DNA of 47,552 nt from the NCBI GenBank assembly GCA_900319705.1, contig ONPL01000003.1, positions 1 through 47,552 on the forward strand, in the 5' to 3' direction. The notes below the pieces were generated by a model, which saw only the letters and a program-made list of their open reading frames with translations, had not been told where the DNA came from and ran no database searches. Source of the stretch: an uncultured Pseudomonadota bacterium (GTDB lineage: Bacteria > Pseudomonadota > Gammaproteobacteria > Enterobacterales > Succinivibrionaceae). A program made the position numbers and the translations under genes. Below are positions 1-47,552 of the stretch, piece by piece (the stretch's first letter is position 1; each line of letters begins with the position of its first letter).

Positions 1-1
1 A

Positions 2-592
2 AAAGAGAATGTCCTCCGAGATTTGGACGCGCAGGGCGTTTTTACGACTACTTATCGGCTTATCGATACCGGAAACCCCATGTACGTCAATATGAAGATC
101 ACAAGGATGAGGGGCGGAAACCGCATCATTCTGGGCATCAGCATTATTGATTCGCAGATGCAACAGCGAGAGCAGTATGAGGAATTGCGGAGGGAACGGG
201 AGAGCATGGTAAGGGTTATGGCTCTTTCCGACGGTTACCTCACCCTGTTCACGATCGATCCCAAAACAGGAAAGTACATTGAATACAGCTCCTCGGATGA
301 TTTTGACAGTCTTGGTGCGAAGAAAGACGGCAATGATTTCTTCGGACAGGCATATGTTGACGCATTTACTTATTGCTACGAAGAGGACAGACAACGTTTT
401 CAGGAACAGGTCACGCAGGAAAATGTCCTGCGCGTCATCCGAGAGCGTGGAAATTTCAGCATTGACTACCGTCTCATTATTAGAGGCAAGCCCAGACCCG
501 TTACGCTTAAGGCCGCCCTATTCAAAGAGGGCGGGGTGGAAAAGCTGGTCGTTGGTGTTCGAGCCTGGAAAGATAGACAGATAGAAGTCTGA
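2..592 (+). CDS. PAS-type sensor/signalling protein, C-terminal part (left end cut by the window)
   Basis: The reading frame is open to the left edge, so only the C-terminal ~196 residues are visible; the TTG at 23 need not be the start. It holds the end of one sensory module and a complete second one. A segment near the start beginning NVLRDLDAQGVFTTTYRLI is matched by one near the end beginning NVLRVIRERGNFSIDYRLI, so two copies of the same PAS-like fold lie in tandem, joined by a charged linker (MQQREQYEELRRERE). Such modules are common in large PAS-GGDEF or hybrid-kinase proteins of gut bacteria, but no output domain follows here: the protein stops after the second module, in front of a strong terminator. 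It may be a truncated gene. Composition is more GC-rich than the core genes to the right, and the next gene is a recombinase remnant, so acquisition by transfer is likely. Family is inferred from pattern, not from a search. Confidence 0.6.
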   Translation, partial: KENVLRDLDAQGVFTTTYRLIDTGNPMYVNMKITRMRGGNRIILGISIIDSQMQQREQYEELRRERESMVRVMALSDGYLTLFTIDPKTGKYIEYSSSDDFDSLGAKKDGNDFFGQAYVDAFTYCYEEDRQRFQEQVTQENVLRVIRERGNFSIDYRLIIRGKPRPVTLKAALFKEGGVEKLVVGVRAWKDRQIEV

Positions 593-604
593 AATAAGAA
601 CAGA

Positions 605-639
605 ATCACAGAGTAAAAATACGAGTGTTATTCTGTGAT
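605..639 (+). repeat. Inverted repeat after the PAS gene
   Basis: ATCACAGA at 605-612 and TCTGTGAT at 632-639 are perfect 8-base inverted arms around a 19-base loop, just upstream of the main terminator hairpin. The role is unknown; it could simply add RNA structure to the 3' end of the PAS-gene transcript. Confidence 0.4.
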
Positions 640-661
640 GGATACGAAGCACATAGCGAGA

Positions 662-701
662 GCGTCTCCTCCAAATGACGGAGGAGGCGCTCTTTTTCTG
701 T
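662..701 (+). terminator. Rho-independent terminator of the PAS gene
   Basis: Arms GCGTCTCCTCC (662-672) and GGAGGAGGCGC (680-690) pair over 11 bases with one G-T wobble, around a 7-base loop, followed by TCTTTTTCTGT. It is a classic strong terminator. Confidence 0.85.
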
Positions 702-725
702 CTTGGGTTCGCTATCAATTAAAGG

Positions 726-768
726 TGCACCCAGAAGGGTGCAAAATCGGCCCTTTTGGGTGCAAAAT
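726..768 (+). repeat. Inverted plus direct repeat at the edge of the recombinase remnant
   Basis: TGCACCC (726-732) and GGGTGCA (737-743) form a tight hairpin with loop AGAA. The right arm is part of GGGTGCAAAAT (737-747), which recurs exactly at 758-768. The repeats lie immediately upstream of the surviving recombinase sequence and may mark the deletion endpoint or an old recombination site. Confidence 0.4.
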
Positions 769-779
769 GTGATTGTATC

Positions 780-1888
780 AAAAAGCCTCTCAATGGCGAG
801 GTGCTGATTACCATTATGGCTTCCCTCGCCCAGCAGGAATCTCAGTCCTTAAGCCAGAATGTCAAGCTGGGACTTCAGTACCGTTACCAGCAAATCTGAT
901 CATAGATCCGGTTCAGGCTGAAACCGTAAAGCGCATCTACCGGGAATATCTGGAAGGCTACAGCATGGACAAAATCAAGGCCGGACTTGAGCGGGACGGC
1001 ATTCTGACCGGAGCGGGCAAGACCAGATGGCACACCTCGACCATCAACAAAATCCTCCGTAACGAGAAGTACATCGGTGATGCCCTGCTTCAGAAAACCT
1101 ACACCACCGATTTTCTCAGCAAGACCAGAGTCAAAAACAACGGCATCGTACCGCAGTATTATGTGGAAGGTAACCATGAAGCCATCATTCCAAAAGACAT
1201 CTATCTCAGAGTTCAGAATGAGCTTGTACGCAGACGCAGGGTTACAACAACATCGAGTGGCAGGAAATGCTCCTTCAGCGGTCACCATGTCTTTTCCCAG
1301 ATGGTTTTCTGCGGTGAGTGCGGTGAATTGTTCCGCCGGGTGCACTGGAACAACAGAGGCGTAAAATCAATCGTCTGGAGATGCCTGAGCCGACTCAAAC
1401 CCACCGGTCTTGAGTGCCACGCCAGAACTGTGAATGAGGAAGCCTTAAAGGCAGCATGTCTCTCTGCATTCAACAAACTTCTCGATAAGCAGGAAGGTTT
1501 TCAAAAACAGCTGGAAGAGAACGTTCGCGCCGTTATGACGATTGACGAATCCTCCGGAGTAATGAGTGTCTCGGCAATTGACGATGAGCTTGCTAAACTT
1601 CAGAAACAACTCATTCAGTGCGTTGAGGCCAGGAAGGACTACAAGGAAATTGCCGACAGAATTCTTAAACTCAGAGACATGAGGCAAAAAACCAACTTTG
1701 ACGATTCTGCCCGTGAAGAGTACGTCACCAGAATCAATGACATTTTAGACTTCATCAGAAAGCAAAGCTCTGAACTGACCGTGTTTGATGAGGCTCTGAC
1801 CAGATGCTGGGTGAAGCGGATAGTAATCTATGGCGACAAGTACACGATTGAATTCAAGTCGGGGATTAGCGTGGATATCCAATCATAG
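780..1888 (+). pseudogene. Large serine recombinase (resolvase/invertase family), 5'-truncated and frameshifted
   Basis: Large serine recombinases integrate and excise mobile elements. Here the N-terminal catalytic domain with its nucleophilic serine is absent. What remains starts with [20 protein letters not shown] (about 792-851), the end of the catalytic domain and its long helix, in one frame that stops with TGA at 897-899. The rest continues in another frame from 893: [20 protein letters not shown] and the recombinase DNA-binding domain (to ~1200), then a zinc ribbon beginning CGECG (~1309) with further Cys near 1382 and 1416, then a coiled-coil tail. Compared with what I recall of the family, roughly 20 residues between the helix and LIIDP are missing at the junction (890-895). 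Both defects make it a dead gene. It resembles recombinases of Clostridia integrative elements and is GC-richer than its surroundings. An uninterrupted open frame starts at 773, but its first ~40 residues are out-of-frame translation, not real N-terminus. Confidence 0.8.
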
Positions 1889-2189
1889 CCGACAATCAGA
1901 CATCATCTTAAGAAAGAGTGACGAGCATATACCGCCGCTCTTTTTTTTATGCCGGAAAAGAGTTAAAGCCACCTGACAGCAATTCCACAGTTTCAGAGCC
2001 ATTTTTGGGTTGGGTGTTCAGAACTGCTATTGCCAAAAAGCAGTTCAGCACACTCGACCTCAGAAAAAATGCCTGTTTTTCATACTGTAAATATGTTTCA
2101 GCAAACTCATTTTTCAAAGAAATACAGCATAAAATTCATTGTGTAAATTTTATCCACCACCGCTGAAACCGCATGAATACTTGGTTTCT
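1889..2189. other. Boundary stretch between recombinase remnant and core chromosome
   Basis: After the recombinase stop and its terminator this 300-base stretch holds no convincing gene. A plus-strand open frame (1918-2166, 82 codons) overlaps the terminator, has no ribosome site and resembles nothing I recognise. The stretch probably holds one junction of the inserted material and the 3' flank of rlmD. Confidence 0.5.
1913..1948 (+). terminator. Rho-independent terminator after the recombinase remnant
   Basis: AAAGAGTGACG (1913-1923) pairs with CGCCGCTCTTT (1933-1943) with one wobble and one mismatch, followed by a T run reaching 1948. Confidence 0.75.
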
Positions 2190-3515
2190 TTAGGCTTTAT
2201 CACGTGACAGCAGTACAACCGTCTCGACGTGTTCTGTGTTAGAAAACATATCGAATATTGCCCATTTTTTGATCATAAATCCACCTTGACAGAGAATTTT
2301 AAAATCTCTTGTTGCTGTTATAGGATTACAAGAAATATACAATATGTTCTTAATTTTGCTTTTTGCAAGGAAAGAACTTATTTCATTTGCTCCTTTTCTG
2401 CCCGGATCCAACAGTATGGAATCGTATTTTTCGAAGAGTGTTTGGCAGCTGTTTAGATTTTGAGAAAGATCGTAACGGACAAAATTTACATTCTGAAGTG
2501 CGTTTAATTTAGCGTTCTTTTCAGCCTGCTCAACCATTTCTTTGACAATTTCTACGCCGCATACCTGTTGTGCTTTAGTTGCAAGTTGAAGAGAAAAATT
2601 ACCGATCCCGCAGAAAAGATCCAGTATTTTGTCCGTAGGCTGTGGATTCAGGTATTCAATTGCATGATTAATTATTTCTTTATTGATCTCTTCATTAATT
2701 TGAATAAAGTCATTGGGAAGAAATTCATATTTTATGCCGTTTACTCTATATTCAGCATGATCAGCTCCGTAAACCTTTTCAAAGGTTTCATCTGTCTGAA
2801 AGTATCCGTTTATTTGATTTGATTCGCAAAACATACGGTACTTATCCAGATCTTCAGGTGAAGGATTTTTCTGAGCGAACCGGATCAACATAAAGATCCC
2901 GTTGTCTACGGCAGTTAGTTCTATGTGTCCAATTGAATATTTTATTGAGAGTGAATTTAAGAACCTGCGTACAGGAACTAGTAAATCAGACAAGCATTCT
3001 TTAAGTACAGAACACTCGGTAATATCAACAATAGCATGAGAGTTTTTTTGTCTGAAGCCAAGGTGAAGTTCTCCGTTTTTACTGTCAAAGTATGTGGAAA
3101 GCCGGCATGTTCTTCTGTAGTGGTAAGGAGATTTGGTGACAATGTCGTCAGGTTCGGAAAGTTTGATATTTACATTTTTGGAGAAGATTTGTTTTAATCC
3201 TTCGATTTTTGCACGGATCTGTTTTTCCTGCGGGATAAACTGACAGTTGCAACCTCCGCATTTATCGGCATGGCAGCATTGTTCGCTGCATCTTAATTCT
3301 GATTTTTTGTGGTATTTCTGAACAGTAGCTGTTCCTGTTTTTTGGCTTGTCTCTTTTTTTTCTACTCTGACTTCATCTCCGATCATGGTATTTGGAACAA
3401 ACCACGTCCGGTCATTTTTTTTACCTACACCTATACAGTGTCCGTCCAATGATTCTATTGTCAGATCGAAGTAGCGATCCACCGACTGTTTCTGTGGTTT
3501 AAAGAACATTACCAT
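2190..3515 (-). CDS. rlmD: 23S rRNA (uracil1939-C5)-methyltransferase RlmD
   Basis: This enzyme makes m5U1939 in 23S rRNA using S-adenosylmethionine. The 441-residue product has an N-terminal TRAM-like RNA-binding domain (~11-68), an iron-sulfur cysteine cluster (C-C-x4-CGGC, ~80-89, with a fourth Cys in VDITEC) and a Rossmann methyltransferase domain with the SAM motif DLFCGIGNFSLQLA. It also has LLDPGRKGA, the catalytic-cysteine motif YISCNP and the terminal TEHVETVVLL. Length is close to E. coli RlmD (433). The first ATG is chosen because AGGCGG lies 8 bases upstream; a second ATG two codons on is less well placed. In E. coli rlmD sits divergent from barA next to relA; here the same genes are close, separated by a small secreted-protein gene. 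Confidence 0.93.
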   Translation of the reverse strand: MVMFFKPQKQSVDRYFDLTIESLDGHCIGVGKKNDRTWFVPNTMIGDEVRVEKKETSQKTGTATVQKYHKKSELRCSEQCCHADKCGGCNCQFIPQEKQIRAKIEGLKQIFSKNVNIKLSEPDDIVTKSPYHYRRTCRLSTYFDSKNGELHLGFRQKNSHAIVDITECSVLKECLSDLLVPVRRFLNSLSIKYSIGHIELTAVDNGIFMLIRFAQKNPSPEDLDKYRMFCESNQINGYFQTDETFEKVYGADHAEYRVNGIKYEFLPNDFIQINEEINKEIINHAIEYLNPQPTDKILDLFCGIGNFSLQLATKAQQVCGVEIVKEMVEQAEKNAKLNALQNVNFVRYDLSQNLNSCQTLFEKYDSILLDPGRKGANEISSFLAKSKIKNILYISCNPITATRDFKILCQGGFMIKKWAIFDMFSNTEHVETVVLLSRDKA

Positions 3516-3650
3516 TGTTAATACCGCCTGTTTGTTAATATTACAGTCATAGATTATATTGAGTTTGTTTCTAAAACAAAACAGAGATTTATTCTTTATT
3601 GCATGCGGATTTTTATTTTTGAATTGTGCTTATGATCATTCTTTGACTGG

Positions 3651-3678
3651 TTCATAAACCTAGGTGGTATGGTAGAAT
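3651..3678 (+). promoter_or_regulatory. Candidate sigma-70 promoter for the secreted-protein gene
   Basis: TTCATA (3651-3656), a 16-base spacer and TAGAAT (3673-3678), 57 bases before the ATG at 3735. The -35 match is modest. Confidence 0.4.
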
Positions 3679-3734
3679 GCAGATGCATTATTTTGCAGTT
3701 GTTTATTCAAAATTTTAAATTTAGGGATAACTAA

Positions 3735-4154
3735 ATGAAAAAAACTTTAAGTGTTTTATTATTGAGTGCTTTTTTTGCATCTTCTTCTTTTGCTTTAGCT
3801 GACGGTTGGGAGTTTTCTGGTAATAATAATGGAAATTTCACTTTTGTGAATGCCAAGGAGGGAAAGACCATAACCTATACATCTGACAAGGCACCTGATG
3901 GTGTTACCCTAGATGCTGCAGCAAAAGATACAGCAAATCAGATGAAACAAAAATGCGGTGATGAACCAAAGATTAATTTCAGCGAGGATTCTGCCTCCAT
4001 TACATGTAATGTTAATGTTAGTGAAAATCTTGTTATGCCTGTAGAAACAATTCTCGGAATTGAGGAAGGTGAGATGCATGTTCTTGTGTTAACAAATGGT
4101 GCAACAAAACAGGACGTGGAACAGCTCATGCAGCAGAGCCAGGAAGCAAAATAA
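3735..4154 (+). CDS. Small exported protein of unknown function
   Basis: I do not recognise this 139-residue protein. It starts with a clear signal peptide (MKKTLSVLLLSAFFASSSFALA, residues 1-22, likely cut before DGWEF), so it is exported to the periplasm or beyond. The mature part is ~117 residues, acidic, with two cysteines (C74 and C91) that could form one disulfide, and alternating strand-like stretches (NFTFVNAKEGKTITYTS, INFSEDSASITCNVNVS), suggesting a small beta-rich fold. GGGATAA lies 9-15 bases upstream of the ATG. It has its own promoter-like sequence and terminator, so it is probably monocistronic, lying between rlmD and barA. Confidence 0.75.
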   Translation: MKKTLSVLLLSAFFASSSFALADGWEFSGNNNGNFTFVNAKEGKTITYTSDKAPDGVTLDAAAKDTANQMKQKCGDEPKINFSEDSASITCNVNVSENLVMPVETILGIEEGEMHVLVLTNGATKQDVEQLMQQSQEAK

Positions 4155-4188
4155 TTTTTGCGTCTGAACGCTTACGTTAAATTATTCG

Positions 4189-4220
4189 TGCGCCTCCGTT
4201 TTTGTAATGGAGGCGCATTT
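4189..4220 (+). terminator. Terminator-like hairpin
   Basis: TGCGCCTCC (4189-4197) pairs perfectly with GGAGGCGCA (4209-4217) around an 11-base loop, followed by a short TTT. The stem is strong and the T tract weak. Confidence 0.6.
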
Positions 4221-4350
4221 ACGTTTGGTTAAGCGCAAATATGCACCGATTGCTATATGTTTAATGATAGAATAGGGGGAAGTTGTTTAGTGTTGTTGTG
4301 TCTGCGTGATATACCTTCGGATCATTCTTAATTACTGGGTTGGATGAAAA

Positions 4351-7164
4351 ATGGCTTTTAAAAGATACGGACTTAGATCTAGAGTAATTGTTTATAACCT
4401 GCTGCCTGTGCTGGTTGTTGGTCTGTTCTTTTCCTCTTTCTATATTTTTAACAGATACAACCAGGTGGAACAGGATCTGGTGGAGCATGGAACAAGTATC
4501 ATAGAACCTTTGACGCTTGCTATCGAAGGTCCGCTTGGAGAGGAACGGCTGGATACGGTAAGGAAAATAGTAAACTATGCGCATCGCAACAATTCTGATC
4601 TTGTTGACACTATAGCCGTGTTCGATCTGGCAAGTAATCTCTTTGTTACTTCCCGATATGTACATGATTTTTCTGAATTGAAACAACCGTTTGATAACAA
4701 GTTATCTCCGATCACATCTGTTCATTTTCACAATAATTCTATCATTCTGCGAACTCCGATATTTTCGGAAGTTATAGACAATTTTGATGTTGCGCGAATA
4801 ATTCCAGGTTATTCAAAAATAGAAACAACAGACAGTCCTACCAGGATTGTCGGTTATGTCAGTATGAAACTTAACAAGTCAAAGGCTCTCATGCTTCTGT
4901 ACCAGGATGCGGTGCTTTCTGTATTTGTTATTCTGATTGGCATGATTTTGGCGTTAATTTTTGCTTTTAATCTGATAAAAGAGGTGGTTGAACCGATTAA
5001 ACGCATGATTCGTGCAATCGCATACATCAAGGATGGTCAGCTGGATACCCGTATAACCGGAAGTATGCATGGTGAACTGGAAAGACTACGTTCTGGCATC
5101 AATGGCATGGCAAAATCCATAGCAGAGTATCACAATGAAATGCAGGAGAGTATTGATCAGTCTACAGCTGACTTGAGAGAAACACTCGAACAGATGGAGA
5201 TGCAGAATGTTGAACTTGATCTGGCCAAGAAACGAGCCCAGGAGGCGGCTCGGGTGAAAACAGAATTCCTTGCCAACATGTCTCATGAACTTAGAACCCC
5301 TCTCAACGGTATTATAGGTTTCTCCAAACAGTTGTATAAGAGTAAACTGACACCGACGCAGCACGAGTATCTTTCCACTATAGAGCGTTCGGCAAAGAAT
5401 CTGCTGGGTATTATCAATAATATTCTGGACTTTTCAAAACTGGAGGCAGGTAAACTTACTCTTGAAAAAATTCCTTTCAGTATCAGGGACACCGTGAATG
5501 AAGTTCTTATGATTATTGCCCCGATTGCTCACGAAAAAGATATAGATGTATCGGCCAAAATTGATTATTCCATACCAGATCTTCTGGTAGGAGATCCTAT
5601 GCGTCTTCAGCAGGTGCTTACCAATCTTGTTTCCAATGCTGTAAAATTTACTGAAGAGGGTGCTGTAAATGTGACCATGCTTCTAGTTAATCAGCCGACG
5701 ACTGACAGTAATGAGATCAAAATTGAGATTATTGTAAGGGATACCGGTATTGGTATAAGTCCTTCGCAACAGCAGAAAATATTCAAACCTTTTATTCAGG
5801 CCAATAATTCCATATCCAGAACATTCGGAGGAACCGGCCTTGGTCTTGTGATTACACAGAAAATAGTTACAATGATGGGCGGCGGTCTTTCTGTTAAATC
5901 CCAGGTAAACAAGGGTTCCGTATTTACCACTACAATCCCGATGAGACTTGCAAATCTTCCGAATGAACGCAACCCGTCCATTTCCGGATTGAAGAACCTT
6001 AATGTGCTTCTTGTTGATGACTGCGAATGGGCGAGAGAAACCTATGCCCAGATGATGAAAGACTGGGAGATGAATGTTTATGTGATGGCTTCGGTCGAAG
6101 CTGTTAAAAGTATATCAGTAGAACATTTCTTCGCTGTTCTAATAGGTGTTCACAACAGGGAAAACATAGACGAATTCAAAAACAAGCTGGACTCAGTAGA
6201 TCTAGATGCTCCAATTATTATTTGTTCAAATTCCCATGACAGCGAATTCAACAATTCGCTGAAAAGTCAGAGAGTGTTGGATGTTCTAGTTAAACCTGTT
6301 TCAGATGAAAGACTGCTGTCATGTTTCGATAAAATCAAGAACAGCAATGAAGAGCCGGTTGCGGAAAATGTTCAGCTAATAACAAAACTCAACAAAAAGG
6401 TTCTAGCGGTGGATGACAATCCGGCCAATCTGAAACTGATCAGCACATTGCTGTCAGAACGGGTAACCAATGTGGACAGTTGCACCAGCGGGGAACAGGC
6501 TGTTAATCTGTGCCATATAAATACTTATGATCTAGTATTTATGGATATTCAGATGCCGGTTATGGATGGTATCACTGCATTAAAAATGATCCGCGCCGAT
6601 GAACTTGGCAAGAATAGAAAAACACCTATAGTGGCTGTAACCGCACTTGCTATTCCTGGAGAAAGAGAACGGCTGATGAATCTTGGTATGAATGAATATA
6701 TATCAAAGCCTATAGATGAGAATATTCTGATTAAATTGTTGGAAAACTGCAGTAATCTTGGAATAAATAATCAGATACCTGAGCATAAGCGGGATGATGA
6801 TTTTCTTGAGGTGAGAAATCCACAGATCCGCGATGAGGAACTTGCATTGAAGCATGTGTCCGGTAAAAAGGAACTAGCCAGGGAAATGCTCGAGATGTTT
6901 ATGGAGTCGGTAATTCCGACTCAGGATGCTATAAGCAAGGCCGGTTCTATTCCTACTGATCAGTTGATTAAAGTTGTACATAAACTGGCAGGAGGTGCTG
7001 CATACAGTGGAATGGTTAAAATTCAGAAAATATGCAATATTATTGAAGTAGGACTCCGTGGCGGCCAGACCGTAAGTGACGTGGAACCTGAACTGTATGA
7101 ACTGGACGATCTGCTGGAACAGGTGAAAAAACAGGCGCCAGAATGGTTGAAACAGCTTGATTAG
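4351..7164 (+). CDS. barA: BarA-type hybrid sensor histidine kinase with phosphorelay
   Basis: BarA phosphorylates the response regulator UvrY/SirA and thereby controls the Csr system in gammaproteobacteria. The 937-residue product has TM1 (~13-33), a periplasmic domain, TM2 (~186-206) and a HAMP domain. HisKA follows with H312 in SHELRTPLNG, then the ATPase domain (DTGIGI, FGGTGLGL). A first receiver-like domain (~551-660) begins LLVDDCEW, but the position of the phosphorylated Asp reads G in AVLIGVHN, so it is probably a pseudo-receiver. A second receiver is intact (VDDN, with D732 in FMDIQMP) and a C-terminal Hpt domain has H877 in VVHKLAGGA. The N-terminus (LRSRV..., ...GTSIIEPL) matches E. 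coli BarA, which is 918 residues. A GGATG-like ribosome site precedes the ATG. The cognate regulator is not in the window. Confidence 0.9.
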   Translation: MAFKRYGLRSRVIVYNLLPVLVVGLFFSSFYIFNRYNQVEQDLVEHGTSIIEPLTLAIEGPLGEERLDTVRKIVNYAHRNNSDLVDTIAVFDLASNLFVTSRYVHDFSELKQPFDNKLSPITSVHFHNNSIILRTPIFSEVIDNFDVARIIPGYSKIETTDSPTRIVGYVSMKLNKSKALMLLYQDAVLSVFVILIGMILALIFAFNLIKEVVEPIKRMIRAIAYIKDGQLDTRITGSMHGELERLRSGINGMAKSIAEYHNEMQESIDQSTADLRETLEQMEMQNVELDLAKKRAQEAARVKTEFLANMSHELRTPLNGIIGFSKQLYKSKLTPTQHEYLSTIERSAKNLLGIINNILDFSKLEAGKLTLEKIPFSIRDTVNEVLMIIAPIAHEKDIDVSAKIDYSIPDLLVGDPMRLQQVLTNLVSNAVKFTEEGAVNVTMLLVNQPTTDSNEIKIEIIVRDTGIGISPSQQQKIFKPFIQANNSISRTFGGTGLGLVITQKIVTMMGGGLSVKSQVNKGSVFTTTIPMRLANLPNERNPSISGLKNLNVLLVDDCEWARETYAQMMKDWEMNVYVMASVEAVKSISVEHFFAVLIGVHNRENIDEFKNKLDSVDLDAPIIICSNSHDSEFNNSLKSQRVLDVLVKPVSDERLLSCFDKIKNSNEEPVAENVQLITKLNKKVLAVDDNPANLKLISTLLSERVTNVDSCTSGEQAVNLCHINTYDLVFMDIQMPVMDGITALKMIRADELGKNRKTPIVAVTALAIPGERERLMNLGMNEYISKPIDENILIKLLENCSNLGINNQIPEHKRDDDFLEVRNPQIRDEELALKHVSGKKELAREMLEMFMESVIPTQDAISKAGSIPTDQLIKVVHKLAGGAAYSGMVKIQKICNIIEVGLRGGQTVSDVEPELYELDDLLEQVKKQAPEWLKQLD

Positions 7165-7204
7165 CATTTATATATTCAGCTCTCGCTTTTTCTGTTGTGG
7201 TTAT

Positions 7205-7250
7205 CAACAACCTTCCATAGATCATGTTATATGTAAGGTTGGTTGTCTTC
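7205..7250 (+). terminator. Possible barA terminator
   Basis: CAACAACCTT (7205-7214) pairs with AAGGTTGGTTG (7235-7245) with a one-base bulge and a 20-base loop; the tail TCTTCGTTT is only moderately T-rich. Confidence 0.4.
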
Positions 7251-7430
7251 GTTTATATAGCTTAATTCCCGTTTTTGCCCGTTCTTCCCGCAGAAAATAT
7301 GCAGTTGCCGACATAATATAGCAAAGTTGTTAAGTTCGGATAATCTTTGTTATGTTGTAGTAAAAAACAATGGATTGAATGGCAATTCTTTACTATACTT
7401 GTTTTAACGATGGGTAGAACAGTTTGATTT

Positions 7431-7459
7431 TTGACTGTGGACTGTTTCATTAGTAGTAT
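7431..7459 (+). promoter_or_regulatory. Candidate relA promoter
   Basis: TTGACT (7431-7436), a 17-base spacer and TAGTAT (7454-7459). If used, transcription begins near 7466, giving a leader of about 255 bases before relA. Confidence 0.55.
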
Positions 7460-7721
7460 GTCTAGGAGGCATAAACTTAGCTATAGGAACAGTGGTGTAC
7501 TGACCTTTCGGAGCAGTGGCTTATAAACCAATCAGGTTTAGACGGTGGATGCCATTGTTTTGATTTGATAAGGGCTTTTGTTGTTTTATGAATGTAGGAG
7601 CCGCTGTTCTTCGGCATAGAATTATATGGTGCATTCAGAAAAGCTGATAACATAGATTCCTTCAGCAGACATTATGACGAACAGTGTAGTGCAGTAGTCG
7701 GAAACAAGGAAAATTTATTTA

Positions 7722-9953
7722 ATGGTTGCAATTAGAGATACGCACAGTAAGAAAGAGTTTGATTTGGATTTGTGGATTAACAGTCTTAATCATATGAGTG
7801 AACACGATCGCAACACAATAAGGGATACTTTTAACTACTGTTCTAAATTATCTAGTGATTTTAATGTCACTCACAGATTGCAGAGCAGAAGCGCCGAAAT
7901 GATCGGAATACTGCTGACAATCCATATGGATCTTCCAACCCTTCAGGTTGCAATTCTATACAATTATTATACTGAACAACTTCTTTCATTACCCCAGGTT
8001 GAAAATGATTTTCCTAAATTAGTTGTGTCCATTATGAAAGGTGCAATCGATATGGAGGCGATTCGTTTTCTGCAGAATATGGGGGACGAAATCACTGATA
8101 ATCAGATTGACAATGTTCGCCGTATGCTCATTGCAATGGTCGAGGACATCAGAGCTGTTGTTATTAAGCTTTCAGAGCGTATAGCCTATCTGAGAGAAGT
8201 TAAAAATGCTGATGAGGAAACTAGAGTTCTTACTGCGAAGGAAATTTCTGCCATATATGCTCCTCTTGCCAACCGCCTAGGGATAGGACAGCTAAAATGG
8301 GAACTTGAAGATCTATCTTTCAGGTATCTTCATCCTGACATTTACAAACAGATTGCTAAACAGCTTGATGAAAAAAGAATTGATCGTGAAGAGTATATAA
8401 ACAACTTTGTTAATGAACTCAAAGAACTGCTCAAAAATGCAAACATCGATGCTGAAGTTTATGGACGGCCGAAACATATTTACAGCATCTGGAGAAAAAT
8501 GCAGAAGAAGAATCTTGATTTTTCGGAACTCTATGATGTAAGAGCGGTAAGAATAATTACTAAGGAATTGTCTGACTGCTATGCTGCGCTCGGTGTGGTT
8601 CATACCCACTGGCATCATATTCCGAAGGAATTTGATGACTACGTTGCGAATCCTAAGCCGAACGGATATCAGTCGATTCACACAGTTGTTCTTGGCAACG
8701 GCGGAAAACCGGTGGAGATTCAGATCCGTACAGAAAAAATGCATCAGAATGCGGAACTAGGAGTTGCAGCCCACTGGAAGTACAAAGAAAATAACAAATC
8801 CAATGATGCCGCCTATGAGGAGCGCATTGCCTGGCTTAGACATCTGCTGTCCTGGCAGGAGGATATGGTTGAATCAGGAACCTTGGTGGATGAATTTAGA
8901 ACCCAGGTGTTTGAAGACCGTGTATATCTGTTTACTCCTAAGGGAGATGTTGTTGATTTGCCTGCCGGGGCGACACCTCTTGATATGGCATACAGTATTC
9001 ATACCAACATCGGACATCGCTGTATCGGTGCCAAGGTAAACGGTAAGATTGTTCCGTTTACCTATCCTCTTCAGACCGGTGAACAGGTGGAGATCCTCAC
9101 TCAGAAGGAACCTAATCCTAGCAGAGACTGGCTCAATCCGAATAACGGATATTTGAAAACATCGAAGGCTAGATCCAAGGTGGCTGCATGGTTTAAACGT
9201 CTTGATCGCGAAAAGAATCTTGTTGCTGGTCGTGAAATATTTGAACGTGAACTTGAACGCAACGGTGTTACTCTTGATAAGGAACACATGCAGAAATATC
9301 TTTCCATGGCATGCCAGAGACATAATCTGGTTAATGTTGACGATTTGATGGTGAATATCGGTTCCGGTGTGATAAAGATAAACCAGTTGATTAACTTCCT
9401 GGAACTGGGAAACAAAACCGCAGCTGAAGAAGATAAGTCAATTCTGGAAAAATTCGAAAAGAATAACGGTCAGGCGGCTTCGTCAAGTACGGAAAAGGTA
9501 AAAAGTTCCAACAATATTATTATCAACGGAGTCGGTAATCTGCTTATTCATCTGTGCAAGAACTGCAGACCTGTGCCGGGAGATGATATTATTGGATTTA
9601 TTACGCAGGGGCGAGGTATAACCATTCATCGAATGGACTGCACAAAGCTGACAGATCAGAAGAATAAGAATCCAGAGCGAATCGTGGAGGCCTCCTGGGC
9701 GGTAAGTTATTCACAGGGTTATACCATAACTGTGAGAATAACAGCTTCAGACAGACCGGGCCTGCTTAGAGATATTACAACTGTGATTGCCAATGAGAGA
9801 GTAAATGTTCTCGGTATACAGTCAAAATCCAATGTTAAAACCCAGACTGCTGATATCGATATTGACATGGAAGTATACAATATCAGTGCGTTGAGCAAAA
9901 TAATTTCCAAATTGAATCAGGTTGATAACGTAATAAGTGCCAAGAGATTATAA
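7722..9953 (+). CDS. relA: (p)ppGpp synthetase RelA (stringent response)
   Basis: RelA senses uncharged tRNA on stalled ribosomes and makes (p)ppGpp from ATP and GTP or GDP. The 743-residue product matches E. coli RelA (744) in length and order. An N-terminal hydrolase-like domain lacks the HD metal motif of SpoT, as expected for a synthetase-only enzyme. The synthetase domain contains EFDDYVANPKPNGYQSIHT (from ~303) and ELGVAAHWKYKE. TGS begins at VYLFTPKGDVVDLPAGATP, a zinc-finger-like domain runs CKNCRPVPGDDIIGF to RMDC, and the C-terminal ACT domain begins TITVRITASDRPGLL. AAGGAAAA lies upstream of the ATG with rather wide spacing. pyrG follows without a clear terminator; the mazEF/mazG genes present here in E. 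coli are absent. Confidence 0.95.
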   Translation: MVAIRDTHSKKEFDLDLWINSLNHMSEHDRNTIRDTFNYCSKLSSDFNVTHRLQSRSAEMIGILLTIHMDLPTLQVAILYNYYTEQLLSLPQVENDFPKLVVSIMKGAIDMEAIRFLQNMGDEITDNQIDNVRRMLIAMVEDIRAVVIKLSERIAYLREVKNADEETRVLTAKEISAIYAPLANRLGIGQLKWELEDLSFRYLHPDIYKQIAKQLDEKRIDREEYINNFVNELKELLKNANIDAEVYGRPKHIYSIWRKMQKKNLDFSELYDVRAVRIITKELSDCYAALGVVHTHWHHIPKEFDDYVANPKPNGYQSIHTVVLGNGGKPVEIQIRTEKMHQNAELGVAAHWKYKENNKSNDAAYEERIAWLRHLLSWQEDMVESGTLVDEFRTQVFEDRVYLFTPKGDVVDLPAGATPLDMAYSIHTNIGHRCIGAKVNGKIVPFTYPLQTGEQVEILTQKEPNPSRDWLNPNNGYLKTSKARSKVAAWFKRLDREKNLVAGREIFERELERNGVTLDKEHMQKYLSMACQRHNLVNVDDLMVNIGSGVIKINQLINFLELGNKTAAEEDKSILEKFEKNNGQAASSSTEKVKSSNNIIINGVGNLLIHLCKNCRPVPGDDIIGFITQGRGITIHRMDCTKLTDQKNKNPERIVEASWAVSYSQGYTITVRITASDRPGLLRDITTVIANERVNVLGIQSKSNVKTQTADIDIDMEVYNISALSKIISKLNQVDNVISAKRL

Positions 9954-9982
9954 TTGCGGCGAAATGGCTGTTTCAAAAATCT

Positions 9983-10011
9983 TTGTCAATGATGCGTAAA
10001 TTTGGTATAGT
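9983..10011 (+). promoter_or_regulatory. Strong candidate pyrG promoter
   Basis: TTGTCA (9983-9988), an exact 17-base spacer and TATAGT (10006-10011). The predicted start near 10018 leaves a leader of about 118 bases before the pyrG ATG at 10136. Confidence 0.65.
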
Positions 10012-10021
10012 ATTGCTTTAA

Positions 10022-11776
<1,755 letters not shown>

Positions 11777-11785
11777 ATTTGTGTG

Positions 11786-11826
11786 CGTTCTCTATTATAA
11801 TAGGCAGTAGGGAGCGTTTGTTTTTG
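11786..11826 (+). terminator. Probable pyrG terminator
   Basis: CGTTCTCT (11786-11793) can pair with AGGGAGCG (11809-11816) using two wobbles around a 15-base loop, followed by TTTGTTTTTGTG. Confidence 0.45.
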
Positions 11827-11855
11827 TGTTTTTATTTTATTTATTTGAAGGATAA

Positions 11856-13163
<1,308 letters not shown>

Positions 13164-13201
13164 TCTGAACTGAATTTACAGTATAATAGTTAAAACGAAA
13201 T

Positions 13202-13229
13202 GGGTGTGCTTTATAGTGCACCCTTTTTT
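13202..13229 (+). terminator. Rho-independent terminator of eno
   Basis: A 9-base stem with two wobbles (13202-13210 with 13215-13223, GGGTG...CACCC) and loop TTAT is followed by six T (13224-13229). Confidence 0.85.
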
Positions 13230-13646
13230 ATAACAAATCTCAGTCCTGCCTTTCTAAATAACGCCGGTAAAAATCCACTTTTGGCAAAAAGCTTTTCTAC
13301 CAAGAAATCTTAATTCATTTCCATCATGGCTGCAGTTCCGGGTTTTTATTGTTTTGTTCGAGGTTGAAATGTTTCTCCGTCGGACTTGCAATCCTATAGG
13401 GCCTCTTGTAGGCTATAATTTGATTTTTGGTGTAAAAAATAATAAACTTATTCAAAAATTAATAGGCGTCAAGTAGCTGAGCTGTCTGCCTTTTTTATGT
13501 GATTCTGCACTGCATAACCGGTGTTAGGAACTATAAAGATTTAACCTAATTATTTTGGCATCCGTGAATCATTGAGGTTCATAGATTCAAAAGATCAGTT
13601 TATTTCTCTATAATTCATTAGGTTTCAATTTGTTATATTTTTTTTT
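13230..13646. other. Non-coding stretch between eno and ftsB
   Basis: About 417 bases with no plausible coding frame. It contains a TATAAT (13414-13419) without a good -35, an AGGC...GCCT hairpin with a six-T tail (13466-13498), and the best ftsB promoter candidate (13586-13614). The first two could delimit a ~75-base small RNA, but this is speculative. Confidence 0.4.
13586..13614 (+). promoter_or_regulatory. Candidate promoter of the ftsB operon
   Basis: TTCAAA (13586-13591), a 17-base spacer and a perfect TATAAT (13609-13614). The start would fall near 13621, giving a 5' leader of only ~26 bases. Confidence 0.55.
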
Positions 13647-13928
13647 ATGAAACTGTTTACATTTGTTTTATTTATTGTGCTCTGTGCCTCTCTCTATTAT
13701 CTTGGTTTTGGTAAAAACGGCTGGATGGATTATAAGTACTATCAAGAAAAAATAGCTGAAAGAGAAGCTTCCAATGAAGCCTTGACTGAGCGTAACAATA
13801 TTATGGAAGTTGAAATCAAGGATCTTAGGGAAAACCATGAAAGTATAGAAGAAACAGCCAGACGTGAACTTGGTTATATAAAAAGAGATGAAACTTTCGT
13901 TAGAGTAATAGAAAAAGAAGACAAATGA
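13647..13928 (+). CDS. ftsB: Cell division protein FtsB
   Basis: FtsB is a small bitopic inner-membrane protein that, with FtsL and FtsQ, forms the divisome complex activating septal peptidoglycan synthesis. The 93-residue product has one N-terminal TM helix (~3-20), the family motif FGKNG, a coiled coil (~31-70) and the C-terminal ELGYIKRDETFVRVI, close to E. coli FtsB (103 residues). No Shine-Dalgarno is visible: the ATG is preceded by ATATTTTTTTTT. It is first of a tightly packed operon; its stop overlaps the ispD start (ATGA), implying translational coupling. ftsB-ispD-ispF is a standard gammaproteobacterial arrangement. Confidence 0.92.
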   Translation: MKLFTFVLFIVLCASLYYLGFGKNGWMDYKYYQEKIAEREASNEALTERNNIMEVEIKDLRENHESIEETARRELGYIKRDETFVRVIEKEDK

Positions 13929-14614
13929 TTGAGATCACCTCCCTAGACATGATTGTCCCTGCTGCAGGGATCGGCAAGCGGATGAAAAGTGTTGTACCTA
14001 AGCAGTATCTGAAAATTTTTGATCGGACAGTGCTTGAACATACCGTAAATACGCTATTGTCATCCCATTACTGCAATAGGGTCATAGTGGCTGTTCGTGA
14101 TGACGATCCGTATTTCGGCAAACTTGGAATTTGTCAAAACCCTAGAGTTAAGGTGGTAACAGGAGGAGCTGAACGGGTCGATTCTGTGCTGAGCGGACTC
14201 AGGGAAGCCAAAACTGAATGGGTTCTCGTTCATGATGCAGCCAGACCGTGTTTGACGCAGACGGATCTCAACGTTCTGATTGAGAAATCGTTACAGGTTG
14301 ACGGCGGTATTTTAGGATGTGCAGTACGTGACACAATGAAACGTACAGATGAGCGTAACGGAATTATACATACGGTTGAGCGAAAACTTATGTTTCACGC
14401 GCTCACTCCGCAGATGTTCAGACGGGAACAACTGATCAAAGCTGTTATCAAAGCCCTTGAGGATGGGGTTTCTGTCACTGATGAGTCTTCTGCAATGGAG
14501 TACTCCGGTTATAAGCCTTTGCTGGTAGAGGGGCGTGCAGATAATATAAAAATTACACAGCCAGCAGATCTCAAGATGGCTGAATTTATAATTTCATCAA
14601 TGGTTGAAGGATAG
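13925..14614 (+). CDS. ispD: 2-C-methyl-D-erythritol 4-phosphate cytidylyltransferase
   Basis: IspD joins CTP and methylerythritol phosphate in the non-mevalonate isoprenoid pathway. The 229-residue protein carries the nucleotide-binding N-terminus [12 protein letters not shown]...[14 protein letters not shown] and [10 protein letters not shown], matching E. coli IspD (236). Its ATG overlaps the ftsB stop in an ATGA; ispF starts two bases after its stop. The two sequential-pathway enzymes are therefore co-translated. Confidence 0.95.
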
Positions 14615-14616
14615 AT

Positions 14617-15108
14617 ATGTTTAGAGTTGGTCATGGGTTTGATGTTCATAAATTTGGAAATAGCGGTCCGATTACTATTTGCGGAGTAAAAATTCCATAT
14701 GAACAAGGATTACTGGCACATTCAGACGGTGATGTTGCGCTCCATGCTTTGACTGATGCACTGTTGGGCGCTGCCGCACTTGGAGATATTGGAAAGTTAT
14801 ATCCTGATAATGATGACAGATTTCTTAATATAGACAGCAGGATTCTTTTGCGTGATGCTTATGATAAAGTAATGGAAAAAGGATATGTCCTAGTTAATGC
14901 TGATATTACGATTATTGCGCAGGCTCCAAAAATGTTGCCGTATATACAGCAGATGAGGCAGACTGTGGCTGAAGATCTGAAAGCAGATCTTGATTGCATA
15001 AATGTGAAAGCAACGACTACTGAAAAACTTGGCTTTACAGGAAGAAAGGAAGGTATTGCTGTTGAATCATGTGTCCTTTTGGCAAAGAAGCAGGATGGAA
15101 TAAATTGA
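14617..15108 (+). CDS. ispF: 2-C-methyl-D-erythritol 2,4-cyclodiphosphate synthase
   Basis: IspF cyclises CDP-methylerythritol 2-phosphate to the cyclodiphosphate with release of CMP. The 163-residue protein has the metal-binding GHGFDVHKF (D9 and H11), [28 protein letters not shown], and [17 protein letters not shown] near the C-terminus; E. coli IspF is 159. The start lies right behind ispD (AAGGATAG upstream). Its stop codon TGA shares two bases with the TTG start proposed for pcm. Confidence 0.96.
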
Positions 15109-15731
15109 GTCAGTTGCCGCCGTGGTTAAGAGAACTTGGGGAAAAAATTCAAGTCAGTGCTGAAGTTTTGCAAGCAATGAATTTACCAAGGGAAAAGTTT
15201 GTTGATCAGGAAGGGTTTAATGCTAATGTATTAACATCAAACGCACTTCCTATAGGTCGCGGGCAAACTATTTCACAACCTATAACCGTTGCAAGAATGA
15301 CACAGTCAATCTATGAAATTAAGCCTAAAAAGGTATTGGAGATTGGAACCGGTTCGGGGTTCCAGACAGCTGTTCTGTCAAGACTGGTAGATATGGTTTA
15401 TACGGTAGAACGTATACAGAATATTCAACTAGATAGTATCAGAAGATTATACAAACTCGATATATACAATTTTAAGGCCATCTGTTCAGACGGTTCTCAG
15501 GGCTGGGCCACCTACGCACCCTATGATGCGATTATAGTTACGGCTGCTGCTGCCTCTGAAATTCCGTCAGCATTATTGGAACAGCTTAAAAACGGAGGGA
15601 GAATGATCATACCTGTAGGAACAGAACAGCAGCAACTCATGCAGATTGATAAGACGGAAAAAGGTCAAATAATAAAAAAATCGCTCGGAACAATAAATTT
15701 TGTTCCGCTTGTAACAGGAGAAACATCTTAG
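15105..15731 (+). CDS. pcm: Protein-L-isoaspartate O-methyltransferase
   Basis: Pcm repairs isoaspartyl residues in aged proteins by SAM-dependent methylation. A TTG start at 15105 is preferred: AGGATGG lies 7-9 bases upstream, the TTGA overlaps the ispF stop, and it gives 208 residues, the length of E. coli Pcm. An ATG at 15069 in the same frame would add 12 residues inside ispF without a ribosome site. Motifs: [32 protein letters not shown] motif [36 protein letters not shown]. surE and truD, often between ispF and pcm in relatives, are absent. Confidence 0.92.
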
Positions 15732-15734
15732 TAT

Positions 15735-16388
15735 ATGGAAGCTAAAGCAGAATATCAGACAGAAAAAAAATCAATAATAAAGGCTTGTTATGACTACTGT
15801 TTAAAATTGTCCAAACACCGTTATGCCAAATTTTTCATGTGTGTTAACAGTTTTATTGAATCAATATTCTGGCCTCTTCCTGTTGAAGCCATTCTAATCC
15901 CGATGTGTTTGGCTCAACCGAAAAAATCGTTGGGATTTGCATTTTACGCCACAATTTTCTCGGTCCTCGGTGCCTGGGTAGGCTACCTGCTCGGATATTA
16001 TCTTTGGGATGTCTTACAGCCGATTTTTGTTAAACTGGGCTATCTTCATCATGTTGAAACTATAAAGGAATGGTTTGAATCCTTCGGCATCCTTTTTGTT
16101 GCCTTGGGTGCTTTTACTCCGATCCCGTATAAAGTTATTGCCATCACAACAGGGGTTATTGCAGCATCCCACGGTATTGATATGTGGGGTTTTTCATCTC
16201 AGATTTCAATATATACATTTTTGATTGTATCTCTCTTCGGCAGAGGTGCAAGATTCTATCTTGAAGGCGGTCTGATAAAGATTTTTGGTGAAAAGATGAG
16301 GGATAACATCGGTAAATATATTGACTGGATTGGCTGGGGCTGCATAGCTTTGGCAGTGATCGGTATTGTTGTCTATAAGTTCCATTAA
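15735..16388 (+). CDS. yqaA: YqaA/DedA-family inner-membrane protein
   Basis: Members of the DedA (SNARE-associated/VTT) superfamily are polytopic membrane proteins, some of which are undecaprenyl- or phosphatidyl-lipid translocases needed for envelope integrity. The 217-residue product has about five hydrophobic segments and the family signatures FIESIFWPLPVEAILIPM and GAFTPIPYKVIAITTGV (an F-x-P-x-P-x-K motif). It starts three bases behind pcm and is followed after 12 bases by nlpD. A gene of this type between pcm and nlpD is also seen in Shewanella/Aeromonas-type genomes (recalled). The exact substrate is unknown. Confidence 0.8.
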   Translation: MEAKAEYQTEKKSIIKACYDYCLKLSKHRYAKFFMCVNSFIESIFWPLPVEAILIPMCLAQPKKSLGFAFYATIFSVLGAWVGYLLGYYLWDVLQPIFVKLGYLHHVETIKEWFESFGILFVALGAFTPIPYKVIAITTGVIAASHGIDMWGFSSQISIYTFLIVSLFGRGARFYLEGGLIKIFGEKMRDNIGKYIDWIGWGCIALAVIGIVVYKFH

Positions 16389-16400
16389 CAGAAAAATAAA

Positions 16401-17369
16401 ATGCTTAAAAGATTATCATTGCTGTTTATTGTTTGTGCAGTTGCCGTTTCTGGGTGTTCGGTTTCCGGAAAGTACAGACATCGTGGCAGTGCTTACGGAA
16501 GTAATCATAACAAAGCATCCGCTATGCTTTCATCAGATCAGTACATGGTCAAGGCCGGAGATACGCTGTTTTCCATAGCCTTTGTTCATGGTATTGATTA
16601 CCGTACACTTGCATTAATAAATAATCTTGATCCGGATAAATCTATAATTCATCCCGGAGACATTCTCACGGTGAAAATCAAAGGATTGAATTCAAAGAAT
16701 GTTTACAGGGTTAGATCCGGTGATACACTGTATTCAATAGCACGCCGTAATCACACATCGATACATGAACTGGCTAGAATAAACAGACTGTCTCCTCCGT
16801 ATGCAATTAACTTAGGGCAGTTGCTGATCCTTGATAGCAAAAAAAAGGTCTTTGACAGAGTTTCTTCGCATAATATCCAGGTCGCAGCTGTAACGCCAAA
16901 ACCGCAGACAACGGTGCAGGGTAAACAGGCAAGCAGTCCTTCTGTAGATGATAAGCCTGAGGTCGTTTCTAACAACAGAAAAGAATACAACAGCCAGTCC
17001 CGACTCACCTGGAAATGGCCTACCAACGGAACCATTATTCATAACTTTTCTAAAAACGGTTCAAGCAACGGAATCGATATCGCCGGTAAAAAGGGGCAGA
17101 ATATAGTTTCGGCTGCCAGTGGCAAGGTCGTATATGCTGGCAGTGCTTTGCGTGGGTATGGAAATCTCATTATTATCAAACATAATGATGATTATTTGTC
17201 AGCTTATGCTCACAATGATCAGTTGCTAGTCAAAGAAACTCAGAAGGTTAAGGCCGGTCAGGTAATCGCCAGGATGGGAGACACAGATTCAGATCGGGTG
17301 AATCTTCATTTCGAAATAAGGTATAGGGGGGAGGCTGTAAATCCTGCACTGTACTTGCCGAAGAAGTAG
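16401..17369 (+). CDS. nlpD: NlpD-like lipoprotein: two LysM domains and a degenerate LytM (M23) domain
   Basis: NlpD is an outer-membrane lipoprotein that activates amidase AmiC to split septal peptidoglycan. The 322-residue product has a lipobox ending at C19 (AVAVSGC), LysM1 (~49-93, VKAGDTLFSIAF), LysM2 (~99-142, VRSGDTLYSIARR), a low-complexity linker and an M23 domain (~215-318, GIDIAGKKGQNIVSAASGKV, IIIKH, LHFEIRYRG). The usual zinc ligands are eroded: the His of the H-x3-D motif is Ser/Asn (SSNGIDI) and the first His of H-x-H is Asn (NLHFE), as expected for a non-enzymatic activator. The canonical next gene, rpoS, is missing; a strong terminator follows. Confidence 0.9.
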   Translation: MLKRLSLLFIVCAVAVSGCSVSGKYRHRGSAYGSNHNKASAMLSSDQYMVKAGDTLFSIAFVHGIDYRTLALINNLDPDKSIIHPGDILTVKIKGLNSKNVYRVRSGDTLYSIARRNHTSIHELARINRLSPPYAINLGQLLILDSKKKVFDRVSSHNIQVAAVTPKPQTTVQGKQASSPSVDDKPEVVSNNRKEYNSQSRLTWKWPTNGTIIHNFSKNGSSNGIDIAGKKGQNIVSAASGKVVYAGSALRGYGNLIIIKHNDDYLSAYAHNDQLLVKETQKVKAGQVIARMGDTDSDRVNLHFEIRYRGEAVNPALYLPKK

Positions 17370-17403
17370 CTTTCTGTGCTATATTATCAGTTCTGTATTT
17401 AGT

Positions 17404-17443
17404 AAAATACCTTTCCCTTTATGTTGGAAAGGTATTTTAATTT
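17404..17443. terminator. Bidirectional terminator between nlpD and the His-rich gene
   Basis: A perfect 13-base stem, AAAATACCTTTCC (17404-17416) with GGAAAGGTATTTT (17426-17438). The A-rich left arm and T-rich right arm let it stop convergent transcription from both sides. Confidence 0.85.
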
Positions 17444-17514
17444 TCGCCTAAACGAATTACCTGTTGGTTCGTTTCAACAAACAGATATATGTTCCAATAG
17501 CCATCTGCCAACCA

Positions 17515-17814
17515 CTAATAATGATGGCGGTGATGTGGTGGAGGAGGTGGCGGTGGACAATGATGTCCGTGACGCCCACAAGGAGGTGGTGGAGGACAGT
17601 GATGTCCCGGAGGACAGTGATGACGATGGTGGTGATGCCTTGGAGGAGGTGGCGGAGGCGGTGGAGGACAGTGGTGACCCGGAGGGCAATGATGATGATG
17701 TGGCCCCGGTACGGCAATTATCATATCCGATGTATCAAAAATAGAAGCTTGTGAAAGCATCGGCAGAGATAAGGACAGACCAAGAACAGCTAATATTTTT
17801 GTCGCTTTATTCAT
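17515..17814 (-). CDS. Secreted His/Pro/Cys-rich repeat protein, probably metal-binding
   Basis: A 99-residue protein with a clear signal peptide (MNKATKILAVLGLSLSLPML, cut after SQA, ~23). The ~76-residue mature part contains about 21 His, 27 Pro and 6 Cys. The unit HHCPPGHHCPPPPP occurs twice, followed by a shorter GRHGHHCPPPPPPPHH. The reading frame is supported by AGGAAGGA five bases before the ATG and by a signal peptide directly in frame with the repeats. The repeated His/Cys pairs would bind Ni, Zn, Cu or Co; Pro runs would keep the chain extended. No family is recognised. It is separate from, but near, a His-rich lipoprotein on the same strand, and occupies the place where rpoS normally follows nlpD. 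Function as a metal buffer or chaperone is an inference. Confidence 0.75.
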   Translation of the reverse strand: MNKATKILAVLGLSLSLPMLSQASIFDTSDMIIAVPGPHHHHCPPGHHCPPPPPPPPPRHHHHRHHCPPGHHCPPPPPCGRHGHHCPPPPPPPHHRHHY

Positions 17815-17846
17815 GAATTCCTTCCTATAAAATGAATAATATGTTA

Positions 17847-17869
17847 TGACAATCGTTATTTCGATGTCA
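17847..17869. promoter_or_regulatory. Inverted repeat, possible operator upstream of the His-rich gene
   Basis: TGACAATCG (17847-17855) and CGATGTCA (17862-17869) form imperfect inverted arms (one extra A) around TTATTT, 33-55 bases upstream of the His-rich start codon. The position suits a repressor or activator site, for example a metal sensor, but no known consensus is matched confidently. Confidence 0.35.
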
Positions 17870-18011
17870 TCACATTAGATGATTATACATGGAAAAAGTT
17901 TCATAAAGTGGAGAATTTTAATGATATCGATCAAAAATATGAGATTAAAAAAATCACTTGGACCAAGTATTGGCCAAATGATTTTCAGTAATAATTATCT
18001 GGCAGTGTTAT

Positions 18012-18239
18012 TTAGCGGTGATGCCCGCCCTTAGGTTCTCCGTGATGATCTCTGTGGCGAGGTGCGGGTGCATGATGTCCGTTGTGGTGGTGTCCTTCAT
18101 TGTGATGAGGAGGTGGCGGCGGAGCATGATGATGGTGATGATGACCGTTGTCCCAATCGTCGTCTACCACTATACAGCCCGAAAGAGAAAGTGTAGCAAC
18201 AAAAAACGGTATTACAATATAAATAAATTTTTTCAGCAT
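18012..18239 (-). CDS. His-rich lipoprotein, probably metal-binding
   Basis: A 75-residue lipoprotein: residues 1-21 are a type II signal peptide (MLKKFIYIVIPFFVATLSLS) with lipobox SLSGC, lipidated at C22. The mature ~54 residues hold about 18 His in clusters (a run of six after DDDWDNG, then APPPPPHH, EGHHH, NGHH, RHRDHH, ending GGHHR). The Asp after +1 is not the +2 Asp retention signal (+2 is Ile), so outer-membrane sorting is likely. The frame extends upstream to 18422, but those 61 residues lack signal-peptide character; the internal ATG at 18239 has GGAT seven bases upstream and starts the lipoprotein signal directly. With the secreted His/Cys-rich protein downstream on the same strand it suggests an envelope metal-handling pair (inference). 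Confidence 0.75.
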   Translation of the reverse strand: MLKKFIYIVIPFFVATLSLSGCIVVDDDWDNGHHHHHHAPPPPPHHNEGHHHNGHHAPAPRHRDHHGEPKGGHHR

Positions 18240-18806
18240 ACAAATATCCATAATAGGCGTAAGTATGTACCAGAAATTGAACTCGCAACAAGACTTACTA
18301 CGTGCGGGATTTCTTCTTAACCCATACTTTCTTCGGATGTTAATATATGTCAGCAAGCAACGATAAGTCATGATTTTGCTGACAATGCCCTTGCGACCGG
18401 ATGAACTTTTAAGCTGTTTCATTCGGCTATTCGAATGAAAGCAAGATGAACTTACCGACCGTTTTTATTATACACGTAAAGTTAAAGAAAAGGAAAATCT
18501 ACATATTTGAACATTGTATGATGGAACTATGAAAGTAACTGATTTTGGTGAACGTTTACAAGAATCTTTGATACTGATGTGTTTTAACGTGTATTAAATA
18601 GTCCTCCGCTGAAGGACCTAATAACGCGTCGCGAAATAGAATAGAACAAAGATCGTGTGGTTTTTCCACATCAATTGTAAGGTTTACTTTATGATTAGTA
18701 TGCTATGTTTTTCTCAGATGTGATTGTTAATAAAATGTGAAATTAATCACTATTAGTGGTAAAATACAGCTAGGTTGTTTTAGTTATAAGAAAGGATTTA
18801 TCGATA
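18240..18806. other. Non-coding stretch between the His-rich lipoprotein and purH
   Basis: 567 bases. Contents: the lipoprotein's upstream region; a 9-base perfect hairpin (TTTCATTCG 18417-18425, CGAATGAAA 18432-18440); a short GTCCT...AGGAC hairpin near 18600; a TGTGG...CCACA hairpin near 18660; and a probable purH promoter (18737-18765). A 22-codon frame at 18529 (MKVTDFGERLQESL...) is not credible alone. Confidence 0.45.
18737..18765 (+). promoter_or_regulatory. Candidate purH promoter (extended -10)
   Basis: TAAAAT at 18760-18765 preceded by TGG (extended -10), with a weak GTGAAA at 18737-18742 seventeen bases upstream. No PurR-type operator was recognised. Confidence 0.45.
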
Positions 18807-20396
18807 ATGAATAGTCGTCCAATTCGCAGAGCATTACTCAGCGTATCAGATAAAACAGGTATCGTTGATTTTGCAAAGGCTTTAAGTGAAAGAGGGGTGG
18901 AACTGCTTTCAACAGGCGGTACTGCTAAGTTGCTGCAGAATGAAGGATTGCCAGTGACAGAGGTTAGTGATTATACCGGTTTCCCGGAAATGATGGATGG
19001 ACGTGTAAAGACATTACATCCTAAAGTTCATGGTGGTATTCTCGGTCGTCGCGGAATTGATGATCAGGTAATGGAACAGCACGGAATCAAACCGATTGAT
19101 TTGGTGGTTGTCAACCTCTATCCTTTTGCCAAGACTGTTGCAGACCCTCAGTGCTCACTTGAAAAGGCTGTGGAGAACATTGATATCGGCGGTCCTACCA
19201 TGGTTAGAGCTGCAGCCAAAAATCACAAAGATGTTGCCATTGTTGTGAATGCAAGGGATTATAACCGTGTTATCAGCGAAATGGACAGTAATGAAGGATC
19301 ATTGACATACGAAACAAGATTTGATCTGGCCATAGCTGCTTTTGAGCACACGGCACAGTATGACGGAATGATTGCCAATTACTTCGGTACCATGGTTAAG
19401 AGTTATGGTATTCAGGATGAATGTTCAGTTGAATCAAAATTCCCTAGAACAATGAATATGCAGTTTATCAAGAAGCAGGATATGCGTTACGGTGAGAATC
19501 CTCAGCAGAAAGCTGCATTCTATGTTGAAGCTGACAACCATGAAGCAAATATTTCAACAGCTGTACAGATCCAGGGTAAGGCGCTTTCTTATAACAATAT
19601 TGCCGATACTGATGCAGCCCTGGAATGTGTTAAGCAGTTTGAAGAACCTGCCTGTGTAATTGTAAAACATGCAAATCCGTGCGGAGTTGCACTAGGTAAG
19701 GATTTACATGAAGCCTATGAAAAGGCATTCAAGACCGATTCAACATCTGCCTTCGGTGGGATTATTGCGTGCAACCGTGAACTGGATGATGCAACTGCAG
19801 ATCAGATTATCAAGAATCAGTTCTGCGAAGTTATTATTGCTCCAAAAGTTAGCGAAAAAGCTAAGGAGATTGTTGCCCAGAAGAAGAATATCAGATTACT
19901 TGAATGCGGTTTTTGGCAGAGCAAGCAGCCTTCAATGGATTGCAAGCGCGTTAATGGAGGTCTTTTGGTTCAGGATCGCGATTTGGGTATGGTTACAGCC
20001 GGTGAACTCAAGGTTGTTACCAAACGTCAGCCTACACAGGCTGAATTGGAAGAACTTCTGTTCTGTTGGAAGGTTTGCAAGTTTGTAAAGTCAAATGCTA
20101 TTGTTTACTCCAAGGATCGCATGACTATCGGTGTAGGTGCTGGCCAGATGAGCCGCGTTTACTCTGCTGAAATTGCCGGTATCAAGGCAAAAGAGCAGGG
20201 ACTTGAGGTTAAAGGGTCGGTAATGGCTTCCGATGCTTTTTTCCCGTTCAGAGATGGTATTGATGCCGCTGCTGCATGTGGAATAGAGTGTGTAATACAG
20301 CCAGGCGGATCTATCAGAGATCAGGAAGTTATAGATGCTGCTGATGAGCACAATATGGTTATGGTGTTCACTGGAATGAGACATTTCAGACACTAA
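18807..20396 (+). CDS. purH: Bifunctional AICAR transformylase / IMP cyclohydrolase
   Basis: PurH performs the last two steps of purine synthesis: formylation of AICAR from 10-formyl-THF and ring closure to IMP. The 529-residue product equals E. coli PurH in length. The N-terminal MGS-like cyclohydrolase domain (~1-200) shows [26 protein letters not shown] and [14 protein letters not shown]. The transformylase domain has [37 protein letters not shown] and the C-terminal [20 protein letters not shown]...[19 protein letters not shown] precedes the ATG. purD, often next in the operon, is absent; a terminator follows. Confidence 0.96.
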
Positions 20397-20435
20397 GATT
20401 AGAGCTGTTGTGATGACAGCAAATTCTTGATAGAT

Positions 20436-20490
20436 AACTGGCGGATTGATTTGCTACATGTGTGTACAGATTGATTCGTCAGTTTTGTTT
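20436..20490 (+). terminator. Terminator of purH
   Basis: AACTGGCGGATTGAT (20436-20450) pairs with ATTGATTCGTCAGTT (20470-20484) over 15 bases with four wobbles, followed by TTGTTTTTT. The T tract overlaps the radA promoter candidate. Confidence 0.7.
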
Positions 20491-20512
20491 TTTACGAACT
20501 GTTTGTTATAGT
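20485..20512 (+). promoter_or_regulatory. Candidate radA promoter
   Basis: TTGTTT (20485-20490), a 16-base spacer and TATAGT (20507-20512), 65 bases upstream of the radA start. Confidence 0.45.
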
Positions 20513-20576
20513 ATAGAGATATGTTATAGACAGAAGCCAGTAGTATTTAATTGTGATATAACGACCGGGGTGTTGT

Positions 20577-21959
20577 GTGGTTAAGGCAAAAACAGCGTAT
20601 GTTTGCTCGGATTGCGGAGCTGAATATTCAAAGTGGCAGGGCCAGTGTGCGTCCTGTGGAGCATGGAATACAATAAAAGAATTCAAAATTGCACCTCTTG
20701 TCCCTGGGAGTGATGCAGCTAGCCGCAGAAATCAGGATCGCCTGGGATTCGCAGGAACACTCACATCAAAGGTTCAGAAATTATGTGATGTTTCGTTAGA
20801 GGAACATCAGAGGTATACTACCACTTTTTCAGAATTTGACCGGGTTCTAGGTGGAGGTATAATTCCCGGTGCTGCCATGATCATTGGCGGTCATCCTGGT
20901 GCCGGTAAAAGTACATTACTGTTGCAGACTGTCTGCAGACTGTCTAAGAGTTACAATATTCTCTACGTTACAGGTGAGGAATCGCTTCAGCAGGTGGCTA
21001 TGAGAGCAAACAGGCTTGGATTGGATACGTCAAGCCTGAATGTTGTTTCAGAGACTTCCATTGAAAATATCAGTTCCTTTATTGAGGAGACCAAGCCTCA
21101 GATCCTGGTGATCGATTCCATTCAAGTGATGCATCTTTCATATATTCAGTCAGCACCTGGAAGTGTAAGTCAGGTCCGTGAGTCAGCCGCTATGCTTACT
21201 AGAATTGCAAAAACTAGAGGTATAGCTTGCTTTATAGTTGGTCATGTAACCAAGGATGGAACTTTAGCAGGTCCAAAGGTTCTTGAACACTGCGTAGACT
21301 GCTCGATTCTTCTAGAAGGCGACAGTAATTCAAAATTCAGAACATTAAGATGCCAGAAGAACCGCTTCGGAGCTGTCAACGAAATTGGTGTTTTTGCAAT
21401 GACTGATCGCGGCATGAGGGAGGTTAGTAATCCCTCCGCAATTTTTTTGAACCGTTCTGAAAATATAAGTTCAGGTTCATGTGTTATGGTTATCTGGGAG
21501 GGAACAAGACCACTTTTGATCGAACTTCAGGCTCTTGCAGATTCGACACAGAATCCTAATCCACGGAGACTCACAGTTGGAACTGATTCAAACCGTCTCA
21601 ATATGCTTTTGGCAGTGTTACACCGGCATGCGGGAATTCAAATGTATGATCAGGATGTATTTATAAATGTTGTCGGAGGGGTCAAGGTTGAAGAAACCAG
21701 TGCAGATCTACCATTGCTGTGTGCTTTGATTTCAAGTTACCGAGATCGTCCGATACCTCGTGACACAATATGTTTCGGTGAGATCGGCTTGTCTGGTGAA
21801 ATCAGACCGGTACCTTCGGGTCAGGAAAGAATTGCAGAGGCTGCAAAACACGGTTTCACAAGAGCTATTGTCCCCAAGGACAATGCTCCCCATAAAACTG
21901 TTCCAAATATGCAGATTGTTCCGGTTACGTCTATATCTCAGATTGTTGATCTGATTTAA
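20577..21959 (+). CDS. radA: DNA repair protein RadA
   Basis: RadA (Sms) is a RecA-like ATPase that drives branch migration of recombination intermediates. The 460-residue product equals E. coli RadA in length and uses a GTG start (VVKAKTAYVCSDCGAEYSKW); upstream GGGG is a plausible ribosome site. It has a four-Cys zinc finger (C10, C13, C24, C27), Walker A GGHPGAGKST with K111, the RadA-specific KNRFG motif (261-265), and a C-terminal Lon-protease-like domain (VFINVVGGVKVEETSADLPLLCAL). It is transcribed alone, between purH and the convergent pilZ gene. Confidence 0.95.
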   Translation: MVKAKTAYVCSDCGAEYSKWQGQCASCGAWNTIKEFKIAPLVPGSDAASRRNQDRLGFAGTLTSKVQKLCDVSLEEHQRYTTTFSEFDRVLGGGIIPGAAMIIGGHPGAGKSTLLLQTVCRLSKSYNILYVTGEESLQQVAMRANRLGLDTSSLNVVSETSIENISSFIEETKPQILVIDSIQVMHLSYIQSAPGSVSQVRESAAMLTRIAKTRGIACFIVGHVTKDGTLAGPKVLEHCVDCSILLEGDSNSKFRTLRCQKNRFGAVNEIGVFAMTDRGMREVSNPSAIFLNRSENISSGSCVMVIWEGTRPLLIELQALADSTQNPNPRRLTVGTDSNRLNMLLAVLHRHAGIQMYDQDVFINVVGGVKVEETSADLPLLCALISSYRDRPIPRDTICFGEIGLSGEIRPVPSGQERIAEAAKHGFTRAIVPKDNAPHKTVPNMQIVPVTSISQIVDLI

Positions 21960-21964
21960 ATTTA

Positions 21965-22339
21965 TCAGGATAAGTTATCCGAAACTAGATTGGAGAGGTC
22001 TCGTTCAAGCAGATCGAGTGAGTTGTTAGAATTAAGGCTTACAATTCTTTTCAGATGGGATATACTTTCGAGATCAACGTTGTTGCAGCTAAGTCCCATG
22101 TTATTGTTTCTTTGGTATACAATGGAACAACCCATGCTTATTACAATTGTAGTTCCCAAAGCTATTTCCAAAATACAAGTGTCACCAAGGCTACATTCGA
22201 ATTGAACCGGGATCTCTACCAAAGCGCCTTTCAAAGACAAATCGATAACTTTAGTCGGCCATTCGCCGTTTATATCTATTAATTTTGCGGGAGTTTCAAA
22301 CAGAACCCGCTCAAATCTTCTTCTATCTTCCATCGACAT
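21965..22339 (-). CDS. PilZ-domain protein, probable cyclic di-GMP binder
   Basis: PilZ domains bind cyclic di-GMP and pass the signal to partner proteins. The 124-residue protein is essentially one PilZ domain: the N-terminal arginine motif (EDRRRFER, R6-R8 and R11) and the D-x-S-x-x-G motif (DLSLKGAL, D33-S35-G38) are both intact, so ligand binding is likely. AAGGA six bases before the first ATG supports the start at 22339. It begins nine bases after the stop of rsd and must be its operon partner. No c-di-GMP synthase or hydrolase is in the window. The target is unknown; coupling to Rsd suggests a link to transcription (inference). Confidence 0.85.
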   Translation of the reverse strand: MSMEDRRRFERVLFETPAKLIDINGEWPTKVIDLSLKGALVEIPVQFECSLGDTCILEIALGTTIVISMGCSIVYQRNNNMGLSCNNVDLESISHLKRIVSLNSNNSLDLLERDLSNLVSDNLS

Positions 22340-22348
22340 AACAAATCC

Positions 22349-22855
22349 TTAATTTTTTCTGGATGGCTTGGCTAGTATATCATCTAGCATCTGTAATACA
22401 ACAACGAGACGATCTTCCAATTTAAATCGAATTTCCAGTGTTTCTCCAAGTTTGCTTAAGTCTTCTTTAAAGTCACTAAGATCTCCGTTTTCAGCATCCT
22501 GTCCGTATTTGTCATCAAACGTCAAGAGTGCTTCTGTTGTATTGTGCAGACGTGGAATTATGCGCTGAGCGATGGATAGTCGCTTTCCGGAAACTGTTTC
22601 CATTATCTGAACGATTCTCGGGTAAATATCAAAATGTCCTTGGGACATGTAATCAATAAGCAAATTACAAAAATCTGATATCTTGCTTTGTTGCGGGAAG
22701 TCCTGTTCTGTTCCTTTAATGTTAGGATCAAGCAGTGTACAGTACTTCAATAGAAGTTCTTCTCTTGCGTCCAGCATGGAGTCTATCGACTTGAGTTTGC
22801 CGGCAACGAGTTGGCGCGTCTTATTGAGCTTCGTTAGTACATATTCGGTTGACAT
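22349..22855 (-). CDS. rsd: Regulator of sigma-70, Rsd/AlgQ family
   Basis: Rsd binds region 4 of sigma-70 and keeps it from RNA polymerase core; AlgQ is the Pseudomonas homologue. The 168-residue protein matches E. coli Rsd (158) along its length, most clearly in ISDFCNLLIDYMSQGHFDIY (E. coli DDFCQSLVDYLSAGHFSIY) and LGETLEIRFKLEDRLVVVL. The start at 22855 is fixed by a perfect AAGGAGGT six bases upstream of the ATG; the frame continues to 22918 without a ribosome site. It leads a two-gene operon with the pilZ gene. In E. coli Rsd favours RpoS use of core, but rpoS is missing from its usual place here, so the beneficiary sigma factor is uncertain. Confidence 0.88.
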   Translation of the reverse strand: MSTEYVLTKLNKTRQLVAGKLKSIDSMLDAREELLLKYCTLLDPNIKGTEQDFPQQSKISDFCNLLIDYMSQGHFDIYPRIVQIMETVSGKRLSIAQRIIPRLHNTTEALLTFDDKYGQDAENGDLSDFKEDLSKLGETLEIRFKLEDRLVVVLQMLDDILAKPSRKN

Positions 22856-23090
22856 GCGCAACCTCCTTTCCGTTGAAAATTTGATTAGACTAAATCTGCA
22901 CTTACTATAAAAACACAATTTAAAAAAAATTTCTATGATGGATCTGCAATAACGCTAACAGTATCTATTTTTGATTTTTAATATTGTTATCTTACGCACA
23001 GATCGGATTGAAAAAATTTTTTTGCTACATAACTGATATAACAATGCTGTGTATACAGAAGTATTTCATGATGATATTGAATTTTTGATT

Positions 23091-23120
23091 TTGGATATTT
23101 GATCGAAAAGTCAGTATAAT
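23091..23120 (+). promoter_or_regulatory. Candidate promoter of the ygiM-like gene
   Basis: TTGGAT (23091-23096), an 18-base spacer and a perfect TATAAT (23115-23120). It overlaps the first ATG of the long open frame (23118-23120), so translation must begin downstream of it. Confidence 0.5.
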
Positions 23121-23166
23121 GTGTTGTTGCATATACTGTATTAAGAGAGTAGTTGAAGGGGTTAAA

Positions 23167-23847
23167 GTGGTATTAAAAAAAATTATTGCAATGTTGTTTA
23201 TCTTGGGCTTAAGTTTTTCCGCCTATGCTGAGAATGAAAATGGCTCGGAAGTGAATGACGCCAATACAGCAACAGATGAAAACAAGACTGTTGCTACTAA
23301 AGCTAGAATTATGTATGTAAGGGATGATGGCGACTATTACCTCAGAACAAATCCGAACAAAGGATCCGCGTTGAAAGGCAGTGTCAAGGCGGGAGATCCG
23401 GTTAAAGTGCTTGATGAGAAAAACGGTTTTTATTTCATAGAGGATTTGAAAGGTCGTCAGAAATGGATTGCTGCAACTGATGTGCAGGATCATCCAAGTT
23501 TCAAAATTATGGTTTCTGATCTGAAGAAAGCAAATGAGGAGTTGAAGGAAAAACTTGCCAATATTGATTCTGAACAAGCCAGAGAATTAAAAGAATTGAA
23601 ACAGAAATTCAGTGTTGTTGCATCGGAACTTCAGGAAGCGCAGAAGACACTTGCAGCCCAGAAGGAAAAACTTGAAAAGGTTACTGCTGAGAACGGCGAG
23701 TTATCCAATATGATCGAAAATTCTGAGCAGGAAAAACAGATCCGCTGGGCCAAAATAGGTGCACTTCTCGTATGTTCAGGAGCCCTGGCCGGTATAATCC
23801 TTGTTTACTTGCCTCGTCCTCACCGTCGCAGAAAAGATATTTGGTAA
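23167..23847 (+). CDS. ygiM: YgiM-like membrane-anchored SH3-domain protein
   Basis: Proteins of this type are exported, carry a bacterial SH3 domain and end in a membrane anchor; function is not established. From a GTG start the 226-residue product has a signal peptide (VVLKKIIAMLFILGLSFSAYA), a Thr/Asn-rich linker, an SH3b domain (~45-110, YVRDDGDYYLRTNPNKGSALKG, RQKWIAATDVQ), a coiled coil (~115-190), a TM helix near the C-terminus (GALLVCSGALAGIILVYL) and a basic tail. The GTG at 23167 is chosen because AAGGGG lies five bases upstream and a TATAAT covers the start of the longer frame. In E. coli ygiM is also near hldE. It is followed after three bases by the acyltransferase gene. Confidence 0.82.
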   Translation: MVLKKIIAMLFILGLSFSAYAENENGSEVNDANTATDENKTVATKARIMYVRDDGDYYLRTNPNKGSALKGSVKAGDPVKVLDEKNGFYFIEDLKGRQKWIAATDVQDHPSFKIMVSDLKKANEELKEKLANIDSEQARELKELKQKFSVVASELQEAQKTLAAQKEKLEKVTAENGELSNMIENSEQEKQIRWAKIGALLVCSGALAGIILVYLPRPHRRRKDIW

Positions 23848-23850
23848 CAT

Positions 23851-24942
23851 ATGTCTGAGCAAGAAAAAGAGTCGGAATATCCAGGTATTTTTTCTATAAA
23901 ATATCTGCCAGTCAGATGTGCTTTCGTTTTGCTTCGTCTGATTGTAAAGTTGCCGCTTCCATGTATTTATCTGATTGGCGATTTTTGCGGTACGCTAATG
24001 CGTTTGTTCATGCGCAGAAGAGTAAAGATTGCTGATCGCAATTTGGAATTATGTTACCCCGATAAGACTGTTGAAGAAAGAAAAAGACTGGTAAGAGACA
24101 ACTTTAAATCCATGGGGCGAGCCATATTTGAAACCGGAATGGCCTGGTACTGGTCAGATGAACGGATCAGAAAACACATGGAAATATCCGAGGAAAGCTT
24201 AAAGAATATTCTTGAAAACCGCGACTTCGGACAGCTGGTCCTTACATGTCATTTCCTCGATCTTGAACTTCATGCAAGAATGTATGGCCTTATTCATCCG
24301 GGTGTAGGTGTTTACAAGCCTAACCGCAATCCTGTGATTGAAAGGGAACAGACCAAGGGAAGAACAAGAACGAACAAGTATATGGTAAGTCACCGCAATA
24401 TAAAAGGAATAATAAGAGCGTTGCAACAGAAGAATCCAATTTGGTATGCTGGCGATCAGGATTACCATACCAATAGCAGAGTTTTTGTTCCGTTCATGGC
24501 AGTGCCGGACTGTCCCACTGTAACTGCTCCCTCGACATTGGGAAGGATCAAAAATGTAGTATCCATTCCAAGTTATGCAATTCGTACCGGAAATTATAAA
24601 TATCTGCTGGTGGTTGAGCCAAAATTAGAAAATTTCCCGACCGGTGATCAGACGCGTGATGCTACTTTGTATAATAAGATTATTGCAGATGCCATAAATA
24701 AAGCACCAGAACAGTATATGTGGGTTCACCGTCGTTTTATGACCCGCCCGAATGAGGATGATCCATGCTATTATTCAGATGTCATTAAGAACATCCACAA
24801 GGAAGAGGCCATCAAGAACGAAAAATATCAGCAGGAAAAGGAAATGAAGAAACAAAGGAAGTCTGCTGACAATGAAAATGATACAGAAGCGGGGAAATCC
24901 CCGGAAAACAATATAGCGGAAAAGGACACAGAGGTTCGCTAG
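23851..24942 (+). CDS. Lipid A acyltransferase (LpxL/LpxM family)
   Basis: These inner-membrane enzymes add secondary acyl chains from acyl-ACP to Kdo2-lipid IVA. The 363-residue product has a hydrophobic N-terminal segment (~25-50, FVLLRLIVKLPLPCIYLIG), the catalytic H-x4-E motif in CHFLDLE, VYKPNRNPVIE, WYAGDQDYH and MWVHRRFMTRP, all typical. It is 40-60 residues longer than E. coli LpxL (306) or LpxM (323), due to a highly charged C-terminal tail (EEAIKNEKYQQEKEMKKQRK...) with no clear homologue. Whether it is the lauroyl (LpxL) or myristoyl (LpxM) enzyme cannot be settled by eye. It lies between ygiM and hldE in an envelope cluster. Confidence 0.88.
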   Translation: MSEQEKESEYPGIFSIKYLPVRCAFVLLRLIVKLPLPCIYLIGDFCGTLMRLFMRRRVKIADRNLELCYPDKTVEERKRLVRDNFKSMGRAIFETGMAWYWSDERIRKHMEISEESLKNILENRDFGQLVLTCHFLDLELHARMYGLIHPGVGVYKPNRNPVIEREQTKGRTRTNKYMVSHRNIKGIIRALQQKNPIWYAGDQDYHTNSRVFVPFMAVPDCPTVTAPSTLGRIKNVVSIPSYAIRTGNYKYLLVVEPKLENFPTGDQTRDATLYNKIIADAINKAPEQYMWVHRRFMTRPNEDDPCYYSDVIKNIHKEEAIKNEKYQQEKEMKKQRKSADNENDTEAGKSPENNIAEKDTEVR

Positions 24943-24995
24943 TAGGATCTGTCCGGTCAGATGATTTTTTAGAATAAGCATATCGGAAGTTTGCA

Positions 24996-26429
24996 ATGAA
25001 GATAAGAGTTCCTAAATATCCCAATGCTAGAGTTTTGGTTGTTGGTGATGTAATGTTGGATAGTTATTACTACGGCTCTGCCAGTAGAATTTCTCCGGAA
25101 GCTCCAGTTCCCGTCGTCAAGGTCGATCAGAAAGAATCCCGTCCCGGAGGTGCTGCCAATGTTGCCTTGAACATTTCTAGTCTAGGAGCGCAGTGTACTC
25201 TGATCGGATATGTAGGTGTTGATCGCGAATCAACTGTTTTAATGAAATCTCTTACAGATAAAAATGTAACCTGCCGTTTTGTTCCTGTGCAGAATTTTCC
25301 TACTATTACCAAACTTAGAGTGTTAAGTAGAAATCAACAGCTGATCCGTCTTGATTTTGAAGAAGGATTTCATAATGTTGATTCTGCTCCCCTGACAGCA
25401 ATGTTTCAGGAATGTCTTGAGGATTGTGATGTTGTAATTTTGTCTGATTACGGAAAGGGTGTCTTGTCTCACGCTCAAACGTTGATAAAACTTGCCAAGG
25501 ATAAGAATAAGCCGGTTTTGATAGATCCGAAAGGAACAGATTTTGACAGATATAACGGTGCAACACTGCTTACTCCAAATTTATCAGAATTTGAAGCTGT
25601 CGCCGGAAAAACCTATTCGGAAAAGGAACTTGCAAATGCTGCATATTCAATGCTGAATCGGTTTGGCTTTGAAAAGTTGCTTGTAACGAGATCTGAGCAG
25701 GGCATGTCTCTGTTTACCCCTGGAGAGCCGGAACTTCATCTACCTACCAATGCAAGGGAGGTTTATGATGTGACAGGTGCCGGTGATACAGTAATAGCTA
25801 CGCTTGGAGCATCTCTGGCAGCGGGAGTTTCACTTAAAGATGCCTGCCGTCTTGCAAATGTGGCTGCCGGTATAGTGGTAGGAAAACTTGGTACATCCAC
25901 TGTATCTCCATATGAATTGGCACTTGCTCTCGGAGATCACTCTCATGCCGGATTCGGAGTGGTCACTGAAGATGAACTTATAAGGCTGGTGAACGCGGCA
26001 AAGGCCAAGGGCGAGAAAATAGTCATGACCAACGGCTGTTTTGATATTCTTCACGCAGGTCACTGTCAGTATCTGCAACAGGCTAAGGATCTAGGTGATC
26101 GTCTGATTGTTGCTGTTAACACTGATGAGTCAGTAAAGCGTCTTAAAGGAGAAACCCGTCCTGTAAATCCGTTAGAACAGCGAATGGAAGTACTGTCTTC
26201 ACTTGGTGCGGTTGACTGGGTAGTTCCTTTTTCTGAAGATACGCCACAGCGTATTATCAGTAGAATTCTTCCGGATGTCCTTGTTAAAGGAGGGGATTAC
26301 AAGGCTGAGGAAATCGTTGGATATTCCGAGGTGACATCAAACGGAGGAAAGGTTCAGATCCTGAATTTCAAGGATGGTTGTTCTACAACCAATGTGATCA
26401 AAAAAATTAGAGCTTCCGGTGAAAAATAG
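24996..26429 (+). CDS. hldE: Bifunctional heptose-7-phosphate kinase / heptose-1-phosphate adenylyltransferase HldE
   Basis: HldE makes the activated heptose precursor for the LPS inner core. The 477-residue product equals E. coli HldE in length. The N-terminal ribokinase-like domain has [25 protein letters not shown] and DVTGAGDT with the catalytic D264. The C-terminal nucleotidyltransferase domain has [13 protein letters not shown] (H353 and H356) and later [14 protein letters not shown]. The start lies 53 bases after the acyltransferase, so co-transcription is likely; both act on lipopolysaccharide. Hairpins follow its stop. Confidence 0.96.
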
Positions 26430-26520
26430 CAAGAGATGGAGGATGGCTGTATGTCTTAATCTAGCTAACTAGATCTTTTGCCGTGAAACGTTTATCCCTT
26501 GGGAACCTATAAAACTAAAA

Positions 26521-26545
26521 CGCTGTGCGGACTATCCGTACAGCG
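26521..26545. repeat. Stable hairpin downstream of hldE
   Basis: CGCTGTGCGGA (26521-26531) and TCCGTACAGCG (26535-26545) pair over 11 bases with one wobble around a three-base loop. No T tract follows; it may be an RNA-stabilising element or part of a composite terminator with the next hairpin. Confidence 0.55.
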
Positions 26546-26600
26546 ACTCTACTAGAGGGTGAAATATTAAATTCCCCTCCTACAAAATCTAGAGTTTTTT
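26546..26600 (+). terminator. Probable hldE terminator
   Basis: ACTCTA (26546-26551) pairs with TAGAGT (26590-26595); an inner GAGGG/CCCTC pairing extends the stem imperfectly; T-rich tail to 26600. It lies just beyond the stop of the convergent gene at 26614. Confidence 0.5.
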
Positions 26601-26613
26601 CACTCTGATAAAA

Positions 26614-27060
26614 CTACCATTCCTTTGATACTCGATCAAGCATCAGCATCAGTGCTACCCCAAGGGTATCAGTTCCATAGAAGTTTCTGATATCTACGAT
26701 ATCCTCAACTGTCAGTGCCTCATAATGTTTTTCTTCATCATCGATCAGTGTCATTCGCTGGCAAACAAATTTATCATTTTTTGTTTTAAACAGTTTAAGA
26801 TAACCTAGGCGGCGGTCATTGTGGGCTGGATTTGAGTCTCTTTCCTCCACATTGCAGATCTGCCAACCGGAGAAAATAATATCACGGGCTCCGTCCTTTT
26901 GAACGTTGGTTTTTTGAGGGGTCTCAGTAATACTGATGCATAAATCAGGTCGTTCCTTAATTATTGCCTTGTCGTGATCTTCTTTTGTAACCTTGTGTAA
27001 AGGATCGTCAGACGATACGCCCTTTTCAAATATATTAGTCAGCTTATCAAAAAAACCCAT
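26614..27060 (-). CDS. Conserved-looking cytoplasmic protein of unknown function
   Basis: I do not recognise this 148-residue protein. It has no signal peptide or TM segment. It begins MGFFDKLTNIFEKGVSSDD, a short amphipathic helix typical of small soluble or membrane-associated proteins, and then is rich in charged residues, with a C-terminal helix (GVALMLMLDRVSKEW). GGGAG lies eight bases before the ATG, supporting a real gene. It is monocistronic, convergent with hldE and separated by about 230 bases from yajL upstream. Confidence 0.65.
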   Translation of the reverse strand: MGFFDKLTNIFEKGVSSDDPLHKVTKEDHDKAIIKERPDLCISITETPQKTNVQKDGARDIIFSGWQICNVEERDSNPAHNDRRLGYLKLFKTKNDKFVCQRMTLIDDEEKHYEALTVEDIVDIRNFYGTDTLGVALMLMLDRVSKEW

Positions 27061-27207
27061 TGTTAATTCTCCCGTAAAATTCTTTGTTCTTATACTTTTT
27101 TATATTGACAAAACTTTATTTTTCAAGGTTATTTTATATTTTTTTGTTTTTTTTTCCATACAATTGTGAGTGAACTTTTAACAACTTCACAAAGAAAATA
27201 AAGAAGA

Positions 27208-27229
27208 AAGCCGTCTTTGCAGGCGGCTT
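27208..27229 (-). terminator. Terminator of the panE-yajL operon
   Basis: A 9-base stem (27208-27216 with 27221-27229, one wobble, loop TTGC). On the minus strand it is followed by TTCTTCTTTATTTTC, so it serves the minus-strand operon ending at 27295. Confidence 0.7.
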
Positions 27230-27294
27230 CACGATAATGTTTTTTGTTCTATGCCACAAATATATGTTGATCATGTGGCTGGTAAATCAGAAAA

Positions 27295-27873
27295 TTATCT
27301 GTTGTTGATCAGTGCTGCTTCAGCAACCAGATTCATCGACTGGATATTTTCCAGGTTTGAAATGATTGCAAGACCGAATGCGTTGGCAAAAGCAGGACCC
27401 TGTGCAGTTATGAGATGGTGTTCACGATCTACAACTACCCCCTGATTTTCGTAGGTACCGGTTTTGAACAGCTTTTCTGTCCCGGGATATCCAGTTACTT
27501 TTGCATTGCCAACCAGATTATGCGTCCCTAGAACGTAGCCTGGAGCTGCGCAAATTGCGGCAATCCATTTTTGATCTTTTTGTTGCTTCTTTAATTTGTT
27601 AAGTAGAAGATCGCTATCTCTGAGATATTCAGAACCAGGAAGACCTCCTGGCAGTACGATAACGTCAAAATCATCGTCAAAAACTGTTGCAAGTTCGACA
27701 TTTGCAAAAAAACACAATCCGTGAGCTGCTATTATCGGCTTGTTAACTTCTTCCAAAGCTGCCATTTTTACATCAAAGTGTGCTCTTTTAAGTAAATCAT
27801 AGGTAGCTATTGTTTCTATTTCCTCGCACCCGTGGGCCACGACTATTAATGCTTTGGTTGTATTTAAATCCAC
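27295..27873 (-). CDS. yajL: DJ-1/PfpI family protein, YajL-like
   Basis: YajL belongs to the DJ-1 superfamily, linked to protection from oxidative and carbonyl stress (deglycase or chaperone roles are debated). The 192-residue protein has ALIVVAHGCEEIETIA near the start (the acidic partner is in EEIE), the LPGGLPGSEYL loop, and the reactive cysteine C108 in the nucleophile elbow AAICAAPGYVL. E. coli YajL is 196. It starts four bases after the panE stop; the panE-yajL pairing is also found in E. coli, close to thiI, which lies elsewhere in this window. Confidence 0.88.
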   Translation of the reverse strand: MDLNTTKALIVVAHGCEEIETIATYDLLKRAHFDVKMAALEEVNKPIIAAHGLCFFANVELATVFDDDFDVIVLPGGLPGSEYLRDSDLLLNKLKKQQKDQKWIAAICAAPGYVLGTHNLVGNAKVTGYPGTEKLFKTGTYENQGVVVDREHHLITAQGPAFANAFGLAIISNLENIQSMNLVAEAALINNR

Positions 27874-27877
27874 GTTT

Positions 27878-28756
27878 TTACTCCTTCAGTATATTTGCCT
27901 TTATAATTTTGTAAACTGATTCTAAATTTGGTAGGGATATATTATATTTTTTTGCCTGATTAAGTAAATAGCCGACGATGCTGTCTATTTCAGTCCGTCT
28001 GCCGTATTTAAGATCTTCATGCATCGAAGAGTAGTTCTCCCTGGTTGACTTGGCTACTCCGTAGACAAAGTCTCTCAGATAATCCCGAGTAAAGTTAAAA
28101 TTATTCAACTTAGAGATTGTGTAAATTTCTTTTATGAGATTTTCACAAAGTTCTTGCTGCTGAAATATTTCACCGTTTTTTAAGTCATAGATCGCTGTTA
28201 TAGGATTTATCACTGAGTTGACAGCCAGCTTTTTGAAAATTGCTTCGTTGATATTATCGGTTGGTTCCCATGGAACTATGCCGCTTAGACTGTTCAGGTT
28301 CAGTCCGCAGATGTTGAGACTGTCATATGTTACTGTTCCAATGGCTGTAACACACAGTTTGTTGTTTTTTACATATGCGCCGCAGTCTGTTGTGGCCAGA
28401 ATATATGGGTTGGGAACCGACTGTTGCAGAATCTGTTCGTTTCCCATTCCGTTTTGAAGTATTACTATTGGAATTTCAGGTCTGATTTTACCGTTGATGC
28501 TGGCAAGTGCATTCATGCTCTGGTATGTTTTGGTACATAGAATTACCAGCTGCTGGTCTGACAGATTTGAACAATAGGATGGTTTAACTTCATACTCTTT
28601 CCCGGTAAGTTTGTTGCTGAATATGAAACTCCGTTTTTGGTTTAAATGACTGGGGCGTTCATCTATATAGGAAATATTTAAAGTATGGACAGCGCTCAGA
28701 CTGCTGTAAATAAGTTTTCCGATGGCCCCGAGTCCGAGTATGGCAATGTTGATCAA
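27878..28756 (-). CDS. panE: 2-dehydropantoate 2-reductase (ketopantoate reductase)
   Basis: PanE reduces ketopantoate to pantoate with NADPH in pantothenate and CoA synthesis. The 292-residue protein has the nucleotide-binding ILGLGAIGKLIYSSL, LQNGMGNEQIL, the catalytic lysine in KLAVNSVINPITA and ENYSSMHEDLKYGRRTEID with its substrate-binding serines. It uses a TTG start (ttg atc aac att gcc): AGGAA lies seven bases upstream and the Rossmann motif starts at the usual distance. yajL follows four bases downstream. Confidence 0.88.
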   Translation of the reverse strand: MINIAILGLGAIGKLIYSSLSAVHTLNISYIDERPSHLNQKRSFIFSNKLTGKEYEVKPSYCSNLSDQQLVILCTKTYQSMNALASINGKIRPEIPIVILQNGMGNEQILQQSVPNPYILATTDCGAYVKNNKLCVTAIGTVTYDSLNICGLNLNSLSGIVPWEPTDNINEAIFKKLAVNSVINPITAIYDLKNGEIFQQQELCENLIKEIYTISKLNNFNFTRDYLRDFVYGVAKSTRENYSSMHEDLKYGRRTEIDSIVGYLLNQAKKYNISLPNLESVYKIIKANILKE

Positions 28757-29060
28757 GGTATAGTTCCTGTTGAGATCCTCGCGTATAGTGCTGTTTTAAT
28801 ATTTTTTGTAGAATCGGGCAAGTTTTTTTATTTTATTTCGTTAATTTTATTAAAAAAATTTTACGCTAATATGCATTTGTTATTTCGTATAGTCAAAGAA
28901 GGCTTGCGCAAAGACTGCTGAGAAATATGAGGGAATAGAGAACTGACAGTAATTGGTTCTTTTTTGATCGTTCTATGGTCCATGCCTGTTTATTCTTATT
29001 GAAAAAAAGATAGTAATTTGATATTATTCACACTCGAAAGCGAAAGCAATCTTTCTATGT
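28757..29060. other. Non-coding region between panE and tRNA-Arg
   Basis: 304 bases, very AT-rich near 28800-28870. It must carry the panE promoter (minus strand) and contains the tRNA-Arg promoter (28999-29027). No gene was seen. Confidence 0.5.
28999..29027 (+). promoter_or_regulatory. Promoter of tRNA-Arg
   Basis: TTGAAA (28999-29004), a 17-base spacer and TATTAT (29022-29027), placing the start near 29034, about 27 bases before the tRNA. Confidence 0.65.
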
Positions 29061-29137
29061 GCACCCGTGGCTCAGCTGGATAGAGTACTCGGCTACGAAC
29101 CGATTGGTCGGGGGTTCGAATCCCTCCGGGTGCGCCA
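29061..29137 (+). tRNA. tRNA-Arg (anticodon ACG)
   Basis: A 77-base tRNA with encoded CCA (29135-29137). The acceptor stem is GCACCCG/CGGGTGC, the D arm GGCTCAGCTGGATAGAG, the anticodon loop CTACGAA (ACG at 29095-29097, reading CGN arginine codons) and the T loop GGTTCGAATCC. It closely resembles E. coli tRNA-Arg(ACG). The outermost anticodon-stem pair appears as C-T (CTCGG against CCGAT) instead of C-G. No terminator separates it from dnaB 51 bases downstream. Confidence 0.97.
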
Positions 29138-29188
29138 TTTATCATCTTTCTCAAAATTCCTTATTATCCGTTATCGGAGTTCATTGTT

Positions 29189-30622
29189 ATGCATAATAAT
29201 CAAGAAGTAGACTCCAACAGATACCGTAATTCCCTTAATTCTGTAAATGCCGGTGATGTTGCACCTCATGACTTCGAGGCGGAACAGTCGGTACTCGGAA
29301 GTCTTATGCTTGAATCAGAAGATGTGCCACTTTGGGATCGCATTGCAGTCCTATTGTCTGACACTGACTTTTTTGAACCTCGTCATCAGGCTATCTTCAG
29401 ATCCTGCGCCCGTCTGCATAAACAGGATAAACTATGTGATATTATTACGCTGTCTGCAGATTTAAGAGAGAATAATGAGTTAGATATTATAGGTGGTCAG
29501 AGTTACCTTATTGAACTGTCTCATATTACGCCATCTACCTCATCCATCGAGGTTTATGCGAAAATAGTCAGGGATAATTCCCTGAAGAGAAAGCTGTTAG
29601 CCCTATGCTCCGATGCCATTGTGTCCATACGGTCAGGAACAGGACAGAGTATCGATGATCAGTTTGAACATATACAGCAGAACTTTTTGCGCCTTAGTCA
29701 GGAGAATACAGACGAGGATAACGGTCCTCAGGCTTTGGGATCGTTGTTGGGACCGGTTCTTACCAAAATTAAAAGTAACATTGAGAACAATGGAGGTGTT
29801 ACCGGAGTTTCATCTGGTTATGTACAGCTTGACAATATGACCGCAGGTTTTCACGGAGGCGAACTGATAATTGTAGCAGCACGTCCGGCAATGGGTAAAA
29901 CGACCTTTGCTATGAATCTTGTGCAGCACGCTTTTATGAACCCGTCAGTGCAGTATCCGGCGGTTGTTTTTTCTCTTGAAATGCCTTCATGGCAGTTGAT
30001 GATCAGACTTATCAGCGCTATAGGTCGTGTTGAGATGGATAAACTCAATAAAGGAAATATCAACGATGAAGATATGATGAGGATTACCAGTGCCTTTAAT
30101 CTGCTGAATCAGCGTGGTAAATTCCTCTATGTTGATGATCGTGGCGGTTTAACTCCGATGCAGATCAGTGCTGAGATTCGAAAAATCTATAGGGAACATG
30201 GTGGAGTAAGTATGGTGATGATCGACTATCTTCAACTGATGAAGTTCCCTGGTTATGAAAATGACAAACAGCATGAAATCAGTGAAATTTCCGGTGCGTT
30301 GAAACGTATTGCGAAAGAATTTGATGTTCCGGTAATTGCATTGTCCCAGTTAAATCGAGGATTAGAGCAGAGAACTGAAAAAAGGCCGATGAATTCAGAT
30401 CTTCGTGAATCAGGAGCCATCGAACAGGATGCTGACGTTATAATGTTTATATATCGAGATGAAGTGTATCATCCGGATTCCAAGGATAAAGGATTGGCCG
30501 AGGTAATCATAGGAAAACAGAGAAACGGTCCTATCGGAACTGTCAGACTTATATTTGAAGGACAGTATTCTTCCTTTATGAATTATAATGGAATGTATGA
30601 TCAAGAGGATGTGTTACAGTAG
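29189..30622 (+). CDS. dnaB: Replicative DNA helicase DnaB
   Basis: DnaB is the hexameric 5'-3' helicase of the replication fork. The 477-residue product has the N-terminal primase-binding domain (VAPHDFEAEQSVLGSLML...) and the RecA-like domain with Walker A RPAMGKTTFAMN (K237), MVMIDYLQLM (Walker B), ALSQLNRGLEQR and DLRESGAIEQDADV. E. coli DnaB is 471. CGGAG lies nine bases before the ATG. dnaB-alr order is conserved with E. coli. The tRNA-Arg gene directly upstream may share its transcript. Confidence 0.96.
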   Translation: MHNNQEVDSNRYRNSLNSVNAGDVAPHDFEAEQSVLGSLMLESEDVPLWDRIAVLLSDTDFFEPRHQAIFRSCARLHKQDKLCDIITLSADLRENNELDIIGGQSYLIELSHITPSTSSIEVYAKIVRDNSLKRKLLALCSDAIVSIRSGTGQSIDDQFEHIQQNFLRLSQENTDEDNGPQALGSLLGPVLTKIKSNIENNGGVTGVSSGYVQLDNMTAGFHGGELIIVAARPAMGKTTFAMNLVQHAFMNPSVQYPAVVFSLEMPSWQLMIRLISAIGRVEMDKLNKGNINDEDMMRITSAFNLLNQRGKFLYVDDRGGLTPMQISAEIRKIYREHGGVSMVMIDYLQLMKFPGYENDKQHEISEISGALKRIAKEFDVPVIALSQLNRGLEQRTEKRPMNSDLRESGAIEQDADVIMFIYRDEVYHPDSKDKGLAEVIIGKQRNGPIGTVRLIFEGQYSSFMNYNGMYDQEDVLQ

Positions 30623-30639
30623 CTTAGGGTTAATTTATT

Positions 30640-31719
30640 ATGATGCAATCTGTTAGAGCTGAGATTAGTTTAGGAGCTTTGGTTCATAATTTTAATGTGG
30701 TGAAATCCAAGGTTCCAGAGTCAAAGATTATTTCTGTAGTAAAAGCAAATGCGTATGGACATGGCCTTGTTCAGGTGGCAAAGGCTCTCAATGATTCTGA
30801 TGCCTATGCGGTTGCAAGAATTGAAGAAGCTCTTGCGCTTAGAAGTGCTGGTATTACCAAACCTATCATTCTGCTTGAAGGCTTTTTTAACGAAGATGAT
30901 GTACCGGTTCTGGTTGCTAACAATCTTACGGTTGCTCTTCACTGTACAGAACTGTTGGAACAGATCGAGAGGGCTGAAGTTCCTTCTCCTATCAATGCCT
31001 GGCTTAAACTTAATACAGGGATGCACAGACTTGGGGTTAATCCTGACGAGGCGGAGGCTTTCTATGCAAGAATGGAAAAATGTCCGAATATTGCCAAACC
31101 AATAGGGATAATCTCGCATTTATGCTGTGCTGATGAGCCAAAGAAAGATGAATATACAAGAAGACAGATCGGTATTTTTAATGATTTCGCCTCACGTCAT
31201 CCCGGTCCTACCGCTCTTGCCAATTCCGCCGGTATTTTTACCTGGCCTGATTCTCATACTCAATGGGTAAGACCTGGCATTGTATTGTACGGGGTATCTC
31301 CATATGAAGATAAAACAGGAGAGGAACTCGGTCTGAAACCGGTGATGACTCTAAAGAGTAATATCATTGCTAAAAGACATATCAAGAAGGGTGACAAGGT
31401 CGGTTATGGGTGTTATTACGAGGCTCCTTACGATACTAATATCGGAATTGTTGCCATGGGATACGGTGATGGTTATCCTCGACAGGTACCGAATGGAACC
31501 CCGGTTCTGATTAATAACAGGATTGTTGGTACCGCTGGACATGTTTGTATGGATATGATGTTTATCGATCTCGGACCTGACAGTACAGATCAGGTTGGTG
31601 ATGAAGTTGTTCTATGGGGGGAGGGACTTCCTGTTGAAAAAATAGCATCTATTCTAGGAACCATTCCTTATGAACTGGTGATCAAATTAACCAACAGGGT
31701 CAACTTCGTATATAAGTAG
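30640..31719 (+). CDS. alr: Alanine racemase
   Basis: Alr is a PLP enzyme interconverting L- and D-alanine, supplying D-Ala for peptidoglycan. The 359-residue protein equals E. coli Alr in length. It has the PLP lysine in VVKANAYGHGLVQVA (K35), the LLEGFF and HLCCAD segments and the C-terminal catalytic tyrosine region (VGYGCYYEAPYDTNIGIVAMGYGDGYPR). Two ATG codons stand in tandem at the start; TAGGGT lies upstream. It follows dnaB by 17 bases, so the two are co-transcribed. Confidence 0.95.
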   Translation: MMQSVRAEISLGALVHNFNVVKSKVPESKIISVVKANAYGHGLVQVAKALNDSDAYAVARIEEALALRSAGITKPIILLEGFFNEDDVPVLVANNLTVALHCTELLEQIERAEVPSPINAWLKLNTGMHRLGVNPDEAEAFYARMEKCPNIAKPIGIISHLCCADEPKKDEYTRRQIGIFNDFASRHPGPTALANSAGIFTWPDSHTQWVRPGIVLYGVSPYEDKTGEELGLKPVMTLKSNIIAKRHIKKGDKVGYGCYYEAPYDTNIGIVAMGYGDGYPRQVPNGTPVLINNRIVGTAGHVCMDMMFIDLGPDSTDQVGDEVVLWGEGLPVEKIASILGTIPYELVIKLTNRVNFVYK

Positions 31720-31727
31720 AAAAACAA

Positions 31728-31753
31728 AACCCTGCTTAATAAGCGGCAGGGTT
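31728..31753. terminator. Bidirectional terminator between alr and a small minus-strand gene
   Basis: AACCCTGC (31728-31735) pairs perfectly with GCAGGGTT (31746-31753). The minus strand continues with TTGTTTTTC, making it a good terminator for the small gene; the plus side is less T-rich. Confidence 0.7.
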
Positions 31754-31781
31754 ATTATGGTTTGTCAGACGGATTTGAACG

Positions 31782-32036
31782 TTAGAATCCTTGGAAATGC
31801 TCCAGCTTTTCATCACCGTCAGTAGCTTCTTTATTGAATCTGCAGGTTGATTCGGTGGAACCTTTTTCAGGCTGGCAGTGCATGTAGAAAATTGGTTCCT
31901 TTCTCCATTCTGCCTTAGGAAACTGAATGCTGAATACATTATCTTCTGATTTATATAACGATCCCTGAATCTTTATGTCAGAGGTAAAATTGATTATAAC
32001 CAGTGTTACAACAACTATAAAAATAAATTTAAACAT
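31782..32036 (-). CDS. Small membrane-anchored or exported protein, unknown function
   Basis: An 84-residue protein that I do not recognise. Residues 3-17 (KFIFIVVVTLVIINF) are a hydrophobic helix acting as anchor or signal sequence; the remainder is polar with two cysteines (C54 and C65) that could pair in the periplasm. GGGAAGAA lies four bases or more before the ATG, a good ribosome site, and a terminator follows the stop. It is convergent with alr and divergent from dusA. Confidence 0.65.
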   Translation of the reverse strand: MFKFIFIVVVTLVIINFTSDIKIQGSLYKSEDNVFSIQFPKAEWRKEPIFYMHCQPEKGSTESTCRFNKEATDGDEKLEHFQGF

Positions 32037-32187
32037 AATTCTTCCCGAATACCAGTTAAACTGCTGAAAAAGAAAGTATAGAATAATCAGATTGGTTTTG
32101 CAGAATTTCTGCCAAATCTCAATATGTTGTAATTATACCTTGTTAACTGAAAAATACTAATTACTAATTAATAAAAAAATGAATTAA

Positions 32188-33216
32188 ATGGATAAATATA
32201 CCAATAATAAATTTTGTACCGCTCCGATGCTTGATCTTTCGGATGATCATTGTCGCTTTTTTTGGAGATTACTCTCCAAAAGAGCAATGCTATATACTGA
32301 AATGGTAACAACTGGTGCGATTATATATGGTAAAAAAGATTATCTTGCCTATAATGAGTCAGAAAATCCATTGGCGCTCCAGTTGGGTGGATGTAATCCG
32401 GAAGATCTGGCTTTCTGTGCTAAAAAAGCTGAAAAATACAATTATCAGGAAATCAATCTTAATGTCGGGTGTCCATCGGATAGAGTGCAGAACGGAGGGT
32501 TTGGGGCATCTCTTATGGCTCAGCCTCAGCTGGTAGCTGACTGCATAAAGGCAATGAAGGATGCTGTTTCCGTGCCTGTTTCAGTAAAATGCAGGATCGG
32601 CATTGACGAACTTGATTCTTATGAATATCTTACGCAATTTATTGGAACTGTTGAGCAAACCGGCTGTGACTTATTCATTATTCATGCAAGAAAAGCATGG
32701 CTTCAGGGATTGAGTCCTCGTGAAAACAGGGATATTCCGCCTTTAAAATATGAAACTGTATATCAGGTTAAAAAGGATTTCCCTAATCTTAATGTTGTGA
32801 TTAACGGTGGTATTGATTCAATAGAGGCTGCGAAGGAACACTTAGAGCATGTTGATGGTGTAATGCTTGGTAGAACTGTATATGATCAGCCGTATATTCT
32901 CGCTGAAGTCGATCGTGAAATTTACGGAGATCAGAGTGCGCCGCTAATAACCAGGGAATCGGTAATTGATAATATTATTAGTTATGCTGACCGGTATGTT
33001 TCACAAGGTGGTAAACTCAGTAATATTACCCGCCATATTCTAGGATTGTATTTCGGTTGCCCAGGGGCAAGAACTTTCAGACGGATCCTGAGTCAGGAGG
33101 CAATTCATAAAGGTGCCGGGGTTGAATGCATTGAACGGGCATTTAATGCTGTTAAAAAGGCTGAAGTTGAATATGAGGAGCATGAAAGAAATTACGTCAG
33201 CAAATCATTTATCTGA
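32188..33216 (+). CDS. dusA: tRNA-dihydrouridine(20/20a) synthase DusA
   Basis: DusA reduces uridines 20 and 20a in the tRNA D loop with FMN and NADPH. The 342-residue protein (E. coli 330-345) has APMLDLSDDHCRFFWR, MVTTGAI, the catalytic cysteine C95 in LNVGCPSDRVQNGGFGA, HARKAWLQGLSPRENRDIPP (diagnostic of DusA rather than DusB or DusC), VVINGGI and VMLGRTVYDQPY. It is transcribed alone, upstream of a strong terminator; in E. coli dusA is also near dnaB-alr. Confidence 0.93.
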   Translation: MDKYTNNKFCTAPMLDLSDDHCRFFWRLLSKRAMLYTEMVTTGAIIYGKKDYLAYNESENPLALQLGGCNPEDLAFCAKKAEKYNYQEINLNVGCPSDRVQNGGFGASLMAQPQLVADCIKAMKDAVSVPVSVKCRIGIDELDSYEYLTQFIGTVEQTGCDLFIIHARKAWLQGLSPRENRDIPPLKYETVYQVKKDFPNLNVVINGGIDSIEAAKEHLEHVDGVMLGRTVYDQPYILAEVDREIYGDQSAPLITRESVIDNIISYADRYVSQGGKLSNITRHILGLYFGCPGARTFRRILSQEAIHKGAGVECIERAFNAVKKAEVEYEEHERNYVSKSFI

Positions 33217-33320
33217 TGAGTTATGTTGATGTACTGCGGCAGCTGTGAATTTCTGCTTGATATAAACTGCTACGTCAGCGTGTCATGAATTTGAATTTAC
33301 GGTATTTGTTATTCAATAAT

Positions 33321-33345
33321 AAAGGGTGCCAACGGCACCCTTTTT
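33321..33345. terminator. Bidirectional terminator after dusA
   Basis: AAAGGGTGCC (33321-33330) and GGCACCCTTT (33334-33343) pair perfectly around AAC, followed by T; symmetrical enough to stop both dusA and the convergent ettA operon. Confidence 0.85.
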
Positions 33346-33370
33346 ACTGTGAATAATATTTCTCTTAAGT

Positions 33371-33946
33371 TTAGCGATCGACCATAGGAAGTCTTTGAGT
33401 GAGCTGATTAACAAACAGTCTTGCGGCATGCTGTTTGTTTTTTGCTGAAATGACAGGATAATCACTGTATGCTTGGATTATTCCTTCCCAAACTACTTTT
33501 TTGGTCAGTAAATCGTAAACTTCAATCTTTAGTGTACCTTTCTGCTTAGTGTCAACACCTGGATCCATATTGGTGAACAGACTTGCCGCCTTAGGATCTT
33601 CTCCACTAGCCAGGGTTGATGTGATTAAATAATCAGCCTCACTCTGTTCATCAACAAAAGTCATTCCAAGAGACTGGAATCTCATAACCGTGCATTCATT
33701 AACGTAGCGGTTCCAAGTGCCGTTTTTATCCGCATTGTTGTTTTCATTTCCATTCTTATATGCGAATTTGATTTCACCGGTTATCGGCCATGATGATAAT
33801 GAGTTAGCTGCAACAGTCATGCTGAAAGCAGGTCTTACATCATCACCGCTGTCATTGGAACCTGAAGCACCTGAACCGGATGTTGATTGGCATCCTGCTA
33901 AAATCATTGATAAAGATAATCCGCATAACAAAAATAATTTCTTCAT
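33371..33946 (-). CDS. Lipoprotein, DUF4136-like
   Basis: A 191-residue lipoprotein: signal peptide MKKLFLLCGLSLSMILAGC (lipobox LAGC, C19), a Gly/Ser/Asp-rich linker, then a globular domain. Features such as LGMTFVDEQSEADYLITST, KGTLKIEVYDLLTKKVVWEG and the C-terminal AARLFVNQLTQRLP resemble the DUF4136 lipoprotein pattern (a predicted-site D/E-A-DYL...S, then G-T-L-x-I-x-x-Y-D-x-x-T-K-K-x-V-W), but this is a resemblance noted by eye. Function is unknown. It starts eight bases after ettA (GAGGAC as ribosome site), so the two form an operon. Confidence 0.7.
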   Translation of the reverse strand: MKKLFLLCGLSLSMILAGCQSTSGSGASGSNDSGDDVRPAFSMTVAANSLSSWPITGEIKFAYKNGNENNNADKNGTWNRYVNECTVMRFQSLGMTFVDEQSEADYLITSTLASGEDPKAASLFTNMDPGVDTKQKGTLKIEVYDLLTKKVVWEGIIQAYSDYPVISAKNKQHAARLFVNQLTQRLPMVDR

Positions 33947-33954
33947 GATGTCCT

Positions 33955-35619
33955 CTAATTAATTCTTACATATTTTGAGCGTTTTGGTTTGATTGCATCT
34001 TCACCATATGTTTTTCTTTTCCACTCTTCATACTCAGTAAAGTTTCCTTCAAAGAATTCAACCTTGCCGTCATCCTGATAGTCTAGAATATGGGTGGCAA
34101 TACGATCCAGGAACCAACGATCGTGAGAAATAACCATTGCACTTCCTGGGAATTCTAAAAGAGCATTTTCAAGAGCTCGCAATGTTTCAACGTCAAGATC
34201 ATTTGTAGGTTCATCTAGTAGTAGAACGTTTCCGCCAATTTGAAGCAGTTTGGCCAAATGCAGTCTACCTCTTTCACCACCAGATAGATTTCCAACCATT
34301 TTCTGCTGATCGGTTCCTTTGAAGTTGAATTTGCCGATATAAGAACGGCTTGGAATTTCATAATTTCCAATTTTAAGGATATCTTTGCCCTGGGAAACTT
34401 CTTCAAATACAGTTTTTGAATTGTCCATCTGATCTCTGAACTGTTCCACAGAAGCCATGATTACAGTATCACCAATGCTGATTGAACCTGCATCCGGCTG
34501 TTCTTTTCCGGTAATGAGTCTGAACAGGGTGGATTTACCAGCGCCGTTAGGTCCGATAATACCGACGATTGCTCCTTTTGGAACATTGAAGGACAGATCT
34601 TTGATTAAGGTACGTTCGCCGTAACTCTTGGAAATATTGTTAACTTCAATTACTTTATCTCCCAGACGAGGTCCTACAGGAATATATAATTCGTTAGTTT
34701 CGTTTCTCTTCTGGTATTCTGTACTGTTCAACTCTTCGAATCTTGCCAGACGTGCTTTGCTCTTGGCATGTCTGCCCTTCGGATTCTGTCGAACCCATTC
34801 AAGTTCTTTTTCAATGGATTTCTGGCGGGCTGATTCAGCATTGGCTTCAATTTTCAGTCTAGTTTCCTTCTGTTCCAACCAACTGGAATAGTTACCCTGC
34901 CAAGGTATTCCTTCACCTCTGTCAAGTTCTAGGATCCATCCTGCAACATTGTCCAGGAAGTATCTGTCGTGAGTTACCGCAACAACGGTACCTTCGTAAT
35001 CATGAAGGAAATGTTCTAGCCAGGCAATAGATTCCGCGTCCAAGTGGTTTGTTGGTTCGTCAAGCAGAAGCATATCAGGTTTTTCGAGCAGAAGACGGCA
35101 GATCGCCACGCGACGTCTTTCACCTCCTGATAAATATTTAATTTGAGCATCCCATGGCGGTAGGCGTAGTGCTTCAGCTGCTATTTCCATCTGATTTTCG
35201 ATATTGTGACCATCCATAGATTCAATTTTTGCTTCTAATGCGGCCTGCTTTTGTGCCAATTTGTCAAAATCCGCATCTGGCTCTGCATATGCGGCATATA
35301 CAGCATCAAGGTCGGCTAATGCCTGTTTAACTTCCGCAAATGATTCTTCAACTGTCTCTTTTACAGTCTTTTCCAAATCAAACTGAGGTTCCTGGGGCAG
35401 ATAACCGATTTTAATATTAGGGTAAGGTATTGCTTCACCTTCTATTTCTTTATCTATTCCGGCCATAATTTTCAGCAGGGTGGATTTTCCTGCACCGTTA
35501 AGACCAAGTACACCGATCTTAGCGCCTGGGTAAAATGATAATGAAATATCTTTTAAAATTTGTCTTTTAGGCGGAATTATTTTTCCAACCCTATTCATTG
35601 TGTATATGAACTGAGGCAT
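33955..35619 (-). CDS. ettA: Energy-dependent translational throttle protein EttA (ABC-F)
   Basis: EttA binds the ribosomal E site and gates the first elongation step according to ATP/ADP ratio. The 554-residue protein (E. coli 555) has two ABC domains: Walker A GLNGAGKST and IGPNGAGKST, signatures YLSGGERRR and NLSGGERGRLH, Walker B MLLLDEPTNHLD and VLLLDEPTNDLD. Between them are the ABC-F linker (WVRQNPKGRHAKSKARLARFEEL) and an arm insertion in the first domain. No TM segments, as expected. It starts MPQFIYTMNRVGKIIPPKRQIL, typical for EttA. Confidence 0.95.
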   Translation of the reverse strand: MPQFIYTMNRVGKIIPPKRQILKDISLSFYPGAKIGVLGLNGAGKSTLLKIMAGIDKEIEGEAIPYPNIKIGYLPQEPQFDLEKTVKETVEESFAEVKQALADLDAVYAAYAEPDADFDKLAQKQAALEAKIESMDGHNIENQMEIAAEALRLPPWDAQIKYLSGGERRRVAICRLLLEKPDMLLLDEPTNHLDAESIAWLEHFLHDYEGTVVAVTHDRYFLDNVAGWILELDRGEGIPWQGNYSSWLEQKETRLKIEANAESARQKSIEKELEWVRQNPKGRHAKSKARLARFEELNSTEYQKRNETNELYIPVGPRLGDKVIEVNNISKSYGERTLIKDLSFNVPKGAIVGIIGPNGAGKSTLFRLITGKEQPDAGSISIGDTVIMASVEQFRDQMDNSKTVFEEVSQGKDILKIGNYEIPSRSYIGKFNFKGTDQQKMVGNLSGGERGRLHLAKLLQIGGNVLLLDEPTNDLDVETLRALENALLEFPGSAMVISHDRWFLDRIATHILDYQDDGKVEFFEGNFTEYEEWKRKTYGEDAIKPKRSKYVRIN

Positions 35620-35759
35620 AGATATCCTTTAACTACAACATAATTTATAACATGCCTATTTTAAAGCATACGGCGTTAAAAAGCGAATACAAGATTGCCG
35701 TGTGTTTTATTAGGCAGCGTAAATAACTCTGGTAATTTGAAATGTTACTAGATACAAAA

Positions 35760-35783
35760 AAGGAGAACCAATTGGTTCTCCTT
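35760..35783 (-). terminator. Terminator of the frdABCD operon
   Basis: A perfect 24-base palindrome (arms AAGGAGAACC and GGTTCTCCTT, centre AATT). On the minus strand it is followed by TTTTGTATC, 28 bases past the frdD stop. Confidence 0.8.
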
Positions 35784-35811
35784 AAAATTATAGTTCTTTT
35801 AAAAAGACTTA

Positions 35812-36177
35812 TTAGCCAAACTTGCTCATAAGTTGCCATTCAACAATGATGTAGAAAATTATGAAAAGCAGACTCAAAAAAGCAGCCAAACCATAAATAG
35901 CCAAATGGATAACAATGTTTGTATGAATGGTCAGATCATGAAGTCCATGATAAAATCTGTGAAGGCAGTGCCAAATACACAAAATTAAGCAACCAATCAG
36001 TACTGCGCCGGTAATAGGGTTACAAGCTATGTGAGCAATGTTCATAGCAACACCGTCGCTGAAACCGGCAACAATGCATGCCAACACAACGATAGGCATA
36101 ACAATTGCTATAACCATACCGCCTGCACCAAACAGTCCCCAGTAAATAGGTTCATCGGATCTATCTTTTCTAAACAT
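35812..36177 (-). CDS. frdD: Fumarate reductase membrane subunit D
   Basis: FrdD with FrdC anchors the catalytic FrdAB dimer in the membrane and binds menaquinol. The 121-residue protein has three TM helices (~16-40, ~53-73, ~95-117) and a typical N-terminal SDEPIYWGLFGAGGM; E. coli FrdD is 119. Its start lies nine bases after frdC with a GGAGAAAG ribosome site. It is the last gene of the operon. Confidence 0.93.
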   Translation of the reverse strand: MFRKDRSDEPIYWGLFGAGGMVIAIVMPIVVLACIVAGFSDGVAMNIAHIACNPITGAVLIGCLILCIWHCLHRFYHGLHDLTIHTNIVIHLAIYGLAAFLSLLFIIFYIIVEWQLMSKFG

Positions 36178-36186
36178 TGCTTTCTC

Positions 36187-36642
36187 CTATTTTAAGAATA
36201 TCCAAAGGAAATCGGTAAAGAAACAAACAGCACCGAAGATCGTTACCAGGATGGTAAGAGCGTATAAAGCAATTACGAAATATTTTCCGTCCAACAGCTT
36301 ATTCTTGATGATCACTCTCTGTGCTTTCGGCATTAAATTAAACCATGTGAATGCATGGTAGAGGGTGGCTACCAGCACCAGAATATTGAACAGGATTGTT
36401 ACAGGATGCTGAATAACTTTCTGTGCAAACAGTAATTTCTGTATTCCTCCCAAATCACCGGATGCTGCACCTACTGCTATGCAACCATACAACCAAAGCA
36501 GTTCGAGAACGAACAGCAGAACTGGTATACAGGTTCCTTCACGAAGCATGTAGGCAATGTAAAATCCCTTGTTTGTCCACCAGTTGGCTTTAACAGGACG
36601 AACATAAGGTTTTCTTGTTGATTTATCTAATTCCATTCCCAT
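36187..36642 (-). CDS. frdC: Fumarate reductase membrane subunit C
   Basis: A 151-residue quinol-binding anchor subunit. It has the conserved N-terminus RKPYVRPVKANWW...YMLREGT and three TM helices; YHAFTWFNLMPKAQRV matches the loop after helix 2 in E. coli FrdC (131 residues). It is about 20 residues longer than the E. coli protein, mostly in the first periplasmic loop. The start overlaps the end of frdB closely (two bases apart), so the genes are translationally coupled. Confidence 0.93.
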   Translation of the reverse strand: MGMELDKSTRKPYVRPVKANWWTNKGFYIAYMLREGTCIPVLLFVLELLWLYGCIAVGAASGDLGGIQKLLFAQKVIQHPVTILFNILVLVATLYHAFTWFNLMPKAQRVIIKNKLLDGKYFVIALYALTILVTIFGAVCFFTDFLWIFLK

Positions 36643-36644
36643 TA

Positions 36645-37397
36645 TTATTTATCCTTACTAGTGTTTTTAAACATTGAAATCAAATAATCCTTGGCACTTT
36701 CAACTTTACCAAGCTGAATTGCAGAAGCAGGATCAACACCTTTTGGACATACCTGTGAGCAGTATCCCACAAATGTACAACTCCAAACACCTGAATCCTG
36801 ATTTACAAGCTTCATGCGTTCTTCTTTTCCACCGTCACGGCTGTCTTCGTTGTAACGATACAGCAGAGTGAGAGCTGCCGGTCCGATGAACTCTTTGTTC
36901 AGTTTGTACTGAGGACAAGCTGCATAGCAGATACCGCAGTTAATGCACATTGAGAACTGACGATACTTTTCCAACTCTTTCGGAGTCTGAATATATTCAC
37001 GTCTATCTCCTGGATATGGAATATCCTTTCTAGGAATGATGTACGGTTTGATTCTTTCGAGTTTTTCAATAAAGTCGGAAAGATCAACAACCAAATCTCT
37101 TTCGATAGGGAAGTTTGCCAATGGTTCGATCAGCATTTCCTGTCCTGCATAGTCACGAAGGAATGTTTTGCAAGCCAGTTTTGGAGTTCCGTTAACCATC
37201 ATACCGCAAGAACCACAGATCGCCATTCTGCATGACCAGCGGAAACTTAATGTAGGTTCCTGAGTATCTTTAATAATGTTTAATGCTTCAAGCAGAGACA
37301 TTTCATGAGTATATTCTACTTCAAAGCTTTTTGTCCATGGCTCTTTATCCTCTTCTGGACGATAGCGCAGGACGGTAATTTTCATTTTATCTGCCAT
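36645..37397 (-). CDS. frdB: Fumarate reductase iron-sulfur subunit
   Basis: FrdB carries electrons from menaquinol in FrdCD to the FAD of FrdA through three clusters. The 250-residue protein (E. coli 244) has the [2Fe-2S] site ([20 protein letters not shown]), the [4Fe-4S] site ([14 protein letters not shown]) and the [3Fe-4S] site ([12 protein letters not shown]). The N-terminal [20 protein letters not shown] fits the ferredoxin domain. It starts nine bases after frdA. Confidence 0.96.
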
Positions 37398-37406
37398 GAG
37401 TTCTCC

Positions 37407-39209
37407 TTACTTATTTGCAGCTGCTTCTGCTTCTTTCTTTGCTTTTTCAGCATCTTCTGCTGCCTTACCATATACACGTTTAGCTGGCTGAGATTTGGTA
37501 ATCTTAACGCTGCTGTAGGAAATGGTTGGGGCACCGCCTTCAGGATTATAAGTGGCCAATGAATGCTTCAGGAACTGTTCATCGTTTCTTTCCACATAAT
37601 CCAATCTCTGGTGTGAACCGCGGGATTCTTTACGGTTGAGGGCAGAGTAAGCCATAGCTTCGGCATTGCCGAGTAAGAAGCCTAATTCAATAGCAGTTAA
37701 CCAATCGGTATTGAATATTGTTGACGTATCGGTTACCTTGATATTCTTGTAGCGTTCTTTCAGGACGTTAAGTTTCTCAATTGTGCCTTTGATTGATTCT
37801 TCATCTCGGTAGATACCAATACCTTCTTCCATCGCATCACCCATTGCATTGCGGATTTCACCAACTGATTCACAGCGTTTTCCGTCAATGATAGATAATG
37901 CTTTGTTAAGAGAATCCTGAGCCTGTTTTTCGAGAGTTTCGTCGCTACCAAATTCTGTTTCCATAGCGAATTTTGCAGCTTCTTCACCAGCAACTCTACC
38001 AAATACAACAGTTTCAACCAGTGAGTTAGAACCAAGACGGTTGGCTCCGTGAATACCAACGGAAGCACATTCACCAGCTGCGTACAGACCATGCATCTTG
38101 GTTGCTGTCTTACCGTCTGTTTCAATACCACCCATGGTGTAGTGAACAGTAGGTCTAACTGGTACAGGAGCATCAACAGGATCCACACCTACGTATGCCT
38201 TAGCAAGTTCACAGATGAATGGTAAACGTTCATGCAGATAATCAGCGCCGAGGTGACGAAGATCAAGGTTAACCACATCGCCCAAGTGGGTCTTGATAGT
38301 TCTTCCCTTCTTCTGTTCCTGCCAGAATGCCTGAGAAACACGGTCACGAGGACCTAATTCCATGTATTTGCTCTTTGGATGTCCAAGTGGAGTTTCAGGG
38401 CCTAAACCGTAATCCTGCAAGTAGCGGTAGCCATCTTTATTTGTCAGCACACCACCTTCACCGCGGCAACCCTCTGTCATAAGAACTCCGCATCCTGGAA
38501 GACCGGTAGGGTGGTACTGTACGAATTCCATATCTCTTAAAGGAACTCCGTGACGGTATGCCAGAGCCATACCATCACCGGTAACGATACCGCCGTTGGT
38601 ATTGAATCTGTAGCAACGGTTTGAACCACCGGTAGCAATAATAACGGATTTGGCCTTGATAAGTCTTGTTACGCCGTTCTGAAGATCTAATGTTATAACG
38701 CCTTTAACCTGGTTGTCTTCTACCAACAGATCTAAAACGAAATGTTCGTCATAACGTTTGATTGAAGGATATTTAACAGAAGTCTGGAATAAAGTGTGCA
38801 ACATATGGAAGCCGGTTTTATCAGCAGCAAACCATGTTCTTGGTACTTTCATACCACCGAACGGTCTTACGTTGATACGTCCGTCTGGCTTGCGGCTCCA
38901 TGGGCATCCCCAATGTTCGAGCTGATAGAGCTCTCTTGTTGTATTCTGTACAAAATACTCAACAACATCCTGCTCGCACAACCAATCTCCACCGGCTACG
39001 GTATCGATAAAGTGGTTGTCTAAACTATCATCATCCCTAACTACGCCTGCAGCACCACCTTCAGCGGCAACTGTATGACTGCGCATAGGATAAACTTTAG
39101 AGATCAGTGCAACATTTAAATCCGGATTAAGTTCAGCAGCGGCAATAGCTGCTCGTAAACCTGCTCCACCAGCACCGACAATCGCGACATCAGCCTTAAC
39201 TATGTCCAC
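37407..39209 (-). CDS. frdA: Fumarate reductase flavoprotein subunit
   Basis: FrdA holds covalent FAD and reduces fumarate to succinate at the end of anaerobic respiration. The 600-residue protein (E. coli 602) has the dinucleotide-binding VAIVGAGGAGLRAAIAAAE, the FAD-linked His H45 in RSHTVAAEGGAAG, the active-site HPTGLPGCGVLMTEGCRGEGG and HYTMGGIETD. The C-terminal Ala/Lys-rich tail (AAEDAEKAKKEAEAAANK) is unusual. It leads frdABCD, preceded by AGGAGG and a leader with an FNR-like site. A succinate-forming enzyme set here fits a fermentative rumen or gut life. Confidence 0.97.
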   Translation of the reverse strand: MDIVKADVAIVGAGGAGLRAAIAAAELNPDLNVALISKVYPMRSHTVAAEGGAAGVVRDDDSLDNHFIDTVAGGDWLCEQDVVEYFVQNTTRELYQLEHWGCPWSRKPDGRINVRPFGGMKVPRTWFAADKTGFHMLHTLFQTSVKYPSIKRYDEHFVLDLLVEDNQVKGVITLDLQNGVTRLIKAKSVIIATGGSNRCYRFNTNGGIVTGDGMALAYRHGVPLRDMEFVQYHPTGLPGCGVLMTEGCRGEGGVLTNKDGYRYLQDYGLGPETPLGHPKSKYMELGPRDRVSQAFWQEQKKGRTIKTHLGDVVNLDLRHLGADYLHERLPFICELAKAYVGVDPVDAPVPVRPTVHYTMGGIETDGKTATKMHGLYAAGECASVGIHGANRLGSNSLVETVVFGRVAGEEAAKFAMETEFGSDETLEKQAQDSLNKALSIIDGKRCESVGEIRNAMGDAMEEGIGIYRDEESIKGTIEKLNVLKERYKNIKVTDTSTIFNTDWLTAIELGFLLGNAEAMAYSALNRKESRGSHQRLDYVERNDEQFLKHSLATYNPEGGAPTISYSSVKITKSQPAKRVYGKAAEDAEKAKKEAEAAANK

Positions 39210-39259
39210 TTTTTCCTCCTGGTAAGGTAAAAAAACAAAAATACAAAAAAATCACTAGA

Positions 39260-39286
39260 TTAGTTGATTTAAATTTAATCAACTAA
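39260..39286. promoter_or_regulatory. Palindrome in the frd leader
   Basis: Perfect 10-base inverted arms, TTAGTTGATT (39260-39269) and AATCAACTAA (39277-39286), around TAAATTT. It lies between the predicted frd start site and the frdA ATG. It could be a protein-binding operator or an RNA hairpin. Confidence 0.5.
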
Positions 39287-39313
39287 TGAAAAATCCAAAT
39301 ATACTAGCTGACT

Positions 39314-39356
39314 ATTTTAACAAAAATTACAATTGTTTAGAATTGAACCAAGTCAA
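39314..39356 (-). promoter_or_regulatory. Candidate FNR-dependent promoter of frdABCD
   Basis: On the minus strand TTGACTTGGTTCAA (39356-39343) fits the FNR consensus TTGAT-N4-ATCAA at 8 of 10 positions, and TAAAAT (39319-39314) serves as -10. The gap of 23 bases puts the FNR box at about -41.5, the class II activator position. No good -35 hexamer is needed in that case. The arrangement implies anaerobic induction. Confidence 0.6.
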
Positions 39357-39437
39357 AAATAAAGCAAAAAACGTATAACTGTAGCAATTTGAACCGCTTT
39401 TTGCACATATCGCGCGCAACAGATATTTTAGGAAATC

Positions 39438-40310
39438 CTATTTTTTGATCATCCTGGCAATTTGCTGACCCATAAGTGTTGTATTTTCGGGCATCAGTGT
39501 ACTATCAAATTCAATTTTCCCCTTTTCAAAGCAGCAGATTACAGTACTTCCGAATAGGAAACGTCCGATTTCCTCGCCCTTTTGGTAGATTAGATTCTGA
39601 TCTTCGTACGAGGTTACTTTAACTTCACGTTTAGAATTTTTCGTAGGAGCTTCAATTCCTCCCCAAACGGTTTCAATACTTCCGACAATGGTTGCTCCAA
39701 CAAAAACAACTGCCATTCTTCCATGGTTTGTTTCGAATATGCATACAAGGCGTTCATTTTTTGTAAACAGTTCGTCCACGTGTGATACTACTACAGGATT
39801 CACGGAATAAAGAGTACCTGGAATAAACACTGTTTTCAACAGTCTGCCTGAATACGGCATATGAACTCTATGATAATCCCTTGGTGACAGATATATGGTA
39901 ACAAAGGAACCGTCTTTGAACGGTGCTGATATTTCCTGATCTCCACCAAGCAATGTTCTTAGACTGTAATCCATTCCTTTGGCTTGAATAATTCTTCCAA
40001 GCGTAACTGCTCCAAGCTGGCTTACTGTTCCGTCAACCGGTGATGCAACAGCATCTTCATCAGGTGCAATAGGTCGTGATTCCGGATTTACGGCACGGGC
40101 AAAAAATTCATTGAAGGTCTTATAATGTGATAAATCAGGATCTGCCACGATGGACATATCGATATTGTTTTTCTTTATGAACTTTTTAATAATCCAGGTT
40201 GTAAAGTCACCCATGTTTGCGGATGCCAATATTCCAAATAACTTAGAAACTGCTTGTTTTGGTATGATGTATTGTGTTGCAATAAATAAAGATCTTGTAA
40301 ATTTATTCAT
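39438..40310 (-). CDS. psd: Phosphatidylserine decarboxylase (proenzyme)
   Basis: Psd converts phosphatidylserine to phosphatidylethanolamine in the inner membrane. The 290-residue proenzyme is cut between G254 and S255 in FLFGSTVICCF, giving the pyruvoyl cofactor on the alpha chain. The catalytic segments ASPVDGTVSQLG and SPRDYHRVHMPYSG are present. The family form is usually LGST; here it is FGST. It lies 51 bases downstream of rsgA on the same strand, an order also found in E. coli. Confidence 0.95.
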   Translation of the reverse strand: MNKFTRSLFIATQYIIPKQAVSKLFGILASANMGDFTTWIIKKFIKKNNIDMSIVADPDLSHYKTFNEFFARAVNPESRPIAPDEDAVASPVDGTVSQLGAVTLGRIIQAKGMDYSLRTLLGGDQEISAPFKDGSFVTIYLSPRDYHRVHMPYSGRLLKTVFIPGTLYSVNPVVVSHVDELFTKNERLVCIFETNHGRMAVVFVGATIVGSIETVWGGIEAPTKNSKREVKVTSYEDQNLIYQKGEEIGRFLFGSTVICCFEKGKIEFDSTLMPENTTLMGQQIARMIKK

Positions 40311-40361
40311 GACGCTTCCTATGTTTTGAGCTATTTTATAAGAGACGATTGAAACTTTAAA

Positions 40362-41387
40362 TCATTTTTTTTTGTTGTTTGCACGCCTTGTTTTGTTTTT
40401 GCTGACCATCAGCTCATTGCTGGAAAGTATTTTCAGATAGTTTTCATAGCGGATCCTATTGATTTTTCCTTCTGAAACTGCTTCCTTAATGCTACAACCT
40501 ATTTCGTTTATATGTTTGCAGTCCTTGAATTTGCATGTCCCAAGATAGTCGCGGAATTCTAGATAATTTCTAGCTATGGTTTCAGTGGAAAAATGCCATA
40601 GTCCGAATTCTCTTACCCCTGGTGAGTCAATGATTTTAGTGGATGAGTTAAGAATGTACAGCCGTGATGAGGTTGTAGTGTGCTGCCCTAGATTTGAGTT
40701 TTCTGAAATCGAATTGGTATAGGCCTCATTACTTCCGATGAGTGCATTGAGAAGTGAGGACTTACCAACTCCTGATTGTCCCACTACGACAGAGAAATGA
40801 TCTTGAAATGCCTCTTTTAACTCTTTGAGACCATCTCCGGTTACAGTACTGATGTAGAATAGTTCGTAACCGAGTTTACTGTAAAAGTCTAGGTTTTGCT
40901 GAAGATTTTCCCTTTGTTCAAGAGTTAGCAGGTCGATTTTATTAACTACAATGACCGGTTTGATACCTGTCTCTTCGCATGCTATTAGGTATCGGTCGAT
41001 AATGTTGGTAGAAAGTTCGGGAAGAATGGAGGAAACAATGAATATTCTTGTTATATTGGCGGCGATAGGTTTCAACCCATCGTAGAAATCAGGTCTGTGC
41101 AGTTCTGATATGCGTGGTTTTACTATCTCAACAATTCCTCTGTTATCGCTGTTTGCTGCATCCTTATGCCAAAGAACATTGTCCCCTGTTGTGATTGAAT
41201 TTACGGTTCTTCGAACAGAACATCGGACAGTTTGGTGATCTTCTGTAATAACATCAACCTGACTTCCGAAACGACAAGCAACAATTCCGCTTGAGAGATT
41301 GGATTCATTGTTATAGTAATCATCTAAAATTTCATTCTTTTTTTTAGAAATTTGAAGTTGTTGCTTATTACTGATTTTTTTTACCAT
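40362..41387 (-). CDS. rsgA: Ribosome small-subunit biogenesis GTPase RsgA
   Basis: RsgA is a circularly permuted GTPase that helps mature the 30S subunit. The 341-residue protein has an N-terminal OB fold (VACRFGSQVDVITEDHQ...CSVRRTV), G4 VVNKIDLL, G1 GQSGVGKSSLLNAL, G3 DSPGVREFGLW, and a zinc finger CKFKDCKHINEIGC. E. coli RsgA is 350. It is divergent from orn, and psd follows: the conserved orn/rsgA-psd block. Confidence 0.95.
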   Translation of the reverse strand: MVKKISNKQQLQISKKKNEILDDYYNNESNLSSGIVACRFGSQVDVITEDHQTVRCSVRRTVNSITTGDNVLWHKDAANSDNRGIVEIVKPRISELHRPDFYDGLKPIAANITRIFIVSSILPELSTNIIDRYLIACEETGIKPVIVVNKIDLLTLEQRENLQQNLDFYSKLGYELFYISTVTGDGLKELKEAFQDHFSVVVGQSGVGKSSLLNALIGSNEAYTNSISENSNLGQHTTTSSRLYILNSSTKIIDSPGVREFGLWHFSTETIARNYLEFRDYLGTCKFKDCKHINEIGCSIKEAVSEGKINRIRYENYLKILSSNELMVSKNKTRRANNKKK

Positions 41388-41457
41388 ATATAATATAGTT
41401 CCATAATAGAGTAGTGTAATGCTACCATACTAATTAAAAAAATAAAAAGGATAAAGC

Positions 41458-41994
41458 ATGGTTGAATCAGATAATTTGGTATGGATGGATTTAGAAATGA
41501 CGGGTCTAGATCCGAAGGAAAATAAAATCATAGAAGTAGCGACAGTAATTACTGACAGAAATCTGCAGATTATTGCCGAGAGTGAGGTTTTTGCCATTCA
41601 TCGGAGTGAAGATGAATTGGCAATAATGGATGAATGGAATATAAAAACTCATTCTTCGTCCGGTCTTATAGAACGCGTTCGAAAGAGCAGTATTACAGAC
41701 AGTATCTGTGAAGAGAAAATTCTTGATTTTATCAAGCAGTATGTTCCTGAGAGAACATCTCCTTTATGTGGTAACAGCATTTGGCAGGATCGTCGCTTTT
41801 TAATAGAGTATATGCCTACACTTGAGCATTATCTTCATTACAGAAACATAGATGTAAGTACCATTAAGGAATTGGTTCGTTTATGGAAACCTGAACTCAA
41901 ATACATTAAGAAGGAGCGCCATGAAGCTTTATCTGATATAAAAGAGTCTATTGAGGAACTAAAATTTTATCGCAATAGAATATTGACTATTTGA
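41458..41994 (+). CDS. orn: Oligoribonuclease
   Basis: Orn degrades di- and oligoribonucleotides, including pGpG, to mononucleotides. The 178-residue protein (E. coli 181) has the DEDDh exonuclease residues in WMDLEMTGLDP, the NSIWQDRRF motif, and the final H and D in RHEALSDIKESIEEL. The residue before QDRRF is Trp; I recall Gly in E. coli. AAGGAT lies six bases before the ATG. It is transcribed divergently from rsgA. Confidence 0.95.
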   Translation: MVESDNLVWMDLEMTGLDPKENKIIEVATVITDRNLQIIAESEVFAIHRSEDELAIMDEWNIKTHSSSGLIERVRKSSITDSICEEKILDFIKQYVPERTSPLCGNSIWQDRRFLIEYMPTLEHYLHYRNIDVSTIKELVRLWKPELKYIKKERHEALSDIKESIEELKFYRNRILTI

Positions 41995-42035
41995 TTAAAA
42001 AAACGTCTGTTAAAATAAATTATCTGATTAAATGC

Positions 42036-42063
42036 TTGATTTAATAATTTTTTTAAATATAAT
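42036..42063 (+). promoter_or_regulatory. Promoter of tRNA-Gly
   Basis: TTGATT (42036-42041), a 16-base spacer and perfect TATAAT (42058-42063), 13 bases before the tRNA. The surrounding sequence is extremely AT-rich, as in strong promoters. Confidence 0.65.
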
Positions 42064-42076
42064 ATAACTCGTTCCT

Positions 42077-42152
42077 GCGGGAATAGCTCAGTTGGTAGAG
42101 CATAACCTTGCCAAGGTTACTGTCGCGAGTTCGATCCTCGTTTCCCGCTCCA
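42077..42152 (+). tRNA. tRNA-Gly (anticodon GCC)
   Basis: A 76-base tRNA with encoded CCA (42150-42152). Acceptor GCGGGAA/TTCCCGC, D arm AGCTCAGTTGGTAGAGC, anticodon stem-loop ACCTTGCCAAGGT with GCC at 42110-42112, T loop GTTCGATCC. It is a standard bacterial tRNA-Gly for GGC and GGU codons. Confidence 0.97.
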
Positions 42153-42335
42153 ATCTTTCTTATCTCCTCGTTTTCAATGATTTTTAATTTTGTCTGATTT
42201 TTAATCTTTGTTTTTGTGTTGACGATTCTTATGCCGTTGTAACGAATGTTGTGCCTAGTGTGCCAAAGACGAGTTTTCTTGTTCCTTTGAGAATGTAAAA
42301 AAGCTCTGTAAGAACAAATTCTATTACTATAAAAA

Positions 42336-42359
42336 ATGCCCGCTTTTTGGAGCGGGCAT
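42336..42359 (-). terminator. Terminator of the large membrane protein gene
   Basis: ATGCCCGCT (42336-42344) and AGCGGGCAT (42351-42359) pair perfectly over nine bases; on the minus strand TTTTT follows. Confidence 0.8.
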
Positions 42360-42382
42360 CTGTATTGAACTAGGGTTTTACG

Positions 42383-45300
42383 CTATTCGTCATGAAGAGA
42401 GATCGAGAGGGAACCCATGTTGAATCTTCTAACCCTCTTTGTTGATTTCCTTCTAGTTGGTTCCTCCTTAATTTGAGGCGTATCTTCAACTTTGTTTTCT
42501 GGCTCCGTTTGAACAGTATTATTGCTGTCTGCTATCTGCACACTTTCTTCAGCAGATACCGATTCATTTAGATAGGATGTATCATTAGAATCGACAGCTT
42601 CATTCAGATATGTAGAACTGCTATCTGAATTTGCGAACGAATCGCTGTTTCCAGAAAAATCATCTATCTGAATTGATGCCTCCATCTCTCCGGTATAATT
42701 CGATAAATCATCTTCTACAGTTACAGCCTCTAGACCGTCTGTTGATTTTGTGTCTTCCGTTTGAATATATTCGAAAGAATCATCCTTTGTATCAACGGTT
42801 GGCTGTACCATATTGTCATCGTTAAAGATACTTTGACTAGATAGATTGGTGAAACTATTGTCTTCATCGTTGGAGTTGATATCCAAATTGATTTCTTCAG
42901 ATTCATTGTATTTCTGTACGGTGTCGTTATTTGAACCGAAAAGTGAATCTTCTGACATTCCGTTCAGATTTTCATCTGACAGATCGATTTCAAATTCATC
43001 AGAATCTTTTGCTTTTTCAGTATGGCCGACATTAACTTTATTGAAGGAACTGTATTTGGACGGATCTCCCTTGGTTACCAAAGCGTCAAAAGGATTCTTC
43101 GCCTTGTGATGCTCCCCGGTAGCTGGTTGGGATTCCTCGAGAGCAACTGGTTCCGACTCGCTCGGAGTAACAAAATCATCATTGCTGAATGCAGGAATAA
43201 TGGTGTTCTCAACAGACGGATCGTAGTTTTCATCAATGGTATTCTCTGTTGCAGAAATTTCATCCGGTTTGGTTTCTTCAATTATAGTTTTCGGTTTGGA
43301 TTCCTGACTGTCGAGAGGTTTCAGTGGAGGAATAGAAGTCTTGAATGAGCGTACAGACGCTTCCTGCTTTGGGGCCTCTTCCTTTGGACTCTGATCTTCT
43401 GATTTGGTTTCAGATGAACTACTGGTTGATGACTGCTTTTGTTTCATCTTCATTTTCATCAGCAGATCTTCACCTTTCAGTTTTACAGACTGGCATTCTT
43501 TTTCTCTTTGGATTTTTTCCTCTTTAAGACGACGACGCTCCTTTTCCTCTTCGCTTTCTTCTACTGGTTCACTGACAGTATTCTGTTGCGGAGATTTTAT
43601 AGGTGCAGGTGTGTTCTGCGGAGTTGTATCCGGTTCAGACTCACTAATCTGAGTAACTGTATTATCACTTGTATCGCCTGTTTCAGAGACCGTTTGATTC
43701 TGAGCTGTTTCAGTTACGACATCACCCTGTTCCTTTTCGCCGGAACTTGCAACTACGCCTGGAATTGCAGACTTCTGCATGAACTCGTCGAGACTAGCTT
43801 TTCTTTTTGCTCTTTCCTCTTCGGTTTCGTTCTTTTTGCGTTCCTCGAGTTCTTTAGCAAGCTTCTCTGCTTCTTTCTGCTGCTTGTAACGCTCTTTTTC
43901 ACGTCTGATTCGCTCTGCCTCTATTTCCGCAATCAGCTCTCCGCCACTGTCACCAGGGACAACGCCGGTCTGCTTAAATTGTTCTTTTTCTGCTGCCTTC
44001 TGTTGCATATAAGGAACAACTTTATCTTTTATACGTCTGCGGAATATAAATAAAATTATCAGTGCAAGAGCTATTGAAGCAAGTCCGCCGTAAGTCAGCA
44101 TGTCGCTGAGTGATAAAGATGAACTACTGCTATGAGTTGTGATCATAGCTGAGTTTTCTATGTCTTCCTTTATCTTATCACTCTGAGAGCGATTATCATT
44201 TGGGGCATTTCTTTCTTTGTTTTTTGCTTGAACCGCTTTTTCGGACTCAATAGTTTTTGCAGTGCTTGAATTGTATGGATATGCTATACCAGCTTCAGGT
44301 TTCAAATTGTTTTCGATATCCTGTATGTAGGCAAAAACATTGTCTTTTTGGTTCAGCATTTCTGAATCAAAGAATTGTTTGTACAGATATGATTGGATTT
44401 GATCAAACTTTCCTTTGTTTTCCTCCAATGTTTTAAGCAACTGTTCCGGAGCTGTAACAATTTCATAAATATCGAATTCGTACTTCTTAAGATTAAGATC
44501 TTTAATGAGGATGCCCATAGCCCCTTCATCACATTTTGTAGACAGTCTAGCTGAATCAGCCCCTTCTGTTTCAACTGTGTGCTTACAGTTGTGGTATATT
44601 GAATTTATTGCCTTTTGTGTGTTTTCTGTCAGTTTCTGTTTCTTTTCTGTGGTAAGAACATAAGTAATGATGTATTTTTCATTTGTTGTCCCGTCTTTCA
44701 GAAAAAACTTCATGCCCTGGTTGGTTATATCAGTTGATGTTACCTGCACTAAAGAGGAGGAGTCCTGCGGTGCTGCCCAATAGTTTTCCTTCTGCAAGGA
44801 AAGATTCTGCATTCCCTCCAAGTCTATTCTTGAGTAATCAACGTTGCTTGCATATTTCAGAACTGATTTTTGAGGAATGTTGAAATTTTCGAAAAAACCG
44901 AGCTGATAGTTTGCTGTATTGATCATCGCAGCTAGATCTTCGACCGTCGCATTATCGCCTGTCTTGCTGGAAATGGATACTATTCTAGTAAAATCACTTG
45001 GTTGGTTATTATCGTCTTCGAACTGAGTGAAAATAACATATTGCAGAGAATCCTGATTTTTTACACACAGGAACTGGTAACTGGCAAACGGCTTATACGT
45101 CGGATCATTCATGCACTGATTTATGTTGTCCCCTTTATGGGTGAGCTTGTACATAAAATCGGCGACGATCTCATAAAACTGTCTTGAATTATTTTTTACA
45201 AAGCTAACTTCTATACTCAAATTAGGTATCTTGCTGTTTGCAAAATACATTGAATGCTGATTTTTTTCCTTGACGTAGTATGAGTTTGGAAGCTGCTCTG

Positions 45301-45403
45301 TCTCAAATATCGGATCGATTATATCTGAAACCTGCGGTGCCGCAACTGCGACATTTAAGCCCAAAATACCTGTGGCAATCGTAGAAACTATTCTTTTTTT
45401 CAT
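42383..45403 (-). CDS. Large single-pass membrane protein of unknown function
   Basis: About 1006 residues from ATG 45403. A frame to 45436 would add 11 residues (MESHLNNCECN) before the signal peptide; neither ATG has a clear ribosome site. Layout: signal peptide (MKKRIVSTIATGILGLNVAV, cut near AVAA), a periplasmic domain to ~430 with four Cys (INQC, QFLC, HNC, STKC), a Ser-rich linker, one TM helix (~435-457, GGLASIALALIILFIF) followed by RRR, then ~550 cytoplasmic residues. The latter holds a charged coiled coil (~485-550, EAERIRREKERYKQQKEAEK), long Ser/Thr/Glu/Asp-rich stretches and a basic C-terminus (TRRKSTKRVRRFNMGSLSISLHDE). It is not FimV: no LysM or TPR is visible. No family is recognised. 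It probably spans the inner membrane with an acidic disordered tail that could bind partners. Confidence 0.75.
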   Translation of the reverse strand: MKKRIVSTIATGILGLNVAVAAPQVSDIIDPIFETEQLPNSYYVKEKNQHSMYFANSKIPNLSIEVSFVKNNSRQFYEIVADFMYKLTHKGDNINQCMNDPTYKPFASYQFLCVKNQDSLQYVIFTQFEDDNNQPSDFTRIVSISSKTGDNATVEDLAAMINTANYQLGFFENFNIPQKSVLKYASNVDYSRIDLEGMQNLSLQKENYWAAPQDSSSLVQVTSTDITNQGMKFFLKDGTTNEKYIITYVLTTEKKQKLTENTQKAINSIYHNCKHTVETEGADSARLSTKCDEGAMGILIKDLNLKKYEFDIYEIVTAPEQLLKTLEENKGKFDQIQSYLYKQFFDSEMLNQKDNVFAYIQDIENNLKPEAGIAYPYNSSTAKTIESEKAVQAKNKERNAPNDNRSQSDKIKEDIENSAMITTHSSSSSLSLSDMLTYGGLASIALALIILFIFRRRIKDKVVPYMQQKAAEKEQFKQTGVVPGDSGGELIAEIEAERIRREKERYKQQKEAEKLAKELEERKKNETEEERAKRKASLDEFMQKSAIPGVVASSGEKEQGDVVTETAQNQTVSETGDTSDNTVTQISESEPDTTPQNTPAPIKSPQQNTVSEPVEESEEEKERRRLKEEKIQREKECQSVKLKGEDLLMKMKMKQKQSSTSSSSETKSEDQSPKEEAPKQEASVRSFKTSIPPLKPLDSQESKPKTIIEETKPDEISATENTIDENYDPSVENTIIPAFSNDDFVTPSESEPVALEESQPATGEHHKAKNPFDALVTKGDPSKYSSFNKVNVGHTEKAKDSDEFEIDLSDENLNGMSEDSLFGSNNDTVQKYNESEEINLDINSNDEDNSFTNLSSQSIFNDDNMVQPTVDTKDDSFEYIQTEDTKSTDGLEAVTVEDDLSNYTGEMEASIQIDDFSGNSDSFANSDSSSTYLNEAVDSNDTSYLNESVSAEESVQIADSNNTVQTEPENKVEDTPQIKEEPTRRKSTKRVRRFNMGSLSISLHDE

Positions 45404-45475
45404 ATTACATTCGCAATTATTTAGGTGCGACTCCATGAATGTTACTATTATTGTTACTTTATTCCATTACCCCGC

Positions 45476-45505
45476 ATTTTAATAAATAAGCTAGACGGAT
45501 GTTAA
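45476..45505 (-). promoter_or_regulatory. Candidate promoter of the large membrane protein
   Basis: On the minus strand TTAACA (45505-45500), an 18-base spacer and TAAAAT (45481-45476). The start near 45469 fits either candidate ATG. Confidence 0.5.
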
Positions 45506-45560
45506 TTAAAATCGATAATTTATGGTCATAATCGTAATGTATATCAAATTGTAGAAGGAT

Positions 45561-45585
45561 AATACCGCATACTGTTTGCGGTATT
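45561..45585 (-). terminator. Probable thiI terminator hairpin
   Basis: AATACCGCA (45561-45569) and TGCGGTATT (45577-45585) pair over nine bases; the minus-strand tail (ATCCTTCT) is only partly T-rich. Confidence 0.5.
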
Positions 45586-45631
45586 GGAGATAAGGAACTG
45601 TTAGTGCTGTACTTTTTTACAAGCAATGCCT

Positions 45632-47164
45632 TTAGCTGTTTATTCTATATATTTTCACGTTGTTGTACCCCTGTTCCTTAAGGTATAGGGCCTGAATTCT
45701 GCTCATAACCCCGTTTTTACAGTACAGAAGGTAATTTTTTGACTGATCCAAATCTCCGAAAGTAGTTGAGATTTTGTAGAACGGAATATTTATGATCTTT
45801 ACACCAGGAAGAGTCAATGGCTCGTCATCAACCTCATCTTGCGATCTTATATCGATTACAGTTTCGTCTTCTGCAATGGATGTTACTGTTGTGACTTCTG
45901 TCAGAACGCCATCTGTCTCTTTGGCTATATCACGGATGTCTGTGCATACGGTATCTTCTACAGCTTTGTCGATAACCTTAAAATTGAATTTCTTTTCTTC
46001 CTCAAGTATATCGTCAAGTTTTGCGTGTGTGGTTGGTTTTTGTGAAATAACACCGCAGTATTCCGGCATTGATTCGGCTATTTCGACAGTTCCAATTTTT
46101 CTGCATTCGTCAATGATATCCTGCTTGTCTGTTACGATCAGCGGACGCAGGATCATGGTATCGGTTACCTGATCAATGACAGACAAGTTAGTTACTGTCT
46201 GACTAGATACCTGTCCTACACTTTCTCCTGTTACAAGTGCATGGATTTTATTCTTTTGGGCAATTCTCGATGCAACTCGCATCATCATTCGTTTAAGAAT
46301 TACTCCCATCAGGTGTTTGTTCATGGTTTCCAGAATTTCTGCTATAACCGGTTCAAATGGAACGGAATAGAATTTGACTCGGTGTGAACTTCCGAATCTA
46401 TTCCACAAATAGTATGCTTCCTGCTTTACTCCGATTTCGTGATCTCGTCCACCCATGTTGAAAAAACAGTAGTGAACCTTGCAACCTCGTTTTATAAATT
46501 TAAAAGATGACACACCGGAGTCAAATCCTCCAGAAATAAGGCTTAAGACATCTTCCTGTGTTGACAGAGGGTATCCGCCAAGACCCTGATGTGTGTTTTT
46601 GATCAGGTATAGCTGGTTTTGATCTATTTCAATGTTAATCTGCAGATCCGGATTGGTAAGTTTTACTCCGTTTGACTCTAAATTCTGATTCAGTCCTCCG
46701 CCGACATATTTCTCTACGTCAATAGATGTAAAATCATGTGTTCCTTTTCTCTTTACCCTGACACAGAAGGTCTTTCCCACCAATTTCCCTTCGTAGAGTT
46801 CCTTTGTCTGGAGGTAGATGTCATTTACATCAGTAAAACTTGAACAGTGTACTTCGGCAAAACTGTGGATCCCGGGGATATTCTGCATTATTTCTATAAG
46901 TTTTGGCAGTTCCTGCGAATTATCGCATTTGACCATCAGTTTATCCCACTTAGACTGAATCTTGCATTCAATTCCGAAATGCTTCAGTACATTGCGGATG
47001 TTGACATTAAGGGTTCTGATCATGGAAAGTCTTACGGAATGACTCTTGATTATGATTTCCGGAAAAAGTTTTACTAGAAATAAATTTGGAAACATTCTAT
47101 TGATAACGTCTTCATTCTCTGATGCCGTTTTTTTCGACACGTTTTCTTGTACTGTGATATCCAT
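45632..47164 (-). CDS. thiI: tRNA 4-thiouridine synthetase / thiamine sulfur-transfer protein ThiI
   Basis: ThiI makes s4U8 in tRNA and delivers sulfur for the thiamine thiazole. The 510-residue frame has an N-terminal ferredoxin-like plus THUMP RNA-binding region (~30-180), the PP-loop ATP site SGGFDS, the conserved cysteine in MPEYCGVIS, and a C-terminal rhodanese domain with the persulfide Cys in LYCKNGVMSRIQALYL (E. coli C456 region). Compared with E. coli (482) the N-terminus is ~25 residues longer. An internal ATG at 47095 gives MFPNLFLVKLFPE, closer to the family start. Neither site has a convincing ribosome-binding sequence, so the start is uncertain. Confidence 0.93.
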   Translation of the reverse strand: MDITVQENVSKKTASENEDVINRMFPNLFLVKLFPEIIIKSHSVRLSMIRTLNVNIRNVLKHFGIECKIQSKWDKLMVKCDNSQELPKLIEIMQNIPGIHSFAEVHCSSFTDVNDIYLQTKELYEGKLVGKTFCVRVKRKGTHDFTSIDVEKYVGGGLNQNLESNGVKLTNPDLQINIEIDQNQLYLIKNTHQGLGGYPLSTQEDVLSLISGGFDSGVSSFKFIKRGCKVHYCFFNMGGRDHEIGVKQEAYYLWNRFGSSHRVKFYSVPFEPVIAEILETMNKHLMGVILKRMMMRVASRIAQKNKIHALVTGESVGQVSSQTVTNLSVIDQVTDTMILRPLIVTDKQDIIDECRKIGTVEIAESMPEYCGVISQKPTTHAKLDDILEEEKKFNFKVIDKAVEDTVCTDIRDIAKETDGVLTEVTTVTSIAEDETVIDIRSQDEVDDEPLTLPGVKIINIPFYKISTTFGDLDQSKNYLLYCKNGVMSRIQALYLKEQGYNNVKIYRINS

Positions 47165-47552
47165 GGCGTTAGCTCGGTTAATAAATGCAATTGTGAATCT
47201 CTATATACGATTGACCTTCATTCGTGAAGTCTAGGGTGGCCTAATTGAAGATCTCGAGCATTATACTTGATTGCCTGGATGATTTCTATTCGCTGTTGGG
47301 ATTTTCTGCATCAGCGGAAATTACCAGATTTTTTGACAGTCTGTGGCCGCTGTGCAGGCGTTTTTTGTAATCCTGGCAAATTTTTCGAATCTGCTACTCC
47401 TTTGCTTATTGTGGTATTATGTGATTTGTGCAACCGATAGACTTTTAATAGTTTAGTAAACGATCCATAATAACCTTTAAGGTAATTATGGCTTTTGCTT
47501 AGTCTAAGTGATTTCACTGAAAAGTGAATGAACTACGTTATGAGAGAATGAA
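47165..47552. other. Non-coding right end of the window
   Basis: 388 bases with no gene I would support; a minus-strand 68-codon frame (47311-47517) lacks a ribosome site and crosses the hairpin at 47465-47491. The stretch contains the thiI upstream region, an extended -10-like TGGTATTAT near 47412, and that hairpin. Confidence 0.45.
47465..47491. repeat. Hairpin near the right edge
   Basis: CCATAATAACCT (47465-47476) pairs with AGGTAATTATGG (47480-47491) with one mismatch and a TTA loop, followed on the plus strand by CTTTTGCTT. It could end a short plus-strand RNA. Confidence 0.45.

Follow-up and report, generated by a model that had tools for sequence, protein, structure and literature searches.

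A window of 47,552 nucleotides from an uncultured member of the Succinivibrionaceae, probably of rumen origin, was analysed, and two genes with extreme amino acid composition were found between nlpD and purH. Both lie on the reverse strand: gene A at 17515..17814, which is convergent with nlpD, and gene B at 18012..18239, separated by a gap of 197 bp (17815-18011). The coordinates, the common strand and the 197-base spacing given in an earlier note on this DNA were all exact. Gene B is predicted to encode a His-rich lipoprotein of 75 aa, reading MLKKF...LSLSGC followed by IVVDDDWDNGHHHHHHAPPPPPHH..., and was matched by a profile built from its relatives (E=1.3e-22 and E=1.6e-19). The signal peptide and lipobox (SLSGC) extend to Cys22 (18174..18239, reverse strand), as judged from the sequence and from the family signature GC-[VI]-x-[VI]-[DE]-D. 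The mature part from Cys22 contains 18 His in 54 residues, precisely the composition that had been estimated before, and includes a run of six His encoded by CAT CAT CAC CAT CAT CAT (18126..18143, reverse strand). Since the residue at +2 is Ile and not Asp, sorting to the outer membrane is expected under the E. coli rule, and the outer membrane is probably the destination of B.

Gene A encodes a His/Cys/Pro-rich protein of 99 aa with a predicted signal peptide ending in SQA, and the profile of its relatives matched it with E=1.2e-23. The remaining 76 residues hold 21 His, 6 Cys and 27 Pro, in agreement with the soluble His/Cys-rich protein described in the earlier note. That description did not include the three copies of C-x(3,4)-GHHC-P(5+) present in A, which read, on the reverse strand, CPPGHHC followed by nine Pro (17668..17688), CPPGHHC followed by five Pro (17596..17616) and CGRHGHHC followed by seven Pro (17557..17580). 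Polyproline runs, which reach nine residues in A, are expected to require EF-P in translation. AlphaFold2 predicted the signal-peptide helix and no other fold (pTM 0.18); this prediction of disorder applies to A only.

Approximately one-third of the residues of A and B are His (~33%), compared with 2.0% in the large open reading frames (ORFs) of the window, and by a binomial estimate the observed His counts would arise by chance with a probability of ~1e-17 (B) and ~1e-18 (A). The highest number of His per 54 residues in the other ORFs of the window (>=150 aa) was 6. The His and Pro runs are encoded by a mixture of synonymous codons, indicating that recent DNA repeats are not their source. When closely related A- and B-type orthologue pairs were compared, pN/pS ranged from 0.10 to 0.29, the amino acids being kept and the synonymous sites diverged. 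The ratio was 0.19 for the B-type genes of the same-genus genomes G050 and G053, 0.15 for a long lipoprotein pair, 0.13-0.29 for other lipoprotein pairs, and 0.15 (G050/G053) and 0.10 (G028/G030) for A-type genes. It was 0.46 for a soluble protein encoded near pdxH, which is described below. The genes of the window itself were compared with the more distant G050, and the values obtained are less secure: 0.37 for B, with pS of 0.94 close to saturation, and 0.51 for A, with many gaps. The purifying selection on the orthologue pairs of the relatives indicates that A and B are genuine genes, and, judged by these sequence comparisons, selection maintains the His and Pro runs of A- and B-type proteins. 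These data bear on the possibility that A and B have a structural or surface role, in which their Pro/His/Gly repeats would form spacers or an adhesive coat and would bind metal only incidentally. The orthologues differ strongly in length, and paralogues have long Pro, Gly-Pro and Tyr-Pro repeats, as such a role would allow. However, selection keeps the His runs, and the short B-type forms consist chiefly of Asp-His and not of Pro-Gly, and we regard a structural role as quite unlikely.

Inspection of the gap between the two genes revealed a strong intrinsic terminator of B on the reverse strand (17943..17986), in which a near-continuous stem formed by an inverted repeat (17950-17985) is followed by a U run. 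The RNA fold has a free energy of -18.2 kcal/mol (z -4.94), and 0 of 200 shuffled sequences were equally stable; a stricter consensus terminator scan did not list it. A bidirectional terminator with perfect 14-bp arms (17403..17439, z -6.45) is common to A and the convergent nlpD. With one terminator in the gap and another after A, the locus is best read as two separate transcription units. A candidate promoter of A, TGTATAAT at 17889-17882, was picked by eye on the reverse strand, together with an inverted repeat at 17841-17875 (17841..17889 in all); this repeat, upstream of A, folds weakly (z -2.2) and is not evidence of function. No known RNA element was found in the region.

Neither protein had a relative above the cut-off in Pfam, NCBIfam or PDB, and a search of the literature on His-rich proteins of Succinivibrionaceae yielded nothing relevant. 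We built profiles from relatives and ran them on 57 Succinivibrionaceae genomes, in which the genus of the window is denoted g1. B-type genes were defined by the lipobox, C-[VI]-x-[VI]-[DE]-D and a His/Pro-rich tail, and A-type genes by a signal peptide and repeated CxPG-x(n)-CPPPPP; B and A have all of these features, and the lipobox with the acidic signature GC[VI]x[VI][DE]D is conserved in the aligned relatives of B. Clear B-type genes occurred in 11 of the 57 genomes, that is, in all five of g1 (two copies each), three of the four of g9 and all three of g11. Weaker matches were found in g8 and g14, with one marginal match in g12, and the g14 gene (L192), when read directly, resembles a B-type member. 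In a sample of 274 genomes of the class, the B profile matched otherwise only two genomes, weakly and in unrelated lipoproteins, so that a B family extending beyond Succinivibrionaceae was rejected; a search for B on plasmids gave no match. A and B represent two new, previously unnamed Succinivibrionaceae families of a known functional kind, and the survey defines two protein families under selection in gut and rumen members of this group.

A-type genes were present in eight genomes, four of g1, three of g11 and one of g9 (G026, where the score was weak and the match clear by eye). The earlier note had proposed checking the co-occurrence of the two genes across Succinivibrionaceae. All eight carriers of A-type genes are among the 11 carriers of B-type genes, as co-occurrence would predict, but these genomes fall in only three genera, and the association is not independent evidence.

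The neighbourhood of A and B was then compared with those of relatives. In three genomes of the same genus, nlpD adjoins purH with gaps of 174, 523 and 415 bp and no His-rich ORF between them. By their identical PurH and NlpD identities, these genomes correspond to the records of Succinivibrionaceae bacterium Tb.RUG.285 and of the uncultured Aeromonadales RUG12740 and RUG14131, isolate names from which a rumen origin is probable. According to gene names assigned by eye, the A-type genes of these three genomes are in the purC/bamC region. The B-type genes lie near ndh and glgX in G050 and G053, while G052 and G051 have a short B-type gene adjoining a long one, and in G052 pdxH is next to them. 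In no other genome seen were A- and B-type genes adjacent; their loci are separate. Conserved A-B synteny was rejected for these reasons, and the A-B neighbourhood is specific to the lineage of the window.

A related arrangement was observed at pdxH. In G050 and G053, a long His-rich lipoprotein gene is followed 86 and 107 bp downstream by a gene for a soluble His/Pro protein, and in G052 two lipoprotein genes are accompanied by genes for two more exported proteins, of which one or both are His/Pro-rich. The soluble partner does not have the Cys loops of A and is not visibly a member of the A family. These pairs indicate that the combination of a tethered and a soluble His-rich protein recurs. 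As a separate observation, the gene after pdxH is znuA in G026 (L196), while in g1 (L187, L150, L135) pdxH precedes the cluster of His-rich lipoprotein and soluble protein genes.

The earlier note had interpreted A and B as a two-part envelope module for metal handling, with one part tethered to the membrane and the other soluble. In favor of this, both proteins are extreme in His content and both are predicted to be exported, one of them as a lipoprotein and the other in soluble form; in addition, every A carrier has B, and three genomes of the same genus have a tethered and a soluble protein encoded together at pdxH. Against it are the terminator in the B-A gap, the separate loci elsewhere and the empty nlpD-purH interval of three relatives. 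The idea thus receives partial support as a theme and none as an operon. A stricter version would be a dedicated relay, in which metal gathered by soluble A would reach a transporter after docking of A on tethered B, or with the two roles exchanged. By our own estimate (~2 genes for lipoproteins and ~2 for soluble proteins in a total of ~2,300), A and B would be adjacent by chance with an expectation of ~0.002, and this, together with the pairs at pdxH and the presence of B in all eight A genomes, speaks for a relay. Nevertheless, a relay agrees poorly with the terminator between the genes, the lack of A- and B-type adjacency in any other genome seen, a pdxH partner outside the visible A family, and the absence of a transporter gene close to A or B, and we consider it unlikely.

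The metal that A and B might bind was approached through gene context. The earlier note had suggested looking for adjacent metal-transport, urease or hydrogenase genes; none adjoins A or B, there is no metal gene in the window, and none is found beside most A- and B-type relatives. Among the 57 genomes of the family, HypA was not detected above the cut-off, and no full urease alpha subunit was found in g1, g9 or g11, the match in the genome of the window being a partial one of 37 residues. HypA and urease were both absent from the genera with clear family members; this speaks against a nickel role, and a link to urease or hydrogenase was rejected. The His-rich composition of A and B does recall Hpn, and storage or delivery of nickel to urease or [NiFe] hydrogenase could be imagined on this model. 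Hpn and Hpn-2 of Helicobacter, also a pair of small, lineage-specific His-rich proteins, act in intracellular nickel trafficking tied to these two enzymes (PMC4671568), whereas A and B both bear N-terminal export signals, by which a cytoplasmic protein of the Hpn type was rejected, and the enzymes were not found. A nickel function is strongly disfavoured and has very little chance of being correct.

Zinc is our first guess for the metal, from chemistry and precedent only. Zur-like and CpxR sequences upstream of the genes in g1 were at or near shuffle level, with no common metal-regulator site, and sites of both kinds were rejected on this basis. Fur-family proteins (PF01475) were not detected in four g1 genomes (G000, G050, G052, G053), nor was ZnuA (PF01297) in the genome of the window itself; both results are tentative and weak evidence because the assemblies are drafts. 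The ZnuA proteins of g9 and g11 relatives that were examined (L194-L201) have a His-rich loop, mostly long, and those of G050 and G053 in g1 have none. As Fur/Zur went undetected in the genus and ZnuA in this genome, one may speculate that in this lineage zinc homeostasis under a regulator has partly given way to a permanent layer in the envelope, made up of several disordered His/Pro proteins, some tethered and some soluble, with passive buffering of zinc and perhaps of protons; we hold this to be a long shot. The data do raise the question of how zinc is managed in the envelope of bacteria with no detected Fur/Zur regulator.

The reading we favor, with a probability of roughly 55%, is that A and B are members of a set of exported His/Pro-rich proteins, intrinsically disordered and specific to the lineage, whose role in the envelope would be that of a metal sponge or buffer of high capacity; Zn2+ is the first candidate, Cu and other divalent ions being possible. 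B, lipid-anchored and probably in the outer membrane, would carry its His clusters on a flexible Pro-rich tail, and A would be free in the periplasm with its three C-x(3,4)-GHHC loops set between polyproline spacers. Both would damp swings in free metal and keep metal outside the cytoplasm, and, being transcribed separately, they would probably act in parallel and not as a dedicated two-protein machine. In favor of a sponge are the extreme composition, the export signals, the selection on the His and Pro runs, the export signals on every plausible HHHH protein of this genome, the lack of a predicted fold in A and of database relatives, and the precedents of SilE and PhtD. Against a sponge, many low-complexity exported proteins serve other roles, and there are no metal genes beside A, B and most relatives, no shared upstream regulator site and no Fur-family gene detected in four g1 genomes.

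The same absence of metal genes would suit proton buffering, in which a His-dense, Pro-spaced periplasmic layer damps the pH swings of fermentation and metal binding is secondary. The pKa of His is close to rumen pH, and B is high in His with few other metal ligands. However, buffering of pH does not call for the Cys-His loops that are conserved in the A family, and a large amount of protein would be required; we think it rather improbable.

Known systems offer precedents for a metal sponge. SilE is a disordered periplasmic sponge that binds Ag via His and Met (PMC5008109), and, like A and B, SilE and PcoE are small and exported with His-containing metal-ligand motifs, SilE being disordered without metal. 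SilE, however, relies on motifs of both His and Met and belongs to the sil system of silver resistance, whereas A and B have few Met, polyproline spacers and no efflux neighbours; no homology to SilE/PcoE was found above the cut-off in Pfam or NCBIfam, and the genes around A and B, nlpD and purH, do not form a metal efflux operon of that kind. PhtD of streptococci is a His-rich surface Zn scavenger whose gene is in an operon with that of zinc-binding AdcAII (PMC3842936). Pht proteins, for which zinc scavenging is proposed (PMC3842936), share with A and B a His-rich envelope character, but they consist of beta-stranded HxxHxH repeats and are linked to adcAII, whereas A and B have no such fold or neighbour, no Pfam match up to E 10, and His residues in runs. 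The His-rich loops of ZnuA, found in the g9 and g11 relatives too, are likewise dense periplasmic His segments within the same family, although they are placed inside a folded substrate-binding protein and A and B stand alone. The best-supported analogy is that A and B would work like SilE and Pht, and they are members of neither by the tests made. As small natural polyhistidine proteins, they are suited to metal-binding tests.

Finally, other poly-His proteins and upstream motifs were surveyed. In the genome of the window, the codon pattern for HHHH occurs at ~20 separate places, and the complete, plausible genes among them are A, B and one each on contigs C41 and C101, all for exported proteins; the other frames look spurious. 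Neither of the latter two was mentioned in the earlier note. The one on C41 encodes the second B-type lipoprotein of this genome. The product of the one on C101 (L238:1408-1779, G000:C101) is an exported Tyr/Pro/His/Gly-rich protein with HHHHHH, encoded ~10 bp after an ampD-like gene. Upstream of the g9 and g11 B-type genes (L190, L141, L139, L189, L134), the motif TGTAACnTTTTGAnACA was found with 13-15 of 15 positions matching, and 0 of 60 shuffles were as good; it is absent upstream of the g1 B-type genes, including those of the genome of the window. The motif resembles a response-regulator direct repeat or an extended -35 region. In G053 (L149:4598-6624, G053:C237), a gene for a CobW/COG0523-type GTPase is followed by one for a secreted EF-hand protein with HGHHMPPPPP repeats.
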